Assembly (NCBI GenBank): GCA_018335195.1
Contig: JAGXKN010000001.1
Coordinates: forward strand, 124,001-188,000
Direction: 5' to 3'
Source: Desulfobacterales bacterium
GTDB taxonomy: Bacteria; Desulfobacterota; Desulfobacteria; Desulfobacterales; Desulfosalsimonadaceae
DNA length: 64,000 bases
The notes under the pieces are model-generated. The model saw nothing but the letters and a program-made list of their open reading frames with translations, made no database searches and had not been told where the DNA came from. Shown here piece after piece: positions 1 to 64,000 of this stretch. The position numbers and the translations under genes were made by a program. Numbering within the stretch: the first letter of the stretch is position 1; the number at the start of each line of letters is the position of its first letter.

Positions 1-832
1 AGATCAGCGGGCCTACAAGGTGGGCGAGCAGCACTATGATGTGGGTAACGATTTGTATCGCGATATGCTCGATTCGCGGATGGCCTATACCTGCGGCTAC
101 TGGAGCGGCGGCGCATGCGATCTGGACGAGGCCCAGGAGGCCAAGCTGGATCTGATATGCCGGAAAATCGAGCTTGAACCCGGCATGAAGGTGCTGGATC
201 TAGGCTGCGGCTGGGGATGCTTTGCCAAGTATGCCGCGGAAAATTACGGCGCGGAAGTCACCGGCGTAACCGTCTCCCAGGAGCAGGTGGATCTGGGCAA
301 CAAGATTTGCGAGGGCCTGCCGGTCAATATCTATCTTGACGACTACAGGAACGCAACCGGCAAGTACGACCGGGTGGTCTCCATCGGCATCATGGAGCAC
401 GTGGGCTACAAAAATCACCGCACCTACATGGAGGTGGCAGACCGGTGCCTGAAAGACAACGGCATCGCCCTGATCCACACTATCGGCGGCAACGTGAGCA
501 TCACCATCGGCAATCCCTGGACAACCACCTATATTTTCCCCAACAGCATGCTGCCTTCCATCTCCCAGCTCGGCGCGGCCATGGAAGGCCTCTTTGTCAT
601 GGAAGACTGGCACAACTTTGGCCCGGATTACGACAAGACCCTTATGGTCTGGAACGACAACTTTGAAAAATCCTGGCCCAAGTACCGGGAAAGCTACGGC
701 GAACGGTTCTACCGGATGTGGAAGTTCTACCTGCTCAGCTCGGCCGGGGCCTTCCGCTCCAGGTCGATTCAGCTGTGGCAGATCGTGATGACCAAACCGG
801 GACGGGCCCAGCCCGACTGCAGGCTCACGTGA
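1..832 (+). CDS. cfa: Cyclopropane-fatty-acyl-phospholipid synthase, 5' partial
   Basis: SAM-dependent enzyme that adds a methylene bridge across double bonds of membrane phospholipid acyl chains. The reading frame is open from base 2 and runs in from outside the window, so the N-terminus is missing. Visible: the family hallmark GEQHYDVGNDLY, the SAM-binding loop VLDLGCGWGCFAKY, and the later SIGIMEHVGYKN segment typical of Cfa. A GTG at base 20 lies inside a conserved block and is not the start. The C-terminal two thirds is intact. Eight bases separate its stop from the next gene, another lipid-modifying candidate, so the two are probably co-transcribed. Confidence 0.93.
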   Translation, partial: DQRAYKVGEQHYDVGNDLYRDMLDSRMAYTCGYWSGGACDLDEAQEAKLDLICRKIELEPGMKVLDLGCGWGCFAKYAAENYGAEVTGVTVSQEQVDLGNKICEGLPVNIYLDDYRNATGKYDRVVSIGIMEHVGYKNHRTYMEVADRCLKDNGIALIHTIGGNVSITIGNPWTTTYIFPNSMLPSISQLGAAMEGLFVMEDWHNFGPDYDKTLMVWNDNFEKSWPKYRESYGERFYRMWKFYLLSSAGAFRSRSIQLWQIVMTKPGRAQPDCRLT

Positions 833-839
833 ATTTCTC

Positions 840-1808
840 ATGAAAACGGCAACCGTCATCATCGTGGGCGGCGGGCCGGCCGGCGCCACCTGCGCCCGGG
901 AGCTTGCAAGGCACGGCACGGATGTGCTGATCCTGGACAAGGCGGTATTTCCGCGAACCAAGCTTTGCGCCGGCTGGATCACGCCCCGGGTGCTGGCAGA
1001 CCTCGAACTCGATCCGGCCGATTACCCCCACCGGCTGCTGACTTACCGTCGGATCATGTTTTACATCAAGGGCGTGCCCGTGCCCGTGCCCACCCACCAG
1101 TATTCCATCCGGCGTTTTGAATTCGACGATTTTTTGTTAAAACGCGCCGGGGTGCCCGTACAACGCCACCGGGTAAGAAATATCCGCAGAGCCGGCAGCA
1201 AGTACGTTATTGACGATGCATACCAGTGCACCTACCTGGTGGGTGCGGGCGGCACGCACTGCCCGGTTTACAAGTCGCTTTTTTCCGGAATCCATCCCCG
1301 GGATCCCGGGCGCTGCATTGCCACGGCCGAAAAGGAATTTGCCTGGCAATGGCAGGACCCCCAATGCCGCCTGTGGTTTTTCGACCGCGGCCTTCCGGGC
1401 TATGCCTGGTACGTACCCAAGCAAAACGGTTATCTCAACGTGGGCATCGGCGGCAAGCTTTCCTCCCTGAAAAAGCGGGGCGAAACCATCAACACCCACT
1501 GGACGCGCTTTGCCGGCAAGCTCGCGCGAAAGGGCCTGACCGACAGCCGCCGGCTTGCGCCAAAGGGACATATCTACTACCTTCGGGGAGCATTAGATGC
1601 GGTCTGCCGCGAAAACGCGTTTATCCTCGGCGATGCCGCGGGGCTTGCCACCCGGGACATGGGCGAGGGCATCGGCCCGGCCATTGAAAGCGCCAGGCTG
1701 GCGGCCCGCGCCATAATTACTGACAACCCTTATTCCATCCAATCCGTCACCCGGTGGAGCGCTCCGCAAATCCTGGCGGGACGTTTTACTAAGCCGCGCA
1801 AGAAATAA
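840..1808 (+). CDS. Geranylgeranyl reductase family FAD-dependent oxidoreductase
   Basis: 322-residue flavoprotein of the geranylgeranyl reductase / PHBH-like fold. The N-terminal dinucleotide motif is VGGGPAGATCARELA. A second FAD motif is AFILGDAAGLATRDMGEGI near residues 262-280, followed by GPAIESARLAARAI. The KLCAGWITPR segment near residue 40 matches the 'K.CGG' region of these reductases, which hydrogenate isoprenoid or related polyene lipids. The exact substrate cannot be read from sequence; a menaquinone-side-chain or membrane-lipid substrate is possible given the adjacent cfa. It starts with ATG 8 bases after cfa. The protein is slightly shorter than the usual ~370-400 residues. Confidence 0.85.
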   Translation: MKTATVIIVGGGPAGATCARELARHGTDVLILDKAVFPRTKLCAGWITPRVLADLELDPADYPHRLLTYRRIMFYIKGVPVPVPTHQYSIRRFEFDDFLLKRAGVPVQRHRVRNIRRAGSKYVIDDAYQCTYLVGAGGTHCPVYKSLFSGIHPRDPGRCIATAEKEFAWQWQDPQCRLWFFDRGLPGYAWYVPKQNGYLNVGIGGKLSSLKKRGETINTHWTRFAGKLARKGLTDSRRLAPKGHIYYLRGALDAVCRENAFILGDAAGLATRDMGEGIGPAIESARLAARAIITDNPYSIQSVTRWSAPQILAGRFTKPRKK

Positions 1809-1949
1809 AACGCCGCGAGGCAGAGCCGCTACCGATACATCATTATTTTGTTGCCCCCATCATTGTTTTCCTGATATAACAATTTTCAATAAGACAAATT
1901 GCGTTAAGTTTAAATAACAGCGTTTATACCCTTACAGGAAACTCCCCGC

Positions 1950-2999
1950 ATGGACATGAAGCGGAGTTATTACGAGGATATCCGGCTATTTCCCTCGTGC
2001 GTCACAGTATTCTGGGCCGTCGTGCTGCTGGCATTCCTCCTGGCCTATCCGTTTTTGTTCAAAAATTACTACGTGTACATGGCAAACTACATTGCCATCA
2101 ATATCATCGTGGTGGTGGGACTCAATCTCCTGGTGGGCTATACCGGCCAGATCTCGCTGGGCCATGCCGGATTTTACGCCATCGGGGCCTATGCCACCAT
2201 AACGCTGATGAGCCTGGCGGGTTTCCCTTTTCTGGCCGCACTGATCTGCGCGGGCCTGATCGCCGCGGCCTTCGGGTTTCTGCTGGGGCTTCCGGCCCTG
2301 CGGCTGGAGGGTCCGTACCTGGCCATTGCCACGCTCGGATTCGGCGTGACCATCACCACCATTATCGGCAGGATCGAAATGCTCGGCGGCCGGCAGGGGC
2401 TGCATGCCCCGGATCTGGTCATTATGGGATATCCCCTGGATACAGACCGGCAATTTTATTACCTGGTCATGATCATCACCGTTCTGCTGGTGCTTTTTGC
2501 CCGCAACGTCACCAAAACCAAAGTCGGCAGAGCGTTTATCGCCATTCGGGACGCCCATATCGCAGCAGAAACCATGGGCGTTAATCTCGTTTTGTACAAA
2601 ACCATGGCTTTTGCCCTGAGCGCATTTTATGCGGGAGTGGCCGGCGGTTTGTACGCATTCGTGCTGCGCTTTATCGAGCCCGGACTCTTTAGCCTGTTTC
2701 TGTCGGTATTTTTTCTGACCATGGCCGTGGCCGGGGGACTGGGATCGGTAATGGGGCCCATTGCCGGGGCGATTGTGCTGTCCTTTCTGGATCTTCAACT
2801 GCGAAACATCCTTTCCATTCCTTATGTCGGAGACTGGCTGCGGCACCTTTCGGCCAGCTATTTCTCCCTGACCGGGGTGTCCAACATCCAGTTTATCGTA
2901 TTCGGCGCCATCCTGATTGCAATCATGCTTTTTGAGCCGCTGGGCTTATACGGCCTGTGGATCCGCACAAAAAAATACTGGAAAACATGGCCGTTTTAA
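1950..2999 (+). CDS. livM: Branched-chain amino acid-type ABC transporter permease LivM
   Basis: 349-residue inner-membrane permease of the LivM/HAAT family. The conserved core NLLVGYTGQISLGHAGFYAI (residues about 53-72) and the cytoplasmic coupling segment TKTKVGRAFIAIRDAHIAAETMG are both present, with about nine hydrophobic segments. It opens a five-gene transporter set (M-H-K-G-F) followed by an acyl-CoA ligase. The order differs from the canonical K-H-M-G-F set found elsewhere in this window on the minus strand. The 140-base upstream spacer is AT-rich and probably carries the promoter. The substrate is not certain; the attached ligase suggests a carboxylic acid rather than leucine. Confidence 0.9.
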   Translation: MDMKRSYYEDIRLFPSCVTVFWAVVLLAFLLAYPFLFKNYYVYMANYIAINIIVVVGLNLLVGYTGQISLGHAGFYAIGAYATITLMSLAGFPFLAALICAGLIAAAFGFLLGLPALRLEGPYLAIATLGFGVTITTIIGRIEMLGGRQGLHAPDLVIMGYPLDTDRQFYYLVMIITVLLVLFARNVTKTKVGRAFIAIRDAHIAAETMGVNLVLYKTMAFALSAFYAGVAGGLYAFVLRFIEPGLFSLFLSVFFLTMAVAGGLGSVMGPIAGAIVLSFLDLQLRNILSIPYVGDWLRHLSASYFSLTGVSNIQFIVFGAILIAIMLFEPLGLYGLWIRTKKYWKTWPF

Positions 3000-3062
3000 C
3001 TAACAGGGACATCATCGGATTCCGTCCCCGTATGCTCCTATAATCGATTAAGGAAGCATCGC

Positions 3063-3938
3063 ATGATCGACTTTTTGCAGATGATAATCAGCGGAATCGC
3101 CGTGGGCAGCTCCTATGCCCTCATGGCCCTGGGCATGGTCCTGATCTACAAGGCCTCGGAAGTACCCAATTTTGTGCAGGGGGAAATGGCCCTGCTGCCG
3201 GTATTTATCGCCTACATGATCATCCATTCCTACGGCCAATCCGTGTTTGCCGCATTTTTCGGCGCCCTGGCCTTTGCCATGCTCCTGGGCTGCCTCCTGG
3301 AATTCATTGTGGTGCGGCGGGCCAAAAATCCCAATATCCTGGGATTGATCATCATTACCATCGGCCTGGAAATGGTGCTGCTGGGATTTGTTTCCTGGAA
3401 GTTCGGGGCAGACCAGCGGGTCATGCCTTTTCCCATCTCTTCATATTCCAGCGTCATGTTCGGCGGCGTCTATATCAGCATCCTGGACCTGCTGACCCTG
3501 GTGGCCGCCCTGGTGATCATGACCGGCCTGTTTTTTTTCTTCCGGTTCTCCAAGCTCGGCGTAGCCATGAAAGCCACCCAGCAGAACGAAACCGCGGCCC
3601 GGCTCATGGGCATCCGGACAAACCGCGTAAAAATGATCACCTGGGGGATTTCCGCCACCGTGGGCACCGTGGCCGGACTTCTGCTGGCCCCTGTATTCAT
3701 GGAGCCATACATGATGTGGGATCCCATGTTAAAAGGATTTGCCGCAGCGGTGATCGGCGGCATGACCTCGCTGCCCGGGGCCGTGTTCGGCGCCTATATT
3801 GTGGGAATCGTGGAACACTTGTTCGGCGGGTATGTGTCCATGGAATACAAGGCGGTGGTGGCATTTGCCGTGATCGTGCTTGTGCTGTGCGTAAAGCCGA
3901 GCGGGCTGTTTGCCCGGCATTACGTGAAAAAGGTGTAA
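3063..3938 (+). CDS. livH: Branched-chain amino acid-type ABC transporter permease LivH
   Basis: 291-residue integral membrane permease pairing with LivM. The opening IISGIAVGSSYALMALGMVL is the LivH signature, followed by the VPNFVQGEMA segment. The coupling region KLGVAMKATQQNETAARLMG contacts the ATPases. A late GLLLAPVFMEPYMMWD and GGMTSLPGAVFGAYIVGIVE stretch matches family helices. It starts 63 bases after livM with AAGGAAG upstream of the ATG. The binding-protein gene follows closely. Confidence 0.92.
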   Translation: MIDFLQMIISGIAVGSSYALMALGMVLIYKASEVPNFVQGEMALLPVFIAYMIIHSYGQSVFAAFFGALAFAMLLGCLLEFIVVRRAKNPNILGLIIITIGLEMVLLGFVSWKFGADQRVMPFPISSYSSVMFGGVYISILDLLTLVAALVIMTGLFFFFRFSKLGVAMKATQQNETAARLMGIRTNRVKMITWGISATVGTVAGLLLAPVFMEPYMMWDPMLKGFAAAVIGGMTSLPGAVFGAYIVGIVEHLFGGYVSMEYKAVVAFAVIVLVLCVKPSGLFARHYVKKV

Positions 3939-3970
3939 AAACCGAAACAAAACCAAAGGGGGAGAAGGGA

Positions 3971-5215
3971 ATGAAAAACACATTGCTTGGGCTTTTGTTG
4001 TGCGCAGCGCTGGTGACGGGATTTGCCGGCGCGGCAAACGCGGAGGTCGGGGTGACCGACACCGAGATCCACATCGGCCAGTGGTCGCCCCAGACCGGAC
4101 CTGCCGCTCCCTGGGGGGCCGTGGCCCGGGGCACGGATGCCTATTTCAAATGGATTAACGCAAACGGCGGCATCCACGGCAGAAAACTCATCCACCACTA
4201 TTTTGATGATGCCTACAACCCGGCCAAAACCATTGCCGGGGTCAAGCAGCTCCAGGAGCAGACCGGCATGTTTGCCTGGGCCAGCGGCGTGGGCACGGCA
4301 TGCGGCCTTGCGGTAAAAGACTATCTGATGGAAAACAGGATCCCCTGGGTCGGGCCGTCCTCGGGCTCCCGGCACTGGGTGGATCCGCCGCAGAAATACC
4401 TGTTCAATGTGTATCCCCTCTACCTCGGCGATGCCCAGCTACTGACGGAATACGCCATAACCGAAATGGGGAAAAAGAAAATCGCCGTGGTCTACCAGGA
4501 AGACGACTACGGAAAACAGGGACTGGAAGGGGCCCGGTACATGCTCAAAAAGCACGACATGGAACTTGCCGAGGCCGTGCCCGTGGCCATTACGGACACG
4601 GACATGCGACCTCATGCCATGCGGCTTCGCCAGGCAGAGGCTGACACGGTGCTCCTGTTTGTCACCCCGGGCCACGTGGCAAGAGTGCTGGGCACCGCCA
4701 AGGCCATGAAATACGAACCCCAGTGGATGAGCACCACCACGTGCGGTGATTTTCCGCTTATGATCGCCATTACCAAAGGACTTTACGAGGGCGTGATCAC
4801 TGCCAGTTTCGGCATGATGGATCCCACGGGCAACGTGGGCGAAGTGGAAAATATCAACAACCCGAAACACGAACTCATGGCCAAATACAAGAAAGAGGTG
4901 TTTGAACAGTTTGCCGCCGAGGATGAACGCTGGGGATACACTTTCACCGCGGGCATCGGTTTTGTCGAGCCCCTGGTCGAGGCCATCCGGCGGGCCGGCC
5001 GGGACCTGACCCGGGAGAAGGTCGTGGCGGAACTGGAAAAAATGGAAAACTTCCAGGGCATCATGGGAAGAATCAATTACGGCCCGTTTGATCCGCAAGA
5101 TCCCCATTGCCGGATCGGCCAGCAGGAGATCTTTCTCCAGCAGTGCACTGCAGACGGCGCTTCCAAAATTCTGACCGAATGGGAGACAACCAAATTCATC
5201 CCCAAATCCGAATAA
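3971..5215 (+). CDS. livK: Liv-type ABC transporter periplasmic substrate-binding protein
   Basis: 414-residue type I periplasmic binding protein. The ATG at 3971 is chosen because a strong purine-rich ribosome site (GGGGGAGAAGGG) precedes it and it opens a clean signal peptide, KNTLLGLLLCAALVTGFAG, with cleavage near AANA|EV. The open frame extends upstream into livH but without a signal peptide. The mature part begins GVTDTEIHIGQWSPQTGP and contains VYQEDDYGKQGLEGARYM, typical of LivK/HAAT receptors. It probably delivers the ligand to LivHM. The downstream acyl-CoA ligase suggests a fatty, aromatic or dicarboxylic acid substrate; that is inference. Confidence 0.92.
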   Translation: MKNTLLGLLLCAALVTGFAGAANAEVGVTDTEIHIGQWSPQTGPAAPWGAVARGTDAYFKWINANGGIHGRKLIHHYFDDAYNPAKTIAGVKQLQEQTGMFAWASGVGTACGLAVKDYLMENRIPWVGPSSGSRHWVDPPQKYLFNVYPLYLGDAQLLTEYAITEMGKKKIAVVYQEDDYGKQGLEGARYMLKKHDMELAEAVPVAITDTDMRPHAMRLRQAEADTVLLFVTPGHVARVLGTAKAMKYEPQWMSTTTCGDFPLMIAITKGLYEGVITASFGMMDPTGNVGEVENINNPKHELMAKYKKEVFEQFAAEDERWGYTFTAGIGFVEPLVEAIRRAGRDLTREKVVAELEKMENFQGIMGRINYGPFDPQDPHCRIGQQEIFLQQCTADGASKILTEWETTKFIPKSE

Positions 5216-5229
5216 ACCTTTTTGAACCG

Positions 5230-5243
5230 CCCGGAATTCCGGG
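5230..5243. other. Perfect palindrome in livK-livG spacer
   Basis: The 14 bases CCCGGAATTCCGGG form a perfect palindrome 14 bases after the livK stop, in the 104-base gap before livG. Binding proteins are normally needed in excess of the ATPases, and hairpins at this position often stabilise or attenuate the transcript. No U-run follows, so it is not a standard terminator. The role is inferred. Confidence 0.3.
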
Positions 5244-5319
5244 TACTTTCATTCAGCCGGCGGAATTTTGCCGGTAACAGGAAGGCAAAGTTCCGCTGGC
5301 TTCCGGGAGATTTACACAT

Positions 5320-6138
5320 ATGACGTTTTTTGCAGTCCGGCACCTGACCATGGCCTTCGGCGGATTAAAAGCCGCAGACGCGGTCTCCTTTGAAATCACA
5401 AAAGGCGAGATTTACGCGATTATCGGACCCAACGGGGCGGGCAAAACCACGGTGTTTAACTGCATCAACGGCATCTATCCCCCGACCGAGGGCAGTATCA
5501 TATTCAAGGACCGAAACATCCGCGGGCTTTCGCCGGACCGTGTGGCAAAAGCCGGCATTGCCCGAACCTTTCAGAACATCGAGCTGTTTTCCAACATGAA
5601 CACCATGGAAAATATTATGCTGGGCCGGCACCTGTTCATGAAAACCGGCCTGTTCCGAGGCGGGCTTATGTGGGGGAAAAAATCCTTTGCCGGAAAAGAG
5701 GAAATCGAAAACCGGCGCAGGGTCGAGGAAATCATCGACCTGCTGGAACTGCAGACCTACAGAAACAAATTCGTGGGGGCCCTGCCCTACGGCATCCAGA
5801 AAAAAATCGAACTGGGCCGGGCCCTTGCTGCGGAACCCGAGCTGCTTTTGCTTGATGAACCATGCGCCGGAATGAATGCAGAAGAAAAACAGGACGTGGT
5901 CTTCTGGATCAAGGACATCCAGGACATGCTGGGCATTACCATCCTTCTTATTGAGCATGACATGCACATGGTCATGGACATATCCGACCGGATCCTGGCG
6001 CTGAACTTCGGCCGGCCCATTGCCGAAGGCTCCCCGGCAGAAGTCAGCGCCCATCCCGAAGTTCTTGCGGCCTACCTGGGCACAGAAGAAGCCGGGGATG
6101 CCCCGGCTTCGGCCGGAGCCGGCCGGAGGCCGGCATGA
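5320..6138 (+). CDS. livG: Liv-type ABC transporter ATP-binding protein LivG
   Basis: 272-residue ATPase. Walker A is GPNGAGKTT, the Q-loop region reads GIARTFQNIELFSNM, and Walker B is LLLLDEPCAGMN. The ABC signature is the LivG-type variant ALPYGIQKKIELGRAL instead of a plain LSGGQ, which is normal for this subfamily. A C-terminal Ala/Gly-rich tail (GDAPASAGAGRRPA) extends past the usual end. It works with LivF on the cytoplasmic face of LivHM. Confidence 0.93.
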   Translation: MTFFAVRHLTMAFGGLKAADAVSFEITKGEIYAIIGPNGAGKTTVFNCINGIYPPTEGSIIFKDRNIRGLSPDRVAKAGIARTFQNIELFSNMNTMENIMLGRHLFMKTGLFRGGLMWGKKSFAGKEEIENRRRVEEIIDLLELQTYRNKFVGALPYGIQKKIELGRALAAEPELLLLDEPCAGMNAEEKQDVVFWIKDIQDMLGITILLIEHDMHMVMDISDRILALNFGRPIAEGSPAEVSAHPEVLAAYLGTEEAGDAPASAGAGRRPA

Positions 6139-6177
6139 ATTTCCAACACTTAGGCATCGGAGCCAATATTGGGCGCA

Positions 6178-6945
6178 ATGCTTGAAATCAAGAACATTGA
6201 AACCTATTACGATCTGATTTACGCCATTCGCGGGGTTTCGCTCACGGTGGCAGAAGGCAACATCACCGCCATTTTGGGCAACAACGGCGCGGGCAAAACC
6301 ACGATTTTGCGCACGGTCATGGGACTGATCGAGGATCAGCCCGACAAGGGGACCATCGGGTTTATGGGCCGGCGCATAGACGGGCTGGATACCGAAAAAA
6401 TCGTGCGCCTGGGCATATCCCTGGTTCCCGAGGGACGCGAGGTCTTCGAGGAACTCTCCGTGCGGGAGAACCTGATGATGGGCGCCTATACCCGGCGGGA
6501 CAAAAATGGCGTGATCCGGGATCTGGAGCGGGTATTTGCTTACTTCCCGATCCTTGCCGACCGCGTGGGCCAATGGGCCGGGACCCTGTCTGGCGGCGAG
6601 CAGCAGATGCTGGCCATCGGAAGGGCCCTGATGAGCCGGCCCAAACTGCTTTTTCTCGACGAGCCCTCCCTGGGCCTTTCGCCCATCCTGGTAAAAGAAA
6701 TTTTTGAAATCATAAAGAAAATCAACCAGGAAGGCGTGACCATCCTGCTCGTGGAACAAAACGCCAAAAAGGCCCTGGAGGTTTCAGATGACGCCCTGAT
6801 CCTTGAAAACGGCAGGTTTGTCATGAAGGGAAAGTCCCGGGACTTAATCGAGGACGAAAACGTCAAGGAATTTTACATGGGCGTTCGATCCAGGGAATCG
6901 GCCAAGGGCTACCAGCGCTGGAAGCGCAAGAAGGTTTGGCGGTAA
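6178..6945 (+). CDS. livF: Liv-type ABC transporter ATP-binding protein LivF
   Basis: 255-residue ATPase. Walker A is GNNGAGKTT, signature LSGGEQQMLAIGRAL, Walker B LLFLDEPSLGLSP, and the H-loop region is replaced by LLVEQNAKKAL as in LivF proteins. The ATG at 6178 opens the family-typical MLEIKNIETYY. A TTG at 6169 has a better-spaced GGAG (6159-6162) and would add three residues, so the start is uncertain by nine bases. The end overlaps the upstream part of the acyl-CoA ligase frame, consistent with one operon. Confidence 0.92.
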   Translation: MLEIKNIETYYDLIYAIRGVSLTVAEGNITAILGNNGAGKTTILRTVMGLIEDQPDKGTIGFMGRRIDGLDTEKIVRLGISLVPEGREVFEELSVRENLMMGAYTRRDKNGVIRDLERVFAYFPILADRVGQWAGTLSGGEQQMLAIGRALMSRPKLLFLDEPSLGLSPILVKEIFEIIKKINQEGVTILLVEQNAKKALEVSDDALILENGRFVMKGKSRDLIEDENVKEFYMGVRSRESAKGYQRWKRKKVWR

Positions 6946-6959
6946 CTCGGAGGAAAACA

Positions 6960-8750
6960 TTGACTGCATCCACAACCCCTGGGGTTTTCAAGCAAACCGT
7001 CTCCGCCCGCGGACAGATGACGGCCATGCGCTACAAGGAACTCGGCCTGTGGCATTATATCACGTGGGATCAATACTATGCCGACGCGCAAAACATCAGC
7101 GCGGCCCTGATTGACATGGGCCTTGAAAAAGGTGCAACCGCCGCCATTATCGGGGATAACTGTCCGGAATGGGTGAAGATCGACATGGGTGTTCAATGCG
7201 CCGGCGGCGTCTCCGTGGGGATCTACACCACCAATGCCTGGCAGGAAGTCGAGTACGTGGTATCCAATTCCGATGCGGTTTTTCTGTTTGCGGAAAACGA
7301 AGAACAGCTCGACAAATGGCTCAACTTCAGAGATGCCGTGCCCGCCCTGAAAAAGGTCATTGTATGGGATACCAAGGGGCTGCGGGAATTCTCCGATCCC
7401 ATGGTGATCAGCCTGGATGCGCTTATCGAACACGGCAGCACGCTTTCCAAAACCGCCGTGGACCGGCGCATGGAAGCCCTCGGGCCAGCGGATCTGTGCG
7501 TGCTGATCTATACCTCCGGCACCACCGGCCCGCCCAAGGGGGCCATGCTCACCCACGGCAACGTCACCTGGATGGCAGAGGCCATTGTGGAACAAAACCC
7601 CATGGGCAAGCAGGACGAGGTGCTGTCCTTTCTTCCGCTGTGCCATATTTTCGAGCGCCTGTTTTCCGTGTTCACCCATATCCGGCACGCCTATGTGGTC
7701 AATTTCGTGGAAAAACCCGATACCGTCACGGACAATATGATCGAGGTTTCCCCCACCGTGGGCTATGCCGTGCCCCGGATCTGGGAGAAATACTATTCGG
7801 CCATCCAGATCCGCATGTCAGAGGCCACGCGCATCAAGCAGCTGGCTTACAATGCGGCGCTGAAAATCGGGCAAAAACGAGCAGGCATGAAAATGCATTT
7901 TCAAAAGGAGCCCGCTTGGGTGGAAGCGCTCTTCGGTCTCGTCCACCTGGTCGTGTTTCGCAAGCTAAAGGAAAGACTCGGATTTGACCGCATCCGGGTG
8001 GCCTACTCCGGGGCCGCGCCCATCTCGGCCCAGGTGCTGTATTTTTACCAGTCCATCGGCATTAACCTGATCGAGGGCTACGGCCAGACCGAGGGGACCG
8101 GGGTGACCTGCACCTCCCAGGAAGGCCGGGCCAAATTCGGCACCGTGGGCACACCGGTGCCGGGCACGGAAGTAAAAATCGCAGAAGACGGCGAAATCCT
8201 GATCAAATCGCCCGGGGTATTTGCCGGATATTACAAGAACCCGCAAGCCACCGCAGAGACCCTCTCCGACGGCTGGTTGTATTCCGGTGATGTGGGGGAA
8301 CTCGATGCGGACGGGTACCTGAAAATCACGGATCGGAAAAAGGACATCATCATCACCGCGGGCGGGAAAAACATCTCTCCGCAGTATATCGAAAACATGC
8401 TCAAGGCCAGCATCTATATCAATGATGCGGTGCTTATCGGCGACCGGCGAAAATACCTGGCCGCCCTGATCATGATCGACGAAGACAACGTGGTCAAGTA
8501 CGCCCAGGACCATAAGATCCAATTTTCCACTTACGGCGATCTGGCCGCCCACCCGGAGATCAACAAGCTGATCGGCTCGGAAATCGACCGCGTCAACCAG
8601 GGCCTGGCCCGGGTGGAAAACGTCCGCAAGTTCCGCATCCTTCCCAAAAAACTCTACGAAGAAGACGGTGAAGTCACCCCCACCATGAAAGTCAAACGCA
8701 AATACGTCAACCGCGCATTTGCCGATATTATCGAAGAGATGTACCAATAG
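6960..8750 (+). CDS. AMP-dependent acyl-CoA synthetase (long-chain fatty acid-CoA ligase type)
   Basis: 596-residue ANL-superfamily enzyme that adenylates a carboxylic acid and transfers it to CoA. The AMP-binding P-loop is LIYTSGTTGPPKGAMLTHGN, the adenine motif is GYGQTEGTG, the hinge region is YSGDVGELDADGYLKITDR, and the C-domain contains KKDIIITAGGKNISP. The TTG at 6960 is chosen because CGGAGG (6948-6953) sits six bases ahead; an upstream in-frame TTG at 6936 lacks a site. The C-terminal end has KVKRKYVNRAFADIIEEMY, the long-chain type. It lies directly after livF and probably activates the imported acid. Confidence 0.92.
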   Translation: MTASTTPGVFKQTVSARGQMTAMRYKELGLWHYITWDQYYADAQNISAALIDMGLEKGATAAIIGDNCPEWVKIDMGVQCAGGVSVGIYTTNAWQEVEYVVSNSDAVFLFAENEEQLDKWLNFRDAVPALKKVIVWDTKGLREFSDPMVISLDALIEHGSTLSKTAVDRRMEALGPADLCVLIYTSGTTGPPKGAMLTHGNVTWMAEAIVEQNPMGKQDEVLSFLPLCHIFERLFSVFTHIRHAYVVNFVEKPDTVTDNMIEVSPTVGYAVPRIWEKYYSAIQIRMSEATRIKQLAYNAALKIGQKRAGMKMHFQKEPAWVEALFGLVHLVVFRKLKERLGFDRIRVAYSGAAPISAQVLYFYQSIGINLIEGYGQTEGTGVTCTSQEGRAKFGTVGTPVPGTEVKIAEDGEILIKSPGVFAGYYKNPQATAETLSDGWLYSGDVGELDADGYLKITDRKKDIIITAGGKNISPQYIENMLKASIYINDAVLIGDRRKYLAALIMIDEDNVVKYAQDHKIQFSTYGDLAAHPEINKLIGSEIDRVNQGLARVENVRKFRILPKKLYEEDGEVTPTMKVKRKYVNRAFADIIEEMYQ

Positions 8751-8917
8751 CCGGCGCTTTGAGCATACCGTCCGGCCGGCAGTTATCCGTTGTCACGCTT
8801 CTTTTGCCCGGGGTTTGAGAATCATTTGAAGGCAGATCCAAAATCGGATATGATTTTACTTTCATACAGATTGCCTTCCGGCACTGCGGCCTTAAAACAT
8901 TATAAAAGCGGAAGCAT

Positions 8918-9553
8918 ATGCGGGTCTTATCCCATCTTTTTGAAAAAAACCGGAAGTGGGCGGAACGAATCAAGCGCTCGGATCCCGATTTTTTCGCCCG
9001 CCTGGCAAAGCAACAGGCCCCGCAATACCTTTGGATCGGCTGTTCGGACAGCCGGGTGCCGGCAAATCAGATCGTGGACATGCCCCCGGGCGAAGTGTTT
9101 GTCCACCGAAACATCGCCAACCTGGTGGTCCACACGGATGTCAACTGCATGTCTGTGATCCGGTACGCAGTGGAGGTATTAAAAATAAAGCATATTATTG
9201 TATGCGGCCATTACGGCTGCGGCGGCATCAAGGCGGCCCTGGCCGGCGACGGTCATGGTGAGATCAAAGACTGGCTGGAAAATGTAAAACGCCTCGGCCG
9301 CCGGCACCGGCACAAAATCGATGCATGCCGTGACGAAGATGAAAAGCACGATCTGCTCTGCGAACTCAATGTCATTGAACAGGCCGTCAACGTATCGCGC
9401 ACCCCGATGGTTCTGCAGGCCTGGCAATCCGGCCGGGAACTGGCCGTGCACGGCTGGATATACCGGATTGAAGACGGTATATTAAAGGACCTGGATATTT
9501 GCATCACCGGTCCGGAGGACACTGGAAGCCCGACAAGCTCCCGGGGGGACTGA
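8918..9553 (+). CDS. can: Beta-class carbonic anhydrase
   Basis: 211-residue zinc enzyme interconverting CO2 and bicarbonate. The zinc ligands are visible as C42 in CSDSR (with D44 and R46 as the Asp-Arg dyad), H98 and C101 in CGHYGCGG. The HRNIANLV and SRTPMVLQAWQSGRELAVHGW segments are typical of the bacterial clade. The start ATG follows GGAAG. Its own upstream region (8751-8917) is AT-rich just before the gene. In an anaerobe it would supply bicarbonate for carboxylations or handle CO2 from substrate oxidation. Confidence 0.95.
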   Translation: MRVLSHLFEKNRKWAERIKRSDPDFFARLAKQQAPQYLWIGCSDSRVPANQIVDMPPGEVFVHRNIANLVVHTDVNCMSVIRYAVEVLKIKHIIVCGHYGCGGIKAALAGDGHGEIKDWLENVKRLGRRHRHKIDACRDEDEKHDLLCELNVIEQAVNVSRTPMVLQAWQSGRELAVHGWIYRIEDGILKDLDICITGPEDTGSPTSSRGD

Positions 9554-9647
9554 AAAAGCCGGGGGTACAGTGCCGTAGCATATTGTCCCGATCAACTGAG
9601 AAAAACCCATCAGGCCGGCTATCTTTCCCCGGAAAAAAAGGTGAGGT

Positions 9648-10421
9648 ATGACGGACCCAACAGCAAAACCCGCAGCCCTGGTCACCGGCGGTGCCCAGGG
9701 CATCGGCCAAGCCATCGCGGAGCAGTTTTTAACAGACGGCATGAACGTGCTGATCGCAGACTGCGACAGCCAGGCCTGCGAGGAAGCCGCAGCGGAGCTG
9801 GGAAAAGACGGAAATCCGGCTGCGGTGCGCTGTGATGTATCAGATGAAGGCGATGTCAAAACCGCGGTTTCAGAAACCATCCGGCGATTTGCCAGGCTTG
9901 ACGTGCTGGTCTGCAATGCGGGAATCAGCGGTTATTTCGGTGTGCCGGTCACGGAGCTGCGCCTTGAGCAGTGGCAGCGCGTAATCAGTGTTAATTTAAC
10001 CGGCTGTTTTCTGTGCGCCAGGCACGCGGTGCCGTATCTGGACAAAACCGGCGGATGCATCATCAACATTGCATCCACCCGGGCCCTGCAGTCCGAACCC
10101 CACACCGAGGCATATGCCGCATCCAAGGGCGGCATAGTCGCGCTCACCCATGCCATGGCGGTCAGCCTGGGCCCCCGGATTCGCGTGAACTGCATCAGCC
10201 CGGGCTGGATTGAAACCGCAGCGTGGCAGAAAAAGAGCAAACGCGAAAACCCCCGGCTCACCGAAGCAGATCATTTACAACACCCGGCGGGCCGGGTGGG
10301 CGACCCCCGGGATGTGGCCGGACTTGCGGGCTGGCTGGCATCAAACCGGACCGGATTTATCACCGGACAGAACTTCGTGGCAGACGGCGGCATGACCCGA
10401 AAAATGATTTACACGGAATAA
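9648..10421 (+). CDS. Short-chain dehydrogenase/reductase (SDR)
   Basis: 257-residue classical SDR. The cofactor motif TGGAQGIG lies at residues 13-20, NAG at 90-92, catalytic Ser at 143 (INIASTRA), and the YxxxK pair at Y156/K160 (YAASK). The C-terminal half has ISPGWIET and GQNFVADGGMTRKM, as in 3-oxoacyl-ACP-reductase-like SDRs. The acidic residue D38 at the end of the second beta strand (LIADCD) favours NAD(H). The substrate is not predictable. It is probably co-transcribed with the DUF72 gene 36 bases on. Confidence 0.9.
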   Translation: MTDPTAKPAALVTGGAQGIGQAIAEQFLTDGMNVLIADCDSQACEEAAAELGKDGNPAAVRCDVSDEGDVKTAVSETIRRFARLDVLVCNAGISGYFGVPVTELRLEQWQRVISVNLTGCFLCARHAVPYLDKTGGCIINIASTRALQSEPHTEAYAASKGGIVALTHAMAVSLGPRIRVNCISPGWIETAAWQKKSKRENPRLTEADHLQHPAGRVGDPRDVAGLAGWLASNRTGFITGQNFVADGGMTRKMIYTE

Positions 10422-10456
10422 AATCCCCGAAAAATATCTGCTTTCAAGGAGGCCTC

Positions 10457-11176
10457 ATGGTTCGCATCGGATGCTGCGGGTTCGCAAAAGCACAGGACAA
10501 GTATTTCGCCGCTTTCCGTGCGCTCGAAGTGCAGAAAACCTTTTACCAGCCGCCCAAGACCGCAACGCTTGCCCGGTGGCGGCACAACGCAGCCCAAGAC
10601 TTCGAGTTCACGGTCAAGGCCTGGCAGTTGATAACCCACAGATCCGCCAGCCCGACCTACCGCAGGGTGAAAACGCCTTTGTCCGAGCAGGAAAAAACCC
10701 AGGTCGGGGATTTCCAGTTAAACGACCTGACCCGGCAGGCCTGGGAAAAGACCCTTGCCTGCGCCCGGGCCCTGCACGCGGACAAGATCCTGTTTCAGTG
10801 CCCGGCAAGCTTTCAGCCCACGGATCAAAATATGGAACGGGTGGCCCGGTTCTTCCGGGCCATTGACACCGGAGGATGTCTCCTGCTGTTCGAACCCCGC
10901 GGCAAATGGCAGGATACAGACATTGACCAGGTCTGCCGGATATCCGGGCTGTACCATGCGGTGGATCCCTTCAAGCGGCTTCCGGTCACCAGCGGTATCC
11001 GCTACTATCGACTGCACGGGATTTCCGGCTATTATCACCGATACACCCCGGAAGAACTCAAGCAGCTCCGAGCCATGGTAAGCACCCAGAACCCCAATTA
11101 CTGCTTTTTCAACAACGTGTCCATGTTTGAGGATGCAGCCGCATTCCAGCAATTAAACGGCAAAGACGTCTTATAA
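10457..11176 (+). CDS. DUF72 family protein
   Basis: 239-residue protein of the DUF72 (YecE-like, TIM-barrel) family. It begins MVRIGCCGFAKAQDKYF, the usual 'iGtsGf...Y' opening, continues with QKTFYQPPKTATLARWR and FEFTVKAWQLITH, and ends with YCFFNNVSMFEDA, matching the conserved 'y.yFNN....A..na' tail. ATG 10457 is preceded by AAGGAGG (10446-10452). The open frame continues upstream over the SDR gene but this ribosome site decides the start. The biochemical role is unknown for the family. The EamA permease starts 7 bases downstream. Confidence 0.88.
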   Translation: MVRIGCCGFAKAQDKYFAAFRALEVQKTFYQPPKTATLARWRHNAAQDFEFTVKAWQLITHRSASPTYRRVKTPLSEQEKTQVGDFQLNDLTRQAWEKTLACARALHADKILFQCPASFQPTDQNMERVARFFRAIDTGGCLLLFEPRGKWQDTDIDQVCRISGLYHAVDPFKRLPVTSGIRYYRLHGISGYYHRYTPEELKQLRAMVSTQNPNYCFFNNVSMFEDAAAFQQLNGKDVL

Positions 11177-11183
11177 CAAAAAA

Positions 11184-12077
11184 ATGGCACACCGCAATCA
11201 ATGGCTTCCAATCCTCGGCCTGGTCATGCTGGCCTTTATCTGGGGATATAACTGGGTAATCATGAAAACGGCCCTGACCTTCTGCGGTCCGTTTGCCTTC
11301 GGGGCCATTCGGGCGGTCATCGGCAGTATGGTGCTGTTTTTCGTTGCAGCCGTTTCCGGCCGCTCCCTGCAGCCCGGTTCATGGCCGGCAATCCTGCTTT
11401 TGGCACTTTTGCAGACAACGGGCTTTTTCGGATTTTCCATATGGGCCCTTGTCAGCGGCGGGGCCGGAAAAACCGTCATGCTCGTATACACCATGCCCTT
11501 CTGGCTGCTGCTGCTGGCATGGCCCCTGCTGGGAGAGCGAATCCACAGATGGCAGGCAATTGCCGCAGGCCTAGCCTTCTGCGGACTGGTCTTTCTGTTC
11601 CACCCCTGGAAAAGCCATCCGTACCTGGCAAGTACCGTGCTGGCCAGCCTGGCCGGCCTTTGCTGGGCGCTTGCCGGGGTGTGGAACAAATATTTCCGCG
11701 CCCGGGTGCAGGTGGATCTGCTTGCGGCAAACGCCTGGCAGTTAATGGCGGGCGCGGTTCCCCTCATCCTGATCGCCCTTTTTGTCGAGTCCCGGGCCAT
11801 CGAATGGACTCCGTACTTTATCGGCGCTGTTGCCTACAACGCCGTACTGGCCACTGCCGTGGCCTGGAGCTTATGGTTTTTCGCCCTGCAGGAAATGCCC
11901 GCAGGCATGGCTGGTCTGGGCACACTGACAGTGCCGGTACTGGGCGTGCTGGCGGCATGGCTCCAGCTGGGCGAAGTGCCGGGCCCGTGGGAGGGCCTCG
12001 GCATGGTGCTGATATTCTGCGGGCTGGCCCTGCTATCCGGCCTCGGAGCGATCTTCTATAGAAGCCGGCAGCCCTGA
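11184..12077 (+). CDS. EamA/DMT-family transporter
   Basis: 297-residue inner-membrane protein with ten predicted hydrophobic segments arranged as two EamA repeats. The first repeat opens LVMLAFIWGYNWVIMKTAL, a typical family start with a conserved W-G-x-N region. The second repeat has the YNAVLATAVAWSLWFFALQE and ALxxLTVPVLGVLAAW-type segments. Members export small metabolites or amino acids, but the substrate cannot be read. It ends the short SDR-DUF72-EamA run; a 285-base spacer separates it from the exported-protein operon. Confidence 0.88.
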   Translation: MAHRNQWLPILGLVMLAFIWGYNWVIMKTALTFCGPFAFGAIRAVIGSMVLFFVAAVSGRSLQPGSWPAILLLALLQTTGFFGFSIWALVSGGAGKTVMLVYTMPFWLLLLAWPLLGERIHRWQAIAAGLAFCGLVFLFHPWKSHPYLASTVLASLAGLCWALAGVWNKYFRARVQVDLLAANAWQLMAGAVPLILIALFVESRAIEWTPYFIGAVAYNAVLATAVAWSLWFFALQEMPAGMAGLGTLTVPVLGVLAAWLQLGEVPGPWEGLGMVLIFCGLALLSGLGAIFYRSRQP

Positions 12078-12259
12078 GAGAGTGCAGGCGGACCGGATTC
12101 GCCCTTACAGCGACTCAATGCCCCGGAGCACAAAAAAAGACAGCCGCTCTGCGTTGTTTTAGAATATCCACGAGATTTTTCCGCGTGCCCTCTTCTAACG
12201 GTGCAGAATCAGAGTCCGAATCATTTCAGATCATATTTTTCGAAAAAAACAATTCCGCC

Positions 12260-12288
12260 TTTACATACAACTCGATTCTTAGTATATA
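12260..12288 (+). promoter_or_regulatory. Candidate sigma-70 promoter for exported-protein operon
   Basis: TTTACA (12260-12265) and TATATA (12283-12288) are separated by 17 bases in an AT-rich stretch about 75 bases ahead of the first ATG of the seven-gene exported-protein operon. The rest of the 12078-12362 spacer shows no gene. Confidence 0.5.
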
Positions 12289-12362
12289 TTTTTAACCATA
12301 GTATATTTCCACCCGTATCCGCATTCGTCTTTTGATCACCCGATCACCAAGGAGACAAGAAA

Positions 12363-13673
12363 ATGAATAAACCATTATTTTTTCGGGGGATTTTAATTTT
12401 TTTACTCTCTCTGGCAATTGCCGTCCCCCTGTATGCGCAGGTTGAAGACACCGCCCCGGCAGAACAAACCCAGGGAGAAGGCGGGGGAATGCTCGACGGG
12501 ATATTCAAAGCAGTCGGCAAAGCGGCACAGGACTCCCTGGAAGAAGGCATCGAGGAATTCGTCGGAAACTACGAGGGTCGGATCGGAGAAGTAAAACTTC
12601 TGGAAAGACGAGGAAATGAAATTGTTCTAGAAGTAGAATACGAAAAAGTCAAACGCAGAGACGGTGTTTCCGTACAAGGCGGAGTGATGCGATGGGGCGA
12701 ACCCCTGGACGGTTTTTCCAGTACGATTTCTCCCGTACAGGGCAAAAAGGGCACTGTGACACTCAGAATCGGCCGGGATCAGCAGGCGGCAAATGATGAA
12801 TGGGGCTCGGCCGCAGAAGCAGTGAAATCCGATCAGATCCACCTTTACCTGGTGCGGGAGACCAATCCGGAGCGTCCGTTTGGCAGCCTGGTCTATGATT
12901 TCCCCAAAACATGGACAGACAGCAGCGAAATCGAAACCCCTGCGCAAAACATGGAAGCAGAAGCCGATTCAGAGGAAACCATTGAACTGGCAGCGGGTGA
13001 AACCAGTGAGGAAAGTGATACGGTGGGCGCCGGTGCTGCAGTCATACGGCCCGGAACAACATTAAAGCCGCTGCAAACCGCAACTGCCGAGAAGTCGGCA
13101 CCGAGGCCTGCTTCAGAGGCAGGCGGCCTAACGCGGGAAGTCGCTGTTGCAGCGGAAAAGGCGGAAATTCGGCATGCGGTTTCCGAATATAATTTCTTTG
13201 CCCGGGCGGGCAAGGCACAGTGGAAAAGCAATGCCGGACCACTGCCCTTTCCGGGATCGGACAACGACAGGCGCGGCTTTGCAAGAACACTGAAAAACGG
13301 TGTCATCTGCCCCAACAACAAGGCGGCAAACCTTTTGCAGACTCATCCGCAGTGGGAAGTCGGCGGATGGATACAAGGCCGCTTTCCGCTGATGCGGCTT
13401 GACAGAAACGTCAGCTTTAAATCCACCGGCGCTCTGCTAAAGGATGCGGAGACCTCCGACGGGGTTGTGATGTCTGTTTTTGTCCTGGAACAGGGTAAAA
13501 ACGCCCGGCGCGTGCTTCGCAAACACATTACCAACCGCGGCTATACCCCGCTGGAAGCCGACCTGTCCGCCTGGGCGGGCAAACCCGTCAACATTGTTCT
13601 GCGGGTGTCTGCCGGCCGAACCAGTGCCCAGGACTGGGCGGTCTGGGTGAACCCCAAGCTGGTCAAGCAATAA
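12363..13673 (+). CDS. Exported protein with C-terminal carbohydrate-binding-like domain
   Basis: 436 residues. A signal peptide (GILIFLLSLAIAVPLYA|Q) is followed by a glycine-rich start and a compact N-domain (about 40-185) containing GRIGEVKLLERRGNEIVLEV. An acidic Ser/Glu/Thr-rich linker spans about 186-260. The C-domain (about 270-436) has THPQWEVGGWIQGRFPL, YTPLEADLSAWAGKPVNIVL and a closing DWAVWVNPKLV. That layout resembles NPCBM-like jelly-roll sugar-binding modules; it is pattern recognition only. ATG 12363 follows AAGGAGAC. It is first in the seven-gene exported operon and is not itself a YYLP paralogue. The function is unknown. Confidence 0.8.
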   Translation: MNKPLFFRGILIFLLSLAIAVPLYAQVEDTAPAEQTQGEGGGMLDGIFKAVGKAAQDSLEEGIEEFVGNYEGRIGEVKLLERRGNEIVLEVEYEKVKRRDGVSVQGGVMRWGEPLDGFSSTISPVQGKKGTVTLRIGRDQQAANDEWGSAAEAVKSDQIHLYLVRETNPERPFGSLVYDFPKTWTDSSEIETPAQNMEAEADSEETIELAAGETSEESDTVGAGAAVIRPGTTLKPLQTATAEKSAPRPASEAGGLTREVAVAAEKAEIRHAVSEYNFFARAGKAQWKSNAGPLPFPGSDNDRRGFARTLKNGVICPNNKAANLLQTHPQWEVGGWIQGRFPLMRLDRNVSFKSTGALLKDAETSDGVVMSVFVLEQGKNARRVLRKHITNRGYTPLEADLSAWAGKPVNIVLRVSAGRTSAQDWAVWVNPKLVKQ

Positions 13674-13720
13674 CCCGACAAGGAGTTTAGAAGCTTACCC
13701 GCAAACCCGGAGCAACGCCC

Positions 13721-15208
13721 ATGCGAAAATTTGCCGCTGTCATATTTTCATTATTTCTCGGCATGACCGCCCAGGCTGCAGACTCTTCCCCGGATGCAAA
13801 CAAAACGCTCAAAATCCACCGGGATACCGTTCAGGCAGCCAGATCCACGCAAACCTTTGAGTTCCAACCGCAAACCGCAATACAAATCAAAAGACCCATA
13901 CCATCCAGGCTGAAAAAACTGCGACCGGTGATCCCGGCAGCCGAACCCGGGGGGCCGGACCCGTCGGCCACCCTGGATTTAAGCGACGTGATCAATGATC
14001 CCGCACTTCTTGAGGATCTGGGCATAGTCTGCGGCTGGGACAGTCACCTAATCCTCCAGGACAAGGCTGCGGGAAATGTTTTTTATTACATCCCCCGCGC
14101 GTTTTTGCTCAAACGCGATGCAGACGGCTATCGACTCAATGTTCAGTACAATACCCGCGCTGAAGCCGGACAGCCTTCCGTGATGATCACCGCGGAACTC
14201 CAGGCGCCGCATCTGCCTGGGGATATCCATCTGCTGAAATCGATCCTGCGCCAGGCATTTGCGCTAAAGCCCGCGGACGCACTTACGATCAAAGCATTGC
14301 CCGGCCTGGGGGCAACAGTGGATCTGCAGGCCCTGGCCACCGGCCTGGCCCTTCCGGCTGAACGAATCCATTTAAATCCGCCGGCACATTTAAAACAGGT
14401 CTTCAGGCTTACCCTCTCGCTAACACAGGACGAAACCGAGGAAGTCCTGGCCCAGATCACCCATGACGGCCTTGTGGGAACCCTGAACGTGGCAGTTGAG
14501 CAGACCCGTATCCCCGTTCCCATACGTATCCGGTATGCGCAGTTTTCCGGCCCCCGGCTGAAAGGATTTGATGCGTGGGCCAAAGGCCTGGGCATTACAT
14601 CCCTTGAAAACGTAACAGACTTTCCGGTGGCCCTCAAGGCAATCAATGCCTACCGCCTGAAAAACGGCAAGCTCGAAAGAATTTCCAAGAAACTCAAGTC
14701 CTTGCGTATTGAACCGGGAACAGACAGACCACTGAAGCTTCCCGCAGCTGAAAAGCTTCTGGGCGACAACCTCATGGTGACCTGGATGGGACTTGATATA
14801 GACGGCAATTGTACGGACTGCCTTGAGACCATAGATCATCGCATCCGCAAAGGCGTGGCGCTGGCCCCGGGCAGCCGGATTCACATGGAGGCCATACCCG
14901 GATTGTTTGATGAATTCGGCGTATACAAGTTAATTATTCATGTCCAATCCCCCTATTTTACCGCTCAGGCTTCAACGGTGCAGAAAAAGGAAATCACGCT
15001 GACCGCGGGCGACAATGTCAGCGAAAATCTCATGGTTTATGTTCCCACAGACAAGGGCGCGGATCCGCTGCTGTACAAATACCGCCTCGAAGCCGTCACG
15101 CAGACCGGGCAAACCCGGATGGCTCCGCATTGGGAGGACGCCAGAAAACTGACCCAGTTTTTCGGATCCAGCCAGGTCGAAGCATTATTCAATGATGTTA
15201 ACAACTAA
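13721..15208 (+). CDS. Exported protein, distant YYLP-type relative
   Basis: 495 residues with a signal peptide (FAAVIFSLFLGMTAQAA|D). After a basic Lys/Pro/Arg-rich segment, the core opens with VFYYIPRAFLLKRDADGYRL. This matches the YYLP...DG...fsl motif of the three downstream paralogues (YYIP codons at 14084-14095) but the rest is strongly diverged. A later part has a CTDC pair (residues about 366-369) and a tail YKYRLEAVTQTGQTRM resembling the paralogues' final beta strands. No known family is recognised. It starts 47 bases after the previous gene and ends 15 bases before the next, so it is part of the same operon. Confidence 0.78.
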   Translation: MRKFAAVIFSLFLGMTAQAADSSPDANKTLKIHRDTVQAARSTQTFEFQPQTAIQIKRPIPSRLKKLRPVIPAAEPGGPDPSATLDLSDVINDPALLEDLGIVCGWDSHLILQDKAAGNVFYYIPRAFLLKRDADGYRLNVQYNTRAEAGQPSVMITAELQAPHLPGDIHLLKSILRQAFALKPADALTIKALPGLGATVDLQALATGLALPAERIHLNPPAHLKQVFRLTLSLTQDETEEVLAQITHDGLVGTLNVAVEQTRIPVPIRIRYAQFSGPRLKGFDAWAKGLGITSLENVTDFPVALKAINAYRLKNGKLERISKKLKSLRIEPGTDRPLKLPAAEKLLGDNLMVTWMGLDIDGNCTDCLETIDHRIRKGVALAPGSRIHMEAIPGLFDEFGVYKLIIHVQSPYFTAQASTVQKKEITLTAGDNVSENLMVYVPTDKGADPLLYKYRLEAVTQTGQTRMAPHWEDARKLTQFFGSSQVEALFNDVNN

Positions 15209-15223
15209 CGCGGAAACGGGAAT

Positions 15224-16261
15224 GTGAAAACCGCACACATGAAATATCTGTTGCTGGCGGTCATCCTGGTGCTGTGCGGCGGCGCTGTATGCCGGGCCGC
15301 GCCCGATCTGGATCGCTTCACAGACATCGCAGGCGTGCGGATATACCGGGATCACGAGAACCCCGCCAAGTGGTATATGATGCCGGCCCGGCCCGTGCTG
15401 GACAAACGGGCCGACGGGACCCCGGACTACGGACTGGCCCTGTACCGCTACCTGGGACGCAAAGGCACGAGCGATTCCGGGGATTTTTGGGTGCGGGGAG
15501 TTCTCACATTCGGCATTGACCGCTCGCGCAAATCCGAAATTTCCGCAAAAATTCGCAAAGCGTTGCGCGCTAAGGGTATCGGAGCGCCCGAAACGAGTAC
15601 CATGCCGATTTCGGAAACCCGCATTTCCCTGATGTTTGCAGACGAGCAAGACTCCCGGTCCTTTTCCACCCGGTGGAAAGGCGGCACCCTGGTGCTGCCC
15701 CTGAATGCCCGGCTGGCTGAAATTCTGTGGGATGCCGTCACAGCCGGCCAGACCCAGGTGAGCCTGGCCATTGATGAGACCCTTGCGGGGGTACGCAAAA
15801 CCGAGGATCAATGGGGGCCTGCTTTTACCGCCCAAACCTGGGTCGTGCCGATTGAAATGGACATGAATGCCCATCCGGACCATTTCCGGCGCACGGATCT
15901 CGGGGCGCGGATGAAAGTGGGCTATACCGGCCTGAACGTTTTCTGCTTTGACTTCCTGGAAAACCTGGAAGAAAACCTGTACGCCAAGATCGTGGAAGTG
16001 GCCATCCCCACGGCCGGCAGGGACCTGGTGGAAACTCTGACATTCCGGGCCAATGGCGATTACCGCCGCCGCATCGAGTTCAAGCTGGCCAAAGACCTGG
16101 ACCGGCCCTACCGTTACCGGATTTCCCGGATTTACAAAGACGGCAGCAAGCAAACCGGCCGGTGGAAAAAAAGAAGCGGAGAAGCCCTGCTGGATATCAC
16201 CGCCTATGAAAATACGGCGGATGCGGCCGAAAAAACCGGGCAGGCATCTCAGCATCCATGA
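15224..16261 (+). CDS. Exported protein, single-domain YYLP-type relative
   Basis: 345 residues. The signal peptide is MKYLLLAVILVLCGGAVCRA after a short leader; GTG 15224 is used here, with ATG 15239 as an alternative start. The motif KWYMMPARPVLDKRADGTPD corresponds to YYLP..P.v....DG.p in the following three genes. Like them it has an alternating beta-strand pattern and an RGVLTFGID block, but only one domain. A closing segment PYRYRISRIYKDGSKQTGRW resembles their final domain. No known function. Its end touches the next open frame, whose real start lies 26 bases downstream. Confidence 0.8.
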   Translation: MKTAHMKYLLLAVILVLCGGAVCRAAPDLDRFTDIAGVRIYRDHENPAKWYMMPARPVLDKRADGTPDYGLALYRYLGRKGTSDSGDFWVRGVLTFGIDRSRKSEISAKIRKALRAKGIGAPETSTMPISETRISLMFADEQDSRSFSTRWKGGTLVLPLNARLAEILWDAVTAGQTQVSLAIDETLAGVRKTEDQWGPAFTAQTWVVPIEMDMNAHPDHFRRTDLGARMKVGYTGLNVFCFDFLENLEENLYAKIVEVAIPTAGRDLVETLTFRANGDYRRRIEFKLAKDLDRPYRYRISRIYKDGSKQTGRWKKRSGEALLDITAYENTADAAEKTGQASQHP

Positions 16262-16287
16262 TTTGCCAGAAGAAAGGAGGGAGGAAG

Positions 16288-18690
16288 GTGTCTGTTTTCC
16301 GAAAACGGCTTTTGATGGTACTCCCGGCTTTATTCCTGTTTACAGGGATCGGGACGAACCCGGCAGCGGCACAGGAAATCCTGCTGGATCAAATGGAAAA
16401 ATGTGCAGACCTGATCTGCTATCCGGACGCAAAGGCATCGGATCAATTCTACTATCTGCCGGACCAGCCCGGACTCGCCTATAAAAACGGCAGGCCCCAG
16501 TTTTCGTTTCTCAAGTACGCTCGGACACATGAAACCGCAAAAGCCGGTACGGGACGCGCCAAGGGCGGCGGCATTGTGCATTTCCTGGTAACTTACGGGG
16601 TCTCTCAGGACCGGATCCGGCAGGCCGAAAAGGAGTTGCAGCAGCGGCACCCCGAGGCAAGCCTCGCAGGTCCGGTTACCTATCGGAAAGGCAGCTTCGC
16701 CCTGATTTCTTCGTTTCAGGAAGGACAGGATTTGACCACGCGCACGGTGGCCGTGGGCAAAGCCCCCTTGATGGAAGGACAGAAAGCCGCCGTGTCCATG
16801 GCCCTGACACGGGAAGGCGCAGAGCTTTTGTGGGAAAGCTTCCAAAGTGACACGCCGGACATTTCCCTGGTTTTTGACATGGAATTCGCCGGTATCCGGC
16901 AGCCCTATGAGGCCACCCTGGAGGCGGACTGGAAAAGGGTCAGCAAGCACGACCGCCTCAAGGCCGGGTTTAAGTATAAATGGTTCGGGGCTGACGTGGA
17001 CATGCTTTTCCAGGAGCTGCGCCAGACAGGCGCCGTCAAGATCACCACAAAGGGCGAAAACGAAAACATGGACAAGATACTGCAAAGCGCTAATGAAAAG
17101 CTGCTCAAGGTGATGTTTGATCCGGCACCTGCAGACGCGTTGGCCCAGGCCTCTGAAGACAAGGATAGTTACGGCAGCTTAAACCAGGCGGTAAAACTTC
17201 TGAAAGACGCTGCAGGAGCCAGAGGCAGCGGCTCAGGCAAAAAGACATCCAAAAAAAGCGCAGGCGTGGATAGAAATATCTGGAGCACTTTTTTAAACAC
17301 CCTTTTTCCGAGGGCCTATGCAGAATCCGGGACGGTTTCAGAGGAAACCCAGGCAGAAATAACGGCCGTGGAAGAAGCGGCTGCCGTACTGGACGCCGGC
17401 TATGCATATAACCAGGCCAGAGAGCTCTACGAAAAGGCACGAAAAAACGGATTCAGAGTTGAAGATATCCGGGCCGCTTTGGAAGCTTATAAAGAATACC
17501 GGGAAAATCACAGCCCCACGGGAAGCCGCGCCGAGGAGGTCAACGGCCGCATCCGAATGCTTGGCAAGCGTCTGGAAGCAAAAACAGAAAGTCCTGAACC
17601 AGAGGAAACCCTGGACACCATTTCCGGTGTTGAATCCTCGGAACAAAAGCCGGAAAAAGTCCAGCCCGACAGCTCTTCCGGCGCCTCCTTAAAGCCCGGC
17701 CCTTCCGTGAAAGAAAAAAGCACGGCGGATGCAGACAAAAATCCCGGCACGAGGCCGGCGATGAAAAAATCTGCATCCGGCCGGAGCGGAGACGCGAAAC
17801 CAGGGAACGCCAAATCTGAAAAATCCGAAAAGAATCGCAAAAAAGCCACGGCCGCCCAAAAGAACCGTTCAAACGGGTTTCCGGGGTTTTCCCTGGTGGC
17901 TTCCTATCAGATGAAACGGATCAAGCGCTCCGGGAAAATGGTATATCAGATGAACCACTATCGCACGGAAAACCAGGCCTTTGCCATGGCTGAAAACATC
18001 GGCCCGATTTATCGGAAATACGGCAGCGACCCCCGGGTGTTTCGCGCCGTGACCATTGACGATCCGGTTTTCAAGCAGCGGGAAATCCTGGTGACTCTGG
18101 ACGGCCAGGATGCGGCCACATTTACCCGGTACATGAACTTTGTCACCGTGAAAATGAAAAAACGCCACCAGGCCGGCGATGTAACCACCGCAGAAGTCGT
18201 GATTACACCCGAGACATTCACGGAATCAGACAACCATTTCTCCATGACCTACGGGTGGAAAAACGATGCAGACCGTAGCGCCTGGCTGGATTACCAATAC
18301 CAGGCCATCTGGTCCTTCCACGGCGGAGTGGAGATCCGGACGCCCTGGAAAGCCACCGACTCTCCCATGCTGGCTCTGGCACCGCCTCATCACTACAGGA
18401 CGATTTCCATCGAAGGCGACGGCAGCCGTCTGACAGGGGCGAATGTGCGTCATGGCGTCATCACGGTGAAATGCAGAATCGGGGATCATTATGTCACCCG
18501 GCAGGCCACCATACGGAATAAAGGCCCGGCGCCTTCCTTGATCCTCGATATTCCGCAGGATCCGGACAATCCGGAGACCCGGGTGAGCATCACCTGGTAT
18601 CTGACAGGAAACCGGAAAATATCCTCAGGTGAAGAAACGCTGGAAGGGGATATCATCTATTGGGACGAGCTTCCCGGGGGAGGAGTTTAA
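16288..18690 (+). CDS. Exported two-domain YYLP paralogue A, with long charged linker
   Basis: 800 residues. GTG 16288 is chosen because AGGAGGGAGG lies just ahead and a signal peptide (RLLMVLPALFLFTGIGTNPAAA|Q region) follows. Domain 1 (16420-17130) has FYYLPDQPGLAY, GGGIVHFLVTYG, GKAPLMEGQKAAVSMAL and GAELLWESFQSD. Domain 2 (17880-18670) has VTIDDPVFKQREILVTLDG and TRYMNFVTVKMKK. Between them is a linker of about 250 residues, Ala/Glu/Lys-rich and partly coiled-coil-like, ending in a Lys/Ser-rich tract; paralogues B and C have only 40-50 residues there. No known family recognised. It abuts paralogue B by two bases. Confidence 0.85.
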   Translation: MSVFRKRLLMVLPALFLFTGIGTNPAAAQEILLDQMEKCADLICYPDAKASDQFYYLPDQPGLAYKNGRPQFSFLKYARTHETAKAGTGRAKGGGIVHFLVTYGVSQDRIRQAEKELQQRHPEASLAGPVTYRKGSFALISSFQEGQDLTTRTVAVGKAPLMEGQKAAVSMALTREGAELLWESFQSDTPDISLVFDMEFAGIRQPYEATLEADWKRVSKHDRLKAGFKYKWFGADVDMLFQELRQTGAVKITTKGENENMDKILQSANEKLLKVMFDPAPADALAQASEDKDSYGSLNQAVKLLKDAAGARGSGSGKKTSKKSAGVDRNIWSTFLNTLFPRAYAESGTVSEETQAEITAVEEAAAVLDAGYAYNQARELYEKARKNGFRVEDIRAALEAYKEYRENHSPTGSRAEEVNGRIRMLGKRLEAKTESPEPEETLDTISGVESSEQKPEKVQPDSSSGASLKPGPSVKEKSTADADKNPGTRPAMKKSASGRSGDAKPGNAKSEKSEKNRKKATAAQKNRSNGFPGFSLVASYQMKRIKRSGKMVYQMNHYRTENQAFAMAENIGPIYRKYGSDPRVFRAVTIDDPVFKQREILVTLDGQDAATFTRYMNFVTVKMKKRHQAGDVTTAEVVITPETFTESDNHFSMTYGWKNDADRSAWLDYQYQAIWSFHGGVEIRTPWKATDSPMLALAPPHHYRTISIEGDGSRLTGANVRHGVITVKCRIGDHYVTRQATIRNKGPAPSLILDIPQDPDNPETRVSITWYLTGNRKISSGEETLEGDIIYWDELPGGGV

Positions 18691-18692
18691 AA

Positions 18693-20456
18693 ATGGCGGA
18701 TTTCAAAAGACTCGGAATTGCCGCAATCTGCTTTTTTCTTATTGCGGCGGGAGCACCGGCATGGGGGCTGGTCAATTACGAGGCCGGGCAGATGGAAATA
18801 AACGGGGTTTTATTGCTCCAGGATGCCCGGGATCCGGATGTGTATTATTACCTGCCAACCGTGCCCAGGGTGTCTGAAAAAAAAGACGGCGCCCTGGAAA
18901 TCTCCCTGGTGAAGTTTATCGATCCGGAAGGCGACACCAGCGGCGGGCTGCTGCACATGCTGGTGAGCTTTTCCCTGCCGGCAGACGAGCGCGAAGCGCT
19001 TGAAAAAGCCCTGAAACAGAAAAACACCAAAGCCCGCCTGGCCGGTCCGGTACCGCTGAACCAGGATGAAGAGGGCAGCTTTTCCATTATTTCGGGCACA
19101 CTCTCAGACGAGGGATTTACCCGCAGTCTGATCAGCAGCGGCCGCGCACCGGTCACGCCGGGCTCAAAGGCCGCGGTTGCCGCCACCCTGTCGCCCCACG
19201 GGGCAACACTGCTGTGGGAATCGCTGAACAAACCCACATCTGATGTCTCTGTGGCGCTGCGCACATATTACGAAGCCGCCCTGCCCTCTTTTGAGGCCAA
19301 AATCAGTGCGGATGTCAGTACCGTTTATGAACATTTCTCGCAGGTCATCAACCGGCAGGAAAACTACACCAAGCGCCAGCTCCGGGATATCACGGATGAA
19401 CTGGTCCGCACCGGGGTAATCAACGTGGAGATTTTTGACCGGCTTCCCGAGGACGCGGCCAACAAGGCCATGCAGAGCCTGGTGGATCTGGCCACAACAA
19501 AACTGACGGAAATTATTTTTGACCAGAAAACCGGGTTTACGGCCATTCCGGAAAAGGAGGAAGCCGTGGAATCCGGACAGCTCAAGGGCCGCCAGAAAAA
19601 GGGCTGGCTGGCCAAATTGTTTACCAGTTCCGGCAACCAGAAGTATTATACGGACAATCAGTATGTAATCAAAGAGCGCACGGACATCAACCGGGCCTCG
19701 TTTAATATTCATTTAAACCGCCGGGCTGTGATCCACGTACCGGTGGACACCGCAGGAAACATCTCCGGGCTTTACCGGGAATTCAAGGAAAACCCGGACA
19801 TGTTCCGCGTGGTGAATCTGGCGGATCCGGCATTTGAGAAGCGGGACGTGTTTTTCCGCATTGACGGGGATTTTTCCGGGGTTTTTGAGGATATCATGAA
19901 TTTTGCCGGGGTTTCCGTGCTGAAAAAATACGGTGATCACAAGGACGCCACCGGCGAACTGATATTTACCCGCGAAGATATCCGGGAAGGCCGCCTGAGC
20001 AAATCCTGGCGCTATGCCCGGCTCGGGGAAAAAGACGAAAACTGGCTGAATTACGGCTACCGCACCACCTGGAGCATCAAGGGCCAGCACCGGATCAGGC
20101 ATCCCGAAAACGAGGGGGAATGGAACAAAAGCAGCGACCCCATTGTCACCATTGCCCCGCCGCTCGACCGCACGGACCTGGAGCTGGATGCGGACCGATT
20201 CCTGTTTGAAGATGCAGGCATCCGGAGTGCTACCATGGAGGTCAGGTATCCGGTTTTCGACAAGCAAGTCAAAAAACGCCTGGCAGTGATGCGGGTTACC
20301 GACGGGGAGTCGGTTTCCCGGCATGTGCTTTTCCATGATCCCGGGCAGAGGCTCGAATACCGGGTCAACTGGTACCCGTCCGGATCGCAGCCGATCAAAG
20401 GCGACTGGCAGAGGCTGGAAGAAACCTATCTGGTCCTGGTCCCGCCGGGGCAATAA
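18693..20456 (+). CDS. Exported two-domain YYLP paralogue B
   Basis: 587 residues. ATG 18693 follows GGGGGAGGAG and opens a signal peptide (RLGIAAICFFLIAAGAPAWG). Domain 1 has YYYLPTVPRVSEKKDGALEI, GGLLHMLVSFSLP, ARLAGPVPL, SSGRAPVTPGSKAAVAATLS, GATLLWESLNKPTSDVSV. Domain 2 has GNISGLYREFKENPDMFRVV, NLADPAFEKRDVFFRIDG and IMNFAGVSVLKK, then a tail of beta strands ending VPPGQ. These line up block by block with paralogues A and C. Likely periplasmic or surface-located. The function is unknown. Confidence 0.87.
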   Translation: MADFKRLGIAAICFFLIAAGAPAWGLVNYEAGQMEINGVLLLQDARDPDVYYYLPTVPRVSEKKDGALEISLVKFIDPEGDTSGGLLHMLVSFSLPADEREALEKALKQKNTKARLAGPVPLNQDEEGSFSIISGTLSDEGFTRSLISSGRAPVTPGSKAAVAATLSPHGATLLWESLNKPTSDVSVALRTYYEAALPSFEAKISADVSTVYEHFSQVINRQENYTKRQLRDITDELVRTGVINVEIFDRLPEDAANKAMQSLVDLATTKLTEIIFDQKTGFTAIPEKEEAVESGQLKGRQKKGWLAKLFTSSGNQKYYTDNQYVIKERTDINRASFNIHLNRRAVIHVPVDTAGNISGLYREFKENPDMFRVVNLADPAFEKRDVFFRIDGDFSGVFEDIMNFAGVSVLKKYGDHKDATGELIFTREDIREGRLSKSWRYARLGEKDENWLNYGYRTTWSIKGQHRIRHPENEGEWNKSSDPIVTIAPPLDRTDLELDADRFLFEDAGIRSATMEVRYPVFDKQVKKRLAVMRVTDGESVSRHVLFHDPGQRLEYRVNWYPSGSQPIKGDWQRLEETYLVLVPPGQ

Positions 20457-20495
20457 CATCGCGGCCGGTGCCGTAGAAAAACAAGGAGGCGGAAA

Positions 20496-22478
20496 ATGAA
20501 CAAACCATGGAAGCCCGCAGTATTGATCATGGCGATGATTGTCCTGGCTGTCACCGGGCAGGCCCGGGCCGGGGTTACGCAGGAGAAAAATCTCCAGCAT
20601 GCCCGGAAATTCAAACCGCTGACGATCCGGCCGACCGTCACGGTGCCTTCATCCGAGACGGCCCGGGAGGTGGGCGGGATTCAGTACGGCCGCCACATCG
20701 ACGTAAAGCTCAAAGACGGTACGACCGTGCGGTGTTTTCCCGCAGCCGTCCGCAATCCGGAAGAAACCAGCAAGACCTATTACTATCTGCCGGCCAATCC
20801 GCACGTGTCCAGGCATCCGGACGGCACGCCGAAATTCTCCCTGATCCGGTTTGTCACGGATAAAACCAAGGAAGAAGGCGGGGCCGAGGGTGCGGTGCTG
20901 CATTTTCTGGCTGAATACGGGCTGAGCAAGCCCCAGCAGCAGGAAACCGAAGCAATGCTGCAAAAAAGGATCAAGGGCGCCCGCCTGAAAGGCGCGGTTC
21001 CCCTGGAAATCGGCGCCGAGGGCAACAGTTTCAACGTGATTTCCGCTGTTCTGGGAGACGAGGAATTTACCTCCACGCTGATTACCAGCGGCAAAGCCCC
21101 GGTTATGGAAGGCCAGCAGGTAGCGGTTGCCGCCCGCCTGGACGCCTACGGGGCCACGCTTCTGGCAGAGAGCTTCAAGCAGCCCACTTCCCAGGTTTCC
21201 GTGGTTTTTGACCTGAAATACGTGGTCAAACTGCCGGCATACGATGTGGAAGTGGTCATGGATTTTGACAGATTCCATAAGATCGAATCAGAATATTCCC
21301 ATGACCGGCAGAAAATCGTGAAAACGAGAAAATACTGGGACCCCAAATGGTACAATCCACTGAATACCAGCACCAGAAAAAGTACCATGCTTACTGAAGA
21401 AGAGCGCTCCCAGGCAGTGAAGTTCCTGCAGGAAACCGGTACGGTGACCTTTAATTATATCCAGCACGTGCCGGAAAGCGACAAGGAGATTGTGGAAAGC
21501 GGGCTGCACAAACTCGTTCTGGAAGCGTTTTTTGACACGCAAACCCGCCTGGGACAACCCGCGGCAGAGGAACTGTTATCCGACAACGAAGAAGATGAGG
21601 ATGCAGAAGCAATCGCGGAAAGACGAAAACAAGCCGCAAAACACAACAATTACAGCTACAAGGTTTTCCAGCGAAAAGAAACGCATGCCAAATCCACGCA
21701 AAGACTCAACCTGAAGAAAGTCATGGCCAGGTATGAACACTATACCATGACCGGCAACGTGGGGGCCTGGTATGAAAAATACAAGGACGATCCCAGGCTG
21801 GTCACTGAAGTCAATCTGGATGATCCGTTTTTCCAGCGCCGGGAGATGCGCTTTGTTATTGATAACGAAGCCTATGACATATTCAATGAAATGGTCAATT
21901 ACGCAACCGTGCAGGTCCGGGTGCCCAGAAAGGACCAGCGGCCGTTTATCGATGAACTCACCATTGACCAGAAATACCTGGAAACCAGCGGGCAGACTGC
22001 GACCCTGACCTATGCACGCATGGGCGATGACGCCCAGACATATGACTATGCCGTGCAATGGAGCCTGCGGGGCGGCCATCTTTATCCCCCGGAACCCCGG
22101 TGGTCCAAGGGCGAGCTCATGGCCGTCACCCTGGCCGCGCCGGTGCGTCCCCGCACCCTGGAAGCTGAAGCCGATCTGGCGGAAATGGAAAGATTGGGAA
22201 TCGTACGCGCCCTTGTAGAGCTGCGTTACAGCCAATTTGGCAAGCAGCACACCGACAGCCGCGCCCTGGCGCTTTCCCCGGCCGTGGGCGAGCCCCTGGT
22301 CAACAAGATCATCTACCAGGATGCCGACAGGGACGCGCTTTCATACCGGGTAATCTACTATCACAAAAAACTGGGCAAAATCACCCAGGAAAACTGGCAG
22401 CCGGTGGCGGGGAATTATATTTACTGCGCCCCCTCGGAAACCGTCCTGGAAAAAATCAAATCTTCCACGGGTCTTTGA
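20496..22478 (+). CDS. Exported two-domain YYLP paralogue C
   Basis: 660 residues with a signal peptide (AVLIMAMIVLAVTGQARA|G). Domain 1: YYYLPANPHVSRHPDGTPKF, GAVLHFLAEYGLS, ARLKGAVPLEIG, SGKAPVMEGQQVAVAARLD, GATLLAESFKQPTSQVSV. Then an extra segment about DPKWYNPLNTSTRKSTML and an acidic linker (DNEEDEDAEA). Domain 2: GNVGAWYEKYKDDPRLVTEV, NLDDPFFQRREMRFVIDN, EMVNYATVQVRVP and a beta-rich tail. ATG 20496 follows an AAGGAGG site. It is the last large member of the operon before a small lipoprotein. Confidence 0.87.
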   Translation: MNKPWKPAVLIMAMIVLAVTGQARAGVTQEKNLQHARKFKPLTIRPTVTVPSSETAREVGGIQYGRHIDVKLKDGTTVRCFPAAVRNPEETSKTYYYLPANPHVSRHPDGTPKFSLIRFVTDKTKEEGGAEGAVLHFLAEYGLSKPQQQETEAMLQKRIKGARLKGAVPLEIGAEGNSFNVISAVLGDEEFTSTLITSGKAPVMEGQQVAVAARLDAYGATLLAESFKQPTSQVSVVFDLKYVVKLPAYDVEVVMDFDRFHKIESEYSHDRQKIVKTRKYWDPKWYNPLNTSTRKSTMLTEEERSQAVKFLQETGTVTFNYIQHVPESDKEIVESGLHKLVLEAFFDTQTRLGQPAAEELLSDNEEDEDAEAIAERRKQAAKHNNYSYKVFQRKETHAKSTQRLNLKKVMARYEHYTMTGNVGAWYEKYKDDPRLVTEVNLDDPFFQRREMRFVIDNEAYDIFNEMVNYATVQVRVPRKDQRPFIDELTIDQKYLETSGQTATLTYARMGDDAQTYDYAVQWSLRGGHLYPPEPRWSKGELMAVTLAAPVRPRTLEAEADLAEMERLGIVRALVELRYSQFGKQHTDSRALALSPAVGEPLVNKIIYQDADRDALSYRVIYYHKKLGKITQENWQPVAGNYIYCAPSETVLEKIKSSTGL

Positions 22479-22505
22479 CGGCCCCCGAAAAACCAAGGAG
22501 AAAAA

Positions 22506-22925
22506 ATGACAAAATTCATGATGTACCTGTTATGCTGCGTGCTGCTTGTGTTCACTTTCGGGTGCGGCGGGAAATACAGCGATGCCGTTGATTTGCAGGA
22601 GGATTTTATCAGCCTGGCCGGCGATTACGTGGCGGCCATGGACTCGGCAGACAGCGCTGATAAAGTTGCTGCTGCCATGAACGATTACGCAGCCGGACTT
22701 GAGGACATGGCCCCGCGCGTCCGGGAAATCAATGAAAAATATCCCGAACTCAGCAATCCGGAACAGCAGCCAGAACAATTCAAGCAAACCGCCCAAGAAC
22801 ATGAAGCGGTGATGCAGAAAGTCGGCAACAGCTTCATGAAAGCCATGCCTTATATGGGCGACCCGGATGTCCGGCAGGCCCAGCAGCGCATTACATTAGC
22901 TATGCAGAGCATGGAAGGTAAATAA
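22506..22925 (+). CDS. Small lipoprotein ending the exported-protein operon
   Basis: 139 residues. A lipoprotein signal with lipobox LVFTFGC|GG near residue 20 predicts lipid anchoring. The mature part is almost entirely charged helix (DFISLAGDYVAAMDSADSAD, KVAAAMNDYAAGLEDMAPRV), suggesting a helical bundle. No family recognised. It starts 27 bases after paralogue C with AAGGAGAAAAA before ATG, so it belongs to the operon and may anchor or chaperone the exported paralogues; that is inference. A strong hairpin follows. Confidence 0.82.
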   Translation: MTKFMMYLLCCVLLVFTFGCGGKYSDAVDLQEDFISLAGDYVAAMDSADSADKVAAAMNDYAAGLEDMAPRVREINEKYPELSNPEQQPEQFKQTAQEHEAVMQKVGNSFMKAMPYMGDPDVRQAQQRITLAMQSMEGK

Positions 22926-22940
22926 ACATTTCCGCTGATA

Positions 22941-22982
22941 CGGCCCCTGCCGGACAGGCGCATCCAACGCCGGCAGGGGCCG
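22941..22982 (+). terminator. Strong hairpin after exported-protein operon
   Basis: A perfect 13-base-pair inverted repeat, CGGCCCCTGCCGG (22941-22953) and CCGGCAGGGGCCG (22970-22982) with a 16-base loop, lies 15 bases after the lipoprotein stop. No clean T-run follows immediately, so it may act as a 3' stability structure as well as a terminator. Confidence 0.6.
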
Positions 22983-23063
22983 GCACCAACGCCTTGCATT
23001 CCCTCCGGGCTCTTCTTATTGTTTGTATATCAAAGAATACGAAAGATTATGGAGGGACTGGAA

Positions 23064-23414
23064 ATGAAATGCCAGAAATGCGGCGCTGAAATCAATGCAG
23101 ATGAGGCCATGGAAGCCCGCGGTCAGACCATGTGCGAGGACTGCTACATCGATCTTGCGGCAAAGCCCAAGGCATGCGATCCGTGGGCCGTGTATAGCGC
23201 CAAGAACCTACCGTCTTCCGGTTCCACGGTAAATGAACAACAATCTGCCATTATCAACTATCTGAAAAAAAACGGCCCCACACCGCCGGAAAAACTGGCA
23301 GCCGATCTGGGCATGCGTATGGATGATTTTGAGCGGGAAATGGCGCCTTTGCGCCACATGGAAAAGGTGGGTGCCCGGCTGCAGGAAGGCCGGAAAGTGA
23401 TCTGCCTGTGGTAA
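23064..23414 (+). CDS. Small zinc-ribbon/winged-helix-like protein
   Basis: 116 residues. The N-terminus has four cysteines as two CxxC pairs (C3/C6 and C24/C27; MKCQKCGAEIN and MCEDCYID), a probable zinc knuckle. The C-terminal half (AIINYLKKNGPTPPEKLAAD, LGMRMDDFEREMAPLRHMEK) looks like a winged-helix fold, so nucleic-acid binding is possible. ATG 23064 is chosen over upstream in-frame codons because GGAGG lies eight bases ahead and the first CxxC begins at once. A single gene with its own spacer on both sides. No specific function recognised. Confidence 0.75.
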   Translation: MKCQKCGAEINADEAMEARGQTMCEDCYIDLAAKPKACDPWAVYSAKNLPSSGSTVNEQQSAIINYLKKNGPTPPEKLAADLGMRMDDFEREMAPLRHMEKVGARLQEGRKVICLW

Positions 23415-23465
23415 AGGGCAGCTTTCCGGGAGAGGGATCTGCGTGATCCACCCGGCAACCGGTTT

Positions 23466-23819
23466 TTACCCGGTTTCGGCAGGCAGAAAAGAAACCTGGA
23501 TCATGGGATCTGCCTTTTTGATGCCGGCCGTGATACTTGCCTGCCATTTGCTGTCTGTGACCGGCCGCACCCGGGATACCGGACGCCCGTCGGCTGCGGA
23601 TCCGCAATGCCAGTCCTGAACAAAACCCGCCACCAGGGCATAAGCGCACCCGCCCACACCGCAGCAGGACCGATCCAGCACGAAATAACCGGTATAATAC
23701 AGCACTTCCAGGCCGGCAAAAACCGTGCGCACCTCCCGAGTGAACACATAATGACCGCCAATGGCAGACACCTGCTCGTTTAACACCGGATGGGTGAATT
23801 CAACGGCCTGGGGATTCAT
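23466..23819 (-). CDS. Small conserved-looking Cys protein of unknown function
   Basis: 117 residues read leftward from ATG at 23819, preceded on that strand by CGGAG. The central part FVLDRSCCGVGGCAYALVAG contains a CCGxGGC cluster that could bind a metal or form disulfides. The N-part AIGGHYVFTREVRTVFAGLE suggests a small mixed fold. The reading frame shows sensible amino-acid use and no competing gene overlaps it, which supports coding. No family is recognised. It converges on the zinc-ribbon gene. Confidence 0.6.
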   Translation of the reverse strand: MNPQAVEFTHPVLNEQVSAIGGHYVFTREVRTVFAGLEVLYYTGYFVLDRSCCGVGGCAYALVAGFVQDWHCGSAADGRPVSRVRPVTDSKWQASITAGIKKADPMIQVSFLPAETG

Positions 23820-23918
23820 CGGAACTCCGCAAATTCCAAAAAATTATCGTCCATTGCAAAAAGCCTGCCGCAGATCAACGCTTTTTGCACAGGGAGATGA
23901 GAAACGCTGCGGCAGCAC

Positions 23919-24416
23919 TTAAAACGTCTTGCCCACGCCCAGGCCGAAATGAAACCGGGGGAAGCTGGTCTCGCGGGGCTCCCACACCCAGAGATCCCCC
24001 TGGACGACCGGGTGCTCGTACAAATATTCGCCGATGGCGCGCTTTTGGGCGCCCGTGATTTCGCCCGCGGCGGTCACCAGCTTTCCGGGTTCGTATATCT
24101 CGGGATCGAGAAAGGAATCGGATCGGATCAGAAACCGGCCGGCCGATGCTTTTTCCGGCTGCGGGCGTTTTTCCCGGTCCAGGGGGTACTGCACCACGGT
24201 GATCTCGGAGTGATCGGCCAGGTTTTCGATGCGGACGATCTCCCCGCCGAGGATCACGAACTCGCCGGCATACGCATCCGGGTCGGCCTGCAGGGTTTTA
24301 AAACCGCCTTTCCAGCTCACCCGGTCTGTGACCTCCGGCGGAATTTTCGACCCGCATCCGGCCGCGGCCAGCACAAAGACCAGAATTGCTGAAATCAAAA
24401 AATACGGGATTCGCAT
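23919..24416 (-). CDS. Slp-family outer membrane lipoprotein (copy 1)
   Basis: 165 residues. The start at 24416 follows AGGAGG on the minus strand and gives a lipoprotein signal with lipobox LAAAGC|GS. The mature core has FKTLQADPDAYAGEFVILGG, the Slp hallmark of 'sf..v...p..y.G..V.wGG', then NLADHSEITVVQYPLD and GRFLIRSD(S)FLDPEIYEPG, and a closing WVWEP. Slp proteins are starvation- or stress-induced outer-membrane lipoproteins. It is divergently transcribed from a second Slp gene 144 bases away; the two share ILGG, a .N.AD segment and the FLDP.IYE block, so they are paralogues. Confidence 0.85.
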   Translation of the reverse strand: MRIPYFLISAILVFVLAAAGCGSKIPPEVTDRVSWKGGFKTLQADPDAYAGEFVILGGEIVRIENLADHSEITVVQYPLDREKRPQPEKASAGRFLIRSDSFLDPEIYEPGKLVTAAGEITGAQKRAIGEYLYEHPVVQGDLWVWEPRETSFPRFHFGLGVGKTF

Positions 24417-24560
24417 GATCCTGATACCTCCTTTTGTTTTTTGCCCGGCACCGATTTTGACGGCTTTTTTGCCCTCCGCAGGCAAGCCGCCTTGAAAACA
24501 CCTGCCGGATGTTTAATTATAAAATAAGACGAAAACCGAATTCGCACAAAGGACACGCCA

Positions 24561-25127
24561 ATGATCCGGAAACGTTTAAGCCAAAAACCAGCCATCACCC
24601 TGCTGATCTGTGCCATGATCACCGGGCTTTTTTCCGGCTGTTCGGTCATATCCCGGGACATCCGGCAGGAAGCAACAGCAGAGGTGAACTTTGCCTCCCT
24701 GAAACGCAATACAAATGCATATACCGGAAAAACCGTAATCCTCGGGGGCTATATTCTGGAGACCCGCAATCTCGCGGATGAAACCAGGCTCACGGTTCTG
24801 CAGGCCCCGCTGGATATCAGCGACAAGCCGGCAGGGCGCGACCGTTCCGAGGGCCGTTTCCTGGTGGTCCACAAGGGTTTTCTGGACCCCGTGATTTACG
24901 AAAAAGACCGAAAAATCACCGTGGCCGGAAAAATCACGGGAATGCAATCCGTACAAATCAACCAGCATGAATCCGCCCTGCCGGTGCTTCATTCACGCGA
25001 AATCCATCTCTGGCAGGAGCCCAAAGCGCCCCGGAAATACTATTACGATCCGTTTTACCCGTGGCCCGATCCCTACTTCCGGGACCCCTATTTCCGACAC
25101 TGGCGTCATCCCTACTTTTACCGGTAA
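24561..25127 (+). CDS. Slp-family outer membrane lipoprotein (copy 2)
   Basis: 188 residues. The lipobox is LFSGC|SV near residue 27. The core LKRNTNAYTGKTVILGGYIL, RNLADETRLTVLQAPLDISD and GRFLVVHKGFLDPVIYEKDR matches copy 1 position by position, including the IHLWQEP ending. It carries an extra aromatic tail rich in Tyr, Pro, Asp and Arg (YYDPFYPWPDPYFRDPYFRH) with near-repeats of DPYFR. Start ATG 24561. The shared 144-base divergent spacer must hold both promoters. Confidence 0.85.
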   Translation: MIRKRLSQKPAITLLICAMITGLFSGCSVISRDIRQEATAEVNFASLKRNTNAYTGKTVILGGYILETRNLADETRLTVLQAPLDISDKPAGRDRSEGRFLVVHKGFLDPVIYEKDRKITVAGKITGMQSVQINQHESALPVLHSREIHLWQEPKAPRKYYYDPFYPWPDPYFRDPYFRHWRHPYFYR

Positions 25128-25183
25128 TCCGTTCTCCGGGGTAATTTTTCGCCTTCGGCCCGCAAACCGACCTCCGCGAGGGG

Positions 25184-25783
25184 TTATGGCCGGGGGTAGG
25201 CGTCCAGGTGATCATTCACGGCTTTGCCCAGCCAGTCAATTACCGCGCCCAGGTGTGCCATGTTGGTCATGCCTTCGGCGTCTTCCAGCACATCGCCCTT
25301 GTTAAAGCCCATGCCGATATTCCAGTAAGTCGAGCCGGGCACGATCATCTGGGACATCAAAAACATGTGATTAATGGTGTCAAACACGTGGGTGGCGCCA
25401 CCCCGCCGGACCGCGGCCACCGCCGCCCCGATCTTGCCGCGCAGCAGCACCCCGTTTGCCTGGGACACCAGCCCGGATCGGTCCAGTACGGCCTTGAGCT
25501 CTGCACTGACATCCGTGAAATAGGTGGGCGAGCCCATGATCAGGGCGTCTGCCCGATCCATTTTTTCCATGACCTGGTTAAACATATCCGAGTCCACCGA
25601 ACACCGCCTGTCGCGGTTTTCAAAACACTTGTAACAGGCAATGCAGCCGTGGATGTTTTTTCCGCCCACCTGGATTAATTCGGTTTCCCAGCCGGCCTTT
25701 TCCAGGGGGGCGAGCACCGCCTTTAACATGTTATAGGTGTTTCCGTCTTTGCGGGGACTTCCGTTTACAGCCAGTGCGTACAT
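25184..25783 (-). CDS. Flavodoxin-family / NADPH-dependent FMN reductase
   Basis: 199 residues. It opens MYALAVNGSPRKDGNTYNML, the FMN phosphate-binding NGSPR.dGNT loop of iron-sulfur flavoproteins and related reductases. It continues with IHGCIACYKCFENRDRRCSV, in which CxxCxxC resembles the compact cysteine motif of the iron-sulfur flavoprotein family. MGSPTYFTDVSAELKAVLDR is also typical. The start at 25783 follows AAGGAGG on the minus strand. It may carry a [4Fe-4S] cluster and act in redox stress; the partner is unknown. Confidence 0.88.
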   Translation of the reverse strand: MYALAVNGSPRKDGNTYNMLKAVLAPLEKAGWETELIQVGGKNIHGCIACYKCFENRDRRCSVDSDMFNQVMEKMDRADALIMGSPTYFTDVSAELKAVLDRSGLVSQANGVLLRGKIGAAVAAVRRGGATHVFDTINHMFLMSQMIVPGSTYWNIGMGFNKGDVLEDAEGMTNMAHLGAVIDWLGKAVNDHLDAYPRP

Positions 25784-26203
25784 AAAAAACCTCCTTGCAG
25801 TTGTCATCCTGTTGATTTGAAAATCCCGTTTCAGCGTCTTCATATAAAAAGTAGAATCAAATTTAAGCCTTTTGCCAGCGCAATTCAATCAATGGGCGGG
25901 GGAATGTTTTTTTGCAGAGCCTTACAATGCTGAAACCTCCTGGAAAAATTTTAGATTTCAACGCCGGGCCGCGTCCATCGCTTTCCGGGGATAGACGCGG
26001 GGGCCTTGTCGAGGCGGTTGGACAGGGCGAGCCAGCGGGGTGGCTTGCACAGATGCATCGGGCGCGGCAGCGGACGGCAGATGTGCAAACCACCCCGCCG
26101 GCCCGCCCAGCGAAAATCCTTGAAGAGTCGAATTGCTTTTCTGCAGTATGCTGCAAAAACCGCGTATTGCCCGGTTCGGTGTTCTGTGCTACAAAAAATC
26201 GAT
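25784..26203. other. Non-coding spacer with dispersed hairpin repeat
   Basis: 420 bases between a minus-strand flavoprotein and a plus-strand exonuclease. Open frames pass through it but show no ribosome site or family signal. It mainly holds the first copy of a long hairpin repeat (25955-26113, listed separately). The rest is AT-rich and presumably carries the two divergent promoters. Confidence 0.6.
25955..26113. repeat. Dispersed hairpin repeat, copy 1
   Basis: The core stem pairs 26035-26051 (GCGGGGTGGCTTGCACA) with 26082-26098 (TGTGCAAACCACCCCGC), 17 bases with one mismatch, around a 30-base loop beginning GATGCATCGGGCGCGGCAGC. A second copy at 42.7 kb has the same stem position, the same loop length and an almost identical loop. 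The flank TTCAACGCCGGGCCGCGTCC also matches the second copy's left flank. It lies just upstream of the exonuclease gene. Confidence 0.75.
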
Positions 26204-26722
26204 ATGATCATTATCGATTTTGAGGCTTCCAGCCTGCGCAAAAACTCATATCCGATCGAGGTCGCCTGGGGCGAGCACCCGGAGACCATCCGGTCCTTTC
26301 TTTTAAACCCGGATTACATGGCCGGCTGGACGGACTGGAATCCCAAAAGTTATGAATACCATAGGATCTCACCGGAAATCCTGCGGCGCGAAGGCATCGA
26401 TCCCCGGCTGGCGGCTGAAAAAATGATTCAGGAACTGGCCGGACGGAATGTATATTCCGATGAACCCCGATATGACACACGGTGGAAAAACCGGCTGCTG
26501 GCGGACTCGGGTTTTGATACTTCGCTGATCCGGATTTTGGATTTAAACCTGTATTTAAATCAAATCATTTCAAAAGCTTCCGGCTGCAAAACACTCGGAG
26601 ACTATATCTGCGACTTTTCCTGCTCCAGGCAGGTGCGCAGACACCGCGCCGGTGAAGACGTATTCTGGCTGCTTGAATTCACGGCATATGTCCGAAAATG
26701 CCTGTACGGACAAACCGAATAA
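26204..26722 (+). CDS. DEDDh-type 3'-5' exonuclease-like protein
   Basis: 172 residues, small single-domain RNase-H-fold exonuclease-like. Exo I is D-x-E in MIIIDFEASSL, the middle acidic residue is in VYSDEPRYDTRW, and exo III is H-x4-D in RHRAGEDVFWLLEF, the DEDDh form shared by DnaQ-like proofreading and oligoribonuclease-like enzymes. All four catalytic positions appear intact. The start ATG 26204 is where homology begins; upstream in-frame sequence is the repeat element. A bidirectional terminator follows. The substrate (DNA or RNA) cannot be told. Confidence 0.82.
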   Translation: MIIIDFEASSLRKNSYPIEVAWGEHPETIRSFLLNPDYMAGWTDWNPKSYEYHRISPEILRREGIDPRLAAEKMIQELAGRNVYSDEPRYDTRWKNRLLADSGFDTSLIRILDLNLYLNQIISKASGCKTLGDYICDFSCSRQVRRHRAGEDVFWLLEFTAYVRKCLYGQTE

Positions 26723-26748
26723 GCCCGGCTCCGGCAAAAAGCCGGGCT
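26722..26748. terminator. Bidirectional terminator between convergent genes
   Basis: Nine perfect base pairs, AGCCCGGCT (26722-26730) and AGCCGGGCT (26740-26748), around a short loop containing an A-run. The hairpin sits exactly between the ends of the plus-strand exonuclease and the minus-strand DksA-like gene and overlaps both stop regions. Confidence 0.65.
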
Positions 26749-27145
26749 ACAAGTTCTCGATTTTCTCGTACTGCTCCTGGCACCTGCGGCAGCGCACAGA
26801 ATCCGGCATCACCTCGAGCCGGGCGGGCCGGATCCATCTGCCGCAATCCACACATTGGCCGTATTTGCCGCTGTCAATCCGGGTCAGCGCCGCCTCGATG
26901 TTCTCGAGTTCCCGGGCCTTGCGCTCCACCATATGCAGTACGTTGCTTTCAAACAGCTCCTCCAGGGCATGATCGCCGCTTTCCCGGATGGTATCCAGCG
27001 CCGACTGGTGCCTTTGCCCGGCTTCGCGTTCCAGTTCCTGCATAATCTGATTCCACAGGTTTTTTTTCCGCTCCAGCAGGCTTTGCCGCACACGCTCGAA
27101 TTCCTGGTCTGTCATCTGTCTTCTGTTATTCTTGTTTTCCGGCAT
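26747..27145 (-). CDS. TraR/DksA-family zinc finger protein
   Basis: 132 residues. The N-terminal coiled coil (residues about 10-90; RQSLLERKKNLWNQIMQELE, NVLHMVERKARELENIEAAL) is followed by RIDSGKYGQCVDCGRWIRPA and RLEVMPDSVRCRRCQE. This gives the C4 zinc finger (CxxC...CxxC) with the G.YG.C..Cg..I...RL...P motif of DksA/TraR. Such proteins enter the RNA polymerase secondary channel and work with ppGpp, but many short family members have uncertain roles. ATG 27145 follows GGAGGTG; a GTG nine bases upstream is less likely. Confidence 0.88.
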   Translation of the reverse strand: MPENKNNRRQMTDQEFERVRQSLLERKKNLWNQIMQELEREAGQRHQSALDTIRESGDHALEELFESNVLHMVERKARELENIEAALTRIDSGKYGQCVDCGRWIRPARLEVMPDSVRCRRCQEQYEKIENL

Positions 27146-27343
27146 ATATTTCACCTCCCTGCCCGGCAGTTCTGCCGGACGCTGTGTTGCAAAATTTCCG
27201 ATTTCCTGTTAAGTTTTTGTTCGTCTCGAAACCACAAGCGGAATGATCTGATTCGTAATCAAAATAAGACAGATGCATTCCCGGTTCAATGGCCCGGGCC
27301 GAATCACGGAATCAACCCTGACTGCGCAAAGGAGATCGCCCGT

Positions 27344-28189
27344 ATGAATTTGAATGCCAGATCCGGCCTTACTATTGCCGCCTTTTTTGCCGTGGTTCTC
27401 AGCCTGATCGCCATGCCGCTTGCCGCTTTCGGATCTGACACCGGTTTTGCAGCGGCAGAATTTGAGGCCTACGGGAAAATTGAACATTTCACCTGGAATG
27501 AATATGTCAACGGCGAGGAACTGCTGGAGGAATCCGGCCCGATCTATGGCGCGGGAGGCAGTGTCCGGCTCCCGATAACACAAATCGTGACCGCAAAATT
27601 CAGGGGCGAGCTGTTCGGCGGGAAGGTCGATTATGAGGGTCAGACAATCCCGGGGAACTATCCACTGACCTCGGATACGGATTACGCGGGAGTCAAGCTG
27701 GAAGCAGATGTGGGCTTGGACCTGGTGCCCGGCAAAAAGTCAGAAATCGGCCCTTTTGGGGGCTTCGGGGCCCGGGCATGGCAGCGGGACATCCAAGGCA
27801 ACACGTTTTATAATCCGGACAACCAAACAACCGAATATGCAAGGGGCGCCACTGAAAGATGGCGGAACTATTATGCACGGGCGGGCATAAACGGTGCTCA
27901 CGCTTTTTCCCGCCGGCTGGAAATATTTGTCACGGCAGGCGTCAAGATCCCGATCTACACGGAAAACGAAGCGGAGTTAACCGATTCGGTCTTTATTACC
28001 CTTGAACCCGGCGATCGGGTGTCCGGATTTGCCGAGACGGGACTGGAAATCGGCATGGTAAAGGTCAGCATTTTCTACGAGGGGCTCCGGTTTTCCGAAT
28101 CCGACCGGGTGGCCTTTGGAAACAGCTATTACTACCAGCCGGAATCAGAAGCCGATATATTCGGCATCAATGCCGGTGTCACGTTTTAA
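27344..28189 (+). CDS. Outer-membrane beta-barrel-like protein
   Basis: 281 residues. A signal peptide (SGLTIAAFFAVVLSLIAMPLAAFG) is followed by alternating hydrophobic beta strands and turns (FRGELFGGKVDYEG, VKLEADVGLDLVPG, RNYYARAGINGAHAF, VSGFAETGLEIGMVKVSIFY). The protein ends in Phe (GINAGVTF), the Bam-recognition signature of barrel proteins. Its size fits an 8-12-strand barrel. No specific family is recognised. ATG 27344 follows AAAGGAG; the frame is open far upstream over the DksA-like gene but without support. It is followed closely by a lipoprotein gene. Confidence 0.8.
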   Translation: MNLNARSGLTIAAFFAVVLSLIAMPLAAFGSDTGFAAAEFEAYGKIEHFTWNEYVNGEELLEESGPIYGAGGSVRLPITQIVTAKFRGELFGGKVDYEGQTIPGNYPLTSDTDYAGVKLEADVGLDLVPGKKSEIGPFGGFGARAWQRDIQGNTFYNPDNQTTEYARGATERWRNYYARAGINGAHAFSRRLEIFVTAGVKIPIYTENEAELTDSVFITLEPGDRVSGFAETGLEIGMVKVSIFYEGLRFSESDRVAFGNSYYYQPESEADIFGINAGVTF

Positions 28190-28227
28190 AAAATAACGGG
28201 ACCGACTCAGAAAAAGGGAGATTCCCA

Positions 28228-28692
28228 ATGCAGAAACAGGTTTGGAATGGTCTGGCAGCTGTGCTGGCGGTGTTCGCAGTGCTCATGATTTCCGGCTGCG
28301 CCCCCGGCACGCGGGTGGTCCTGGAACATGATCCGGGCTACCCGGACCACCGGGAAAGAAAGTACGAGCATCACGAAGACCGGGGCGGGCCGCCGCCCTG
28401 GGCCCCGGCCCACGGCTATCGGGCCAAAAAGTATCGGTATTACCCCTCCGCACAGGTCTATTTTGACACGCAGCGCGATGTCTACTTCTACTACCGTGAC
28501 GGCGACTGGCGGGTTTCCGCAAGCCTGCCGGGCCGCATCCGGGTGAATATGGGAGATCATGTCACCCTGGAAATGGGCACGGATCGGCCGTACAGGTACC
28601 ATTCCGAGGTTGTCCGGCACTACCCGCCGGGACACGATAAAGGCGGCAACAGGGGCAGAGGCAGGGACAAAGAAAAACACCACCGGGAGTAA
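28228..28692 (+). CDS. His/Arg/Pro-rich lipoprotein
   Basis: 154 residues. Lipobox LMISGC|AP near residue 24. The mature protein has a charged, Pro-rich middle (HEDRGGPPPWAPAHGYRAKK) and a short core YRYYPSAQVYFDTQRDVYFY, YRDGDWRVSASLPGRIRV that looks like a small beta domain seen in other 'YYPsa.VYfd..r..YfY' envelope proteins. It ends in a basic GNRGRGRDKEKHHRE tail. ATG 28228 follows AAAGGGAG, 38 bases after the barrel-like gene, so the two may be co-expressed. Function unknown. Confidence 0.78.
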   Translation: MQKQVWNGLAAVLAVFAVLMISGCAPGTRVVLEHDPGYPDHRERKYEHHEDRGGPPPWAPAHGYRAKKYRYYPSAQVYFDTQRDVYFYYRDGDWRVSASLPGRIRVNMGDHVTLEMGTDRPYRYHSEVVRHYPPGHDKGGNRGRGRDKEKHHRE

Positions 28693-28721
28693 ACAGCTTG
28701 CTGCCCTGAGAACACGGCTGC

Positions 28722-30899
28722 TTAAAGCATCCCGGCCAGTTTCATCCCGGCCAGCACGGTTTTCTGCATGAATTTTTCATCCGAATTGCCGGGATTTTCC
28801 AGGCCCATGCGCTCCAGCATGGGCACGGCATTCCCGGGCGGGGTATCCGGCATCTGCTCGATCATGGGGCCGAGTTCATCAGCACTGTCACTGTTGTACT
28901 TCTGCTTGAGCACCTTGAGCGAGTGCGCCAGGATCATCTCCACGAGATCGAATTCCGAGCCGAACGGAAACGGGCCGAATTCCCCTTCCGCCTTATAGGG
29001 CTGCAGCAGCGCAGAGATCCGCTCAGGCGTATTGTTGCGGTATGCCTCCGGGATCTCGTAATCCGCCTCGATCTTGTTGTGCTTCTTGGCCTCGGCCAGG
29101 AGTTCTTCCTGGAATCGCGAATCGGTGATCTTGAGCATCTCCTTGATGATGTCGCTGTCGCACTTGCCCCGGATGTCGGCAATGCCGTACTCGGTTACCA
29201 CGATATCCCGCAGATGGCGGGGAATGGTGACGTGACCATAGTTGTACACAATATTGGAAAGGACTTTTCCGGATTCCTGCCGGGTGCTTTTGATGAGCAT
29301 GACCGCCCGGGCGTCAGGGATGGCATGGGACATGGCCACAAAGTTGTACTGACCGCCCACCCCGCTTACCACTGTGCCGTCCTCGAGCCCGTCTGAAACG
29401 ATATGACCCAGCAGTGTGGCTTTCATGCCGGTGTTGCAGAACCGGGCATCTTTGCGCTGCAGGGCTCTCAGGTATTCATTTCCGTAAAGCTGGTTGGCCA
29501 CCTCCACCCCGACCATTTCAAACTGCCGGCGCTCAGCCTCGGGCATGTCACACAGCGTATTGTAAAAATCCCGGGGGCCGATGAAAAAGCTGCCGGTGAG
29601 CACAGCCCCGTTTTTCAAACAGGTGCCCAGGCAATTCCGGCTGACTTCCGCCAGATTTTCGGGATCATCCAGGTTGGCTGAAAAACGGCGGCCTTCGGGG
29701 GTTATGATCTCCCCGCTTTCATAGGAAAGATCCTCCCGGAGCACCCCGAAATGCTGCAGGGATTGGAAATCCCTGCGCGTGAGATACGGATGCAGCACCT
29801 CGCGGTCAATCATCATGGAAAGCGTTTCAGGCGGTATCTGCTCGGTGATCAGCCCCTTGTTAAGCAGCGCCTGGATACCGATATGGTGATAAACCCTGCG
29901 TTTGATAACCCCGCTTTTATAAAGCTGGAGAAAACCGTCCACCAGCATTTCCGTGGACCCGTAGATTCCCTGTTCAAAAGTACCCGTACCCCCGATTTCT
30001 TTTATCAGGGAGGCATAGCGCTCTTCGATTCCGGCATCCCGGAGGACCTTCTGATACACGTCATTTCTGTTATGGCGCATATCCAGAGCGCTGGCAATGG
30101 AATCGCCGAGCGCGCCGATGCCGATCTGCAGCGTCCCGCCATCCCGGATCAGGGAACTGGCATGCAGGCCGATCATATAGTCGGGGTCGTTGACCGGCAT
30201 GCGGGGGGTGTTAAACAGGGGATGATCGCATTCGCCCGTGTCGATAATGATGTCGTATTCTTCCGGTACAATCTCGGCATCTCCGTACATAAAGGGGAGG
30301 TAGGCGTTGACCACGCCGATGCACAGGGCCTTTTCTCCATGCTGCCGGAGCTTTCGAAATTCCGAAAGGGCCTCGATGGTGGTATCCGCGTTGCAGGCGG
30401 CGCTGTAGCATCGATGTCCGTTGCCGTCGTTTCGGGCGAGCATGTTGGCGTAAATCCGGTTGCCGTTGATTGCGCAATCCCGAACCACGTGCGTGTAATT
30501 GGTGCTCATGTAATTTTGCTGCATTTCCGGGTTGTTGTTGTATGCCCCGGCCTTGCAGTAAAGCTCGTGGATCTTGATGTTGGCGGGGAGTTCGTTTTTC
30601 CGGAGATCGGTGAGGTAATCCAGGTCTGGCACACCTTCGTAGACGCGGTTGACAAAAGGCTCGAGAAACCGGCGCTCCAGTTCGTTTGTCCAGGAAGGCT
30701 TTTCAAGAGAAAGTGCGGTAAAAATCGTAAGGCAAAGCCCGGGATCGTTCTTTACCCGCTGATACAGGGCATTGACCAGGGGAACCGGCTTGCCCAGGCC
30801 CAGGGGCGGCCCGATGGTAATCTCGGGCCCGAACTCGTCGACGATATAATCGACACATTCTTCAATGCTTAGATACAATGGCTTTTTCGTGGATTCCAT
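28722..30899 (-). CDS. Acetyl-CoA hydrolase/transferase family protein
   Basis: 725 residues, longer than the ~430-residue 4-hydroxybutyrate CoA-transferases, with an extended N-terminal region. Family features: MIGLHASSLIRDGGTLQIGI, GALGDSIASAL, then GSTEMLVDGFLQLYKSGV, and the C-terminal-domain run VSGVGGQYNFVAMSHAIPDA followed by RHLRDIVVTEYGIADIRGK. The enzyme would move CoA between acyl groups or hydrolyse acyl-CoA in fatty acid or butyrate oxidation. The minus-strand start follows GAGGTACGGGT. Thiolase and 3-hydroxyacyl-CoA dehydrogenase genes lie just upstream on the same strand. Confidence 0.88.
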   Translation of the reverse strand: MESTKKPLYLSIEECVDYIVDEFGPEITIGPPLGLGKPVPLVNALYQRVKNDPGLCLTIFTALSLEKPSWTNELERRFLEPFVNRVYEGVPDLDYLTDLRKNELPANIKIHELYCKAGAYNNNPEMQQNYMSTNYTHVVRDCAINGNRIYANMLARNDGNGHRCYSAACNADTTIEALSEFRKLRQHGEKALCIGVVNAYLPFMYGDAEIVPEEYDIIIDTGECDHPLFNTPRMPVNDPDYMIGLHASSLIRDGGTLQIGIGALGDSIASALDMRHNRNDVYQKVLRDAGIEERYASLIKEIGGTGTFEQGIYGSTEMLVDGFLQLYKSGVIKRRVYHHIGIQALLNKGLITEQIPPETLSMMIDREVLHPYLTRRDFQSLQHFGVLREDLSYESGEIITPEGRRFSANLDDPENLAEVSRNCLGTCLKNGAVLTGSFFIGPRDFYNTLCDMPEAERRQFEMVGVEVANQLYGNEYLRALQRKDARFCNTGMKATLLGHIVSDGLEDGTVVSGVGGQYNFVAMSHAIPDARAVMLIKSTRQESGKVLSNIVYNYGHVTIPRHLRDIVVTEYGIADIRGKCDSDIIKEMLKITDSRFQEELLAEAKKHNKIEADYEIPEAYRNNTPERISALLQPYKAEGEFGPFPFGSEFDLVEMILAHSLKVLKQKYNSDSADELGPMIEQMPDTPPGNAVPMLERMGLENPGNSDEKFMQKTVLAGMKLAGML

Positions 30900-31128
30900 A
30901 CCCGTACCTCAAAAAATTGAATTTCCCGCCGCATTTGTCATCTGCGGACATTTCCCGCCCACCGGGGTTAAACGGTGATTTTTAACAAAACACAAATCTG
31001 GAGGCAAGAAGAATTTAATTAAAAATCAGCAAGTTTCGATAAAACCCATTTACTTCTGGAAACACTGATAACATTTGAAAAACAGGTTATTCATCCGGCA
31101 CAATAAAAAGGACAAAAGGGAGGGAGGG

Positions 31129-31154
31129 CCGGGGATGAGGATGCCCATCCCCGG
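31129..31154 (-). terminator. Hairpin downstream of thiolase gene
   Basis: CCGGGGATG (31129-31137) and CATCCCCGG (31146-31154) form a nine-base-pair perfect stem 19 bases beyond the thiolase stop (minus strand). There is no strong U-run, so termination is plausible but not certain. The remaining 30900-31128 spacer is AT-rich and probably holds the promoter of the CoA-transferase gene. Confidence 0.45.
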
Positions 31155-31172
31155 CGTATCAGTGAAAAAAGG

Positions 31173-32381
31173 TTATCGCTGCAGGTTTTCGATCACGGTG
31201 GCCACGCCGAGGCCGCCGCCACAGCAGGAACTGAAAAACCCGTACCTGCCGCTTGTTCGAATCAGGTTTCGGATGGCAAACATGCCCACCCGGGCACCCG
31301 ATGCGCCGTTTGGATGGCCATAGGCGATTGCCCCGCCCATGGGATTCCATTTGTTCATGTCCACCTTGTCGCCGGTCTGGTTTTCGAGCTCCTTGATCAC
31401 CGACAGGTTCTGCACGGCAAAGGCCTCGTTACACTCCATGTGATCCATTTGGGAAAGCTTAACCCCGGCGCGTTTTAGCGCCTTTGGCACTGCATAAGCC
31501 GGCGCAATGCCCATAATCTTCGGATCACAGCCGGCTTCCGCACCCGAAAGCCACTTCGCCATTGGCTCATAGCCGAGTTCCTCGGCTTTTTCCCGGGTCA
31601 TCATCAGCAGGAAAGCCCCGCCGTCGTTTCGCCCGGAGGCATTTCCGGCAGTAACGGTCCCGTCTTTTGTGAACGCAGGCGGCAGCTTGGCCAGTGCCTC
31701 CAGGGTAGTCTCGAAGCGGGGATGCTCGTCTGTGTCAAATACGACCTCCGGGGTCTTGCGGGTGCCCGGAATGGTCACCGGCACGATCTCGTCTTTAAAA
31801 TACCCGGCTTCCATGGCCGCCTTGGCCCGCATCTGGCTGTTGTATGCAAACTCGTCGGCAGCTTCCCTGGAGATGTTGTACATCTGCTGCAGGTTTTCGG
31901 CGGTCAGGCCCATGCCGATGCACTCCTCGGGAACGGGCGATAGCTGCTGCTGGATGGGCATGGGCGGAATCAGACGGTAGGGCGGCGTGGACATGGAAAA
32001 CTTTGCCGGAAGCTGGCTGTAGGATTCCATGCCGCCGGCGATAACAATTTCGGCCTGGTTTGCCAGGATCTTCCAGGCCGCGTGATTGACCGAATCGATT
32101 GCCGAACCGCACTGCATCTCCACATAGGATGCCGTGGTTTCATACGGCAGTCCCGCATACAGGGTGATCCACCGGGCGGGGTTCAAGGCATGGGAACAGT
32201 GGGCGGCGGAACCCGCCATTACAGTATCCACATGGGCTTTTTCCGCAATTTTGGTTTTATCCAGCAGCCCTTTCAGCGCGATCCCGCCGAGCTGGGAGCA
32301 GAAAAAATCCCGGATGGTGCCGCCCATCCGCCCGAATGCAGTACGCACAACATCAACAAAAACAACTTCTCTATCAGCCAT
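31173..32381 (-). CDS. Thiolase (acetyl-CoA acetyltransferase)
   Basis: 402 residues. The nucleophile Cys is C91 in EMQCGSAIDS; downstream are NASGRNDGGAFLLM, ECNEAFAVQ (the NEAFA motif), GGAIAYGHPNGASGAR (catalytic His) and a final SSCCGGGLGVA containing the second catalytic Cys. It condenses or cleaves acetoacetyl-/3-ketoacyl-CoA. The start at 32381 follows GCGGAGG. It lies 51 bases downstream of the 3-hydroxyacyl-CoA dehydrogenase gene and forms the last two steps of a beta-oxidation spiral with it. Confidence 0.93.
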   Translation of the reverse strand: MADREVVFVDVVRTAFGRMGGTIRDFFCSQLGGIALKGLLDKTKIAEKAHVDTVMAGSAAHCSHALNPARWITLYAGLPYETTASYVEMQCGSAIDSVNHAAWKILANQAEIVIAGGMESYSQLPAKFSMSTPPYRLIPPMPIQQQLSPVPEECIGMGLTAENLQQMYNISREAADEFAYNSQMRAKAAMEAGYFKDEIVPVTIPGTRKTPEVVFDTDEHPRFETTLEALAKLPPAFTKDGTVTAGNASGRNDGGAFLLMMTREKAEELGYEPMAKWLSGAEAGCDPKIMGIAPAYAVPKALKRAGVKLSQMDHMECNEAFAVQNLSVIKELENQTGDKVDMNKWNPMGGAIAYGHPNGASGARVGMFAIRNLIRTSGRYGFFSSCCGGGLGVATVIENLQR

Positions 32382-32432
32382 TGCAAATCCTCCGCAGTTA
32401 AATAATTTCTTCTCGGGCCAAGACGGGCCCGC

Positions 32433-33308
32433 CTATTTCTTGTCCGAATAATCGTACCAGCCCTTGCCGGTCTTTTCCCCGTATTCGCCCTTGATATAGT
32501 GCTCGACCACGCCGGGCGAAGGCAGGTCCTTGAAATCGCCGGTGGCCTTGAAATTTTCCATGGCCATGGTGTAGGCAAGATCAATGCCGGTCAGATCATT
32601 TAAGCGGAACGGACCCATGGGATGGCCCGCACCGTAGACGCAGGCCTTGTCGATATCTTCCACATCTGCCACGCCCATTTCCAGCATCCACTGTGCCTCG
32701 TTAAAGATTGCGCGGATGATCCGGTTGAGCAGAAAGCCGTCGACTTCCTTCTTCAGGTGCACGGGAACTTTTTCCAGGCTGTTGCATAGCTCCATGGAAA
32801 TCTCCACTGTCTCATCCGAGGTATGCGGGCCCTGTACCACTTCCACCAGCTTCATCACCAAGGCGGGGTTAAAAAAGTGCAGGTTGCAGACTTTCTCCGG
32901 CCGCTTGGTGACATCCGCGATCCGGGAACTGACAATAAACGAACTGTTGGTGGCCAGAATGGCGTGTTCCGGGGCGATATTATCCAGGTCCGCAAAAATT
33001 TTGCGCTTTAAATCCAGCACCTCGATCACCGCCTCGATCACGTAATCCGCATCTTTTGCCGCATCCTCCAGGCTCTGGGTAAACCGGATGTTGTCCCGGG
33101 CCTGTTTGGCCTGCTCCTCGGTCATCTTGCCCTTTTTCACACGCCCGGGCAGATAATTGTCCACAAAAGACTCCGCCTTTTCGAGAACCTCCTGCTTAAC
33201 ATCCGTGCACACGGTCTTGTAGCCTTTCATGGCGCACAGGGTGGCAATCTGGTGACCCATGTTTCCGGCCCCGACAACCGCAATGTTTTTTACGTCACTG
33301 ATCTTCAT
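32433..33308 (-). CDS. hbd: 3-hydroxybutyryl-CoA dehydrogenase
   Basis: 291 residues. The NAD-binding motif is VVGAGNMGHQIATLCA. The domain junction has NLHFFNPALVMKLVEVVQG, with the catalytic HFFNP, and the C-terminal domain contains DGFLLNRIIRAIFNEAQWML and GHPMGPFRLNDLTGID. It oxidises 3-hydroxyacyl-CoA to 3-ketoacyl-CoA. The start at 33308 follows AGAAGGAGGAAG. It is upstream of thiolase in the same operon. Confidence 0.93.
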   Translation of the reverse strand: MKISDVKNIAVVGAGNMGHQIATLCAMKGYKTVCTDVKQEVLEKAESFVDNYLPGRVKKGKMTEEQAKQARDNIRFTQSLEDAAKDADYVIEAVIEVLDLKRKIFADLDNIAPEHAILATNSSFIVSSRIADVTKRPEKVCNLHFFNPALVMKLVEVVQGPHTSDETVEISMELCNSLEKVPVHLKKEVDGFLLNRIIRAIFNEAQWMLEMGVADVEDIDKACVYGAGHPMGPFRLNDLTGIDLAYTMAMENFKATGDFKDLPSPGVVEHYIKGEYGEKTGKGWYDYSDKK

Positions 33309-33608
33309 GCTTCCTCCTTCTTTGATTTGGGTGGTTTCTTGTGCACCGAAAAAAAGATGCGTTTCAATTACTCGATGTTAAATTTATAAGCAGGCTGCCC
33401 CGGATCCGGTATCCGGTCCGCAAAGGCGTAAACATGCCCTGCTGGCGGCCAAGTGTTCGGCAGACTTGAAAATTGTTCAACATTATGACAATATTATAAA
33501 CCCATTTGATGCTCAAGCGATTTTTTTATATACAGGCCGGAGAAAAAAGGCCCGGGCAACCGCCCCGGGCCGCTGAAATGATAACCGCGGATCTGCAGGG
33601 ATGATACT
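33309..33608. other. Divergent spacer between hbd and rubrerythrin
   Basis: 300 bases with no coding signal. The middle (33460-33535) is AT-rich and includes the imperfect dyad ATTGT...ACAAT around 33474-33494, a possible operator. A GC hairpin at 33549-33571 (listed separately) precedes the rubrerythrin start. Confidence 0.5.
33549..33571 (-). terminator. Leftward-reading Rho-independent terminator
   Basis: GGCCCGGG (33549-33556) and CCCGGGCC (33564-33571) pair perfectly over eight bases. On the minus strand the stem is followed by TTTTTT (the A-run at 33543-33548), the textbook terminator layout for leftward transcription. It would block antisense transcripts from reaching the hbd-thiolase operon. 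It also lies in the leader of the rubrerythrin gene. Confidence 0.6.
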
Positions 33609-34112
33609 ATGGGACCGAAAACAAAGGACAACGTGTACAAGGCGTTTATCGGAGAGGCAAAGGCGTATTTCCGGCTTCTGGCCTACGCGGAAAAAGCCGA
33701 GGAAGAAGAGGTACCCCAGATCGCCCTTTTGTTCCGGGCCGTGGCCGAGGCCGAACGGGTTCACGCCACGCGCCACTTAAACCTGGTTCGCGACCTGGTG
33801 GTCCAGGACACCGACACCAATCTGCTCAATTCGTTTAAGCGGGAACAATCCGTGAGTGAAAACGAATACCCGAACCTGATCAAGGATGCCGAAGACGAAG
33901 GTGAGAAACAGGCCGCTGTCACCTTCGGCCATGCCCGGGATGCGGAGATCTATCACGCAAAACTCTACGAACGGGCCCTGTACCAGGTGATCAAAAACAC
34001 GGTAAAGGCCTACCAGGTATGCCAGGTATGCGGTTATGTCACAGACAAAAAGGCGCCTGAAAAATGCCCGGTCTGCGGTGCGCCAAAGGAAAAATTCGAA
34101 ACCGTTGAATAA
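33609..34112 (+). CDS. rbr: Rubrerythrin
   Basis: 167 residues. The N-terminal diiron four-helix domain has GEAKAYFRLLAYAEKAEEEE, AVAEAERVHATRHL (E..H) and a second half with ARDAEIYHAKLYERAL. The C-terminal rubredoxin-like domain has CQVCGYVTDKKAPEKCPVCG, giving the two CxxC iron ligands. It reduces hydrogen peroxide in the cytoplasm of anaerobes. The start lacks a strong ribosome site. The PPC-domain gene follows 12 bases later, so both may belong to one stress operon. Confidence 0.95.
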   Translation: MGPKTKDNVYKAFIGEAKAYFRLLAYAEKAEEEEVPQIALLFRAVAEAERVHATRHLNLVRDLVVQDTDTNLLNSFKREQSVSENEYPNLIKDAEDEGEKQAAVTFGHARDAEIYHAKLYERALYQVIKNTVKAYQVCQVCGYVTDKKAPEKCPVCGAPKEKFETVE

Positions 34113-34124
34113 GCCAGGAGAAAT

Positions 34125-34556
34125 ATGGTCATGATGAAAAAAATCAGTTCGCAGCAAGTCCACATGGGAAAACTGCAGCACGGCGCCGATCTGCTGGAGG
34201 AAATCACGCAAACCTGCAACCGGGAAAACATCCGGCTCGGACGGATTCAGGCAATAGGCGCGGTCCAGCGCGCACGCCTGGCTTACTACAACCAAAAAAC
34301 CCGCGAATACCGGTTTTTCACGATCGACCAGCCTCTGGAGATCCTCAATCTATCGGGAAACATCTCGCTCAAAGACGGCGAGCCCATGGTTCATGCCCAC
34401 ATCTCCCTGGCAGATGATGCCGGAAATGCCTATGGCGGACACGTCGCCCCGGGTACCGTGATTTTTGCTTGTGAAATCGTCATTGAATCTTTTGAAGGCC
34501 CGGCATTTGAACGCAGTTTTGACGAGGAAACCGGACTGCCCCTGTGGCGGTTGTAA
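34125..34556 (+). CDS. PPC/DUF296 domain protein
   Basis: 143 residues forming a single PPC (plant and prokaryote conserved, DUF296) domain. Marks: GADLLEEITQTCNRENIRLG, GAVQRARLAYYNQKTREY, then LEILNLSGNISLKDGEPMVH and AHISLADDAGNAYGGHV with the conserved H-x-H / GGH metal-site histidines. AGGAG at 34116-34120 serves ATG 34125, or better the in-frame ATGs at 34131/34134. In plants this domain is joined to AT-hook DNA-binding proteins; the role of the bacterial stand-alone form is unknown. Confidence 0.88.
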   Translation: MVMMKKISSQQVHMGKLQHGADLLEEITQTCNRENIRLGRIQAIGAVQRARLAYYNQKTREYRFFTIDQPLEILNLSGNISLKDGEPMVHAHISLADDAGNAYGGHVAPGTVIFACEIVIESFEGPAFERSFDEETGLPLWRL

Positions 34557-34589
34557 GGAACCCGAAAGCCCGAAAGCACCGGGAAACGC

Positions 34590-35774
34590 ATGCGCCTGAA
34601 ACTTCTTTTCTTCCCGGCGGCCCTGATCTGCCTGATGCTGGGGATCCACTACGCGGTCTTTAAAAGCTTCATGCATTTTTTCCAGATCAGCCGCCCGCAG
34701 GTGAAAATCAACCTTTACACGGCCATGGCGGTGTTGAGCTTTACCTTTATCACCGCGTTTATCGCCCTTCACTGGCGGGAAAACCTCTGGACGGTTGCCT
34801 ATTACAAGTTTGCAGCCGTGTGGACGGGCTTTGTGTTCCATTGCCTAGCCGCCGCTGCCGCGGCCTGGCTTTTGCTGGCAGCAGCCCGGATAACCGGGGC
34901 ACCGGTTTCCGCCAAAGCAATTGCCTCAACCACCTTGGCAATCGCGATATTGGGCACCGGATACGGCATGTGGGCCGCATTCCACCCGGCACTCCGGCAT
35001 GTGGCCGTGCCCGTTCAAAGCCTGCCGGAATCCTGGAAAAATACCACGCTCGTCCATATTTCGGATCTTCACCTGGGCCTATTTCATCAAAAGGCCTTTG
35101 CCGCCCGGGTAGTAAACCGGATCAACTCCCTGAACCCGGAACTGGTGCTGATCACGGGCGATCTGCTCGACGGCATGGGCGGGGCCTACGCAGAAAACGT
35201 CACACCCCTGGACAATCTCCGGGCCGCGCATGGCGTATTTTTTGTCACCGGGAATCATGAACACTACGTGGGCATTGACAAATCTCTTGCAATCATCGGC
35301 AAAACCCCGTTGCGCATACTGGACAATGAAGCCGTGAAAATTGCCGGCCTGGAAATCCTTGGCGTGAGCTACCCGGGACTTGCCGATCCTGCGGAAATCA
35401 AAAACCTGCAGCCACAAAAAGCACCGGGCAGCCTTCGCCTGGCCATGTTTCACACCCCCACGGAGATGGCGGAAAACAGCACCGACATGCAGCAACAGCA
35501 CAATGCCAACTACTGGCGGCCGAATACCGGGTATGAGCTGAATCAAAAGCTGGAAATAGATCTGCAGCTCTCCGGGCACACGCATCATGGCCAGGTGTTT
35601 CCCGTGAATTTGCTTACACGGATGCTTTACAAGGGCAGGGATTACGGCCTAGCAAAAATCAACGGATTTTATCTTTATACCTCCTGCGGTGTCGGCTCCT
35701 GGGGACCGCCCATGCGGAGCACGGGCCGCCCGGAGATTGCGGTGATTCGACTTGTGGAAAAAGCGCCGGAATGA
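34590..35774 (+). CDS. Membrane-anchored metallophosphoesterase
   Basis: 394 residues. Four hydrophobic segments occupy about residues 1-135, then a calcineurin-like phosphoesterase domain. Metal-site motifs are visible in order: VHISDLHLG (D-x-H), LITGDLLDG (GD), VTGNHEHYVG (GNHE), and LQLSGHTHHGQVFP (GHTHxGQ). This is the YkuE/YaeI-like class that acts on phospholipid-type substrates at the membrane. The ATG lies 33 bases after the PPC gene. The C-terminal part STGRPEIAVIRL is family-typical. Confidence 0.9.
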   Translation: MRLKLLFFPAALICLMLGIHYAVFKSFMHFFQISRPQVKINLYTAMAVLSFTFITAFIALHWRENLWTVAYYKFAAVWTGFVFHCLAAAAAAWLLLAAARITGAPVSAKAIASTTLAIAILGTGYGMWAAFHPALRHVAVPVQSLPESWKNTTLVHISDLHLGLFHQKAFAARVVNRINSLNPELVLITGDLLDGMGGAYAENVTPLDNLRAAHGVFFVTGNHEHYVGIDKSLAIIGKTPLRILDNEAVKIAGLEILGVSYPGLADPAEIKNLQPQKAPGSLRLAMFHTPTEMAENSTDMQQQHNANYWRPNTGYELNQKLEIDLQLSGHTHHGQVFPVNLLTRMLYKGRDYGLAKINGFYLYTSCGVGSWGPPMRSTGRPEIAVIRLVEKAPE

Positions 35775-35795
35775 TAAATTAAAAACTCATGGATC

Positions 35796-35889
35796 CGTAA
35801 AAAGCTGTTTATCCCGCTGGGGCGGTATTTTTGCAGAGAGGAAATCCGTAAGCACCTTGGCTGATCGGCGGCGCGAAAAAGGAGTTTCC
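35796..35889 (+). repeat. 95-bp dispersed repeat, copy A
   Basis: The stretch from CGTAAAAAGCTGTTTATCCC to AAAAAGGAGTTTCC recurs in reverse orientation at 50293-50392. The right part (35840-35882) is an identical run of about 43 bases beginning GGAAATCCGTAAGCACC. It contains a short dyad around CCCGCTGGGGCGG. It sits between the phosphoesterase stop and the DUF364 start, so it overlaps the likely promoter of the latter. Confidence 0.75.
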
Positions 35890-35939
35890 TTGAAAGTCAA
35901 TTTCTTCGCTCCGTGATCATTTTAAGCGCGGTTCACATC

Positions 35940-36695
35940 ATGAGTATTCAGCAACGCATCCAAGATCATTTGACAGCGTCGGCATCCGAAAACCGGATCG
36001 CGGACGTACGCATCGGGCTGGGGTATACCGCCGTGATGCTGGAAAACGCGCAGACCGGGGTGGCCTGCACCCCCATCGGGCATCTTCGCCCGAACTGCAC
36101 CGTTTTCCCGGGCATGCTGCCCCTGACCGGCCGGAAAGCCGACGAATTGCTGGCTTTTATGACCTCCGCGGATGCGCTTGAAACAGCCATCGGCCTGGCC
36201 ACTGCAAATGCGCTGGCAAACACCCCGGCCCCGGAGCACGACACCGGAGACGTGCTCAATGCGATCAATCTCGGCCCGGCCGACCATGTGGGCATGGTGG
36301 GCCACTTTGCCCCGCTGGTCAAAAATGTCCGGGATACCGGGGCGCGGCTTACCATATTCGAACAGATTGACACCCCTTCCGGGGCGCTGCAGCCGGCCGC
36401 AGAGATTCCAGACCAACTGCCAAAGTGCACGGTTTGCCTTTTCACAGCCACCTCGATTATCAACCACACGTTTGACAAAATTATCGATCAGGCATCCAAC
36501 TGCCGATCCGTAATCCTGCTGGGCGCATCCACGCCGCTGCTGCCCGGTCTGTTTACAGACTACCCGGTTACCGGGCTTTCGGGCGTGGTGGTGACCCATC
36601 CCGCCGAACTGCTGCACATTGTCAGCTGCGGCGGAGGTATGCGCAGGTTCAAGGGCGTAATCCAAAAAGTCAACCTTGCGGTCAGCAGACAATGA
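35940..36695 (+). CDS. DUF364 (putative heavy-metal chelation domain) protein
   Basis: 251 residues. The N-terminal part (DVRIGLGYTAVMLENAQTGV) corresponds to the DUF4213-like cap. The main domain has AIGLATANALA, VGMVGHFAPLVKNVRDTGAR, LFTATSIINHTFDKIID, VILLGASTPLLPGLF and SCGGGMRRFKGVIQKVNL, in the order of DUF364 proteins, which are often linked to metal or corrinoid chemistry. ATG 35940 is used; a GTG at 35913 would start in the repeat. Its stop overlaps the GNAT start as ATGA. Confidence 0.85.
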   Translation: MSIQQRIQDHLTASASENRIADVRIGLGYTAVMLENAQTGVACTPIGHLRPNCTVFPGMLPLTGRKADELLAFMTSADALETAIGLATANALANTPAPEHDTGDVLNAINLGPADHVGMVGHFAPLVKNVRDTGARLTIFEQIDTPSGALQPAAEIPDQLPKCTVCLFTATSIINHTFDKIIDQASNCRSVILLGASTPLLPGLFTDYPVTGLSGVVVTHPAELLHIVSCGGGMRRFKGVIQKVNLAVSRQ

Positions 36696-37195
36696 CGCAC
36701 CAATCCGAACCCCGGGCGGAACCCATCGAATACGGCCCCCTGCGGACGGGCGAGGAAAGAGCCGTGATCGAAATGGTCCTGTCGAGTTTTGAGGCCGCGA
36801 TTGCACCCCTGTATTCCAGCCAGGGGGTCGCGGAGTTTAAAAAATACGCCAGCCTCAAAGAAATAGCCTTTCGCTCCAGGTGCGCGCATTTTGTCTGCGT
36901 GGCCCGGCAGAACCGGGAGCCGGTGGGCATGATCGAAATCCGGGACCATCGCCACATCTCCATGTTTTTTGTCAAATCCGCATACCAGCACAAGGGCATC
37001 GGCCGGAAGCTCCTGGCATGCGCCCTTAACCGGTGCATACAGAAAAACCCGGAGCTGGCGGCGGTAACCGTCAATGCCTCCCCCAATGCAGTGCCCGCCT
37101 ACAGGCACCTGGGATTCATCCCGAATCCGCCGGAAAAAATCATTAACGGAATCCGCCACATTCCCATGCAGAAAAATCTCACCCGTGTTTGTTGA
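36692..37195 (+). CDS. GNAT-family N-acetyltransferase
   Basis: 167 residues. Acetyl-CoA-binding motif A is FFVKSAYQHKGIGRKLLACA (Q-x-x-G-I-G), followed by TVNASPNAVPAYRHLGFIPN, the usual motif B. The start ATG overlaps the DUF364 stop (ATGA), so translation is coupled. The acceptor is unknown. The next promoter begins at its last codons and leads to the peptide-maturation locus, so it is probably transcribed with DUF364 rather than with that locus. Confidence 0.88.
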   Translation: MTHQSEPRAEPIEYGPLRTGEERAVIEMVLSSFEAAIAPLYSSQGVAEFKKYASLKEIAFRSRCAHFVCVARQNREPVGMIEIRDHRHISMFFVKSAYQHKGIGRKLLACALNRCIQKNPELAAVTVNASPNAVPAYRHLGFIPNPPEKIINGIRHIPMQKNLTRVC

Positions 37196-37220
37196 CAGTC
37201 CTATCCCGGGCTGTTATATT
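37192..37220 (+). promoter_or_regulatory. Near-consensus sigma-70 promoter for peptide locus
   Basis: TTGACA (37192-37197), a 17-base spacer and TATATT (37215-37220). The -35 box is perfect and one base of the -10 box differs. It overlaps the GNAT stop codon and lies about 100 bases upstream of the tiny Cys-ended peptide gene. This is the best-looking promoter in the window. Confidence 0.7.
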
Positions 37221-37322
37221 AATTTTAACATCGCGAAGAACGCGATCGGCAGCCTGTGCGCTGTCAGAAATGCGGCTTTAATTGCCCGAATCAATCACTT
37301 TCACGAAGAAAGGAGGCCAATC

Positions 37323-37385
37323 ATGAAGATTCAAAAGGTCAGAAAAGCACCCACCGGTCTTTGCAAGTGTAAACGTTCCTGCTAG
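37323..37385 (+). CDS. 20-residue Cys-ended precursor-like peptide
   Basis: The whole product is MKIQKVRKAPTGLCKCKRSC: a basic leader-like half and a C-terminal core with cysteines at 14, 16 and 20. AAAGGAGG (37310-37317) lies six bases before the ATG, one of the strongest ribosome sites in the window. A near-consensus promoter stands upstream and a terminator-like hairpin downstream. Two radical SAM genes follow, so it is the obvious substrate candidate for a RiPP-type modification. From memory this resembles the tiny CbpA-type precursors beside CbpB radical SAM enzymes; not verified. Confidence 0.75.
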   Translation: MKIQKVRKAPTGLCKCKRSC

Positions 37386-37407
37386 AAGAAACCCTTTTTA
37401 ACACCCG

Positions 37408-37452
37408 GGCCTGTGTATGGACATTGATTTCCTGCACAGGCCATTTATTTTT
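37408..37452 (+). terminator. Hairpin between precursor peptide and maturation genes
   Basis: GGCCTGTG (37408-37415) and CACAGGCC (37435-37442) form an eight-base-pair stem with a 19-base loop, followed by ATTTATTTTTA. A partial terminator here would give many short peptide transcripts and fewer long maturase transcripts, a common RiPP arrangement. Confidence 0.6.
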
Positions 37453-37475
37453 ATGGGGGCAGCGCAGCATCTCAC

Positions 37476-37832
37476 ATGGATAAAGCCGATTTTCAGGACC
37501 GGATCTGCCGGCCCTACTGCATGTTTTTTGTCGAGGGCGAAAAAGAGGAAATGGCCTGCCTGGGCGCCCGGGTGGCCGAACGGCTGCTTGCCGCCGGCAG
37601 AATTGATGCCGCGCACGTAAATGCAGCAGAGAAAAACCGCTCAGTGTGGGAGGCGCGCAGGCAGGACCTGGGAGAAATCCTCTGCAAAAAATGCGATTTC
37701 CGGGCCGAAGACTGCGATTTTCAATCCCCGCAGCCCGCAGACGACCTGGAGCCCTGCGGCGGCTACATCGTGTTGGCCCATCTGCTGGAAAACCGCATAA
37801 TTGATCAGGCGGACATAGAAAACGTCTTATGA
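37476..37832 (+). CDS. Small seven-cysteine protein of the peptide locus
   Basis: 118 residues with cysteines at 11, 15, 28, 70, 73, 80 and 94. Two clusters stand out: RICRPYCMFFVEGEKEEMAC and ILCKKCDFRAEDCDF followed by EPCGGY. This spacing suggests an Fe-S or zinc site. No family is recognised with certainty. No convincing ribosome site precedes ATG 37476, so it may be poorly translated or coupled. Its last four bases (ATGA) overlap the start of the radical SAM gene, which ties it to maturation as a scaffold, electron carrier or substrate-binding partner. Confidence 0.78.
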   Translation: MDKADFQDRICRPYCMFFVEGEKEEMACLGARVAERLLAAGRIDAAHVNAAEKNRSVWEARRQDLGEILCKKCDFRAEDCDFQSPQPADDLEPCGGYIVLAHLLENRIIDQADIENVL

Positions 37833-38992
37833 ACGAAAACCACTGGCATGCGGCATATCTCCGGCTGGCCTCGCAGGCCGCGCTGAAAAAATTGGAAACG
37901 CCGTTTGTCTATCACACCGGCAGAGACGAGCTTTACGAAATCGACGAACGGGCCCTGAATTTTCTGCAGCAGTGCAACGGCACCCGCACCGGCGGCGAGC
38001 TCACGGACGAGGCCGAATTCGTGCAGTACTGCCTGGAAGAAGACATTCTGGAGGCCCTGGACCGGCCCGCGGAAATTCCCGTTTCCGTGGATGTGTGCGA
38101 TTGCCCCTCCCTTCGTTACCTTGAGCTCCACCTGCTGCACCAATGCAACCTCAGGTGCCGCCACTGCTACCTGGGACCGCCCGGCGCAGCGGAGATGCCG
38201 GTTTCCGATGCCGTGGACATCACCCGGCAGTTTGCCGAAAACGGCGGGCTGCGCCTGCTGATCTCCGGCGGCGAGCCCCTGCTCTACAAGCACCTGGCAG
38301 ATTTCCTCAACCAAACCCGGGGCCTTGGCATTCGCCGCATCCTGTTTACCAACGGCACCCTTGTGACACCGGAAAATGCGGACCGTCTGGATGCCGACGA
38401 AATCCAGTTCAGCATGGACGGATGGAAGGCCGGCCATGAACGCCTGCGGGGCGAAGGCACCTTTGACCAACTCCTGCGGGGCGTGCACGCGGCAAAGGAC
38501 GCGGGCATGGACATTTCCTTTTCCACCATGATCCACAGGGGCAACATCGACGAATTCGAACAAATGCGAAAGTTTATCGAAGATACCGGGGCCCTGGAAT
38601 GGGGCGTGGATATCCTGACGCTCACGGGATCGCTGGCAGAGCACCCGGATTTGTGCGTACCTGTTGAAACCGCCGCACCCTTGATGGAATATGCATACGG
38701 GGGCGGGTATCACGGGGCATCGGACGGGTACGCCTGCGGCCGCCACTTAATGGCGGTCATGCCGGATCGGCAGGCGGTCAAATGCGGATTTTACAGGGAT
38801 CGGCCCCTGGGGGATGCCGCCGGCAGCCTGGCCGCATGCTGGCGCAGAATGCCCCACATCCGCCTGGATGAGCTGGAATGCCGGGACTGCGAATACCTCC
38901 AGGAATGCCGCGGCGGCTGCCGTTTCCGGGCTTCGCATCCGCTTGCACCTGACCCGGCCATGTGCCGTCTGTTCGGGGTTGAGCATGAATAG
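37829..38992 (+). CDS. Radical SAM/SPASM-like protein with PqqD-like N-domain
   Basis: 387 residues. Residues about 1-85 (YEIDERALNFLQQCNGTRTG, GELTDEAEFVQYCLEEDILE) look like a PqqD/RRE domain that binds leader peptides. The radical SAM [4Fe-4S] motif is CNLRCRHC (C106, C110, C113), followed by LISGGEPLL and ILFTNGTLVT. The C-terminal part has CGRHLMAVMPDRQAVKCGFY and ECRDCEYLQECRGGCRF, a SPASM-type auxiliary-cluster pattern. Overlaps the upstream gene by ATGA and the next radical SAM gene by eight bases. Probable peptide-modifying enzyme. The exact chemistry cannot be assigned. Confidence 0.9.
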   Translation: MNENHWHAAYLRLASQAALKKLETPFVYHTGRDELYEIDERALNFLQQCNGTRTGGELTDEAEFVQYCLEEDILEALDRPAEIPVSVDVCDCPSLRYLELHLLHQCNLRCRHCYLGPPGAAEMPVSDAVDITRQFAENGGLRLLISGGEPLLYKHLADFLNQTRGLGIRRILFTNGTLVTPENADRLDADEIQFSMDGWKAGHERLRGEGTFDQLLRGVHAAKDAGMDISFSTMIHRGNIDEFEQMRKFIEDTGALEWGVDILTLTGSLAEHPDLCVPVETAAPLMEYAYGGGYHGASDGYACGRHLMAVMPDRQAVKCGFYRDRPLGDAAGSLAACWRRMPHIRLDELECRDCEYLQECRGGCRFRASHPLAPDPAMCRLFGVEHE

Positions 38993-39920
38993 CCCGGCAT
39001 TTCAGGCACCCGCATACATCCAGTTCTACCCCACCCTGCGCTGCAACATGTCCTGCAGCTTCTGCTTTAACCGCAGCCTGCCGGAGATCCCGGACGCAGA
39101 CCCGGCGGACGTGAAGAAAATGGCATCCGCGTGCAGCCGGCTGGGCATTGAACACATCGACTTTCTCGGCGGAGAGCCTACCCTGCACCCCGAGCTTGCC
39201 CGGATAGTTGCCGCCATTTGCCAACACGGACTTCAGGTCACCCTGAGTTCCAACGGCACCCGGCCGGAGGCGCTCTGGGCGCTTTCCCGGCGTTTTCCCG
39301 AAAACTCGGTGCGTATCGGCATATCCGTAAACAGCGACACCCTGCCCCCAGGCCTTGATGCGTACATCCGGGACCGCCGCCCGATTTTAAAAAGCGTGTT
39401 CACCCATTCCGATTTCCTCCCCGGGGCCTGCGAAACCTATATCGGCACGACGGGGATCGAATACTGCCTGATTTACAGGGATGCCGCAGATGCCGCGGAT
39501 CTTGAAAACTGCCAGCCCTTTGACGTGTTCTGCGATCACCTTGAAACGCTGCAGGCGCAGCATCCGGACGTAAACGGGATCTTTTGCGGCGGATTCGTAC
39601 CGGATACAAAAAACACGCCGGAACTTGCAGAAACCCGCTGTCCGGCCGGCACCACCAAGCTCTCGGTACTGCCCGACGGCTCGGTCTATCCCTGCTACCT
39701 GTTTTTCCGGTACCCGGAGTTCTGCCTGGGCAATATCCTGGAACACGACTTTTCCGGGATATGGAACCATCCAACGCTCGATTTCTTCCGGCGGTTTTCC
39801 GGCAACCCCTGTCCGAGACAAACCTGCCGGCTTCACCCGCAATGCCACGGCGGGTGTCCGGCCATGAGCTATCTGCACCAGGGGCGGCTGAATGCCCCGG
39901 ATCCGCGCTGCGTGCGGTAA
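38985..39920 (+). CDS. Second radical SAM/SPASM protein
   Basis: 311 residues. The radical SAM motif is CNMSCSFC (C20, C24, C27), with FLGGEPTLHPELARI and LSSNGTRPEA downstream. The C-terminal SPASM domain has RCPAGTTKLSVLPDGSVYPC, EFCLGNILEHDFSGIW, then PCPRQTCRLHPQCHGGCPAM, consistent with one or two auxiliary Fe-S clusters. ATG 38985 lies inside the end of the preceding gene (eight-base overlap). It has no separate leader-binding domain, so it may depend on its partner's PqqD-like domain. Confidence 0.9.
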   Translation: MNSPAFQAPAYIQFYPTLRCNMSCSFCFNRSLPEIPDADPADVKKMASACSRLGIEHIDFLGGEPTLHPELARIVAAICQHGLQVTLSSNGTRPEALWALSRRFPENSVRIGISVNSDTLPPGLDAYIRDRRPILKSVFTHSDFLPGACETYIGTTGIEYCLIYRDAADAADLENCQPFDVFCDHLETLQAQHPDVNGIFCGGFVPDTKNTPELAETRCPAGTTKLSVLPDGSVYPCYLFFRYPEFCLGNILEHDFSGIWNHPTLDFFRRFSGNPCPRQTCRLHPQCHGGCPAMSYLHQGRLNAPDPRCVR

Positions 39921-39943
39921 AACAGAAAAACAGAGGAGAATCC

Positions 39944-40285
39944 ATGCATATGTTTATCAATCTGCGGAAACAGGCCGAAAAATCCGAGGACGGGGAAATC
40001 GTGTTCGGCGCCGACCATACGGGCAGCCACGCCTGCTACATGATTTACGGCATCCTGCAGCCCGGGGAAAAAGATCGCCTGATCAAGCCCGGCCACGGTC
40101 ACGAGGAAATGGTTCTGGCAACAAATGCGACCTTACAGGTCACCGGAGCGGTAACCGGAGATCTGAACCCGGGCGATGCCTTTCACATTGCAGAAGACCA
40201 GACCGCGTTTCTTGAAAATTCCGGGGACAGCGAAGCCGTGTATGTCATCGCCGGCGGTCACTCCGAACACGGCCACGGGCATTGA
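39944..40285 (+). CDS. Small cupin-like protein with His-rich tail
   Basis: 113 residues, single cupin-like barrel: CYMIYGILQPGEKDRLIKPG, HGHEEMVLATNATLQVTG (H-x-H...E), LNPGDAFHIAEDQTAFLEN and a second-strand VYVIAGGHSEHGHGH. The tail holds four His in seven residues and may bind metal. AGAGGAG precedes the ATG; the gap to the second radical SAM gene is 23 bases, so it is the likely end of the maturation operon. Its role could be metal handling or a late oxidation or isomerisation of the peptide; that is inference. Confidence 0.82.
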   Translation: MHMFINLRKQAEKSEDGEIVFGADHTGSHACYMIYGILQPGEKDRLIKPGHGHEEMVLATNATLQVTGAVTGDLNPGDAFHIAEDQTAFLENSGDSEAVYVIAGGHSEHGHGH

Positions 40286-40343
40286 CGGTCACTGAAAAAT
40301 CTGTCATCTGTTGAACCCATTATAAAACGAGGATCATGCGAAA

Positions 40344-41597
40344 ATGCCCGCCAGCCTGCATCTGCATAACACCATGACCCGGAAAAAGGACCAGTTTATC
40401 CCCAGGAAACCCGGCCGGCCGGTAAAAATGTTCACCTGCGGCCCCTCCATATACAACTGGCCGCATATCGGAAATTACCGAACATTTCTTTTCGAGGACA
40501 TTCTCCAGCGCTTCCTGGAATATCTCGGATACCGGGTGGATCGGCTGATCAACTTCACAGACATGGAGGACAAGGCCATTGCCCGGGCCAACGAACTGGG
40601 CATTTCCCTGGAGGACCTGACCCGGCCGGTGGCAGATAGTTTTATCCGGGACTGCGGCGCGCTCAACATTTACCTGCCGCAGACCATCGCCCGGTCCACC
40701 ACCAGCGTGGAACAGGCCGTGGACCTGATCGGCCGGCTCATGGAAAAAAACATCGCCTACAGGCACGGGCGCGATATTTTCTACGATCCCCTGAAATTCA
40801 AGGGTTTCGGCAGACTCTACGGCCTGGATATGCGAAAATGGCCGAAAAAACGGATCCGCTTCCGAAAAGACACCTATCCGGGTCAGCGCTGGAATATGGG
40901 GGACTTTATCCTGTGGAAGGGCTGGCGGCCCGGGGACGGTGAAATCTTCTGGGACACCGAACTGGGCAGAGGCCGGCCGGCCTGGAACGTCCAGGATGCG
41001 GCCATGATCGCCGGGTACCTGGGAGAGGAACTCGATATCTGCTGCGGCGGCATTGACAACCTGTACCGGCATCACGACTACAATATCGCGGTAATCGAGG
41101 GCGTATCCGGAAAGGAACTTGCCCCATTCTGGGCGCATTCCCGGCATGTGAGCATCAACGGCGCAAAAATGTCCAAGAGCCGGGGAAATATCGTGTACGT
41201 GCGCGAGCTGATGGACAAGGGATATGCGGCCCGCCACATCCGGTTTTTCCTGGTTTACGGGCATTACCGGAGCCGGCGCGACCTCACCGGGGACCGGATC
41301 CACCAGGCCCGCGGCAAAATCGATACCTTCCGGGAAATGGTCCGAAATTTAAGGACCCGGGGCGTGGGAGACAAGTTCGCTTCTGCAGCGGCAAAACCCC
41401 TAATCGATCGGCTGCAGCCGGATTTTGAAAATCGCATGAACGACGACCTGGACGTAAAGGCCGCCTTTGACGGCACGTACAACACCGTTTCGCAGCTCAT
41501 GGACATGGCCCTGGGCGGAGATCTGGGCACCGCGGACATTGAAGCCGTCAAACAGCGACTGGGAAGAATTGACAGCGTGCTGCAGGTCCTTGTATAA
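40344..41597 (+). CDS. Cysteinyl-tRNA synthetase-like class I ligase with altered zinc site
   Basis: 417 residues. HIGH-type motif PHIGN (residues 40-44) and KMSKS (275-279) are intact, and the fold tracks CysRS. Compared with E. coli CysRS zinc ligands Cys28, Cys209, His234 and Glu238, Cys32 and the His pair 243/244 remain, but the Cys209 position is Asp218 (WNVQDAAM for WHIECSAM) and the Glu238 position is Asn247 (RHHDYN). His224 of DIHGGG is Cys (DICCGG). The C-terminal region is shorter than usual. It is likely a paralogue with changed amino-acid choice or a non-tRNA ligase. It lies 58 bases after the cupin gene. Confidence 0.85.
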   Translation: MPASLHLHNTMTRKKDQFIPRKPGRPVKMFTCGPSIYNWPHIGNYRTFLFEDILQRFLEYLGYRVDRLINFTDMEDKAIARANELGISLEDLTRPVADSFIRDCGALNIYLPQTIARSTTSVEQAVDLIGRLMEKNIAYRHGRDIFYDPLKFKGFGRLYGLDMRKWPKKRIRFRKDTYPGQRWNMGDFILWKGWRPGDGEIFWDTELGRGRPAWNVQDAAMIAGYLGEELDICCGGIDNLYRHHDYNIAVIEGVSGKELAPFWAHSRHVSINGAKMSKSRGNIVYVRELMDKGYAARHIRFFLVYGHYRSRRDLTGDRIHQARGKIDTFREMVRNLRTRGVGDKFASAAAKPLIDRLQPDFENRMNDDLDVKAAFDGTYNTVSQLMDMALGGDLGTADIEAVKQRLGRIDSVLQVLV

Positions 41598-41619
41598 TAA
41601 CAGGCAGCTCCCGTTCGGA

Positions 41620-42447
41620 CTATTTTCCCTTGAGCTTCATCAGCTCCTGCCATTCCGGCCGCTCCAGGAAACTGCCGGCCACGTTTTGCTCCATTTCCAG
41701 GAACAACTGCCAGGGCACGGCAAAGGTCATCACGTCGTCCTTGAGCTGGCGCCTGACCGACACCCGGGCCGAAATGTCGCTCATGCCCATTACGGCCCGG
41801 GGACATCCGGAGCGGGCCTCGCGAAACGGGTAAATCCCGATGGTCTGGCAGCCGGCAGCATAGGGAAAGATCACGTTTTCGTTGCCCTCGCGGTGATAAT
41901 TGGCCAGGATGGTCAAAGCCGAAATCTGGTCCATGTCAGCCAGGAAGACCACCACCTCGGGTGTCTGCAGACCCTGCGGATCAATGCCGGAAAGCGGGGC
42001 AAAGGTCACGTACGGATATTCGATATCCATGATGGGCAGGTCGGCAATAAAGCTTTTCACCTTTTCCGGGGAGGCCACGTAGCGCTCGCCTTCCAGGAAA
42101 TTGTCCATGAACCCGCCGCGCACGTAAGGCTTTATGGATTCGGCCACCTGCCTTCCGGTCTCCCACTGCCGGTTGCCGACGGAAAGAAAGTAACAAAACC
42201 CCGACTCGCCGCCGGGAAAATTTTCGTACTGGTTGCCGAAACCCAGGCCCACACCGCCGCCGAAACAGCCGAAGGTTTCCCGGTCAAACACGGCAGTGTC
42301 GCCTTTTGCCGCCCGCACCAGCATAAACATCACGCATCCCCATTTTCCGGGCTTGAACTGCCGGGCATCCTCCGGCTTCTGCCCGGCAAAAACGATGGCC
42401 ACGGGCGCGTATCTGCATCCGATGGCCTCAGCAATCCGGCTTTCCAT
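41620..42447 (-). CDS. DUF169 family protein
   Basis: 275 residues. Typical DUF169 marks are RYAPVAIVFAGQKPEDARQF near the start, then a Gly-rich GCFGGGVGLGFGNQYENFPG. These are followed by KPYVRGGFMDNFLEGERYVA, PEVVVFLADMDQISALTILA and FPYAAGCQTIGIYPF, with a final MGMSDISARVSVRRQLKDDV. It has several conserved cysteines and may bind a metal or cluster; the family has no settled function. Convergent with the CysRS-like gene, 22 bases apart, with no clear hairpin between. Confidence 0.87.
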   Translation of the reverse strand: MESRIAEAIGCRYAPVAIVFAGQKPEDARQFKPGKWGCVMFMLVRAAKGDTAVFDRETFGCFGGGVGLGFGNQYENFPGGESGFCYFLSVGNRQWETGRQVAESIKPYVRGGFMDNFLEGERYVASPEKVKSFIADLPIMDIEYPYVTFAPLSGIDPQGLQTPEVVVFLADMDQISALTILANYHREGNENVIFPYAAGCQTIGIYPFREARSGCPRAVMGMSDISARVSVRRQLKDDVMTFAVPWQLFLEMEQNVAGSFLERPEWQELMKLKGK

Positions 42448-42534
42448 ATCCGTCCTCCCGTAATTGTTTGTCTGTTCCGTCTTTTCCCTGCCCTCTGATT
42501 TAACCTCAAATGCCCGGGATTGTCAAAAAAACCC

Positions 42535-42820
42535 GCACTTCAACACCGAGCCGAGTGCTTCGCTTGCCGGGGCAACCGCATGTCGCTGCACGAGAGAACA
42601 CTCCCGGGGTCCCGCAAACCTTAACAACCATATACTTGAGCAAACACACAGGTTTGCCCCTACACCGAGGAGATTGAAGCCATACAGATTCGGATGTTGG
42701 GGGGCAACTGTCGAGGGGCCGGGTGAGGTCGGGACGGCGGGGTGGTTTGCGCAGATGCATCGGGCGCGCCAGCGGACGGCATATGCGCAAACTTCCCCGC
42801 CGGCCCGACCCTGCGAAAAC
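42535..42820. repeat. Dispersed hairpin repeat, copy 2 (interrupted)
   Basis: Stem 42737-42753 (GCGGGGTGGTTTGCGCA) pairs with 42784-42800 (TGCGCAAACTTCCCCGC), 17 positions with two mismatches and a 30-base loop beginning GATGCATCGGGCGCGCCAGC. The loop differs from copy 1 at very few positions. The left flank (TTCAACACCGAGCCGAGTGC) also matches copy 1, but about 120 bases intervene between flank and stem here, so this copy is interrupted or rearranged. Confidence 0.7.
42640..42657. repeat. Small hairpin of GTAGGGGCAAACCTG type
   Basis: GCAAAC (42640-42645) and GTTTGC (42652-42657) flank ACACAG; read on the minus strand it is GTAGGGGCAAACCTGTGTGT, like short hairpin repeats scattered in many environmental genomes. 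It sits in the segment that interrupts repeat copy 2. Confidence 0.45.
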
Positions 42821-42915
42821 CCGGGAAGACCCGGGTTTCTTTTTTGCAGGGCGCAACGGATTTGAAAAGTAACAGCAACCAACCCACAGGGCGTTGTCGG
42901 GATCAATCTTTTTTT

Positions 42916-42951
42916 CGATTGCGATACCGATCCCGATTTCGATTTCGAGAA
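42916..42951. repeat. CGATNN hexamer run
   Basis: Six consecutive hexamers of the form CGATNN (last one CGAGAA). Such runs are common in intergenic DNA of related bacteria. No function can be read. Confidence 0.5.
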
Positions 42952-42984
42952 GGAAAGGGATTCGGACCCGGCAGGCGGGCAAGC

Positions 42985-43012
42985 TTGACACCCGCGGCGG
43001 AATGATTATCAT
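42985..43012 (+). promoter_or_regulatory. Candidate promoter of RNA ligase operon
   Basis: TTGACA (42985-42990) and TATCAT (43007-43012) with a 16-base spacer, about 78 bases upstream of the start of the RNA ligase partner gene. One base of the -10 box departs from consensus. Confidence 0.5.
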
Positions 43013-43089
43013 AATATTGTAATTTGATTGAAAATCAGTATGTTCTGAAGAGTTTGTTTTTTTCGGACAGGCTCCTGACAGGTGGTGCC

Positions 43090-43689
43090 ATGACGGAAAA
43101 GTCAAATCACACTGAAAAACCGGCTATCCCGAGATCCAGGGTTATCGTGGATACCAGCGTATTCGTGAACCCGGAAACCATGGTGCTGCTTGGCGACTCC
43201 GTGGCAACAGCCATCGAAGGCTTTCTGGAAGTCTGCCGCAAATATTCGATCGAAATCTTTACGCCCTTATCCATATTTCGCGAAATATCGACATTCGCAC
43301 CGGAAGAAACGCTGAAAACATTGAAAACCCGGGCCGTGGTCCGGGCGCCGGACCTCTACAACACGCATGTGCCGGCAATCATGTTCCACACGTTTGTCAG
43401 GGAACTCCGCCAGCGCGTCAACAAGGGGCTTCATATTGCAGAAAAAGCCATCAAAAGCGATGATGTGCCAGAGAACGTCAGATGGGTCCGCCAGCATTAC
43501 CGGGAGGCCCTGCGCTCCGGAATCGTGGACAGCGTGGAGGACCTGGAAGTGGTGCTGCTGGCCAGGGAAGTCGGCGGGGTTATCCTGACCGCGGATGAAG
43601 GTATTGCCAACATGGCAGACTCGTTTGGCATCGAAGTGTTTACCGCCCGGGAATTTCTTGATTACTGCAAGGATACCGCAAGGGAGTAA
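43090..43689 (+). CDS. RNA ligase partner protein (PIN-domain type)
   Basis: 199 residues. It opens with RSRVIVDTSVFVNPETMVLL (PIN-like D-T-S), has IEIFTPLSIFREISTFAPEE, SDDVPENVRWVRQHYREALR and ends VGGVILTADEGIANMADSFG, with the late acidic residues of a PIN nuclease (TADE, D in MAD). This matches the 'RNA ligase partner' family that always accompanies Pab1020-type RNA ligases. ATG 43090 is used; an in-frame ATG upstream has no ribosome site. The ligase starts six bases after its stop. Confidence 0.88.
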   Translation: MTEKSNHTEKPAIPRSRVIVDTSVFVNPETMVLLGDSVATAIEGFLEVCRKYSIEIFTPLSIFREISTFAPEETLKTLKTRAVVRAPDLYNTHVPAIMFHTFVRELRQRVNKGLHIAEKAIKSDDVPENVRWVRQHYREALRSGIVDSVEDLEVVLLAREVGGVILTADEGIANMADSFGIEVFTAREFLDYCKDTARE

Positions 43690-43694
43690 ACCGG

Positions 43695-44780
43695 ATGGAG
43701 GCACGAAAACAGCCGGATTATGAAATATTGGAATTTGAAGGATACACTTATCACCGCCAAAAAAAGGACCGGGAAACCCCGCGCGGCGCACTGGGCTTTC
43801 CGGCCGAAGGCGGCCGGAAAGCCCGGACCGTAGCCGGATTTCCGCAGATCCAAAGGGTTTATCGCCTCAAGGAAGGCGTCAAACGGCTTTTCGGCGATGA
43901 ATCATTTTTTGCCGAAGAAAAACTCGACGGATACAACGCCCGGATTTTCCAGCAAGCCGGACGCCTGATGGCAGCGACCCGGGGCGGGTTTATCTGCCCG
44001 TTTACCACGGAATGGGCCGGAATCTGGGGGGAAGACAAAAACCTGAACCGCTTTTTCCGGGATTTTCCCAATTACGTGCTCTGCGGCGAGGTTATCGGGG
44101 ATAATCCTTATAACTGGCAGCGGGATCCCAATCTTTCTCCGGGCGCCCATTTTTTTGTCTTTGAAATCACGGCCCCGGACGGCCGGTTTCTGGCTCCGGC
44201 AGAGCGCTATCGAATCGTGGCGGAATACGGACTGCCCACGGTCCCCAGAATGGGCGAACACAGTGCTGCAGACATTGAAACGCTCTACGAACTGATGCGG
44301 AAATTAAACGACCGGGGCAGAGAAGGCGTGGTTTTAAAAGACCGGCAGGGGCCAAGACGACTCAAATTCGTCACCCCGACCACGGACCTGCAGGACATCA
44401 AGGATGCCATGTGCATCGGATTTGATCTTTCCTCCGGATTTTTCTTTAACCGCTATTTGCGGGCCTCCATTTTTGTCCAGGAGCTCGGACTGGATCCGGA
44501 GGAATACGCCCCGCGCATCGGATGGTCCTTTCTTGACGGCTGTCCGGATCCGCAGGACTTCACGGAAGCAAGCGAAACCTACACCGTATTCGTCAAAAGC
44601 GAAAAAACCTGGGATGCACTCTGCCGGCAGCTCAAATCGCGGGTGCGGATTGTTTGCGACAGCCGCAAGCCGGTGCGCATTATCGGCCGGGAGTTGCTTC
44701 GCATCGATTTCAGACGTATCTACCAGAAAAGCTCCCAGCGGTTTAAACGGATTTTAAAGGGACACCTCCACACGGATTAG
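43695..44780 (+). CDS. RNA ligase, Pab1020 (Rnl3) family
   Basis: 361 residues. The nucleotidyl-transfer lysine is K76 in EEKLDGYNAR (K-x-D-G). Other nucleotidyltransferase motifs follow: GFICPFTTEWAG, YVLCGEVIGDNPYNW (motif III-like with E), GREGVVLKD (motif IV) and RRLKFVT (motif V). The C-terminal part forms the dimer domain of this archaeal-type family, which circularises or joins single-stranded RNA. Its occurrence in bacteria is scattered, including deltaproteobacteria. It lies just after its PIN partner gene. The cellular RNA target is unknown. Confidence 0.92.
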   Translation: MEARKQPDYEILEFEGYTYHRQKKDRETPRGALGFPAEGGRKARTVAGFPQIQRVYRLKEGVKRLFGDESFFAEEKLDGYNARIFQQAGRLMAATRGGFICPFTTEWAGIWGEDKNLNRFFRDFPNYVLCGEVIGDNPYNWQRDPNLSPGAHFFVFEITAPDGRFLAPAERYRIVAEYGLPTVPRMGEHSAADIETLYELMRKLNDRGREGVVLKDRQGPRRLKFVTPTTDLQDIKDAMCIGFDLSSGFFFNRYLRASIFVQELGLDPEEYAPRIGWSFLDGCPDPQDFTEASETYTVFVKSEKTWDALCRQLKSRVRIVCDSRKPVRIIGRELLRIDFRRIYQKSSQRFKRILKGHLHTD

Positions 44781-44823
44781 CCGCTTCCCGAACCCGAGTT
44801 AATACGGAAAGGAGGAATAACAA

Positions 44824-45411
44824 ATGTTTATTGATCGGCAGGAACTCGATGCGCTTGTGGCATATCAAAACAAGGAAAACCCGGTGGTCAGCGTTTATCT
44901 CAACGTCACGCCCCCGCGAAACTATAACACGGAACTCAATTCCCTGATCCATACCACGCGCCAAAGCCTGGCCGGGGAATTCAATGCAAACCCGGATGAC
45001 AGCGCAGATGAACTGCGCAAAAAAGCCATTGAAGTGGCCCAGGAAAACGAACGGCAGCACGAACAGGCCCTGATCAATGAAATGCTTGAAAAAAGCGGAC
45101 CCGAGGGCATGGCCGTGCTCGGCACCGATCCGGTCATCAAGGCCCTGAGCATGGGGCAGGTGCATACCCTGGTCATTGATAAAAACTTCAAAAAGCACGG
45201 ATACATATGCACCAATGATCACATGCTTTCCACGCACGAGCAAACCTGCCCGCTGTGCGGTGCGCAGATGGCAAAAACCGGGGACCTGGGAGATGAGATG
45301 GTGGAAGAAGCCCTTTGCCAGCACTCGGAAATCGAGCACGTGTTTGCTGAACACGCGGATTTCAGAAACTACGGCGTGGGCGCCCTGCTGCGCTTTACCC
45401 TGAGCTCATGA
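44824..45411 (+). CDS. Short eRF1-like (baeRF-type) protein
   Basis: 195 residues. The opening LDALVAYQNKENPVVSVYLN resembles the N-terminus of bacterial/archaeal eRF1-like (baeRF) proteins. The C-terminal part ALSMGQVHTLVIDKNFKKHG, then CTNDHMLSTHEQTCPLCGAQ and EHADFRNYGVGALLRF, resembles eRF1 domain 3 with a zinc-binding cysteine set. The middle domain expected in full-length (~350-370-residue) relatives is missing, yet the frame is unbroken. AAAGGAGG precedes ATG 44824, 43 bases after the RNA ligase. A ribosome- or RNA-related role is inferred. Confidence 0.72.
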   Translation: MFIDRQELDALVAYQNKENPVVSVYLNVTPPRNYNTELNSLIHTTRQSLAGEFNANPDDSADELRKKAIEVAQENERQHEQALINEMLEKSGPEGMAVLGTDPVIKALSMGQVHTLVIDKNFKKHGYICTNDHMLSTHEQTCPLCGAQMAKTGDLGDEMVEEALCQHSEIEHVFAEHADFRNYGVGALLRFTLSS

Positions 45412-45467
45412 CCATGGTTCCCCTCAGCCCAACGGCCTGATCAACAAACCATGTAGCATACAAATCG

Positions 45468-45520
45468 CACGAAGAAATCACTCTTATTTTTCTCCTTTTT
45501 AAGCTTCGTGCTCTTCGTGG
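45468..45520. repeat. CTTCGTG-type inverted repeat, copy 1
   Basis: CACGAAG (45468-45474) faces CTTCGTG (45504-45510) and CTTCGTGG (45513-45520). It lies between the convergent eRF1-like and DNA polymerase IV genes and could serve as a bidirectional terminator. Related copies occur at 48.7 and 59.3 kb. Confidence 0.6.
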
Positions 45521-45532
45521 TTCAGCCAACCA

Positions 45533-46714
45533 TCAGCCATTTTCTTTTTTGCTTCCCGCCCGTCTGATGCCGCCGGTGCCGAATTTCTTCCGGATGGCAT
45601 CAAGGGCGGTATCTATTTTTTCCCATTTCCCGGGGGCATCGGAGGGGTCCCGGAACAGCTCCTGCTGGACCGGGGTTTGCGCATCGATCAATTCCGTGGC
45701 ACCCAGTCCAACCAGGCGCACCGGCCGGTCCAAGCTGTAGGCGTCAAGCAGGTCGGCAGCCGCCCGGTACAAAAATTCCGCGGAATGGCTCGGATGCGGA
45801 AGCGGCGCCTGCCGGGTGGCCTGGGTAAAATCGGAATGCTTGATCTTGATAAAAACCGTTTTAGCGCGTAATTTTTTGCCCCGCAACTGTCGGCCCACAT
45901 CTTCAGCCTGCTCCAGAAGATATTTTTTCAAATACACCTTGTCCCGGGTATTTTCCGTCAGGGTTTTCTCCGAGCTTACGGATTTGACCGGCCGTACCGG
46001 CTTGACCCCGGAGCGATCAATTCCCCGGGCCAGTTCGACCAACCGGGTGCCGAATTTCCCCAAATGCCTTATCAGTCCGGCTTCCCCGTATTTTTTCACG
46101 TCCCCCAGGGTCTGAATGCCCAGCCGGGAAAGCACCTCGCCTGAAACCCGGCCCACGCCCGGCACCCTGCTTACGGGCAGATCCTCCAGAAAATCCGACA
46201 CCTGCTCCGGGGAAATCACCACCAACCCGTCAGGCTTGTCCATGTCCGATGCGATCTTGGCCAGAAACTTTACCGGCGCGATACCAACAGAGCAGCTCAA
46301 GCCGGTACGGACCCGGATTTTCTCCTTGACCTGCCGCCCGATGTTCTCCGGGCCGCCAAAAAGGTTTTCGCAACCGGAAATATCCACATACGCCTCGTCA
46401 ATGGAAACCGGCTCCACCAGCGGGGAAAACGCACGCAGAATGTCCATGACCACCCTGGAGATTTCCGTATAGCGCCATCCCCGGGGCGAAACAAACACCC
46501 CGTGGGGACACATCCGGCGTGCCCGGTACATGGGCATGGCCGATCGCACGCCGAATTTGCGGGCCTCGTAGCTTGCCGCAGAAACCACCCCGCGATCCGA
46601 GACCCCGCCCACGATCACGCACTTGTCAGCCAGCTCCGGGTTGTCCAGTTTTTCCACGGAAGCAAAAAACGCATCCATGTCCACGTGCAGAATCATATGA
46701 TCCGGTCCACGCAT
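45533..46714 (-). CDS. dinB: DNA polymerase IV (Y-family)
   Basis: 393 residues. Catalytic acidic residues are in MILHVDMDAFFASVE and PVSIDEAYVDISG. GVVSAASYEARKFGVRSAMP forms the steric-gate and fingers region, and the thumb helix-hairpin-helix is PVSRVPGVGRVSGEVLSRLG. The C-terminal little-finger domain includes KTVFIKIKHSDFTQATRQ. It is a translesion polymerase. The first ATG (46714) is six codons ahead of a second (46696) that opens the family-typical sequence; neither has a clear ribosome site. The C-terminal end lacks a plain beta-clamp QxxLF match except QQELF near residue 358. Confidence 0.94.
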   Translation of the reverse strand: MRGPDHMILHVDMDAFFASVEKLDNPELADKCVIVGGVSDRGVVSAASYEARKFGVRSAMPMYRARRMCPHGVFVSPRGWRYTEISRVVMDILRAFSPLVEPVSIDEAYVDISGCENLFGGPENIGRQVKEKIRVRTGLSCSVGIAPVKFLAKIASDMDKPDGLVVISPEQVSDFLEDLPVSRVPGVGRVSGEVLSRLGIQTLGDVKKYGEAGLIRHLGKFGTRLVELARGIDRSGVKPVRPVKSVSSEKTLTENTRDKVYLKKYLLEQAEDVGRQLRGKKLRAKTVFIKIKHSDFTQATRQAPLPHPSHSAEFLYRAAADLLDAYSLDRPVRLVGLGATELIDAQTPVQQELFRDPSDAPGKWEKIDTALDAIRKKFGTGGIRRAGSKKENG

Positions 46715-46857
46715 CCCAAGGATTCAAGGATTGCTTACATTTTTACCACCGCCGAAACCACGATCCTATTGTTTTCATGGTCTTTTTCGCGGCCACGGGT
46801 TGTAAGCCCGGGTTGTTTTAATTTTTTTGTCATTCTAATTTCGAATTTGTTTCGGAC

Positions 46858-46877
46858 TTCGGATTTCGAAATCCGAA
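46858..46877. other. 20-base perfect palindrome
   Basis: TTCGGATTTCGAAATCCGAA is its own reverse complement. It sits in the 196-base spacer between adenine deaminase and DNA polymerase IV, 34 bases beyond the deaminase stop in its direction of transcription. It could be an operator or form a hairpin terminator; nothing decides this. Confidence 0.4.
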
Positions 46878-46910
46878 TTTTGCCTGAAAGGGAGCTTCAC
46901 CAGGGCCTGC

Positions 46911-48623
46911 CTATTCGACAAACAAGGACACATGTTCAAACCGGTGCACGTCAAAAAGGCCCCGGTCCGTGAGCTTAAGCGCCGGGATCACGGGAAGGGC
47001 CAGAAAGGAAAGAGTCATGAACGGATCTGAAAGCACGGATCCCAGCCCGGCTGCGGCCCGGTTGAGCTCGGCGGTTTTTTCGGCCACATCCCGCAGTGGC
47101 AAATCTGACATCAGCCCGGCAATGGGAAGCGGCAGCGAAGCGCTCACCTGCCGGTTTCGCACCACGACCAGGCCGCCGCCCATTTCAATAACCGCCTCAA
47201 CCGCGACTTTCAAGTCCCTGTCCTCCGGCCCGGCGGCAATGATATGATGGGAGTCGTGAGCCACGCTGCCGGCAATGGCCCCGGATTTCAGGCCGAGCCC
47301 GGCGGCAAACCCGATGCCGATATTGCCCGTGGCCTTGTGGCGTTCAACAACCGCCAGCTTGACAATATCCCGTTGAATATCAGAGACGGCCGCACCCTGC
47401 TCGATGCGGGCAGCCATGACCTCATGCCCGGTCACGATCCGGCCGTCAGCAACCGATATCACGCGAATCGTGCTGCCTTCCGCCGACACCCGAAAATCCA
47501 GGGAGTCGCGCAACACATGCATGGACACCGGACCGGGACCGGGTTCGGTTTCAATCATCGCGTCATCTGCCTGGCCGTTTTGCGCCGCGATCCGGCCGGC
47601 ACAATATACGGTTTCGACTTTAAACCGCTCCAGATCGGACATAACCACCAAATCCGCCCGGCACCCCGGGGCAATGGCCCCCAGCCGGGACAGGCCGAAA
47701 TACCCGGCCGGATTCAGCGTGGCCATCCGGATGGCGGTAACCGGATTGACCCCGCCGGCTGCGGCCTTGCGCAGAATGTCATCCATGTGCCCGTACCAGA
47801 GAATATCGTGGGGATGGCGGTCATCTGTACACCACATAATCCGGCCGGCGGTCTGTTCATTAATGATACCGAGCAGGTCCGCCAGATTCCGGGCGCCGGT
47901 GCCCTCCCGGATCATGATGTGCATGCCGGATCGCAGTTTTTCCATGGCCTCGCTGGCAGATACGCACTCATGGTCGCTTGCGACGCCTGCGGCCAGATAG
48001 GCGGCCAGGTCCTTTCCCGAAAGCCCGGGCGCATGCCCGTCCACCGGCTTGTGATGGGCGGCTGCGCCCTGAATTTTCTCCAGAACCGCGGCTTCTCCCT
48101 GAATCACGCCCGGAAAATCCATCATTTCACCGAGTGCCACGATCCGTTCCTGTGACAAAAGCGGTATCAGGGTCCGGGCATCGAGCACCGCGCCTGCGGT
48201 TTCCATGCTTGTGGCAGGCACGCACGAAGGCAGGGTAAAATATATATTCATGGGCTGCTTTTCCGCGGCTGCAAGCATGGAGGCAATGCCGTCGGTACCG
48301 AGCACATTGGCGATTTCGTGGGGATCTGCCACCACCGCAGTAGTACCGTGGGGCAGCACGGCCCGCACGAATTCAGAAACGCCGGTCATGGCGCTTTCGA
48401 TATGCACGTGGGCGTCAATAAAGCCCGGGGTTATATACCTGCCGTTGACCGAAACGGTCTTTTCGGCCGGATAGTCCCCGATACCGGCAATAAAGCCGTT
48501 TTTCACCGCAATATGGCCTTCCCGGATCTCGCCGGAAAACACGTTGACGATCCGGGCATCCGTGATCAGAAGGTCAGCCGGCCGCGTACCCCGGGCGGCT
48601 GCAATCAGCTCGGCGGCTTCCAT
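46911..48623 (-). CDS. ade: Adenine deaminase
   Basis: 570 residues, the bacterial AdeC size. The amidohydrolase metal motif is ITPGFIDAHVHIESAMTG. Further marks are PHGTTAVVADPHEIANVLGT, VDGHAPGLSGKDLAAYLAAG, SDHECVSASEAMEKLRSGMH and CTDDRHPHDI. The enzyme converts adenine to hypoxanthine using a binuclear metal centre. The start at 48623 follows AAAGGAG. Together with the MtaD-type deaminase upstream it suggests purine salvage. Confidence 0.95.
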   Translation of the reverse strand: MEAAELIAAARGTRPADLLITDARIVNVFSGEIREGHIAVKNGFIAGIGDYPAEKTVSVNGRYITPGFIDAHVHIESAMTGVSEFVRAVLPHGTTAVVADPHEIANVLGTDGIASMLAAAEKQPMNIYFTLPSCVPATSMETAGAVLDARTLIPLLSQERIVALGEMMDFPGVIQGEAAVLEKIQGAAAHHKPVDGHAPGLSGKDLAAYLAAGVASDHECVSASEAMEKLRSGMHIMIREGTGARNLADLLGIINEQTAGRIMWCTDDRHPHDILWYGHMDDILRKAAAGGVNPVTAIRMATLNPAGYFGLSRLGAIAPGCRADLVVMSDLERFKVETVYCAGRIAAQNGQADDAMIETEPGPGPVSMHVLRDSLDFRVSAEGSTIRVISVADGRIVTGHEVMAARIEQGAAVSDIQRDIVKLAVVERHKATGNIGIGFAAGLGLKSGAIAGSVAHDSHHIIAAGPEDRDLKVAVEAVIEMGGGLVVVRNRQVSASLPLPIAGLMSDLPLRDVAEKTAELNRAAAGLGSVLSDPFMTLSFLALPVIPALKLTDRGLFDVHRFEHVSLFVE

Positions 48624-48670
48624 ACGACTCCTTTATACCTTCAACTCCTGTAAATGCAGAGCCTTCTGAA

Positions 48671-48750
48671 CCACGAAGAACACGAAGACGTTAGTTTTTG
48701 AATAAATTTTTCATCGTGAGCTTCGTGATGTCACTTCGTGATCTTCGTGG
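48671..48750. repeat. CTTCGTG-type inverted repeat, copy 2
   Basis: CCACGAAGAACACGAAG (48671-48687) pairs with the CTTCGTG units at 48721-48727, 48734-48740 and 48743-48750. It fills most of the 129-base gap between two minus-strand deaminase genes. Confidence 0.65.
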
Positions 48751-48752
48751 TT

Positions 48753-50087
48753 TCACGGTCCCCGGCTGTCCGTTTGCGCAATCGCTGCCCCGGTTTCCGC
48801 GGCCCGGGCGATTATCTCGCCGACATCCATATCTACCAGCCGGCCGTCGCGCACCAGCATCTGCCCGTCAATCATTACGTGTATCGTATCCGCGCCCTGA
48901 ACCGCGTACACCAGGTGGGATTCCGGGTGATACATGGGAGATAAGTGGGGCCTGCGGGTATCCAGAACAATCAGGTCCGCGACCTTGCCCGGCTCAATGG
49001 AACCTGTCAAGGAGTCAAGTCCCAGGGTGCGGGCACCTTCTATTGTGGCCATGCGGACCACGGTCTCGGCATCCAGCACCGTGGGATCCCCTGTTGCCGC
49101 CTTGTGCAGCTTTGCGGCAAACCCCATGGCCTCGAACATATCCAGGTTGTTGTTGGAGGCACACCCGTCCGTGCCCAGCCCCACGGGCACCCCGGCATGG
49201 ATGAGCGCAGGCACCGGTGCAATGCCAGAAGCCAGCTTCATGTTGCTTTCCGGGTTATGGGCAACCGCCGCCCCGGAATCCCCCAGGATCGAAATATCCA
49301 CTGCGTTTAACCACACGCAGTGCGAAGCCAGGGTGTCTTCATCCAGCAAGCCCAGATCGGCCAGGTACTTCACCGGGGAAACCCCATCCGGGATACCGGC
49401 CAGTGCGGACTCGTTTTGCGTTTCCGCTACGTGGATCTGGAAAACCACCCCGGCCGCTGTTGCCGCCTGCTTGGCCCGCTGCAGCGTGTCGGCCGAACAG
49501 GTATAGGACGAATGGCAGAAAATCGAGGGCATGATCCGGGAATGCCGATTTTTCCAGGTACGCACGAATTCCACGGCCCGGTCCACGTTTTTTTCCGGAT
49601 CCGGTGCATCCGGGGTGGGAAAATCCACGACCCCCTGGGCGAGTACCGCCCGGATCCCGGCCTGCGCCACGGCTTCGGCCACGGCATGCTCGTAAAAATA
49701 CCCGTCACAGCAGGTTGTTGTGCCGGAAAGCAGCATTTCCGCACAGGACAGCATGGTGCCGTTCTGTACGGTCGCCGGGGTGATGTGGGCAGCTTCTGCC
49801 GGAAAAATGTGCTCGGTCAACCATTTTTCCAGCGGCAGATCATCTGCCAGGCCCCGAAACAGCGACATGGGCAGATGGGTGTGGGTATTGATCAGGCCCG
49901 GCATCAAAATGCCGCCCCCGGCATCGATCACCTCGGCTGCGGCATCAGCCGGAAAGCTTCCGGGACCGCCCACGTGTTTGATCCGGCCGTTGTCAACCGC
50001 GACCACACCGTCTTTGACAATGTCAAAACCGGGATTCACCGTTACCACGGTTGCATTGCAAATCAGTGTATCGGCTGTATTTTCCAA
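48753..50087 (-). CDS. mtaD: MtaD-type amidohydrolase (5'-methylthioadenosine/SAH deaminase family)
   Basis: 444 residues. Metal-binding motif MPGLINTHTHLPMSLFRGLA, the later VVFQIHVAETQNE (HVAET), SHCVWLNAVD (H) and VGLGTDGCASNNNLDMFEAM (D) define the MTA/SAH deaminase clade. It deaminates MTA or S-adenosylhomocysteine-type nucleosides, though related chlorohydrolases look similar. TTG at 50087 is chosen because GGGAGGTGG lies about ten bases ahead; an in-frame TTG 30 bases upstream has none. It neighbours the adenine deaminase gene. Confidence 0.88.
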   Translation of the reverse strand: MENTADTLICNATVVTVNPGFDIVKDGVVAVDNGRIKHVGGPGSFPADAAAEVIDAGGGILMPGLINTHTHLPMSLFRGLADDLPLEKWLTEHIFPAEAAHITPATVQNGTMLSCAEMLLSGTTTCCDGYFYEHAVAEAVAQAGIRAVLAQGVVDFPTPDAPDPEKNVDRAVEFVRTWKNRHSRIMPSIFCHSSYTCSADTLQRAKQAATAAGVVFQIHVAETQNESALAGIPDGVSPVKYLADLGLLDEDTLASHCVWLNAVDISILGDSGAAVAHNPESNMKLASGIAPVPALIHAGVPVGLGTDGCASNNNLDMFEAMGFAAKLHKAATGDPTVLDAETVVRMATIEGARTLGLDSLTGSIEPGKVADLIVLDTRRPHLSPMYHPESHLVYAVQGADTIHVMIDGQMLVRDGRLVDMDVGEIIARAAETGAAIAQTDSRGP

Positions 50088-50496
50088 GGCGCTGACCACC
50101 TCCCATGGCAAAGGCAAAAAAATCCGTTCCTGATGTCACTTCACCGCTTAACACGGATCGTTTCGCAAAAAGTCAATTTCCAAGGAAATCCCTTTTTTGC
50201 GCTCTAACGAAATTGCACTTCGTTGCCCTGACGGCGGTGCGGAAAAGCGGGTTTCCGAGCGGAAATTGAGGCTCGAAGAGGCTCCTGGAGCGAGGAAACG
50301 CCTTTTTCGCGCCGCCGATCAGCCAAGGTGCTTACGGATTTCCTTTCTTTCTTCAAAAATACCGCCCAGGCGGGATAAACAGCTTTTTACGATTCTGTCA
50401 ACAATGAGGGTACATTATACCAGAGTCGGATCCTGCTGAAAAGGCGGGGGAAAAACAATTATTCCGAAATTGAGCGATATTCAAAAGCAGCCGGGA
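50088..50496. other. Non-coding spacer with inverted repeat copy
   Basis: 409 bases between the MtaD-type gene and the end of the second Liv operon. No supported gene. The left half (50160-50290) is rich in short inverted words around AAATTGCACTTCG and GGAAATTGAGG, and the right half holds copy B of the 95-base repeat. The rest is A/T-rich. Confidence 0.6.
50293..50392 (-). repeat. 95-bp dispersed repeat, copy B (inverted)
   Basis: Reverse complement of copy A at 35796-35889, identical over a 43-base run and differing elsewhere by a four-base indel and a few substitutions. The dyad CCGCCCAGGCGG is perfect here (50362-50373). Confidence 0.75.
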
Positions 50497-51204
50497 TCAA
50501 ACCCCCAGAAACGCTTCCCGGATTTCCCTGGAGGCCTTGATTTCATCAGGCGTGCCCGAAGCCTTGATCTTTCCCTCGTGCATGATATAGGCATAGTCTG
50601 CCGCACCCAGGGAGGCATCGGCATTCTGCTCGACAAGCAGAATGGTCAATCCAATATCGGATTTGAGCTTTTCAATGGTTTCAAATACTTCTGCAGCCAG
50701 CTTGGGCGCCAGTCCCTGGCTCGGCTCATCGAGCATCATAAGCCGGGGCTTGGTCATCAGCGCACGCCCGATGGTGGTCATCTGCTGCTCCCCGCCGCTG
50801 AGCAACCCGGCCATCTGGCGGCTTCGCTCCTTTAACCGCGGGAAAAGGGTGTACACGATATCCAGGGATTCTTCCCGGTGTTCATAGGCTTTTTTCAGGT
50901 ACGCACCCATGAGCAGGTTTTCATAAACCGTCATGTTGGGAAAAAGGTGTTTTCCTTCCGGCACCAGGGCAAGCCCCATCTCAACTTTCCGGTGACTGGA
51001 CAGAAACGTGATGTCCCGGTTTTCATATAAAACCTGCCCGCCCCAGGGCCGCACGGATCCCAGAATCGTTTCCAGCAGGGTGCTTTTGCCCGCGCCGTTG
51101 GGCCCGAGCAGGGATGTGATCGATCCCTTTTCAATTTCAAGTTCGGGATGCCACAGAACCTGCATGGCGCCATAGCCGGATTCAAGCGCTTGAACTGTCA
51201 GCAT
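50497..51204 (-). CDS. livF: Liv-type ABC transporter ATP-binding protein LivF (second operon)
   Basis: 235 residues. Walker A GPNGAGKST, signature LLSGGEQQMTTIGRALM, Walker B LMMLDEPSQGLAP and LLVEQNADASL mark a LivF. The start at 51204 is chosen as it opens MLTVQALESGYG; a longer frame upstream overlaps livG and lacks family sequence. It overlaps the livG end by 23 bases, indicating coupled translation. It is last in the K-H-M-G-F operon. Confidence 0.93.
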   Translation of the reverse strand: MLTVQALESGYGAMQVLWHPELEIEKGSITSLLGPNGAGKSTLLETILGSVRPWGGQVLYENRDITFLSSHRKVEMGLALVPEGKHLFPNMTVYENLLMGAYLKKAYEHREESLDIVYTLFPRLKERSRQMAGLLSGGEQQMTTIGRALMTKPRLMMLDEPSQGLAPKLAAEVFETIEKLKSDIGLTILLVEQNADASLGAADYAYIMHEGKIKASGTPDEIKASREIREAFLGV

Positions 51205-51946
51205 TTTCTTCCTCTGCGCCTTTGCCCAGATACACGTCCACCACCCGGGGATCGGACAGGGCCTGCCGGGTGGGGGCATCAACGATCTTTTCCCCGTGAT
51301 CCAGCACGATGACCTTTTCGGCCATGTTCACCACCGCACGCATGATATGCTCCACCATTGCCACAATGGCGATTTTCTCCTGCTTTGCCACTTCCACCAG
51401 GAATTTCACCATGTTGTCGATCTCGCCGGGATGCATTCCGGCCATGGCCTCATCCATTAACAGCAGCCTGGGCTGCATGGCAAGGGCCCGGGCGATCTCC
51501 ATGAATTTTTTTTCCACCGGGGTGAGCATGCCGGCATTTTTTCTTCCGTGTCCGGTAAGGCCGATGCGCTCAATGACCCGGTCGGCGATCTCAAGGGACT
51601 GCTCCACGTTCACTGATTTGCCCCGGGAGCCGAACATGGCGCCCACCGCGACATTTTCCCGGACCGTAGCCGAGGCAAAGGGCCTTGGAATCTGGAAGGT
51701 CCGGGCAATGCCCAAGGGCGCCCGCTTATAGGGTGGCATCCGGGTAATATCGGTTTCATCGAAAAAGACCCGGCCTTCTTCCGGGTAAAACACCCCGTTG
51801 ATCACATTGAAAAGGGTGGTCTTGCCGCTGCCGTTGGGCCCGACAATACCGACGAATTCGCCTTTTGCAATCTCCAGGCTGACCTTGTCCACGGCCACCA
51901 GCCCGCCGAACTGTTTTGTCACGTTTTCAAGCCGCAGCAAAGACAT
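51182..51946 (-). CDS. livG: Liv-type ABC transporter ATP-binding protein LivG (second operon)
   Basis: 254 residues. Walker A is GPNGSGKTT, Q-loop GIARTFQIPRPF, and the signature position is the LivG variant MLTPVEKKFMEIARALAMQP. Walker B is LLLMDEAMAGMHP; the catalytic pair reads DEA rather than DEP, unremarkable here. It ends with an acidic/serine tail. The gap to LivM is eight bases. Confidence 0.93.
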   Translation of the reverse strand: MSLLRLENVTKQFGGLVAVDKVSLEIAKGEFVGIVGPNGSGKTTLFNVINGVFYPEEGRVFFDETDITRMPPYKRAPLGIARTFQIPRPFASATVRENVAVGAMFGSRGKSVNVEQSLEIADRVIERIGLTGHGRKNAGMLTPVEKKFMEIARALAMQPRLLLMDEAMAGMHPGEIDNMVKFLVEVAKQEKIAIVAMVEHIMRAVVNMAEKVIVLDHGEKIVDAPTRQALSDPRVVDVYLGKGAEEENADSSSA

Positions 51947-51954
51947 GGCAATTC

Positions 51955-52956
51955 CTACATGATATATGGCGCAATGGCCGTATTTCTGGTTTTTCCTTTG
52001 ATCACGCCCACCACGCCTTCCGGAAACATCACGATAATGAAAATAATCACCAGGGCGAAAATAAAGAGCTGGAACCCTGGCAGAAAAATGGACAGGTAAT
52101 ACTTGGATATTCCGTAAATCAGCGCCCCCACCACCGGTCCGAGCATGGTACCCGCCCCGCCGAGCATCACGATGATAATGGCTTCAATGGTGTAATGGAT
52201 TTCAAACACCTCGGGCGGAAAGACGTATGGGGTTTTCAATGCCCATGAAGCCGCGCCCACGGTACCGGCAAAACTGGCGCTGGTGATAAAGGCGATGATT
52301 TTGTACTTTGTCACGTTAATACCCATGACCTTGGCCGCGTCCTCGTCTTCGCGCAGCGCGGTCAGCGCGTATCCGATCTTGCTTTTCATGTACAAAAGCG
52401 TGACAACCGCCGCGGCCGCGGCGATAAATAAAACCATGACATCGGCCCAGAAAGTCATGATGCGGCTGGACAGATCCCGGCCCAGGATTTCATTGAGCTG
52501 TGCGGTAAATATCATTCCGGAAGAGCCGTTCCACAGGTTGGCCCCTTCGATGAGATACCTGAACCCCTCGTTTACCCCGATGGTGGCAATAGCAAAATAC
52601 GCTCCCCGCAGCCGCAGGGCCACCGCGCCCACGGCCATGGACAGCAGGGTTGCCATGACAATGGCCAGTATAAACCCGATGGCCACGATACCCAGGCCCA
52701 GCTGCGGGTACCCGGCCAGACCGGTAATGGCCGTGGCCATGCCGTAGGTGCCGATTCCGAGAAAAGCCACGTACCCGAAATCCACGTACCCGGTCATGCC
52801 CAGGAAAATGTTAAATGCCTGTCCCAGGGCGCAATAAAAAACCAGGGTAGCAGCCAGCTGCCACATCCCGGTGACATTGCGCCCGACCAGAAACAGCACG
52901 AGATAGGCGGCAAATACCGGCAGCAGCGGATAATATGGGCGGAGTCGATTCTTCAT
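51955..52956 (-). CDS. livM: Liv-type ABC transporter permease LivM (second operon)
   Basis: 333 residues, about nine membrane segments. The signature region reads FNIFLGMTGYVDFGYVAFLG in place of the usual GQxSLGHAAF, suggesting a divergent transporter subgroup. The coupling loop is KIGYALTALREDEDAAKVMG. It starts on the LivH stop (ATGA overlap). The divergence from the first operon's LivM implies a different substrate. Confidence 0.92.
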   Translation of the reverse strand: MKNRLRPYYPLLPVFAAYLVLFLVGRNVTGMWQLAATLVFYCALGQAFNIFLGMTGYVDFGYVAFLGIGTYGMATAITGLAGYPQLGLGIVAIGFILAIVMATLLSMAVGAVALRLRGAYFAIATIGVNEGFRYLIEGANLWNGSSGMIFTAQLNEILGRDLSSRIMTFWADVMVLFIAAAAAVVTLLYMKSKIGYALTALREDEDAAKVMGINVTKYKIIAFITSASFAGTVGAASWALKTPYVFPPEVFEIHYTIEAIIIVMLGGAGTMLGPVVGALIYGISKYYLSIFLPGFQLFIFALVIIFIIVMFPEGVVGVIKGKTRNTAIAPYIM

Positions 52957-53840
52957 TTGGCTTTAATGATCCCCGTGGGTCGGATTAGCAGAATGATCAA
53001 AAGAATGAGAAACGACAGGAAACGGGTCAGGGCAAAGGGTTCGACACCGGGTATCAGGGCGAACACGGTATAGGAGGTGTTTTCGATAAGCCCGAATACA
53101 AGGCCGCCGAAAAACGCGCCGTAAGGAGACGAAAGCCCCCCCAGCACGGCAATGACGAAGGCTTTTAATGTATATCCGCCGCCCATGTAGGGATTGATGC
53201 CCACCGGGATGAACATGGTCAGCAGCACTCCGCTGGCAACAGTAAGACCGATGCCTAGGGCAAAACTCATGGCATAGACGCCGTCCACATTGATCCCGCA
53301 CACCCGGGCGCCCTGGCTGTCCTCGACCACGCTGCGCATGGCCGATCCGGCCCTTGTGCGCTTGAACCAGACATAGAGCAGTACGGCAATGAGAACACTT
53401 CCGAGCGCGGCAAGTATCTTGCTCATGGGCAGGGCGGTAAAAACCAGATCAATGTTGCCCACATCCCAATTATACCCCCGGAACTCGGAGCCGAAGATCA
53501 TTTTAATGGTTTCTTCCAGCAGCACCCCCGCTGAGAACGTGGCCAGAAGCGTGGCCAGTTCCGGGGCGTGCAGGAGCTTTCGGATGGCGGCATAATAAAA
53601 CGTCAGCCCGAGGGCAATACCCACGGCAAAAGCCGCGGGTATTGCAAAAATCGGATTTAAACCCAAGGTGTTGAAAAAAAACAGGGCCACAAAAGCCCCC
53701 ACCATGACAAAGGCTCCGTGGCCCACGTTGACGACCTTCAACACGCCGAATATGAGGCTCAAACCCATGGTGGCCATGCCGTAGACAGAACCCAGAACCA
53801 CTCCCTGCACCAGATTGCCTGAAAGCTGTTCAAGAAACAT
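52953..53840 (-). CDS. livH: Liv-type ABC transporter permease LivH (second operon)
   Basis: 295 residues. The opening GNLVQGVVLGSVYGMATMGL and VVNVGHGAFVMVGAFVALFF are LivH-like. The coupling loop is TRAGSAMRSVVEDSQGARVC. The last part, IAVLGGLSSPYGAFFGGLVF, is conserved. The start at 53840 is preceded by AAAAGGA at a longish spacing. It follows the binding protein gene by 25 bases. Confidence 0.92.
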   Translation of the reverse strand: MFLEQLSGNLVQGVVLGSVYGMATMGLSLIFGVLKVVNVGHGAFVMVGAFVALFFFNTLGLNPIFAIPAAFAVGIALGLTFYYAAIRKLLHAPELATLLATFSAGVLLEETIKMIFGSEFRGYNWDVGNIDLVFTALPMSKILAALGSVLIAVLLYVWFKRTRAGSAMRSVVEDSQGARVCGINVDGVYAMSFALGIGLTVASGVLLTMFIPVGINPYMGGGYTLKAFVIAVLGGLSSPYGAFFGGLVFGLIENTSYTVFALIPGVEPFALTRFLSFLILLIILLIRPTGIIKAK

Positions 53841-53865
53841 ATGCGCCGGTCCTTTTCAGGCAGGT

Positions 53866-55149
53866 TTACGGCAGTGCTTTTTCGCCTTCGGCCTTTTCAT
53901 CAAAAGTGGGCATGGGATAGCACGGCTTGCCGGTCTGGGCCGACTCCGGCCAGACAATCTCCCGCTTGCCATCCTGCCACTGGACATCCACCATGCTGTG
54001 GCCGACCTGGAGCCCGGAATCGCTGATATCCCAGGTGCCGTAAAAGGACATGAATTCCAGATCCCCCAGGGCGGCGCGGACTTTGCCCGAATCGACGGAA
54101 TCAGCTTTTTCCGCTGCCAGCACATAGGCCAATACCTGGGCGCCGGCCTCGGCAGCGTGATAGTCCGGAACCATGTCTTGATCCCCCACGGCCTCTTTGA
54201 ACAGGCTGACAAATTCGTCCTGGCTCGGGCCGATCCAGCGGGTGCCGATTTCCTTGGCCGCTTCCTGCGAATAGGTAACCCCGTATTCCCAGTGAGAAGG
54301 GCCCATGACGCCTTCGGCCATGTTTCCCAGGGCCTCGTAAAACGCCGGCAGGGTGGCCGCGGCGATCAGGGACAGGCAGTCCACGTCGATGTTTAAGTCC
54401 GACATCTGGCGGTTGAAAAGCTGGCCGTCCTCAAAATGTCCCCCGCCCAGCACAAAATCCGGGTCCGTGGCTTTCATGGCCGACAGCATGGGGGTCATAT
54501 CGGTGACGCCCTTGGGGTAGGTCCGCTCAAAGACCACTTCAAATCCGAGCTCCTCGGCATGGGTCTTGGCGCCTTCCATGACCATGGTGGCAAATTCCGA
54601 ATCCTCGTAGGCCAGGGCGACTTTTTTGGCATCCGGAGCGATTTTTTTGACCATGTCCAGGGTACCCTTGTGGTAGCTGGTGGCCGGACCGATGGTCTGG
54701 ACGGTATATTGGAAGCCCTGCTCGAAGATCTTGTTGTTGGCACCCCCGTGATCCATGTAGAGCATGGAATGGCCCTCGGCAATGGGTGCCCCCCGCAGGG
54801 TGAGCCCGGAACTGTACGGGGCGAACACCACGTCCACCCGGTCCACTGTAATCAGCCGGCCGATCAGGCTGGTCACGTTTTCCTTCTTGGACTCGCAATC
54901 GTATTTCTTGTATGTCAGGGGGACTTTTTTCCCATCCAGGGTGATGCCGCCGTATTCGCTGTTGACCCAGTGGATACAGGCTTCAATGCCGCCGACTGCC
55001 TGTTCACCGGCTTTTGCGTACTTGCCGGAAAGGCATGCCGGGTGACCGATTACGATTTCATCGGGCGGGGCGGCAAAGGCGCTCGTAGCCGAAAAAAAGA
55101 AAAGACAAACGATAAGAAAAACAAAGGGCTTGAAGGAAAAGGATTTCAT
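53866..55149 (-). CDS. livK: Liv-type periplasmic substrate-binding protein (second operon)
   Basis: 427 residues. Signal peptide FVFLIVCLFFFSATSAFA|A, then EIVIGHPACLSGKYAKAGEQ, the type I periplasmic-binding-protein opening with the ligand-facing 'lSG..A..G' loop. It continues with VALAYEDSEFATMVMEGAKT. The start at 55149 follows AAAGGAGG. The low identity to the first operon's receptor suggests a different ligand, probably an amino acid or amide, unproven. This gene heads the canonical K-H-M-G-F operon. Confidence 0.93.
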   Translation of the reverse strand: MKSFSFKPFVFLIVCLFFFSATSAFAAPPDEIVIGHPACLSGKYAKAGEQAVGGIEACIHWVNSEYGGITLDGKKVPLTYKKYDCESKKENVTSLIGRLITVDRVDVVFAPYSSGLTLRGAPIAEGHSMLYMDHGGANNKIFEQGFQYTVQTIGPATSYHKGTLDMVKKIAPDAKKVALAYEDSEFATMVMEGAKTHAEELGFEVVFERTYPKGVTDMTPMLSAMKATDPDFVLGGGHFEDGQLFNRQMSDLNIDVDCLSLIAAATLPAFYEALGNMAEGVMGPSHWEYGVTYSQEAAKEIGTRWIGPSQDEFVSLFKEAVGDQDMVPDYHAAEAGAQVLAYVLAAEKADSVDSGKVRAALGDLEFMSFYGTWDISDSGLQVGHSMVDVQWQDGKREIVWPESAQTGKPCYPMPTFDEKAEGEKALP

Positions 55150-55359
55150 CTTGAACCTCCTTTTTATTGACGGGTGGGAAAGGATTCATTATTTCTTCTT
55201 ATTGCATGGATTTTGCGCCGAATCAAACAAAAAAACAAGGGACAGAAAAATTGCCAGCCCGAAATGCCCATAGGCCGGTGTAAATAACAGAGAGCCCGGG
55301 TTTGCCGATACTGCGCGCAAAGATTTACAAGCAGGCACCATCAATGCGAAAGTGGGGGT

Positions 55360-56277
55360 ATGAACGAGCAGTTTGAATACATTGTAAAACAGATCAGCCG
55401 GGTCGTGCTCGGAAAGGAATCCCAGGCGCGCTTGGCTTTGACCTGTCTTTTTGCCGGGGGGCACCTGCTGATCGAAGATTTGCCAGGAATCGGCAAAACA
55501 ACACTGGCCAAGGTACTGGCCAAATGCCTGGGTCTGCAGTTTCAGCGGCTGCAGTTTACCAGCGACATGCTCCCCGGAGACATCCTGGGCGTTTCCATAT
55601 TTGATCAGCAAACCGGCGCGTTTCATTTCCACCGCGGCCCGATTTTCACCCAGGTGCTGCTGGCAGACGAAATCAACCGCGCCACGCCCAAGACCCAGAG
55701 CGCATTGCTCGAGGCCATGGAGGAAGGCCAGGTCACGTTTGAAGGCAAAACCCGGACACTGGAGCAGCCGTTTTTCGTGATCGCAACCCAGAACCCCCTG
55801 GAATACGCCGGGACCTTTCCCCTGCCTGAATCCCAGATGGACCGATTTCTCATGCGCATCGAGCTCGGTTATCCCGGCCGGTCGGCGGAAAAAAGCATCC
55901 TCCAGGGACGGGATCCCCAGATGATCCTCGAGGAAATGACGGCCTGCATGCAGGACGGCGAGGTTTGCGAAATTCAGAAAAAAATCGATTCCGTGCACAC
56001 CTCGGATGCGTTTGTGGATTACCTGCAGGCAGTTCTTCATTTCACCCGAACCGCCAACCATTTTCACGTGGGACTTTCCCCGCGCGCCGGCCTTGCTCTG
56101 TCCCGGGCGGCCCGGTCCTGGGCCTGTCTGCACGGACGGGACTACACCATTCCCGAAGATCTCCAGCAGGTGCTGCCCTGGGTCGTTGGCCACCGCCTCC
56201 GCTCTGCGGAAGACCGCATGGAAATTCCCAGAAAACAACTGATGGACATTTTTTCAGAAATCCCGGTACCGCTTTGA
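55360..56277 (+). CDS. MoxR-family AAA ATPase
   Basis: 305 residues. Walker A is LPGIGKTTLAKVLA, Walker B LLADEINRATPKTQSALLEA, then GKTRTLEQPFFVIATQNPLE (sensor 1) and the MoxR-specific FPLPESQMDRFLMRIELGYP. The C-terminal lid includes SPRAGLALSRAARSWA. MoxR ATPases act as chaperones for folding or metal insertion, with DUF58 proteins as partners. It starts a three-gene set MoxR-DUF58-transglutaminase, 210 bases from the divergent Liv operon. Confidence 0.94.
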   Translation: MNEQFEYIVKQISRVVLGKESQARLALTCLFAGGHLLIEDLPGIGKTTLAKVLAKCLGLQFQRLQFTSDMLPGDILGVSIFDQQTGAFHFHRGPIFTQVLLADEINRATPKTQSALLEAMEEGQVTFEGKTRTLEQPFFVIATQNPLEYAGTFPLPESQMDRFLMRIELGYPGRSAEKSILQGRDPQMILEEMTACMQDGEVCEIQKKIDSVHTSDAFVDYLQAVLHFTRTANHFHVGLSPRAGLALSRAARSWACLHGRDYTIPEDLQQVLPWVVGHRLRSAEDRMEIPRKQLMDIFSEIPVPL

Positions 56278-57233
56278 AAAACACGGCCGCGCCGAAAAAA
56301 AAGCCCGGGCGCAGAAGCCCGGTGAGTTTGCCGGTCACCATAACCCGACACCGCACCTATATGCTGCCCACCCGCCACGGCATGTTGTTTTTTTTGGCCC
56401 TGCTTGCCATGCTCGTGGGTTCCATCAACTACAACAACAACCTGGGTTTTTTGCTGGTTTTTCTGCTGGGGGCCATGTCCCTGGTTTCCATGCTGCACAC
56501 CCACCGCAACCTGGTCGGGCTCCGGGTGCTTTCGGTTTCTGCCAAACCCGTATTTGCCGGGGAAGCCGCGATGTTTGATTTTCAGATATACTCGGAAAAC
56601 GTCCTGCGCCCGGCCCTGGTTTTTTCCATTGAAAAGACGCACCGGACCACCGAGGACGTAGCCGCCGGGGCTGTAACCCGGATTCCGGTCCGGGCCACGA
56701 CCCGGCAGCGTGGCGTTTTCAGCCCGGGCCCGGTCACCGTGCACACCCGCTTTCCCCTGGGCCTGTTTTATACCTGGTCCACCCTTAGAATGGAACTTTC
56801 CTGCGTGGTCTACCCCGAGCCCCTGGCCGGCCCGTTCCAGGTGCATGAATCCACCGCGGACGGAGCTGAGGCCGAAGGACCCGGCATCCTTCACGGGGCG
56901 GACGATTTCATGGGTATGAAAACCTATCAGCCCGGAGATCCGATCCGCAGGATTTCATGGAAAACCTTTTCCCGGGGACAGGGGCTGTTTACCAAGGAAT
57001 TCGGCGGCCGCGGACAAACCATCCTGATTTTCGACTATGACGCGGTCAAATCCGATGATGCGGAAAAAAAGCTTTCGCGCCTGTGCGACCTGATCATCAA
57101 GGCCGCACGCACCAACATCGAATACGGGCTCCGGCTTCCGGAAACCTTTATTCCGCCGGGACGCGGAGAGCAGCACAAGCACCGGTGCCTGAAAGCCCTG
57201 GCCTTATCCGGCAAAGGCGACAAAGGGATATGA
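56274..57233 (+). CDS. DUF58 domain protein
   Basis: 319 residues if TTG 56274 is used; that codon overlaps the MoxR stop as TTGA. In-frame GTG 56322 and ATG 56361 are alternatives. Two hydrophobic segments follow (MLFFLALLAMLVGSINYNNN, LLVFLLGAMSLVSMLH). The DUF58 motif is MGMKTYQPGDPIRRISWKTF then FTKEFGGRGQTILIFDYDAV, a vWA-like part. It is a membrane-anchored partner of the MoxR ATPase. Its stop overlaps the next start (ATGA). Confidence 0.88.
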   Translation: MKNTAAPKKKPGRRSPVSLPVTITRHRTYMLPTRHGMLFFLALLAMLVGSINYNNNLGFLLVFLLGAMSLVSMLHTHRNLVGLRVLSVSAKPVFAGEAAMFDFQIYSENVLRPALVFSIEKTHRTTEDVAAGAVTRIPVRATTRQRGVFSPGPVTVHTRFPLGLFYTWSTLRMELSCVVYPEPLAGPFQVHESTADGAEAEGPGILHGADDFMGMKTYQPGDPIRRISWKTFSRGQGLFTKEFGGRGQTILIFDYDAVKSDDAEKKLSRLCDLIIKAARTNIEYGLRLPETFIPPGRGEQHKHRCLKALALSGKGDKGI

Positions 57234-59185
57234 GCGAAGAACGCAAATACACACCCGCTCTGACTATGGCGCTCATTGTTGCCGTATTTCCCCACACTCT
57301 GCAACTGCCGCTGTGGATCATCGCCTGGTGTATCGGCCTGTGGGGTTACCTGCTGGCCTCTCTGCGCTTTGGCTGGCCCCGGCCCAACCGGCCGGTGCGC
57401 ATCGTGCTGGCGCTTATCGGAATTGCCGGGCTTCTGGCCACTTTCAGCACCCGCCTCGGGCCGGAAGCATACATCGGGCTGCTGGCAGTCATGGCCGCAC
57501 TGAAGCCTTTTGAAAGCAGCACGCACCGGGACCGGATGATCACGGTGTTTATCGCCTACTTCATTATCATCAGCAGCCTGCTGCAGACCGAAACCTTTAC
57601 CATCACCCTGTACATGTTCTTTTCCGTGTTTGTGACAACGGCGGCCCTTGTGCGCATCAACAACCCCTATGGCGGGTACCGGTCCGACCTGAAGCGGGCA
57701 GGGATCCTCCTGGGGAAGGCCATCCCCCTGATGATCATCCTGTTTCTGCTGTTTCCGCGCATGCAGGGCAGCCTGTTCGGTATGCGCCAGGCCGGGCAGG
57801 CCCGGAGCGGTTTTTCCGGACAGCTTTCGCCGGGCAGCATTTCCAGTCTGGTGAAAAACGACGAGGCGGCATTCCGGGCTGAATTCAAAGGCCGGATCCC
57901 GCCGCCGGAACAGCTTTACTGGCGCGGCGTGGTTTTTTCCCGGCTGGACAACGGCAGCTGGCACAGGCCCGAACGGGTGCCGGAACGCAGCGAACCGCTC
58001 CAGGGCCAAAACCCGGTGGACTATACCATCTCCATTGAACCCCACAACGATCAATGGATCTTTGCCCTGGATGTGCCGGCACGGGCGCCCACCAGATGGA
58101 GCACTTTTTACCGGGATTTTACCATTCAATCCCGGCGCACCATCTCCCGCAAGCGCAGGTATGAAATGCGCTCCTATCCCGGGCAGAAACCCGGCAAGTC
58201 TGACTGGGGCGTGGATGCGGCACGAAGACTGCCAAAAGAAGGCAATCCGCGCACCCGGGAACTGGCCGCGCAACTGAGCAAGGGTGCAGATAATGCCTCA
58301 CAGATCGTGGACCGGGGGCTGAAATACCTCGGAGACGGCGAATTTGCCTATACACTGAACCCCCCGCTGCTGGGAGATGACCCCATGGACGAGTTTCTGT
58401 TTGAATCCAGGCGGGGCTATTGCGAGCATTATGCTTCCGCGTTTGCCTACCTGATGCGCGCAGCCGGGGTCCCGGCACGGATTGTTGGCGGATACCTTGG
58501 CGGCGAACGCAACCCGTTTGCCGGTTACCTGGTTATCCGGCAATCTGACGCCCATGCCTGGGTGGAGGTCTGGTATCCGGAAGCCGGATGGAACCGGGTG
58601 GACCCGACCCTTATGGTTGCCCCGGCCCGCCTGAACCAGGGCGCACAAGGAGCGCTTCCGCCGGGAGAGCTGTCCGGCGGATTTGCCGGCAAATACCTGG
58701 GACCGGTTCAGTCGCTTATTGAACAGGTGCAATGGGGCTGGGACGCGCTGTCCCTGCAATGGGAAGCCTGGTTTCACGGTTATTCCCGGGAAGAACAGCA
58801 GGCTCTGCTCGAAAAGCTCGGCATCTACTGGCGATCCTGGAAGGGCATGTCTGCCGCGCTTCTTTTCGGCCTGGGCCTGGTCGCCGGCATTACCGGCTTG
58901 TACGCGGTGCTGCAATTCCGCCGTCCCCGCGCGCGAAAGGACCCGGTGTCAAAATATTATGAAAAGTTCTGCAGGAAACTGGCCCGCGCCGGCCCGGCCC
59001 GGCCAGCGGGCATGGGGCCGAAGGATTATGCCGCATTTGCCGCAGACCGACGCCCGGATCTCCGGGAAGAAGTCAAGACCATCACGGATCTCTACATCCG
59101 GATGCGCTACGGCGGGGATACCAATACCGAAACGCTAACACACTTCAAAAACCGGGTGCATAAATTTAAACCGGGTCAAAAATAA
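57230..59185 (+). CDS. Membrane transglutaminase-like protein (DUF3488/TgpA type)
   Basis: 651 residues. About six N-terminal membrane segments (residues 10-190), then a periplasmic transglutaminase-like domain with the Cys-His-Asp triad in RRGYCEHYASAFAYLMRAAG, QSDAHAWVEVWYP and WNRVDPTLMVAP. A last membrane segment near 555-575 (AALLFGLGLVAGITGLYAVL) and a DUF4129-like tail complete the TgpA architecture. ATG 57230 overlaps the DUF58 stop. The MoxR-DUF58-TgpA trio is widespread and thought to work in envelope or peptide processing. Confidence 0.92.
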   Translation: MSEERKYTPALTMALIVAVFPHTLQLPLWIIAWCIGLWGYLLASLRFGWPRPNRPVRIVLALIGIAGLLATFSTRLGPEAYIGLLAVMAALKPFESSTHRDRMITVFIAYFIIISSLLQTETFTITLYMFFSVFVTTAALVRINNPYGGYRSDLKRAGILLGKAIPLMIILFLLFPRMQGSLFGMRQAGQARSGFSGQLSPGSISSLVKNDEAAFRAEFKGRIPPPEQLYWRGVVFSRLDNGSWHRPERVPERSEPLQGQNPVDYTISIEPHNDQWIFALDVPARAPTRWSTFYRDFTIQSRRTISRKRRYEMRSYPGQKPGKSDWGVDAARRLPKEGNPRTRELAAQLSKGADNASQIVDRGLKYLGDGEFAYTLNPPLLGDDPMDEFLFESRRGYCEHYASAFAYLMRAAGVPARIVGGYLGGERNPFAGYLVIRQSDAHAWVEVWYPEAGWNRVDPTLMVAPARLNQGAQGALPPGELSGGFAGKYLGPVQSLIEQVQWGWDALSLQWEAWFHGYSREEQQALLEKLGIYWRSWKGMSAALLFGLGLVAGITGLYAVLQFRRPRARKDPVSKYYEKFCRKLARAGPARPAGMGPKDYAAFAADRRPDLREEVKTITDLYIRMRYGGDTNTETLTHFKNRVHKFKPGQK

Positions 59186-59318
59186 CTGTAATCGCTGAAG
59201 TAGATACGCACGCCGTATCATAACCCCGAAAATTGTTGCCCGGAAATACGCCCCTACCAATACACGCTTGTCCATCTCTGGATCCTTTTGCAAAAATGAA
59301 TAATATAAAAAGGAGTAA

Positions 59319-59335
59319 CTTCGTGAGCTTCGTGG
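59319..59335. repeat. CTTCGTG-type repeat, copy 3 (half element)
   Basis: CTTCGTGAGCTTCGTGG has the two direct CTTCGTG units of the elements at 45.5 and 48.7 kb without the opposing arm. It sits 33 bases upstream of the PanE-like start. Confidence 0.5.
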
Positions 59336-59367
59336 TTTAAAATCAACCTTTCCGAGGAGGCAGAAGT

Positions 59368-60288
59368 ATGGATACAACACCACGGGTATGCATCGTCGGC
59401 CCGGGCGCCATGGGCGCCTTTTACTACAGCAAGTTCTACAACTCGCAAAACGCCTCGGTTTCGTTTCTGGCCGGCGGAGAGCGGAAAAAACGGCTGGAAG
59501 AAAACGGACTGATCATCAACGATCAGCACCTGCCGGCCAAAGTAACGGATATTTCCGAGAAGGAGCCACCGGCGGACCTGATCATCCTGGCGGTCAAATA
59601 TCATCACCTGGACCAGGCCATAACCGATATGGAAAACCGGGTATCTGATAACACTCGGATTCTGTCCGTGATGAACGGCATTGACTCCGAAGAAAGGCTG
59701 ATGCGAACATTCGGCGAAGACAAGGTGGTTTATGCCGTGGCCCTGGGCATTGACGCCCTGCGGCAGGACAACACCGTGCGATACACCCAGGAAGGAACGC
59801 TCTACTTCGGCGAACTTACGAACCCGGAATTAAGCGACCGGGCCAAACAGGTCAGCCGGTATCTGGATCTTGCCGGCATCGGCTATCAGATCCCCGAAGA
59901 TATGGGCCGGGTGCTGTGGTGGAAGTACATGATCAATGTCGGCGTCAACCAGGTCTCTGCTGCGCTGCGCGCTCCTTTCGGCGTGTTTCAAAAAACTTCC
60001 GAAACCCGGGATCTCATGGATATGGCCATGCAGGAAGTCCGGGAAGTCGCCCGGGCAGAAGGCATCAACCTGACCCCGGAAGACATCGATAATTGGCATG
60101 AAATCCTTTACACGCTTTCCCCCCGGGGACGGACCTCCATGTGCCAGGATGTGGAGGCGGGCCGGAAAACCGAGGTGGAGATGTTTGCCGGCAAGTTGAT
60201 CGAAGTGGGCGCCCGGCATGGCCTGGCGCTTCCCGTCAACACCGTGCTGCTGAAACTCATCCGAACAATTGAGCAAAACTACGGCTGA
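59368..60288 (+). CDS. panE: 2-dehydropantoate 2-reductase family protein
   Basis: 306 residues. The N-terminal NADP-binding motif is CIVGPGAMGAFYYSKF, followed by PPADLIILAVKYHHLDQAI and SVMNGIDSEERLM. The C-terminal domain has RVLWWKYMINVGVNQVSAAL (the catalytic Lys region 'W.K...N'), and RTSMCQDVEAGRKTEVEMFA with the G.LvelG-like end. It may reduce ketopantoate for pantothenate and CoA synthesis, though several PanE relatives act on other 2-keto acids. CGAGGAGG precedes the ATG. Confidence 0.88.
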   Translation: MDTTPRVCIVGPGAMGAFYYSKFYNSQNASVSFLAGGERKKRLEENGLIINDQHLPAKVTDISEKEPPADLIILAVKYHHLDQAITDMENRVSDNTRILSVMNGIDSEERLMRTFGEDKVVYAVALGIDALRQDNTVRYTQEGTLYFGELTNPELSDRAKQVSRYLDLAGIGYQIPEDMGRVLWWKYMINVGVNQVSAALRAPFGVFQKTSETRDLMDMAMQEVREVARAEGINLTPEDIDNWHEILYTLSPRGRTSMCQDVEAGRKTEVEMFAGKLIEVGARHGLALPVNTVLLKLIRTIEQNYG

Positions 60289-60405
60289 GATCGGGCCCGA
60301 ATTGCAGTGCCCGGCCCGGGTTTGACTTTTTTTCCGCGGATCCTATGTTTTGGAATAAGAAACGGTTAAAAAACAAGCAAACTCTTCAAACGAAAGGAGC
60401 CGACC

Positions 60406-60615
60406 ATGGCAAAAGACATCTTCCCGCTGCCCTTTGAAATTCCGGACATGCATTACGGCCATGAATCGCACCTGTGCGTGGCCAGTGCCATCGGATACGT
60501 GAAAAACAATTTCGAGGACTACAAGCAGTACGTGCGCGATGCGCAGTTTGTCTGCAGAAACTGCGGCCGCGCGGCCAAAAGCGCCGAGTACCTCTGTGAA
60601 CCCGAGAAACTTTAA
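60406..60615 (+). CDS. Small zinc-ribbon-like protein
   Basis: 69 residues with cysteines at 24, 50, 53 and 64. The C-terminal VCRNCGRAAKSAEYLCEPEK looks like a short metal-binding knuckle. AAAGGAGC precedes the ATG. I recognise this tail as typical of small proteins in sulfate reducers but know no function. A strong hairpin follows and then the glucan phosphorylase gene. Confidence 0.72.
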   Translation: MAKDIFPLPFEIPDMHYGHESHLCVASAIGYVKNNFEDYKQYVRDAQFVCRNCGRAAKSAEYLCEPEKL

Positions 60616-60628
60616 CCTATTAATTCAT

Positions 60629-60653
60629 GCGGCCCGCCTTCCGGGCGGGCCGC
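60629..60653 (+). terminator. GC-rich hairpin ahead of glgP
   Basis: GCGGCCCGCC (60629-60638) and GGCGGGCCGC (60644-60653) form a perfect ten-base-pair stem with a five-base loop. It begins 13 bases after the small zinc protein and ends right at the AAGGAG of glgP. No T-run follows. It could attenuate, protect the upstream message, or control access to the ribosome site. Confidence 0.5.
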
Positions 60654-60665
60654 AAGGAGTTGCCA

Positions 60666-62819
60666 TTGGATGTGCAAACCCCGGATACCCAAAACTTCCC
60701 GCACCTTCCGGAACAATTAAAAGGCCTGGAGGACCTGGCGGAAAACCTCTGGTGGAGCTGGAACCCGCAGGCACGAATGCTTTTTAAAATGCTGGACCGC
60801 CAGGCATGGAAAGAAAGCGGCCACAACCCGGACCTGATGCTCAGGCATCTGCCGGCAGATACTCTGAAAAAGGCCACCCGAGACCGCAACTACATGCGCC
60901 ATTATGACCTGGTGATGTATCACTTCAACAAGTATTTAAAAGAACCGCCGCTCGGCGCACACTCCGGACCGGAAGAAAACGCGGGCTGCGTGGCATATTT
61001 TTCCGCTGAATACGGGCTGCATCATTCACTTCCCTTTTACGCCGGCGGCCTGGGATTTCTTGCCGGAGACCATCTCAAGGAATGCAGCGACATGGGCGTT
61101 CCGCTGGTTGCCTTGGGATTCATGTATCCCGCGGGATATCTCTACCAGGTCATCAAGCAGGACGGCTGGCAGGAAAATTATACCCAGGAGGTCGACAAGT
61201 CGGCTGCTTCCATTAACCCGGTCTACACCGCAGACGGCGGGCAACTTCGGGTGTCGATATCGCATATCACTCACGTGCCGCTGCAGCTCGGCATATGGAA
61301 GGTGCCTGTAGGCCGGGTGAGCCTTTTGCTCATGGATACCGATCTTGAAGAAAACGACCCCGAACTCCGCTCCATTTCCCAGCGGCTCTACACCAGTGAC
61401 CCGGAAAAACGCCTGCTGCAGGAAATCGTGCTGGGCATCGGCGGATACCGGGTGCTTAAAGCCATAGACATCGACTGCCGGATGCTGCATTTAAATGAGG
61501 GCCATGCGGCCTTCGCCCTGCTGGAAAAGGTGCGCGAACTCTTGGAAAACGGGGCCGACTTTGAGCAGGCCCGGCAGCAGCTGCGGGAAATGAGCCTGTT
61601 TACCACGCATACACCGGTACCGGCCGGGCACGACGTGTTTTCTTTTGAAATGATCGAAAAATACTTTGGAACCTACTGGCCCCGGCTGGGCCTGGACAGG
61701 GAAGGGTTTCTGGATCTGGGCCGTCATCCGGATAAGCCGGAGGCGGGCTTTAACATGACAGCCCTGGCACTGAAACTTTCCGGAAAGGCCAACGGGGTGA
61801 GCCGGCGCCACGGCAGGGTGAGCCGGCACATGTGGCAGGGCATGTGGCCGGAGCACACCGAGGACCAAGTGCCCATTGATCATGTCACAAACGGGGTGCA
61901 CCTGCCGAGCTGGCTGGAGCCCAAGATGCGGCTCCTGTTTAACAAGTATTTCGGCGAAGGCTGGCTCAATGCCCATGACAACCCGGCGATCTGGGAATTT
62001 ATCGAGGAAATTCCGGATCATGAACTCTGGCAGACACACTACTGGTTAAAGCTCAAACTCATCGATTATATCCGCCACAAGGCGCGGAACCGATGGGAAT
62101 CCGGCCAAGCCCACCCATCCCAGATTACGGCCATGGGGATAATGCTGGATCCTTCCGTCCTGACACTGGGATTTGCCCGCCGATTTACCCCCTATAAGCG
62201 GCCGGATCTGATTTTTACGGATCTGGAACGGCTCAAAAAAATGTTAAACGATCCCTGGCGGCCGATCCAGCTCATTTTCGCGGGCAAGTCCCATCCCGAC
62301 GACGCCCAGGGACATGAACTGATTCACAAAATCTTCGAACTGGCCCGAAATCCGGCAACTGCCGGAAGAGTCGCCTTTGTGGAAAACTACAATGAGATGC
62401 TGGCCCAGTACCTGACCCACGGCGTGGATGCCTGGCTCAATAACCCTGCCCCGCCCATGGAAGCCAGCGGCACAAGCGGCATGAAAGCCGCGCTAAACGG
62501 CGTACCCCACTTGAGCACTCCGGACGGATGGTGGCTGGAGGGCTACAGCGAAGAAACCGACGACCATGGACAAACGATCAAAAACGGGTGGCGATTTGGA
62601 TCCGGGGACGAAATCCCGGAGCGCGACAGCGAGGATGCCGGGGCGCTTTACGAACTGCTGGAAAAAGAGATCATCCCGCTGTATTACCGGGCCGGCGAAG
62701 AAGGTACCCCGCATGGCTGGGTCCGGGTCATGAAGGAAACCATCAAGTCCAACGCCCCGAAATTTTCCGCCAGACGAATGATCAAAGATTACATGCGGAA
62801 ATGCTACGATGTCCAATAA
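60666..62819 (+). CDS. glgP: Alpha-glucan (glycogen/maltodextrin) phosphorylase
   Basis: 717 residues from TTG 60666, chosen for AAGGAG (60653-60658) seven bases ahead; an ATG at 60627 lies upstream of the hairpin and is unlikely. It is of the shorter GT35 subfamily that starts LKGLEDLAENLWWSWNPQAR. Marks: FSAEYGLHHSLPFYAGGLGF, LHLNEGHAAFALLEKVREL, TTHTPVPAGHDVF, DHVTNGVHLPSWL, FARRFTPYKRPDLIF and the pyridoxal-phosphate lysine in EASGTSGMKAALNG. It releases glucose-1-phosphate from storage glucan. Confidence 0.93.
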   Translation: MDVQTPDTQNFPHLPEQLKGLEDLAENLWWSWNPQARMLFKMLDRQAWKESGHNPDLMLRHLPADTLKKATRDRNYMRHYDLVMYHFNKYLKEPPLGAHSGPEENAGCVAYFSAEYGLHHSLPFYAGGLGFLAGDHLKECSDMGVPLVALGFMYPAGYLYQVIKQDGWQENYTQEVDKSAASINPVYTADGGQLRVSISHITHVPLQLGIWKVPVGRVSLLLMDTDLEENDPELRSISQRLYTSDPEKRLLQEIVLGIGGYRVLKAIDIDCRMLHLNEGHAAFALLEKVRELLENGADFEQARQQLREMSLFTTHTPVPAGHDVFSFEMIEKYFGTYWPRLGLDREGFLDLGRHPDKPEAGFNMTALALKLSGKANGVSRRHGRVSRHMWQGMWPEHTEDQVPIDHVTNGVHLPSWLEPKMRLLFNKYFGEGWLNAHDNPAIWEFIEEIPDHELWQTHYWLKLKLIDYIRHKARNRWESGQAHPSQITAMGIMLDPSVLTLGFARRFTPYKRPDLIFTDLERLKKMLNDPWRPIQLIFAGKSHPDDAQGHELIHKIFELARNPATAGRVAFVENYNEMLAQYLTHGVDAWLNNPAPPMEASGTSGMKAALNGVPHLSTPDGWWLEGYSEETDDHGQTIKNGWRFGSGDEIPERDSEDAGALYELLEKEIIPLYYRAGEEGTPHGWVRVMKETIKSNAPKFSARRMIKDYMRKCYDVQ

Positions 62820-62881
62820 ATAGCAGGGGCGTCTCTTACACCGAAATTGAGCGATTTTTAAGTTTGCCGCAGATACAAGGA

Positions 62882-62922
62882 AGATGATGCCCCGCTATAG
62901 TGAACGATGCGGGGCATCATCT
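62882..62922. terminator. Bidirectional terminator between glgP and etfA
   Basis: AGATGATGCCCCGC (62882-62895) and GCGGGGCATCATCT (62909-62922) form a perfect 14-base-pair stem with a 13-base loop, between two convergent genes. There is no long U-run on either side. Confidence 0.7.
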
Positions 62923-62956
62923 GACGCAGTAAATGCGGTAAAATTGAAAATTTCGG

Positions 62957-63913
62957 TTACAGTTCCTTGATTTTCTCGGTGATCTCCGGGATGAACTCCA
63001 GGATGTCGGCTTCCACGCCCACGTCGGCCACCTGGAAAATCGGGGCCTTGGGATTCTTGTTGACGGCCACGATAAAGGGGTTGCCCTTGACGCCGCCCAT
63101 GTGCTGGAATGAACCGCTGATGCCCATGGCCATGTAGACCTTGGGCTTGACGGTCTTGCCGGAAGTACCCACCTGGCGGGCCTTTTCCAGCCACTTGGCG
63201 TCCACGATGGGCCGCGAACAGGATACGTCTGCGCCCATGGCCTCGGCCAGCTCGAATGCCATTTCCAGGTTGTCCTCGTCTTCGATGCCGCGGCCGATGG
63301 AAACCAGCACGTCTGACTTGGTGATATCGACTTCGCCGGCCTCGGCTTCCTGGACCTCGATGAATTTGCGCTTGGCCGAAAGATCGCCGAGTTCGCCGGA
63401 CTTGTCCACCACCTCGCCGGCCTGGCCTTCTGCGGCCTGGAAAACGCCGGGCCGGATATTGATGACCGCGCCGGCGGAAATGTCACAGTGCACGTGCGTG
63501 TTGACCTGGCCGGTAAACTCCTGGCGGATGGTCTTCAGGGTGTTTCCCTCCACGCCTTCGATATCCACCACGTCAGCCGCGAATGCGGAATCGAGCTTGA
63601 CGGAAAGTCCCGGGCCCAGGTCCATGCCGAACGTATCATGCGGCAGCAGCAGGATGCCGTCTGCCGGCAGCAGGGACAGCAGCGCTTTTCTCACCACTTC
63701 CGCGTTGGGATAGGAAAGCGCGTCATTGTCGATTTTCCATACGCTCTTATAGGATTCGGCCGCCTTGCTGCAGGCATCATCAATGCCCTTGCCGGTAACG
63801 ATCGCGGTTACCTCTGCGCCGGCATCGATCTTCTTGGCTGCAGCCAGCAGTTCCCGGGCCGAATCATCGAGTACACCATCGGAATGCAGGATATATGCAA
63901 AAATTTGGGCCAT
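62957..63913 (-). CDS. etfA: Electron transfer flavoprotein alpha subunit
   Basis: 318 residues. N-terminal domain AQIFAYILHSDGVLDDSARE. The C-terminal FAD domain has GADVSCSRPIVDAKWLEKAR, QVGTSGKTVKPKVYMAMGIS, GSFQHMGGVKGNPFIVAVNK and ends ADILEFIPEITEKIKEL. It transfers electrons from acyl-CoA dehydrogenases to the menaquinone pool with EtfB. Its ATG overlaps the EtfB stop by one base (TAATG). Confidence 0.95.
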   Translation of the reverse strand: MAQIFAYILHSDGVLDDSARELLAAAKKIDAGAEVTAIVTGKGIDDACSKAAESYKSVWKIDNDALSYPNAEVVRKALLSLLPADGILLLPHDTFGMDLGPGLSVKLDSAFAADVVDIEGVEGNTLKTIRQEFTGQVNTHVHCDISAGAVINIRPGVFQAAEGQAGEVVDKSGELGDLSAKRKFIEVQEAEAGEVDITKSDVLVSIGRGIEDEDNLEMAFELAEAMGADVSCSRPIVDAKWLEKARQVGTSGKTVKPKVYMAMGISGSFQHMGGVKGNPFIVAVNKNPKAPIFQVADVGVEADILEFIPEITEKIKEL

Positions 63914-64000
63914 TACTTTATCCCTCCTTTGGACTTTAAGAGTTCAATGAGTTTGTCGATGATCTCATCGGTGCTGCCCTCAAGCATCTCGGCGCCTTCA
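63913..64000 (-). CDS. etfB: Electron transfer flavoprotein beta subunit, 3' end only
   Basis: Only the last 28 codons are in the window. Read on the minus strand they give EGAEMLEGSTDEIIDKLIEL then LKSKGGIK and a stop. This agrees with EtfB C-termini ('a..l.g....i..Lv..L...gvi'), and the gene order etfB-etfA is the usual one. AAAGGAGG near its end serves etfA. Most of the gene lies beyond the window. Confidence 0.8.
   Translation of the reverse strand, partial: EGAEMLEGSTDEIIDKLIELLKSKGGIK

Follow-up and report, generated by a model that had tools for sequence, protein, structure and literature searches.

A conserved 20-residue, cysteine-ended peptide tied to a radical SAM enzyme: a probable RiPP-type locus in Desulfobacterota

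A reading frame of only 20 codons that ends in a cysteine and lies ahead of two radical SAM enzyme genes raises the question whether it encodes a real peptide and, if so, what the enzymes would make of it. We studied this locus in a stretch of 64,000 nucleotides, here called the window (Table 1). A sequence-only reading had listed a near-consensus promoter, the 20-codon frame with its ribosome site, a hairpin, a seven-cysteine protein (P2), an ATGA overlap between the P2 and rSAM1 frames, a second overlap of eight bases and a His-tailed cupin, and all of these are present. We consider it fairly probable that the locus is of RiPP type, with a small molecule made from the ribosomal 20-residue peptide and with rSAM1 modifying its CKCxxSC end.

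Table 1. Positions of the features of the locus within the window
Feature	Position	Strand	Remarks
Promoter-like site of the peptide gene, TTGACA-17-TATATT	37192..37220	+	11 of 12 consensus positions, TG-extended
Ribosome site of the peptide gene, AAAGGAGG	37309..37316	+	read from the sequence
Precursor peptide of 20 residues, MKIQKVRKAPTGLCKCKRSC	37323..37385	+	ATG 37323, TAG 37385
Terminator-like hairpin after the peptide gene, GGCCTGTG/CACAGGCC	37408..37442	+	T-rich tail to 37454
P2, seven-Cys protein, partner of rSAM1	37476..37832	+	44-row alignment A3
rSAM1, peptide maturase with RRE-like N-domain, radical SAM and SPASM-type parts	37829..38992	+	
rSAM2, second radical SAM/SPASM protein	38985..39920	+	starts at ATG 38985, shares eight bases with rSAM1; Pfam Radical_SAM and SPASM matched
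Small cupin-like protein containing GHEE and GGH, with a tail rich in His	39944..40285	+	C-terminus GGHSEHGHGH
CysRS-like paralogue	40344..41597	+	301.7 bits vs cut-off 340

The peptide reading frame is a genuine gene under purifying selection. Over all its codons, pN/pS is 0.12 in a close set and 0.33 in a larger set of sequences. The expression that collected 43 peptides demanded I3, K5, the CxCxxxC spacing and a length of 17 to 22 residues; at positions not fixed by it, pN/pS is 0.23 for 12 close sequences and 0.51 for 49 sequences. When the peptides were read out without this motif filter, 38 of the 39 profile matches started with ATG and ran for 20 residues to the stop, and I3, K5, C14, K15, C16 and C20 were constant in 38 of the 39. 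This readout covers the profile matches in the retrieved stretches; G312 and G103 lie outside these and were seen separately. Extra copies of the peptide are present in three genomes (G412, G369 and G313), and the third copy in G369 deviates, having no ATG and a changed S19. Purine-rich sites are found ahead of many homologues of the gene.

The tie between the peptide and one particular enzyme is seen when genomes are compared. Among 395 genomes of one phylum, the peptide profile matches 37 of the 38 genomes with rSAM1 and none of the other 357 (E<=1e-3; Fisher p 2.5e-51 with the genomes taken as independent). The profile has 24 rows, mostly drawn from the same genomes as the count. Sixteen of the 38 rSAM1 genomes are not represented in the profile, and for 12 of them the peptide was previously unseen; 11 of the 12 contain a match at E<=1e-3, two of them identical to a profile row, and the match in G119 has E = 0.015. 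In a further sample of 11 genomes from one order the peptide was found in 9 of 10 genomes with rSAM1 and not in the single genome without it. The rSAM1 calls rest on the best 4 candidates per genome, and rSAM1 genomes may be missed. A short precursor gene is thus tied to a modifying enzyme, as in RiPP systems of the radical SAM type. The proposal that the peptide is the substrate of a SPASM-type radical SAM enzyme gains support from this co-occurrence, and the pattern that would have spoken against it, radical SAM homologues consistently lacking the peptide, is not seen for rSAM1, which the peptide tracks almost perfectly. No plasmid match at E<=1e-20 and no relative in a viral collection were found for the locus, which rules out a wide mobile spread. 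Such short reading frames are readily overlooked by gene callers, and the system may therefore be unannotated in many genomes.

The signals around the gene deserve a closer look. The promoter-like site is weak on its own, as 4 such sites occur in 7 kb vs 3.3 expected. The best -35 element is an exact TTGACA in 25 of 47 upstream regions; these 25 include the regions ahead of the peptide copies in L106 and L117, two stretches without rSAM1. In an alignment of 15 loci, 5 of the 10 predicted pairs of the hairpin have both sides changed; one scan does not list this hairpin, since the loop exceeds the length allowed there. A known RNA family at the locus is ruled out by an Rfam scan of 35500-42500, with 0 matches at the gathering score. 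Three Cys codons shortly before a conserved terminator-like hairpin, followed by enzyme genes, are also what one would see if the tiny frame were a regulatory leader that attenuates P2 and rSAM1 according to the cysteine supply. This explanation is very improbable and largely refuted by gene position and by selection outside the Cys codons: pN/pS without these codons is still 0.17 in the close set and 0.42 overall, and the peptide gene lies 3' of rSAM1 in 9 of the 38 genomes and is unlinked in 3 (on another contig or 21 kb off). A gene found upstream, downstream or unlinked is therefore not an attenuator leader, and the extra copies in three genomes likewise speak against this role. Because the peptide gene has its own promoter-like site (at many loci) and a terminator-like hairpin (in close relatives), the peptide could be produced in larger amounts than the enzymes.

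What kind of enzyme is rSAM1? Its cysteines C106, C110 and C113 are invariant in 46 sequences, as are C303, C319, C351, C354, C360, C364 and C379, a seven-Cys pattern which we take to be the SPASM pattern. The maturase thus carries both the radical SAM and the SPASM cysteines expected of a RiPP system of this type, while the PqqD and SPASM models of Pfam gave no match for it. The AF2 model (mean pLDDT 93.1) resembles the RiPP maturases SkfB (Z 26.9, 325 residues, 4.9 A) and SuiB (Z 25.1, 354 residues, 4.0 A); the enzyme also resembles PqqE and CteB, and its sequence matches in the PDB include SkfB (7.1e-23) and PqqE (7e-19). The alignments with SkfB and SuiB start at model residues 15 and 10, and most structural matches span only 91-385. 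The N-domain is predicted to form strands and then helices; we call it RRE-like on the basis of these few alignments and the predicted secondary structure. A PADLOC search returned weak viperin-type matches only, from the radical SAM domain.

Comparison with known systems places the locus beside several of them. GeoRSP, to which the sequence-only reading had likened it, is found in these bacteria and also joins radical SAM/SPASM proteins to a small partner. Membership is ruled out, since the two radical SAM enzymes score 55.5 and 59.7 bits with GeoRSP_rSAM of NCBIfam against a cut-off of 400, and P2 has no NCBIfam family at E<=1. For the CbpA/CbpB class, which that reading also named and to which the locus may belong, the 20-residue peptide, which is short for HMMER, has no NCBIfam match at E<=1, and no CbpB model is among the best 25 of 73 NCBIfam families for rSAM1. 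PQQ (PqqA/PqqD/PqqE) combines a precursor of about 20 residues, an RRE and a SPASM enzyme, as the locus appears to do, and the PqqE structure matches rSAM1. In contrast to PQQ, the peptide here has no Tyr and the RRE-like domain is fused rather than separate, and with 59.2 and 53.2 bits in the PqqE model (cut-off 381.35) membership is ruled out. The best structural and sequence match of rSAM1 is found among the SkfB, sactipeptide and ranthipeptide synthases. The precursors of sactipeptides and ranthipeptides are longer and their products mostly secreted, whereas the locus has a fixed 20-residue precursor and the seven-Cys partner P2. In the mycofactocin system (MftA/MftB/MftC) the small partner is MftB; here rSAM1 reaches 61.3 and rSAM2 70.1 bits in the maturase model (cut-off 265), which rules out membership. 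The modelled layout of rSAM1 appears to be the same RRE, radical SAM and SPASM/twitch architecture that passages of PMC8326336 give for SkfB-type synthases. As PMC3023750 describes it, mycofactocin has, like our locus, a strikingly conserved small peptide with an invariant C-terminus alongside a PqqE-like radical SAM protein; the peptide of our locus ends in CxCxxxC. Literature searches among open-licence PMC papers with peptide motifs, GeoRSP and word combinations did not find the system described among the papers listed, and our best reading is that of an undescribed RiPP-type system.

P2 is the steady partner of rSAM1. The two are fused in 10 of the 38 genomes, and P2 is present in 7 of the 357 genomes without rSAM1. 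Structure searches with P2 found nothing convincing: the best Foldseek hit has E 2.3, and the best VIA hit reaches Z 2.5 (79 residues, 3.8 A). This does not show that P2 has a new fold. Its conserved cysteines and its fusion to rSAM1 suggest that it is most likely an Fe-S electron-transfer subunit or a peptide-handling one. We propose that the RRE-like domain would bind the N-terminal MKIxKV segment of the peptide and that rSAM1 would cleave SAM to a 5'-deoxyadenosyl radical. This radical would abstract a hydrogen in the C-terminal GLCKCxxSC segment, at K15 or at positions 17-19, and a cysteine bound at a SPASM cluster would then close a thioether. By analogy with related maturases the modification is probably such a thioether; epimerisation or another cysteine change may take place instead. 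Phe, Trp and Tyr are absent from all 34 peptides outside the MTI class, which makes aromatic C-C crosslinks less likely and favours cysteine chemistry, while 8 of the 9 MTI-class peptides have one Phe. The three cysteines named by the sequence-only reading as the modified residues hold up as the conserved and probably modified part.

The nature of the mature product is a further question. The resemblance of rSAM1 to SkfB and CteB could point to a sactipeptide- or ranthipeptide-type product that is secreted as a bacteriocin or signal peptide. We give this little credence, as bacteriocin cores usually vary, whereas here the length is fixed and the core near-constant over many families, and the maps of 53 stretches show no recurring family of exporters, proteases or immunity proteins (the commonest non-core cluster, a mixed ABC ATPase, is found in 8). 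Because of this constancy across families and the lack of a recurring exporter or protease, the product probably stays intracellular, as a peptide that binds metal or resembles a cofactor. We consider it unlikely that the peptide is a small metal ligand of the metallothionein kind, with the radical SAM modification tuning binding and the His-tailed cupin delivering or sensing the metal. The CKCxxSC motif is, to our eyes, reminiscent of metallothionein motifs, and the CxCxxxC spacing, the constant K15 between the cysteines, the high Lys/Arg content and the GHEE, GGH and His tail of the cupin would fit this idea, but no metal transporter or sensor recurs in the locus maps. BtuF/CbiZ/ABC-type genes are found upstream of the peptide gene in five loci, all from one genus, and ArsP-type genes neighbour five loci that belong to one family (one cluster member scanned in each case); such neighbours gave no lead on function. 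It is possible, and we propose this tentatively, that the mature peptide is an undescribed cysteine-built cofactor made by rSAM1 and P2 in this phylum, comparable to PQQ or mycofactocin and serving as a redox carrier through its thiols or as a prosthetic group that holds a metal; no consumer protein for it was found. Few peptide-derived cofactors are known. A 20-residue precursor that is conserved across many families and tied to a single maturase matters here, as it was from a pattern like this that mycofactocin was recognised (PMC3023750). With a tiny peptide and only two or three other core genes, the chemistry should be accessible in vitro.

The remaining genes vary in their spread. The cupin may act at a later step or bind a metal; 27 of 52 other stretches encode a homologue, and it is present in 24 of the 38 rSAM1 genomes vs 12 of the 357 others, being absent from 14 of the 38 at E<=1e-8. 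The cupin of the window has no Pfam match, and one homologue matches Cupin_2 slightly below the cut-off. Of the two radical SAM enzymes proposed as a pair, rSAM1 stands as core, while rSAM2 is by sequence comparison a lineage-specific accessory outside it. Clear homologues of rSAM2, two of them partial, occur in 10 of 52 other stretches, all in the window's own family, and L119 has one further weak match. A dedicated reductase was rejected as a candidate, as the flavin oxidoreductases adjoining the peptide in two families belong to two subfamilies, one CoA-disulfide-reductase-like and one NirB-like. The CysRS-like gene is found in L059, L060 and L063 of the 52 stretches (in L063 cut by the contig end) and, judged from these homologues, is lineage-specific, adjoining the locus only within the genus of the window.

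The 20-residue peptide is a real gene, and across genomes it tracks rSAM1, the first of the two radical SAM enzymes of the locus. Among near relatives an rSAM1 query matches in 13 of 60 genomes (own genome counted), and the peptide is present at all 13 loci, one of which (L018) keeps only its last 15 residues at a contig edge. Seven relatives are named; all are MAGs, filed under Desulfobacteraceae, Desulfobacterales or Proteobacteria. In the phylum-wide sample, with the four best candidates scored per genome, rSAM1 was found at E<=1e-40 in 38 of 395 genomes. A peptide profile built from 24 peptides, with rows largely from the same genomes as those tested, matches at E<=1e-3 in 37 of these 38 compared with 0 of the 357 others. 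The refuting outcome named by a sequence-only reading, homologous enzymes that lack the peptide, was thus not seen for rSAM1. These counts hold for one phylum at the stated thresholds, and Fisher values overstate their precision, the genomes not being independent draws. At up to E<=1 the profile gives many short matches (113 of 395 genomes), the best outside the 38 at 0.0077. In G119, the 38th rSAM1 genome, the profile picks up a full-length peptide at 0.015, and the contig concerned has a piece of rSAM1 at its end. No profile row comes from 16 of the 38 genomes, 12 of them without a previously seen peptide, and in 11 of these 12 the profile detected it at E<=1e-3, two of the 11 being the same as a profile row. 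In a second sample of 21 genomes from one order, 11 of them new, the peptide occurs in nine of the ten new genomes with rSAM1, the exception being G449 (71% complete), whose rSAM1 is truncated; it was not found in the single new genome without rSAM1 (0/1). The original argument for mycofactocin (PMC3023750) is paralleled by this case.

The position of the peptide gene relative to rSAM1 varies: upstream in 25 genomes, downstream in nine (of which two carry extra copies at other sites), on a different contig in two and 21 kb away in one single-contig genome, with G119 unscored. This speaks strongly against an attenuator role for the ORF and argues strongly that its product acts in trans.

The elements that the sequence-only reading had noted in 37192-40285 are all present where it placed them. 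A strong ribosome site precedes the 20-codon ORF, whose near-consensus promoter starts where the upstream GNAT gene ends and which is followed by a hairpin with a T-rich tail. P2, the small seven-Cys protein, is joined to rSAM1 by an ATGA overlap; between rSAM1 and rSAM2 the overlap is eight bases, and the cupin's final residue is His. A promoter scan found 4 sites where shuffles expect 3.3, which is weak evidence alone, and the best -35 is an exact TTGACA in 25 of 47 upstream regions (best of a search; close relatives are not independent samples). A 15-locus alignment retains the hairpin, 5 of its 10 pairs having changes on both sides, with some broken pairs as well.

A set of 43 peptides was collected by an expression fixing I3, K5 and the CxCxxxC spacing, and so cannot show these as invariant. 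In an expression-free reading of 39 profile hits in fetched stretches, 38 run from ATG to stop over 20 residues (33 distinct); M1, I3, K5, C14, K15, C16 and C20 are unchanged in all 38, although the profile itself favours sequences of this pattern. Position 6 is Val or Ile and position 8 Lys or Arg; among the 33 distinct peptides, Gly stands at position 12 in 24 and Ser at position 19 in 31. The pN/pS is 0.23 (12 close sequences) and 0.51 (49 sequences) at positions free of the expression, and 0.12 and 0.33 respectively over all codons. Split by segment, the all-codon value is 0.45 (residues 2-11) and 0.21 (residues 12-20), a contrast that fits a leader followed by a core. Genome G369 carries two copies of the identical peptide MSIKKVEKKMRGTCKCKVSC, flanking a methyltransferase-like gene and the cupin; its third copy, which lies on a different contig and departs from the pattern, is the 39th hit, lacking ATG and differing at position 19.

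Across 46 rSAM1 sequences the CX3CX2C cysteines and seven further cysteines of the SPASM pattern are invariant. The AF2 model (mean pLDDT 93.1) matches SkfB, SuiB and CteB, each of them a RiPP maturase, then viperins, anSME and PqqE. Among the NCBIfam matches listed (25 of 73) none to rSAM1 is above cut-off. A text search of the RRE-Finder paper (PMC7470986) turned up neither GeoRSP nor words beginning Desulfo.

Up to 11 candidates per genome were scored for P2 and the cupin. Of the 38 genomes with rSAM1, 28 have a P2 profile hit at E<=1e-5; in the remaining ten, a looser search of fetched stretches (weakest E 0.0096) gave a shortened P2 before rSAM1. P2 and rSAM1 share a single open frame in 10 of 38 genomes. 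P2 is not exclusive to rSAM1, with relatives in 7 of 357 genomes without it; apart from G168, such relatives (L144-L149) stand alone, some of them beside what by eye resembles an RluA-type pseudouridine synthase, and they look like a putative wider family of small Cys proteins. In G168 we noted by eye an apparent decayed P2-rSAM1 fusion; rSAM1 tblastn gave nothing in that stretch at E<=0.01, nor did the genome match the peptide profile at E<=1. The cupin occurs in 24 of 38 rSAM1 genomes versus 12 of 357 others, three of the 24 having it on a contig other than that of rSAM1. Since rSAM2 is restricted to the window's family, we regard it as accessory; of the proposed two-enzyme locus, rSAM1 stands as core and rSAM2 does not.

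In the best-supported scheme, the peptide leader would direct a radical reaction that modifies the CKCxxSC end, and P2 would be the partner. We infer a thioether step there from the precedent of SkfB and CteB (PMC8326336) and because Phe, Trp and Tyr are absent from the 34 peptides outside a second class; eight of the nine peptides of that class have one Phe. The fixed peptide length favours a cofactor-like or metal-binding product that stays in the cell, as does the fact that no exporter, protease or immunity family recurs in the locus maps (representatives scanned). No consumer protein was found for it.

Peptides of the second class, found in family f37, start with MTI; P2 is shortened in this family. 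A cupin search at E<=1e-8 gave no match in its nine rSAM1 genomes. A gene with a weak likeness to ATP-grasp, its Pfam hits falling short of the cut-off, is present in seven stretches and adjoins the peptide in six (L116, L124, L128, L130, L131 and L108). Asp and Glu are absent from the nine peptides, so the enzyme, if it acts on them, could do so only at the C-terminal carboxylate.

Coordinates of features near the locus and in fetched genome stretches
Feature	Location	Strand	Remarks
CysRS-like paralogue, 417 aa	40344-41597	+	after the cupin; window's genus
Perfect TTGACA-18-TATAAT	41569-41598	+	at end of CysRS-like gene, ahead of minus-strand DUF169 gene
Peptide copies, G369 (two identical, one deviant)	L109; L118:9791-9844		
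Apparent decayed P2-rSAM1 fusion (by eye), G168	L150:5486-5869		

The CysRS-like paralogue keeps HIGN and KMSKS and lacks the C-terminal part; two of the four zinc ligands of E. coli CysRS are replaced in it. The own genome also has two more CysRS matches that pass the cut-off. On its contig C14 (L137), a 797 aa ORF appears by eye to join a cysteine synthase to a CysRS-like domain that lacks KMSKS.
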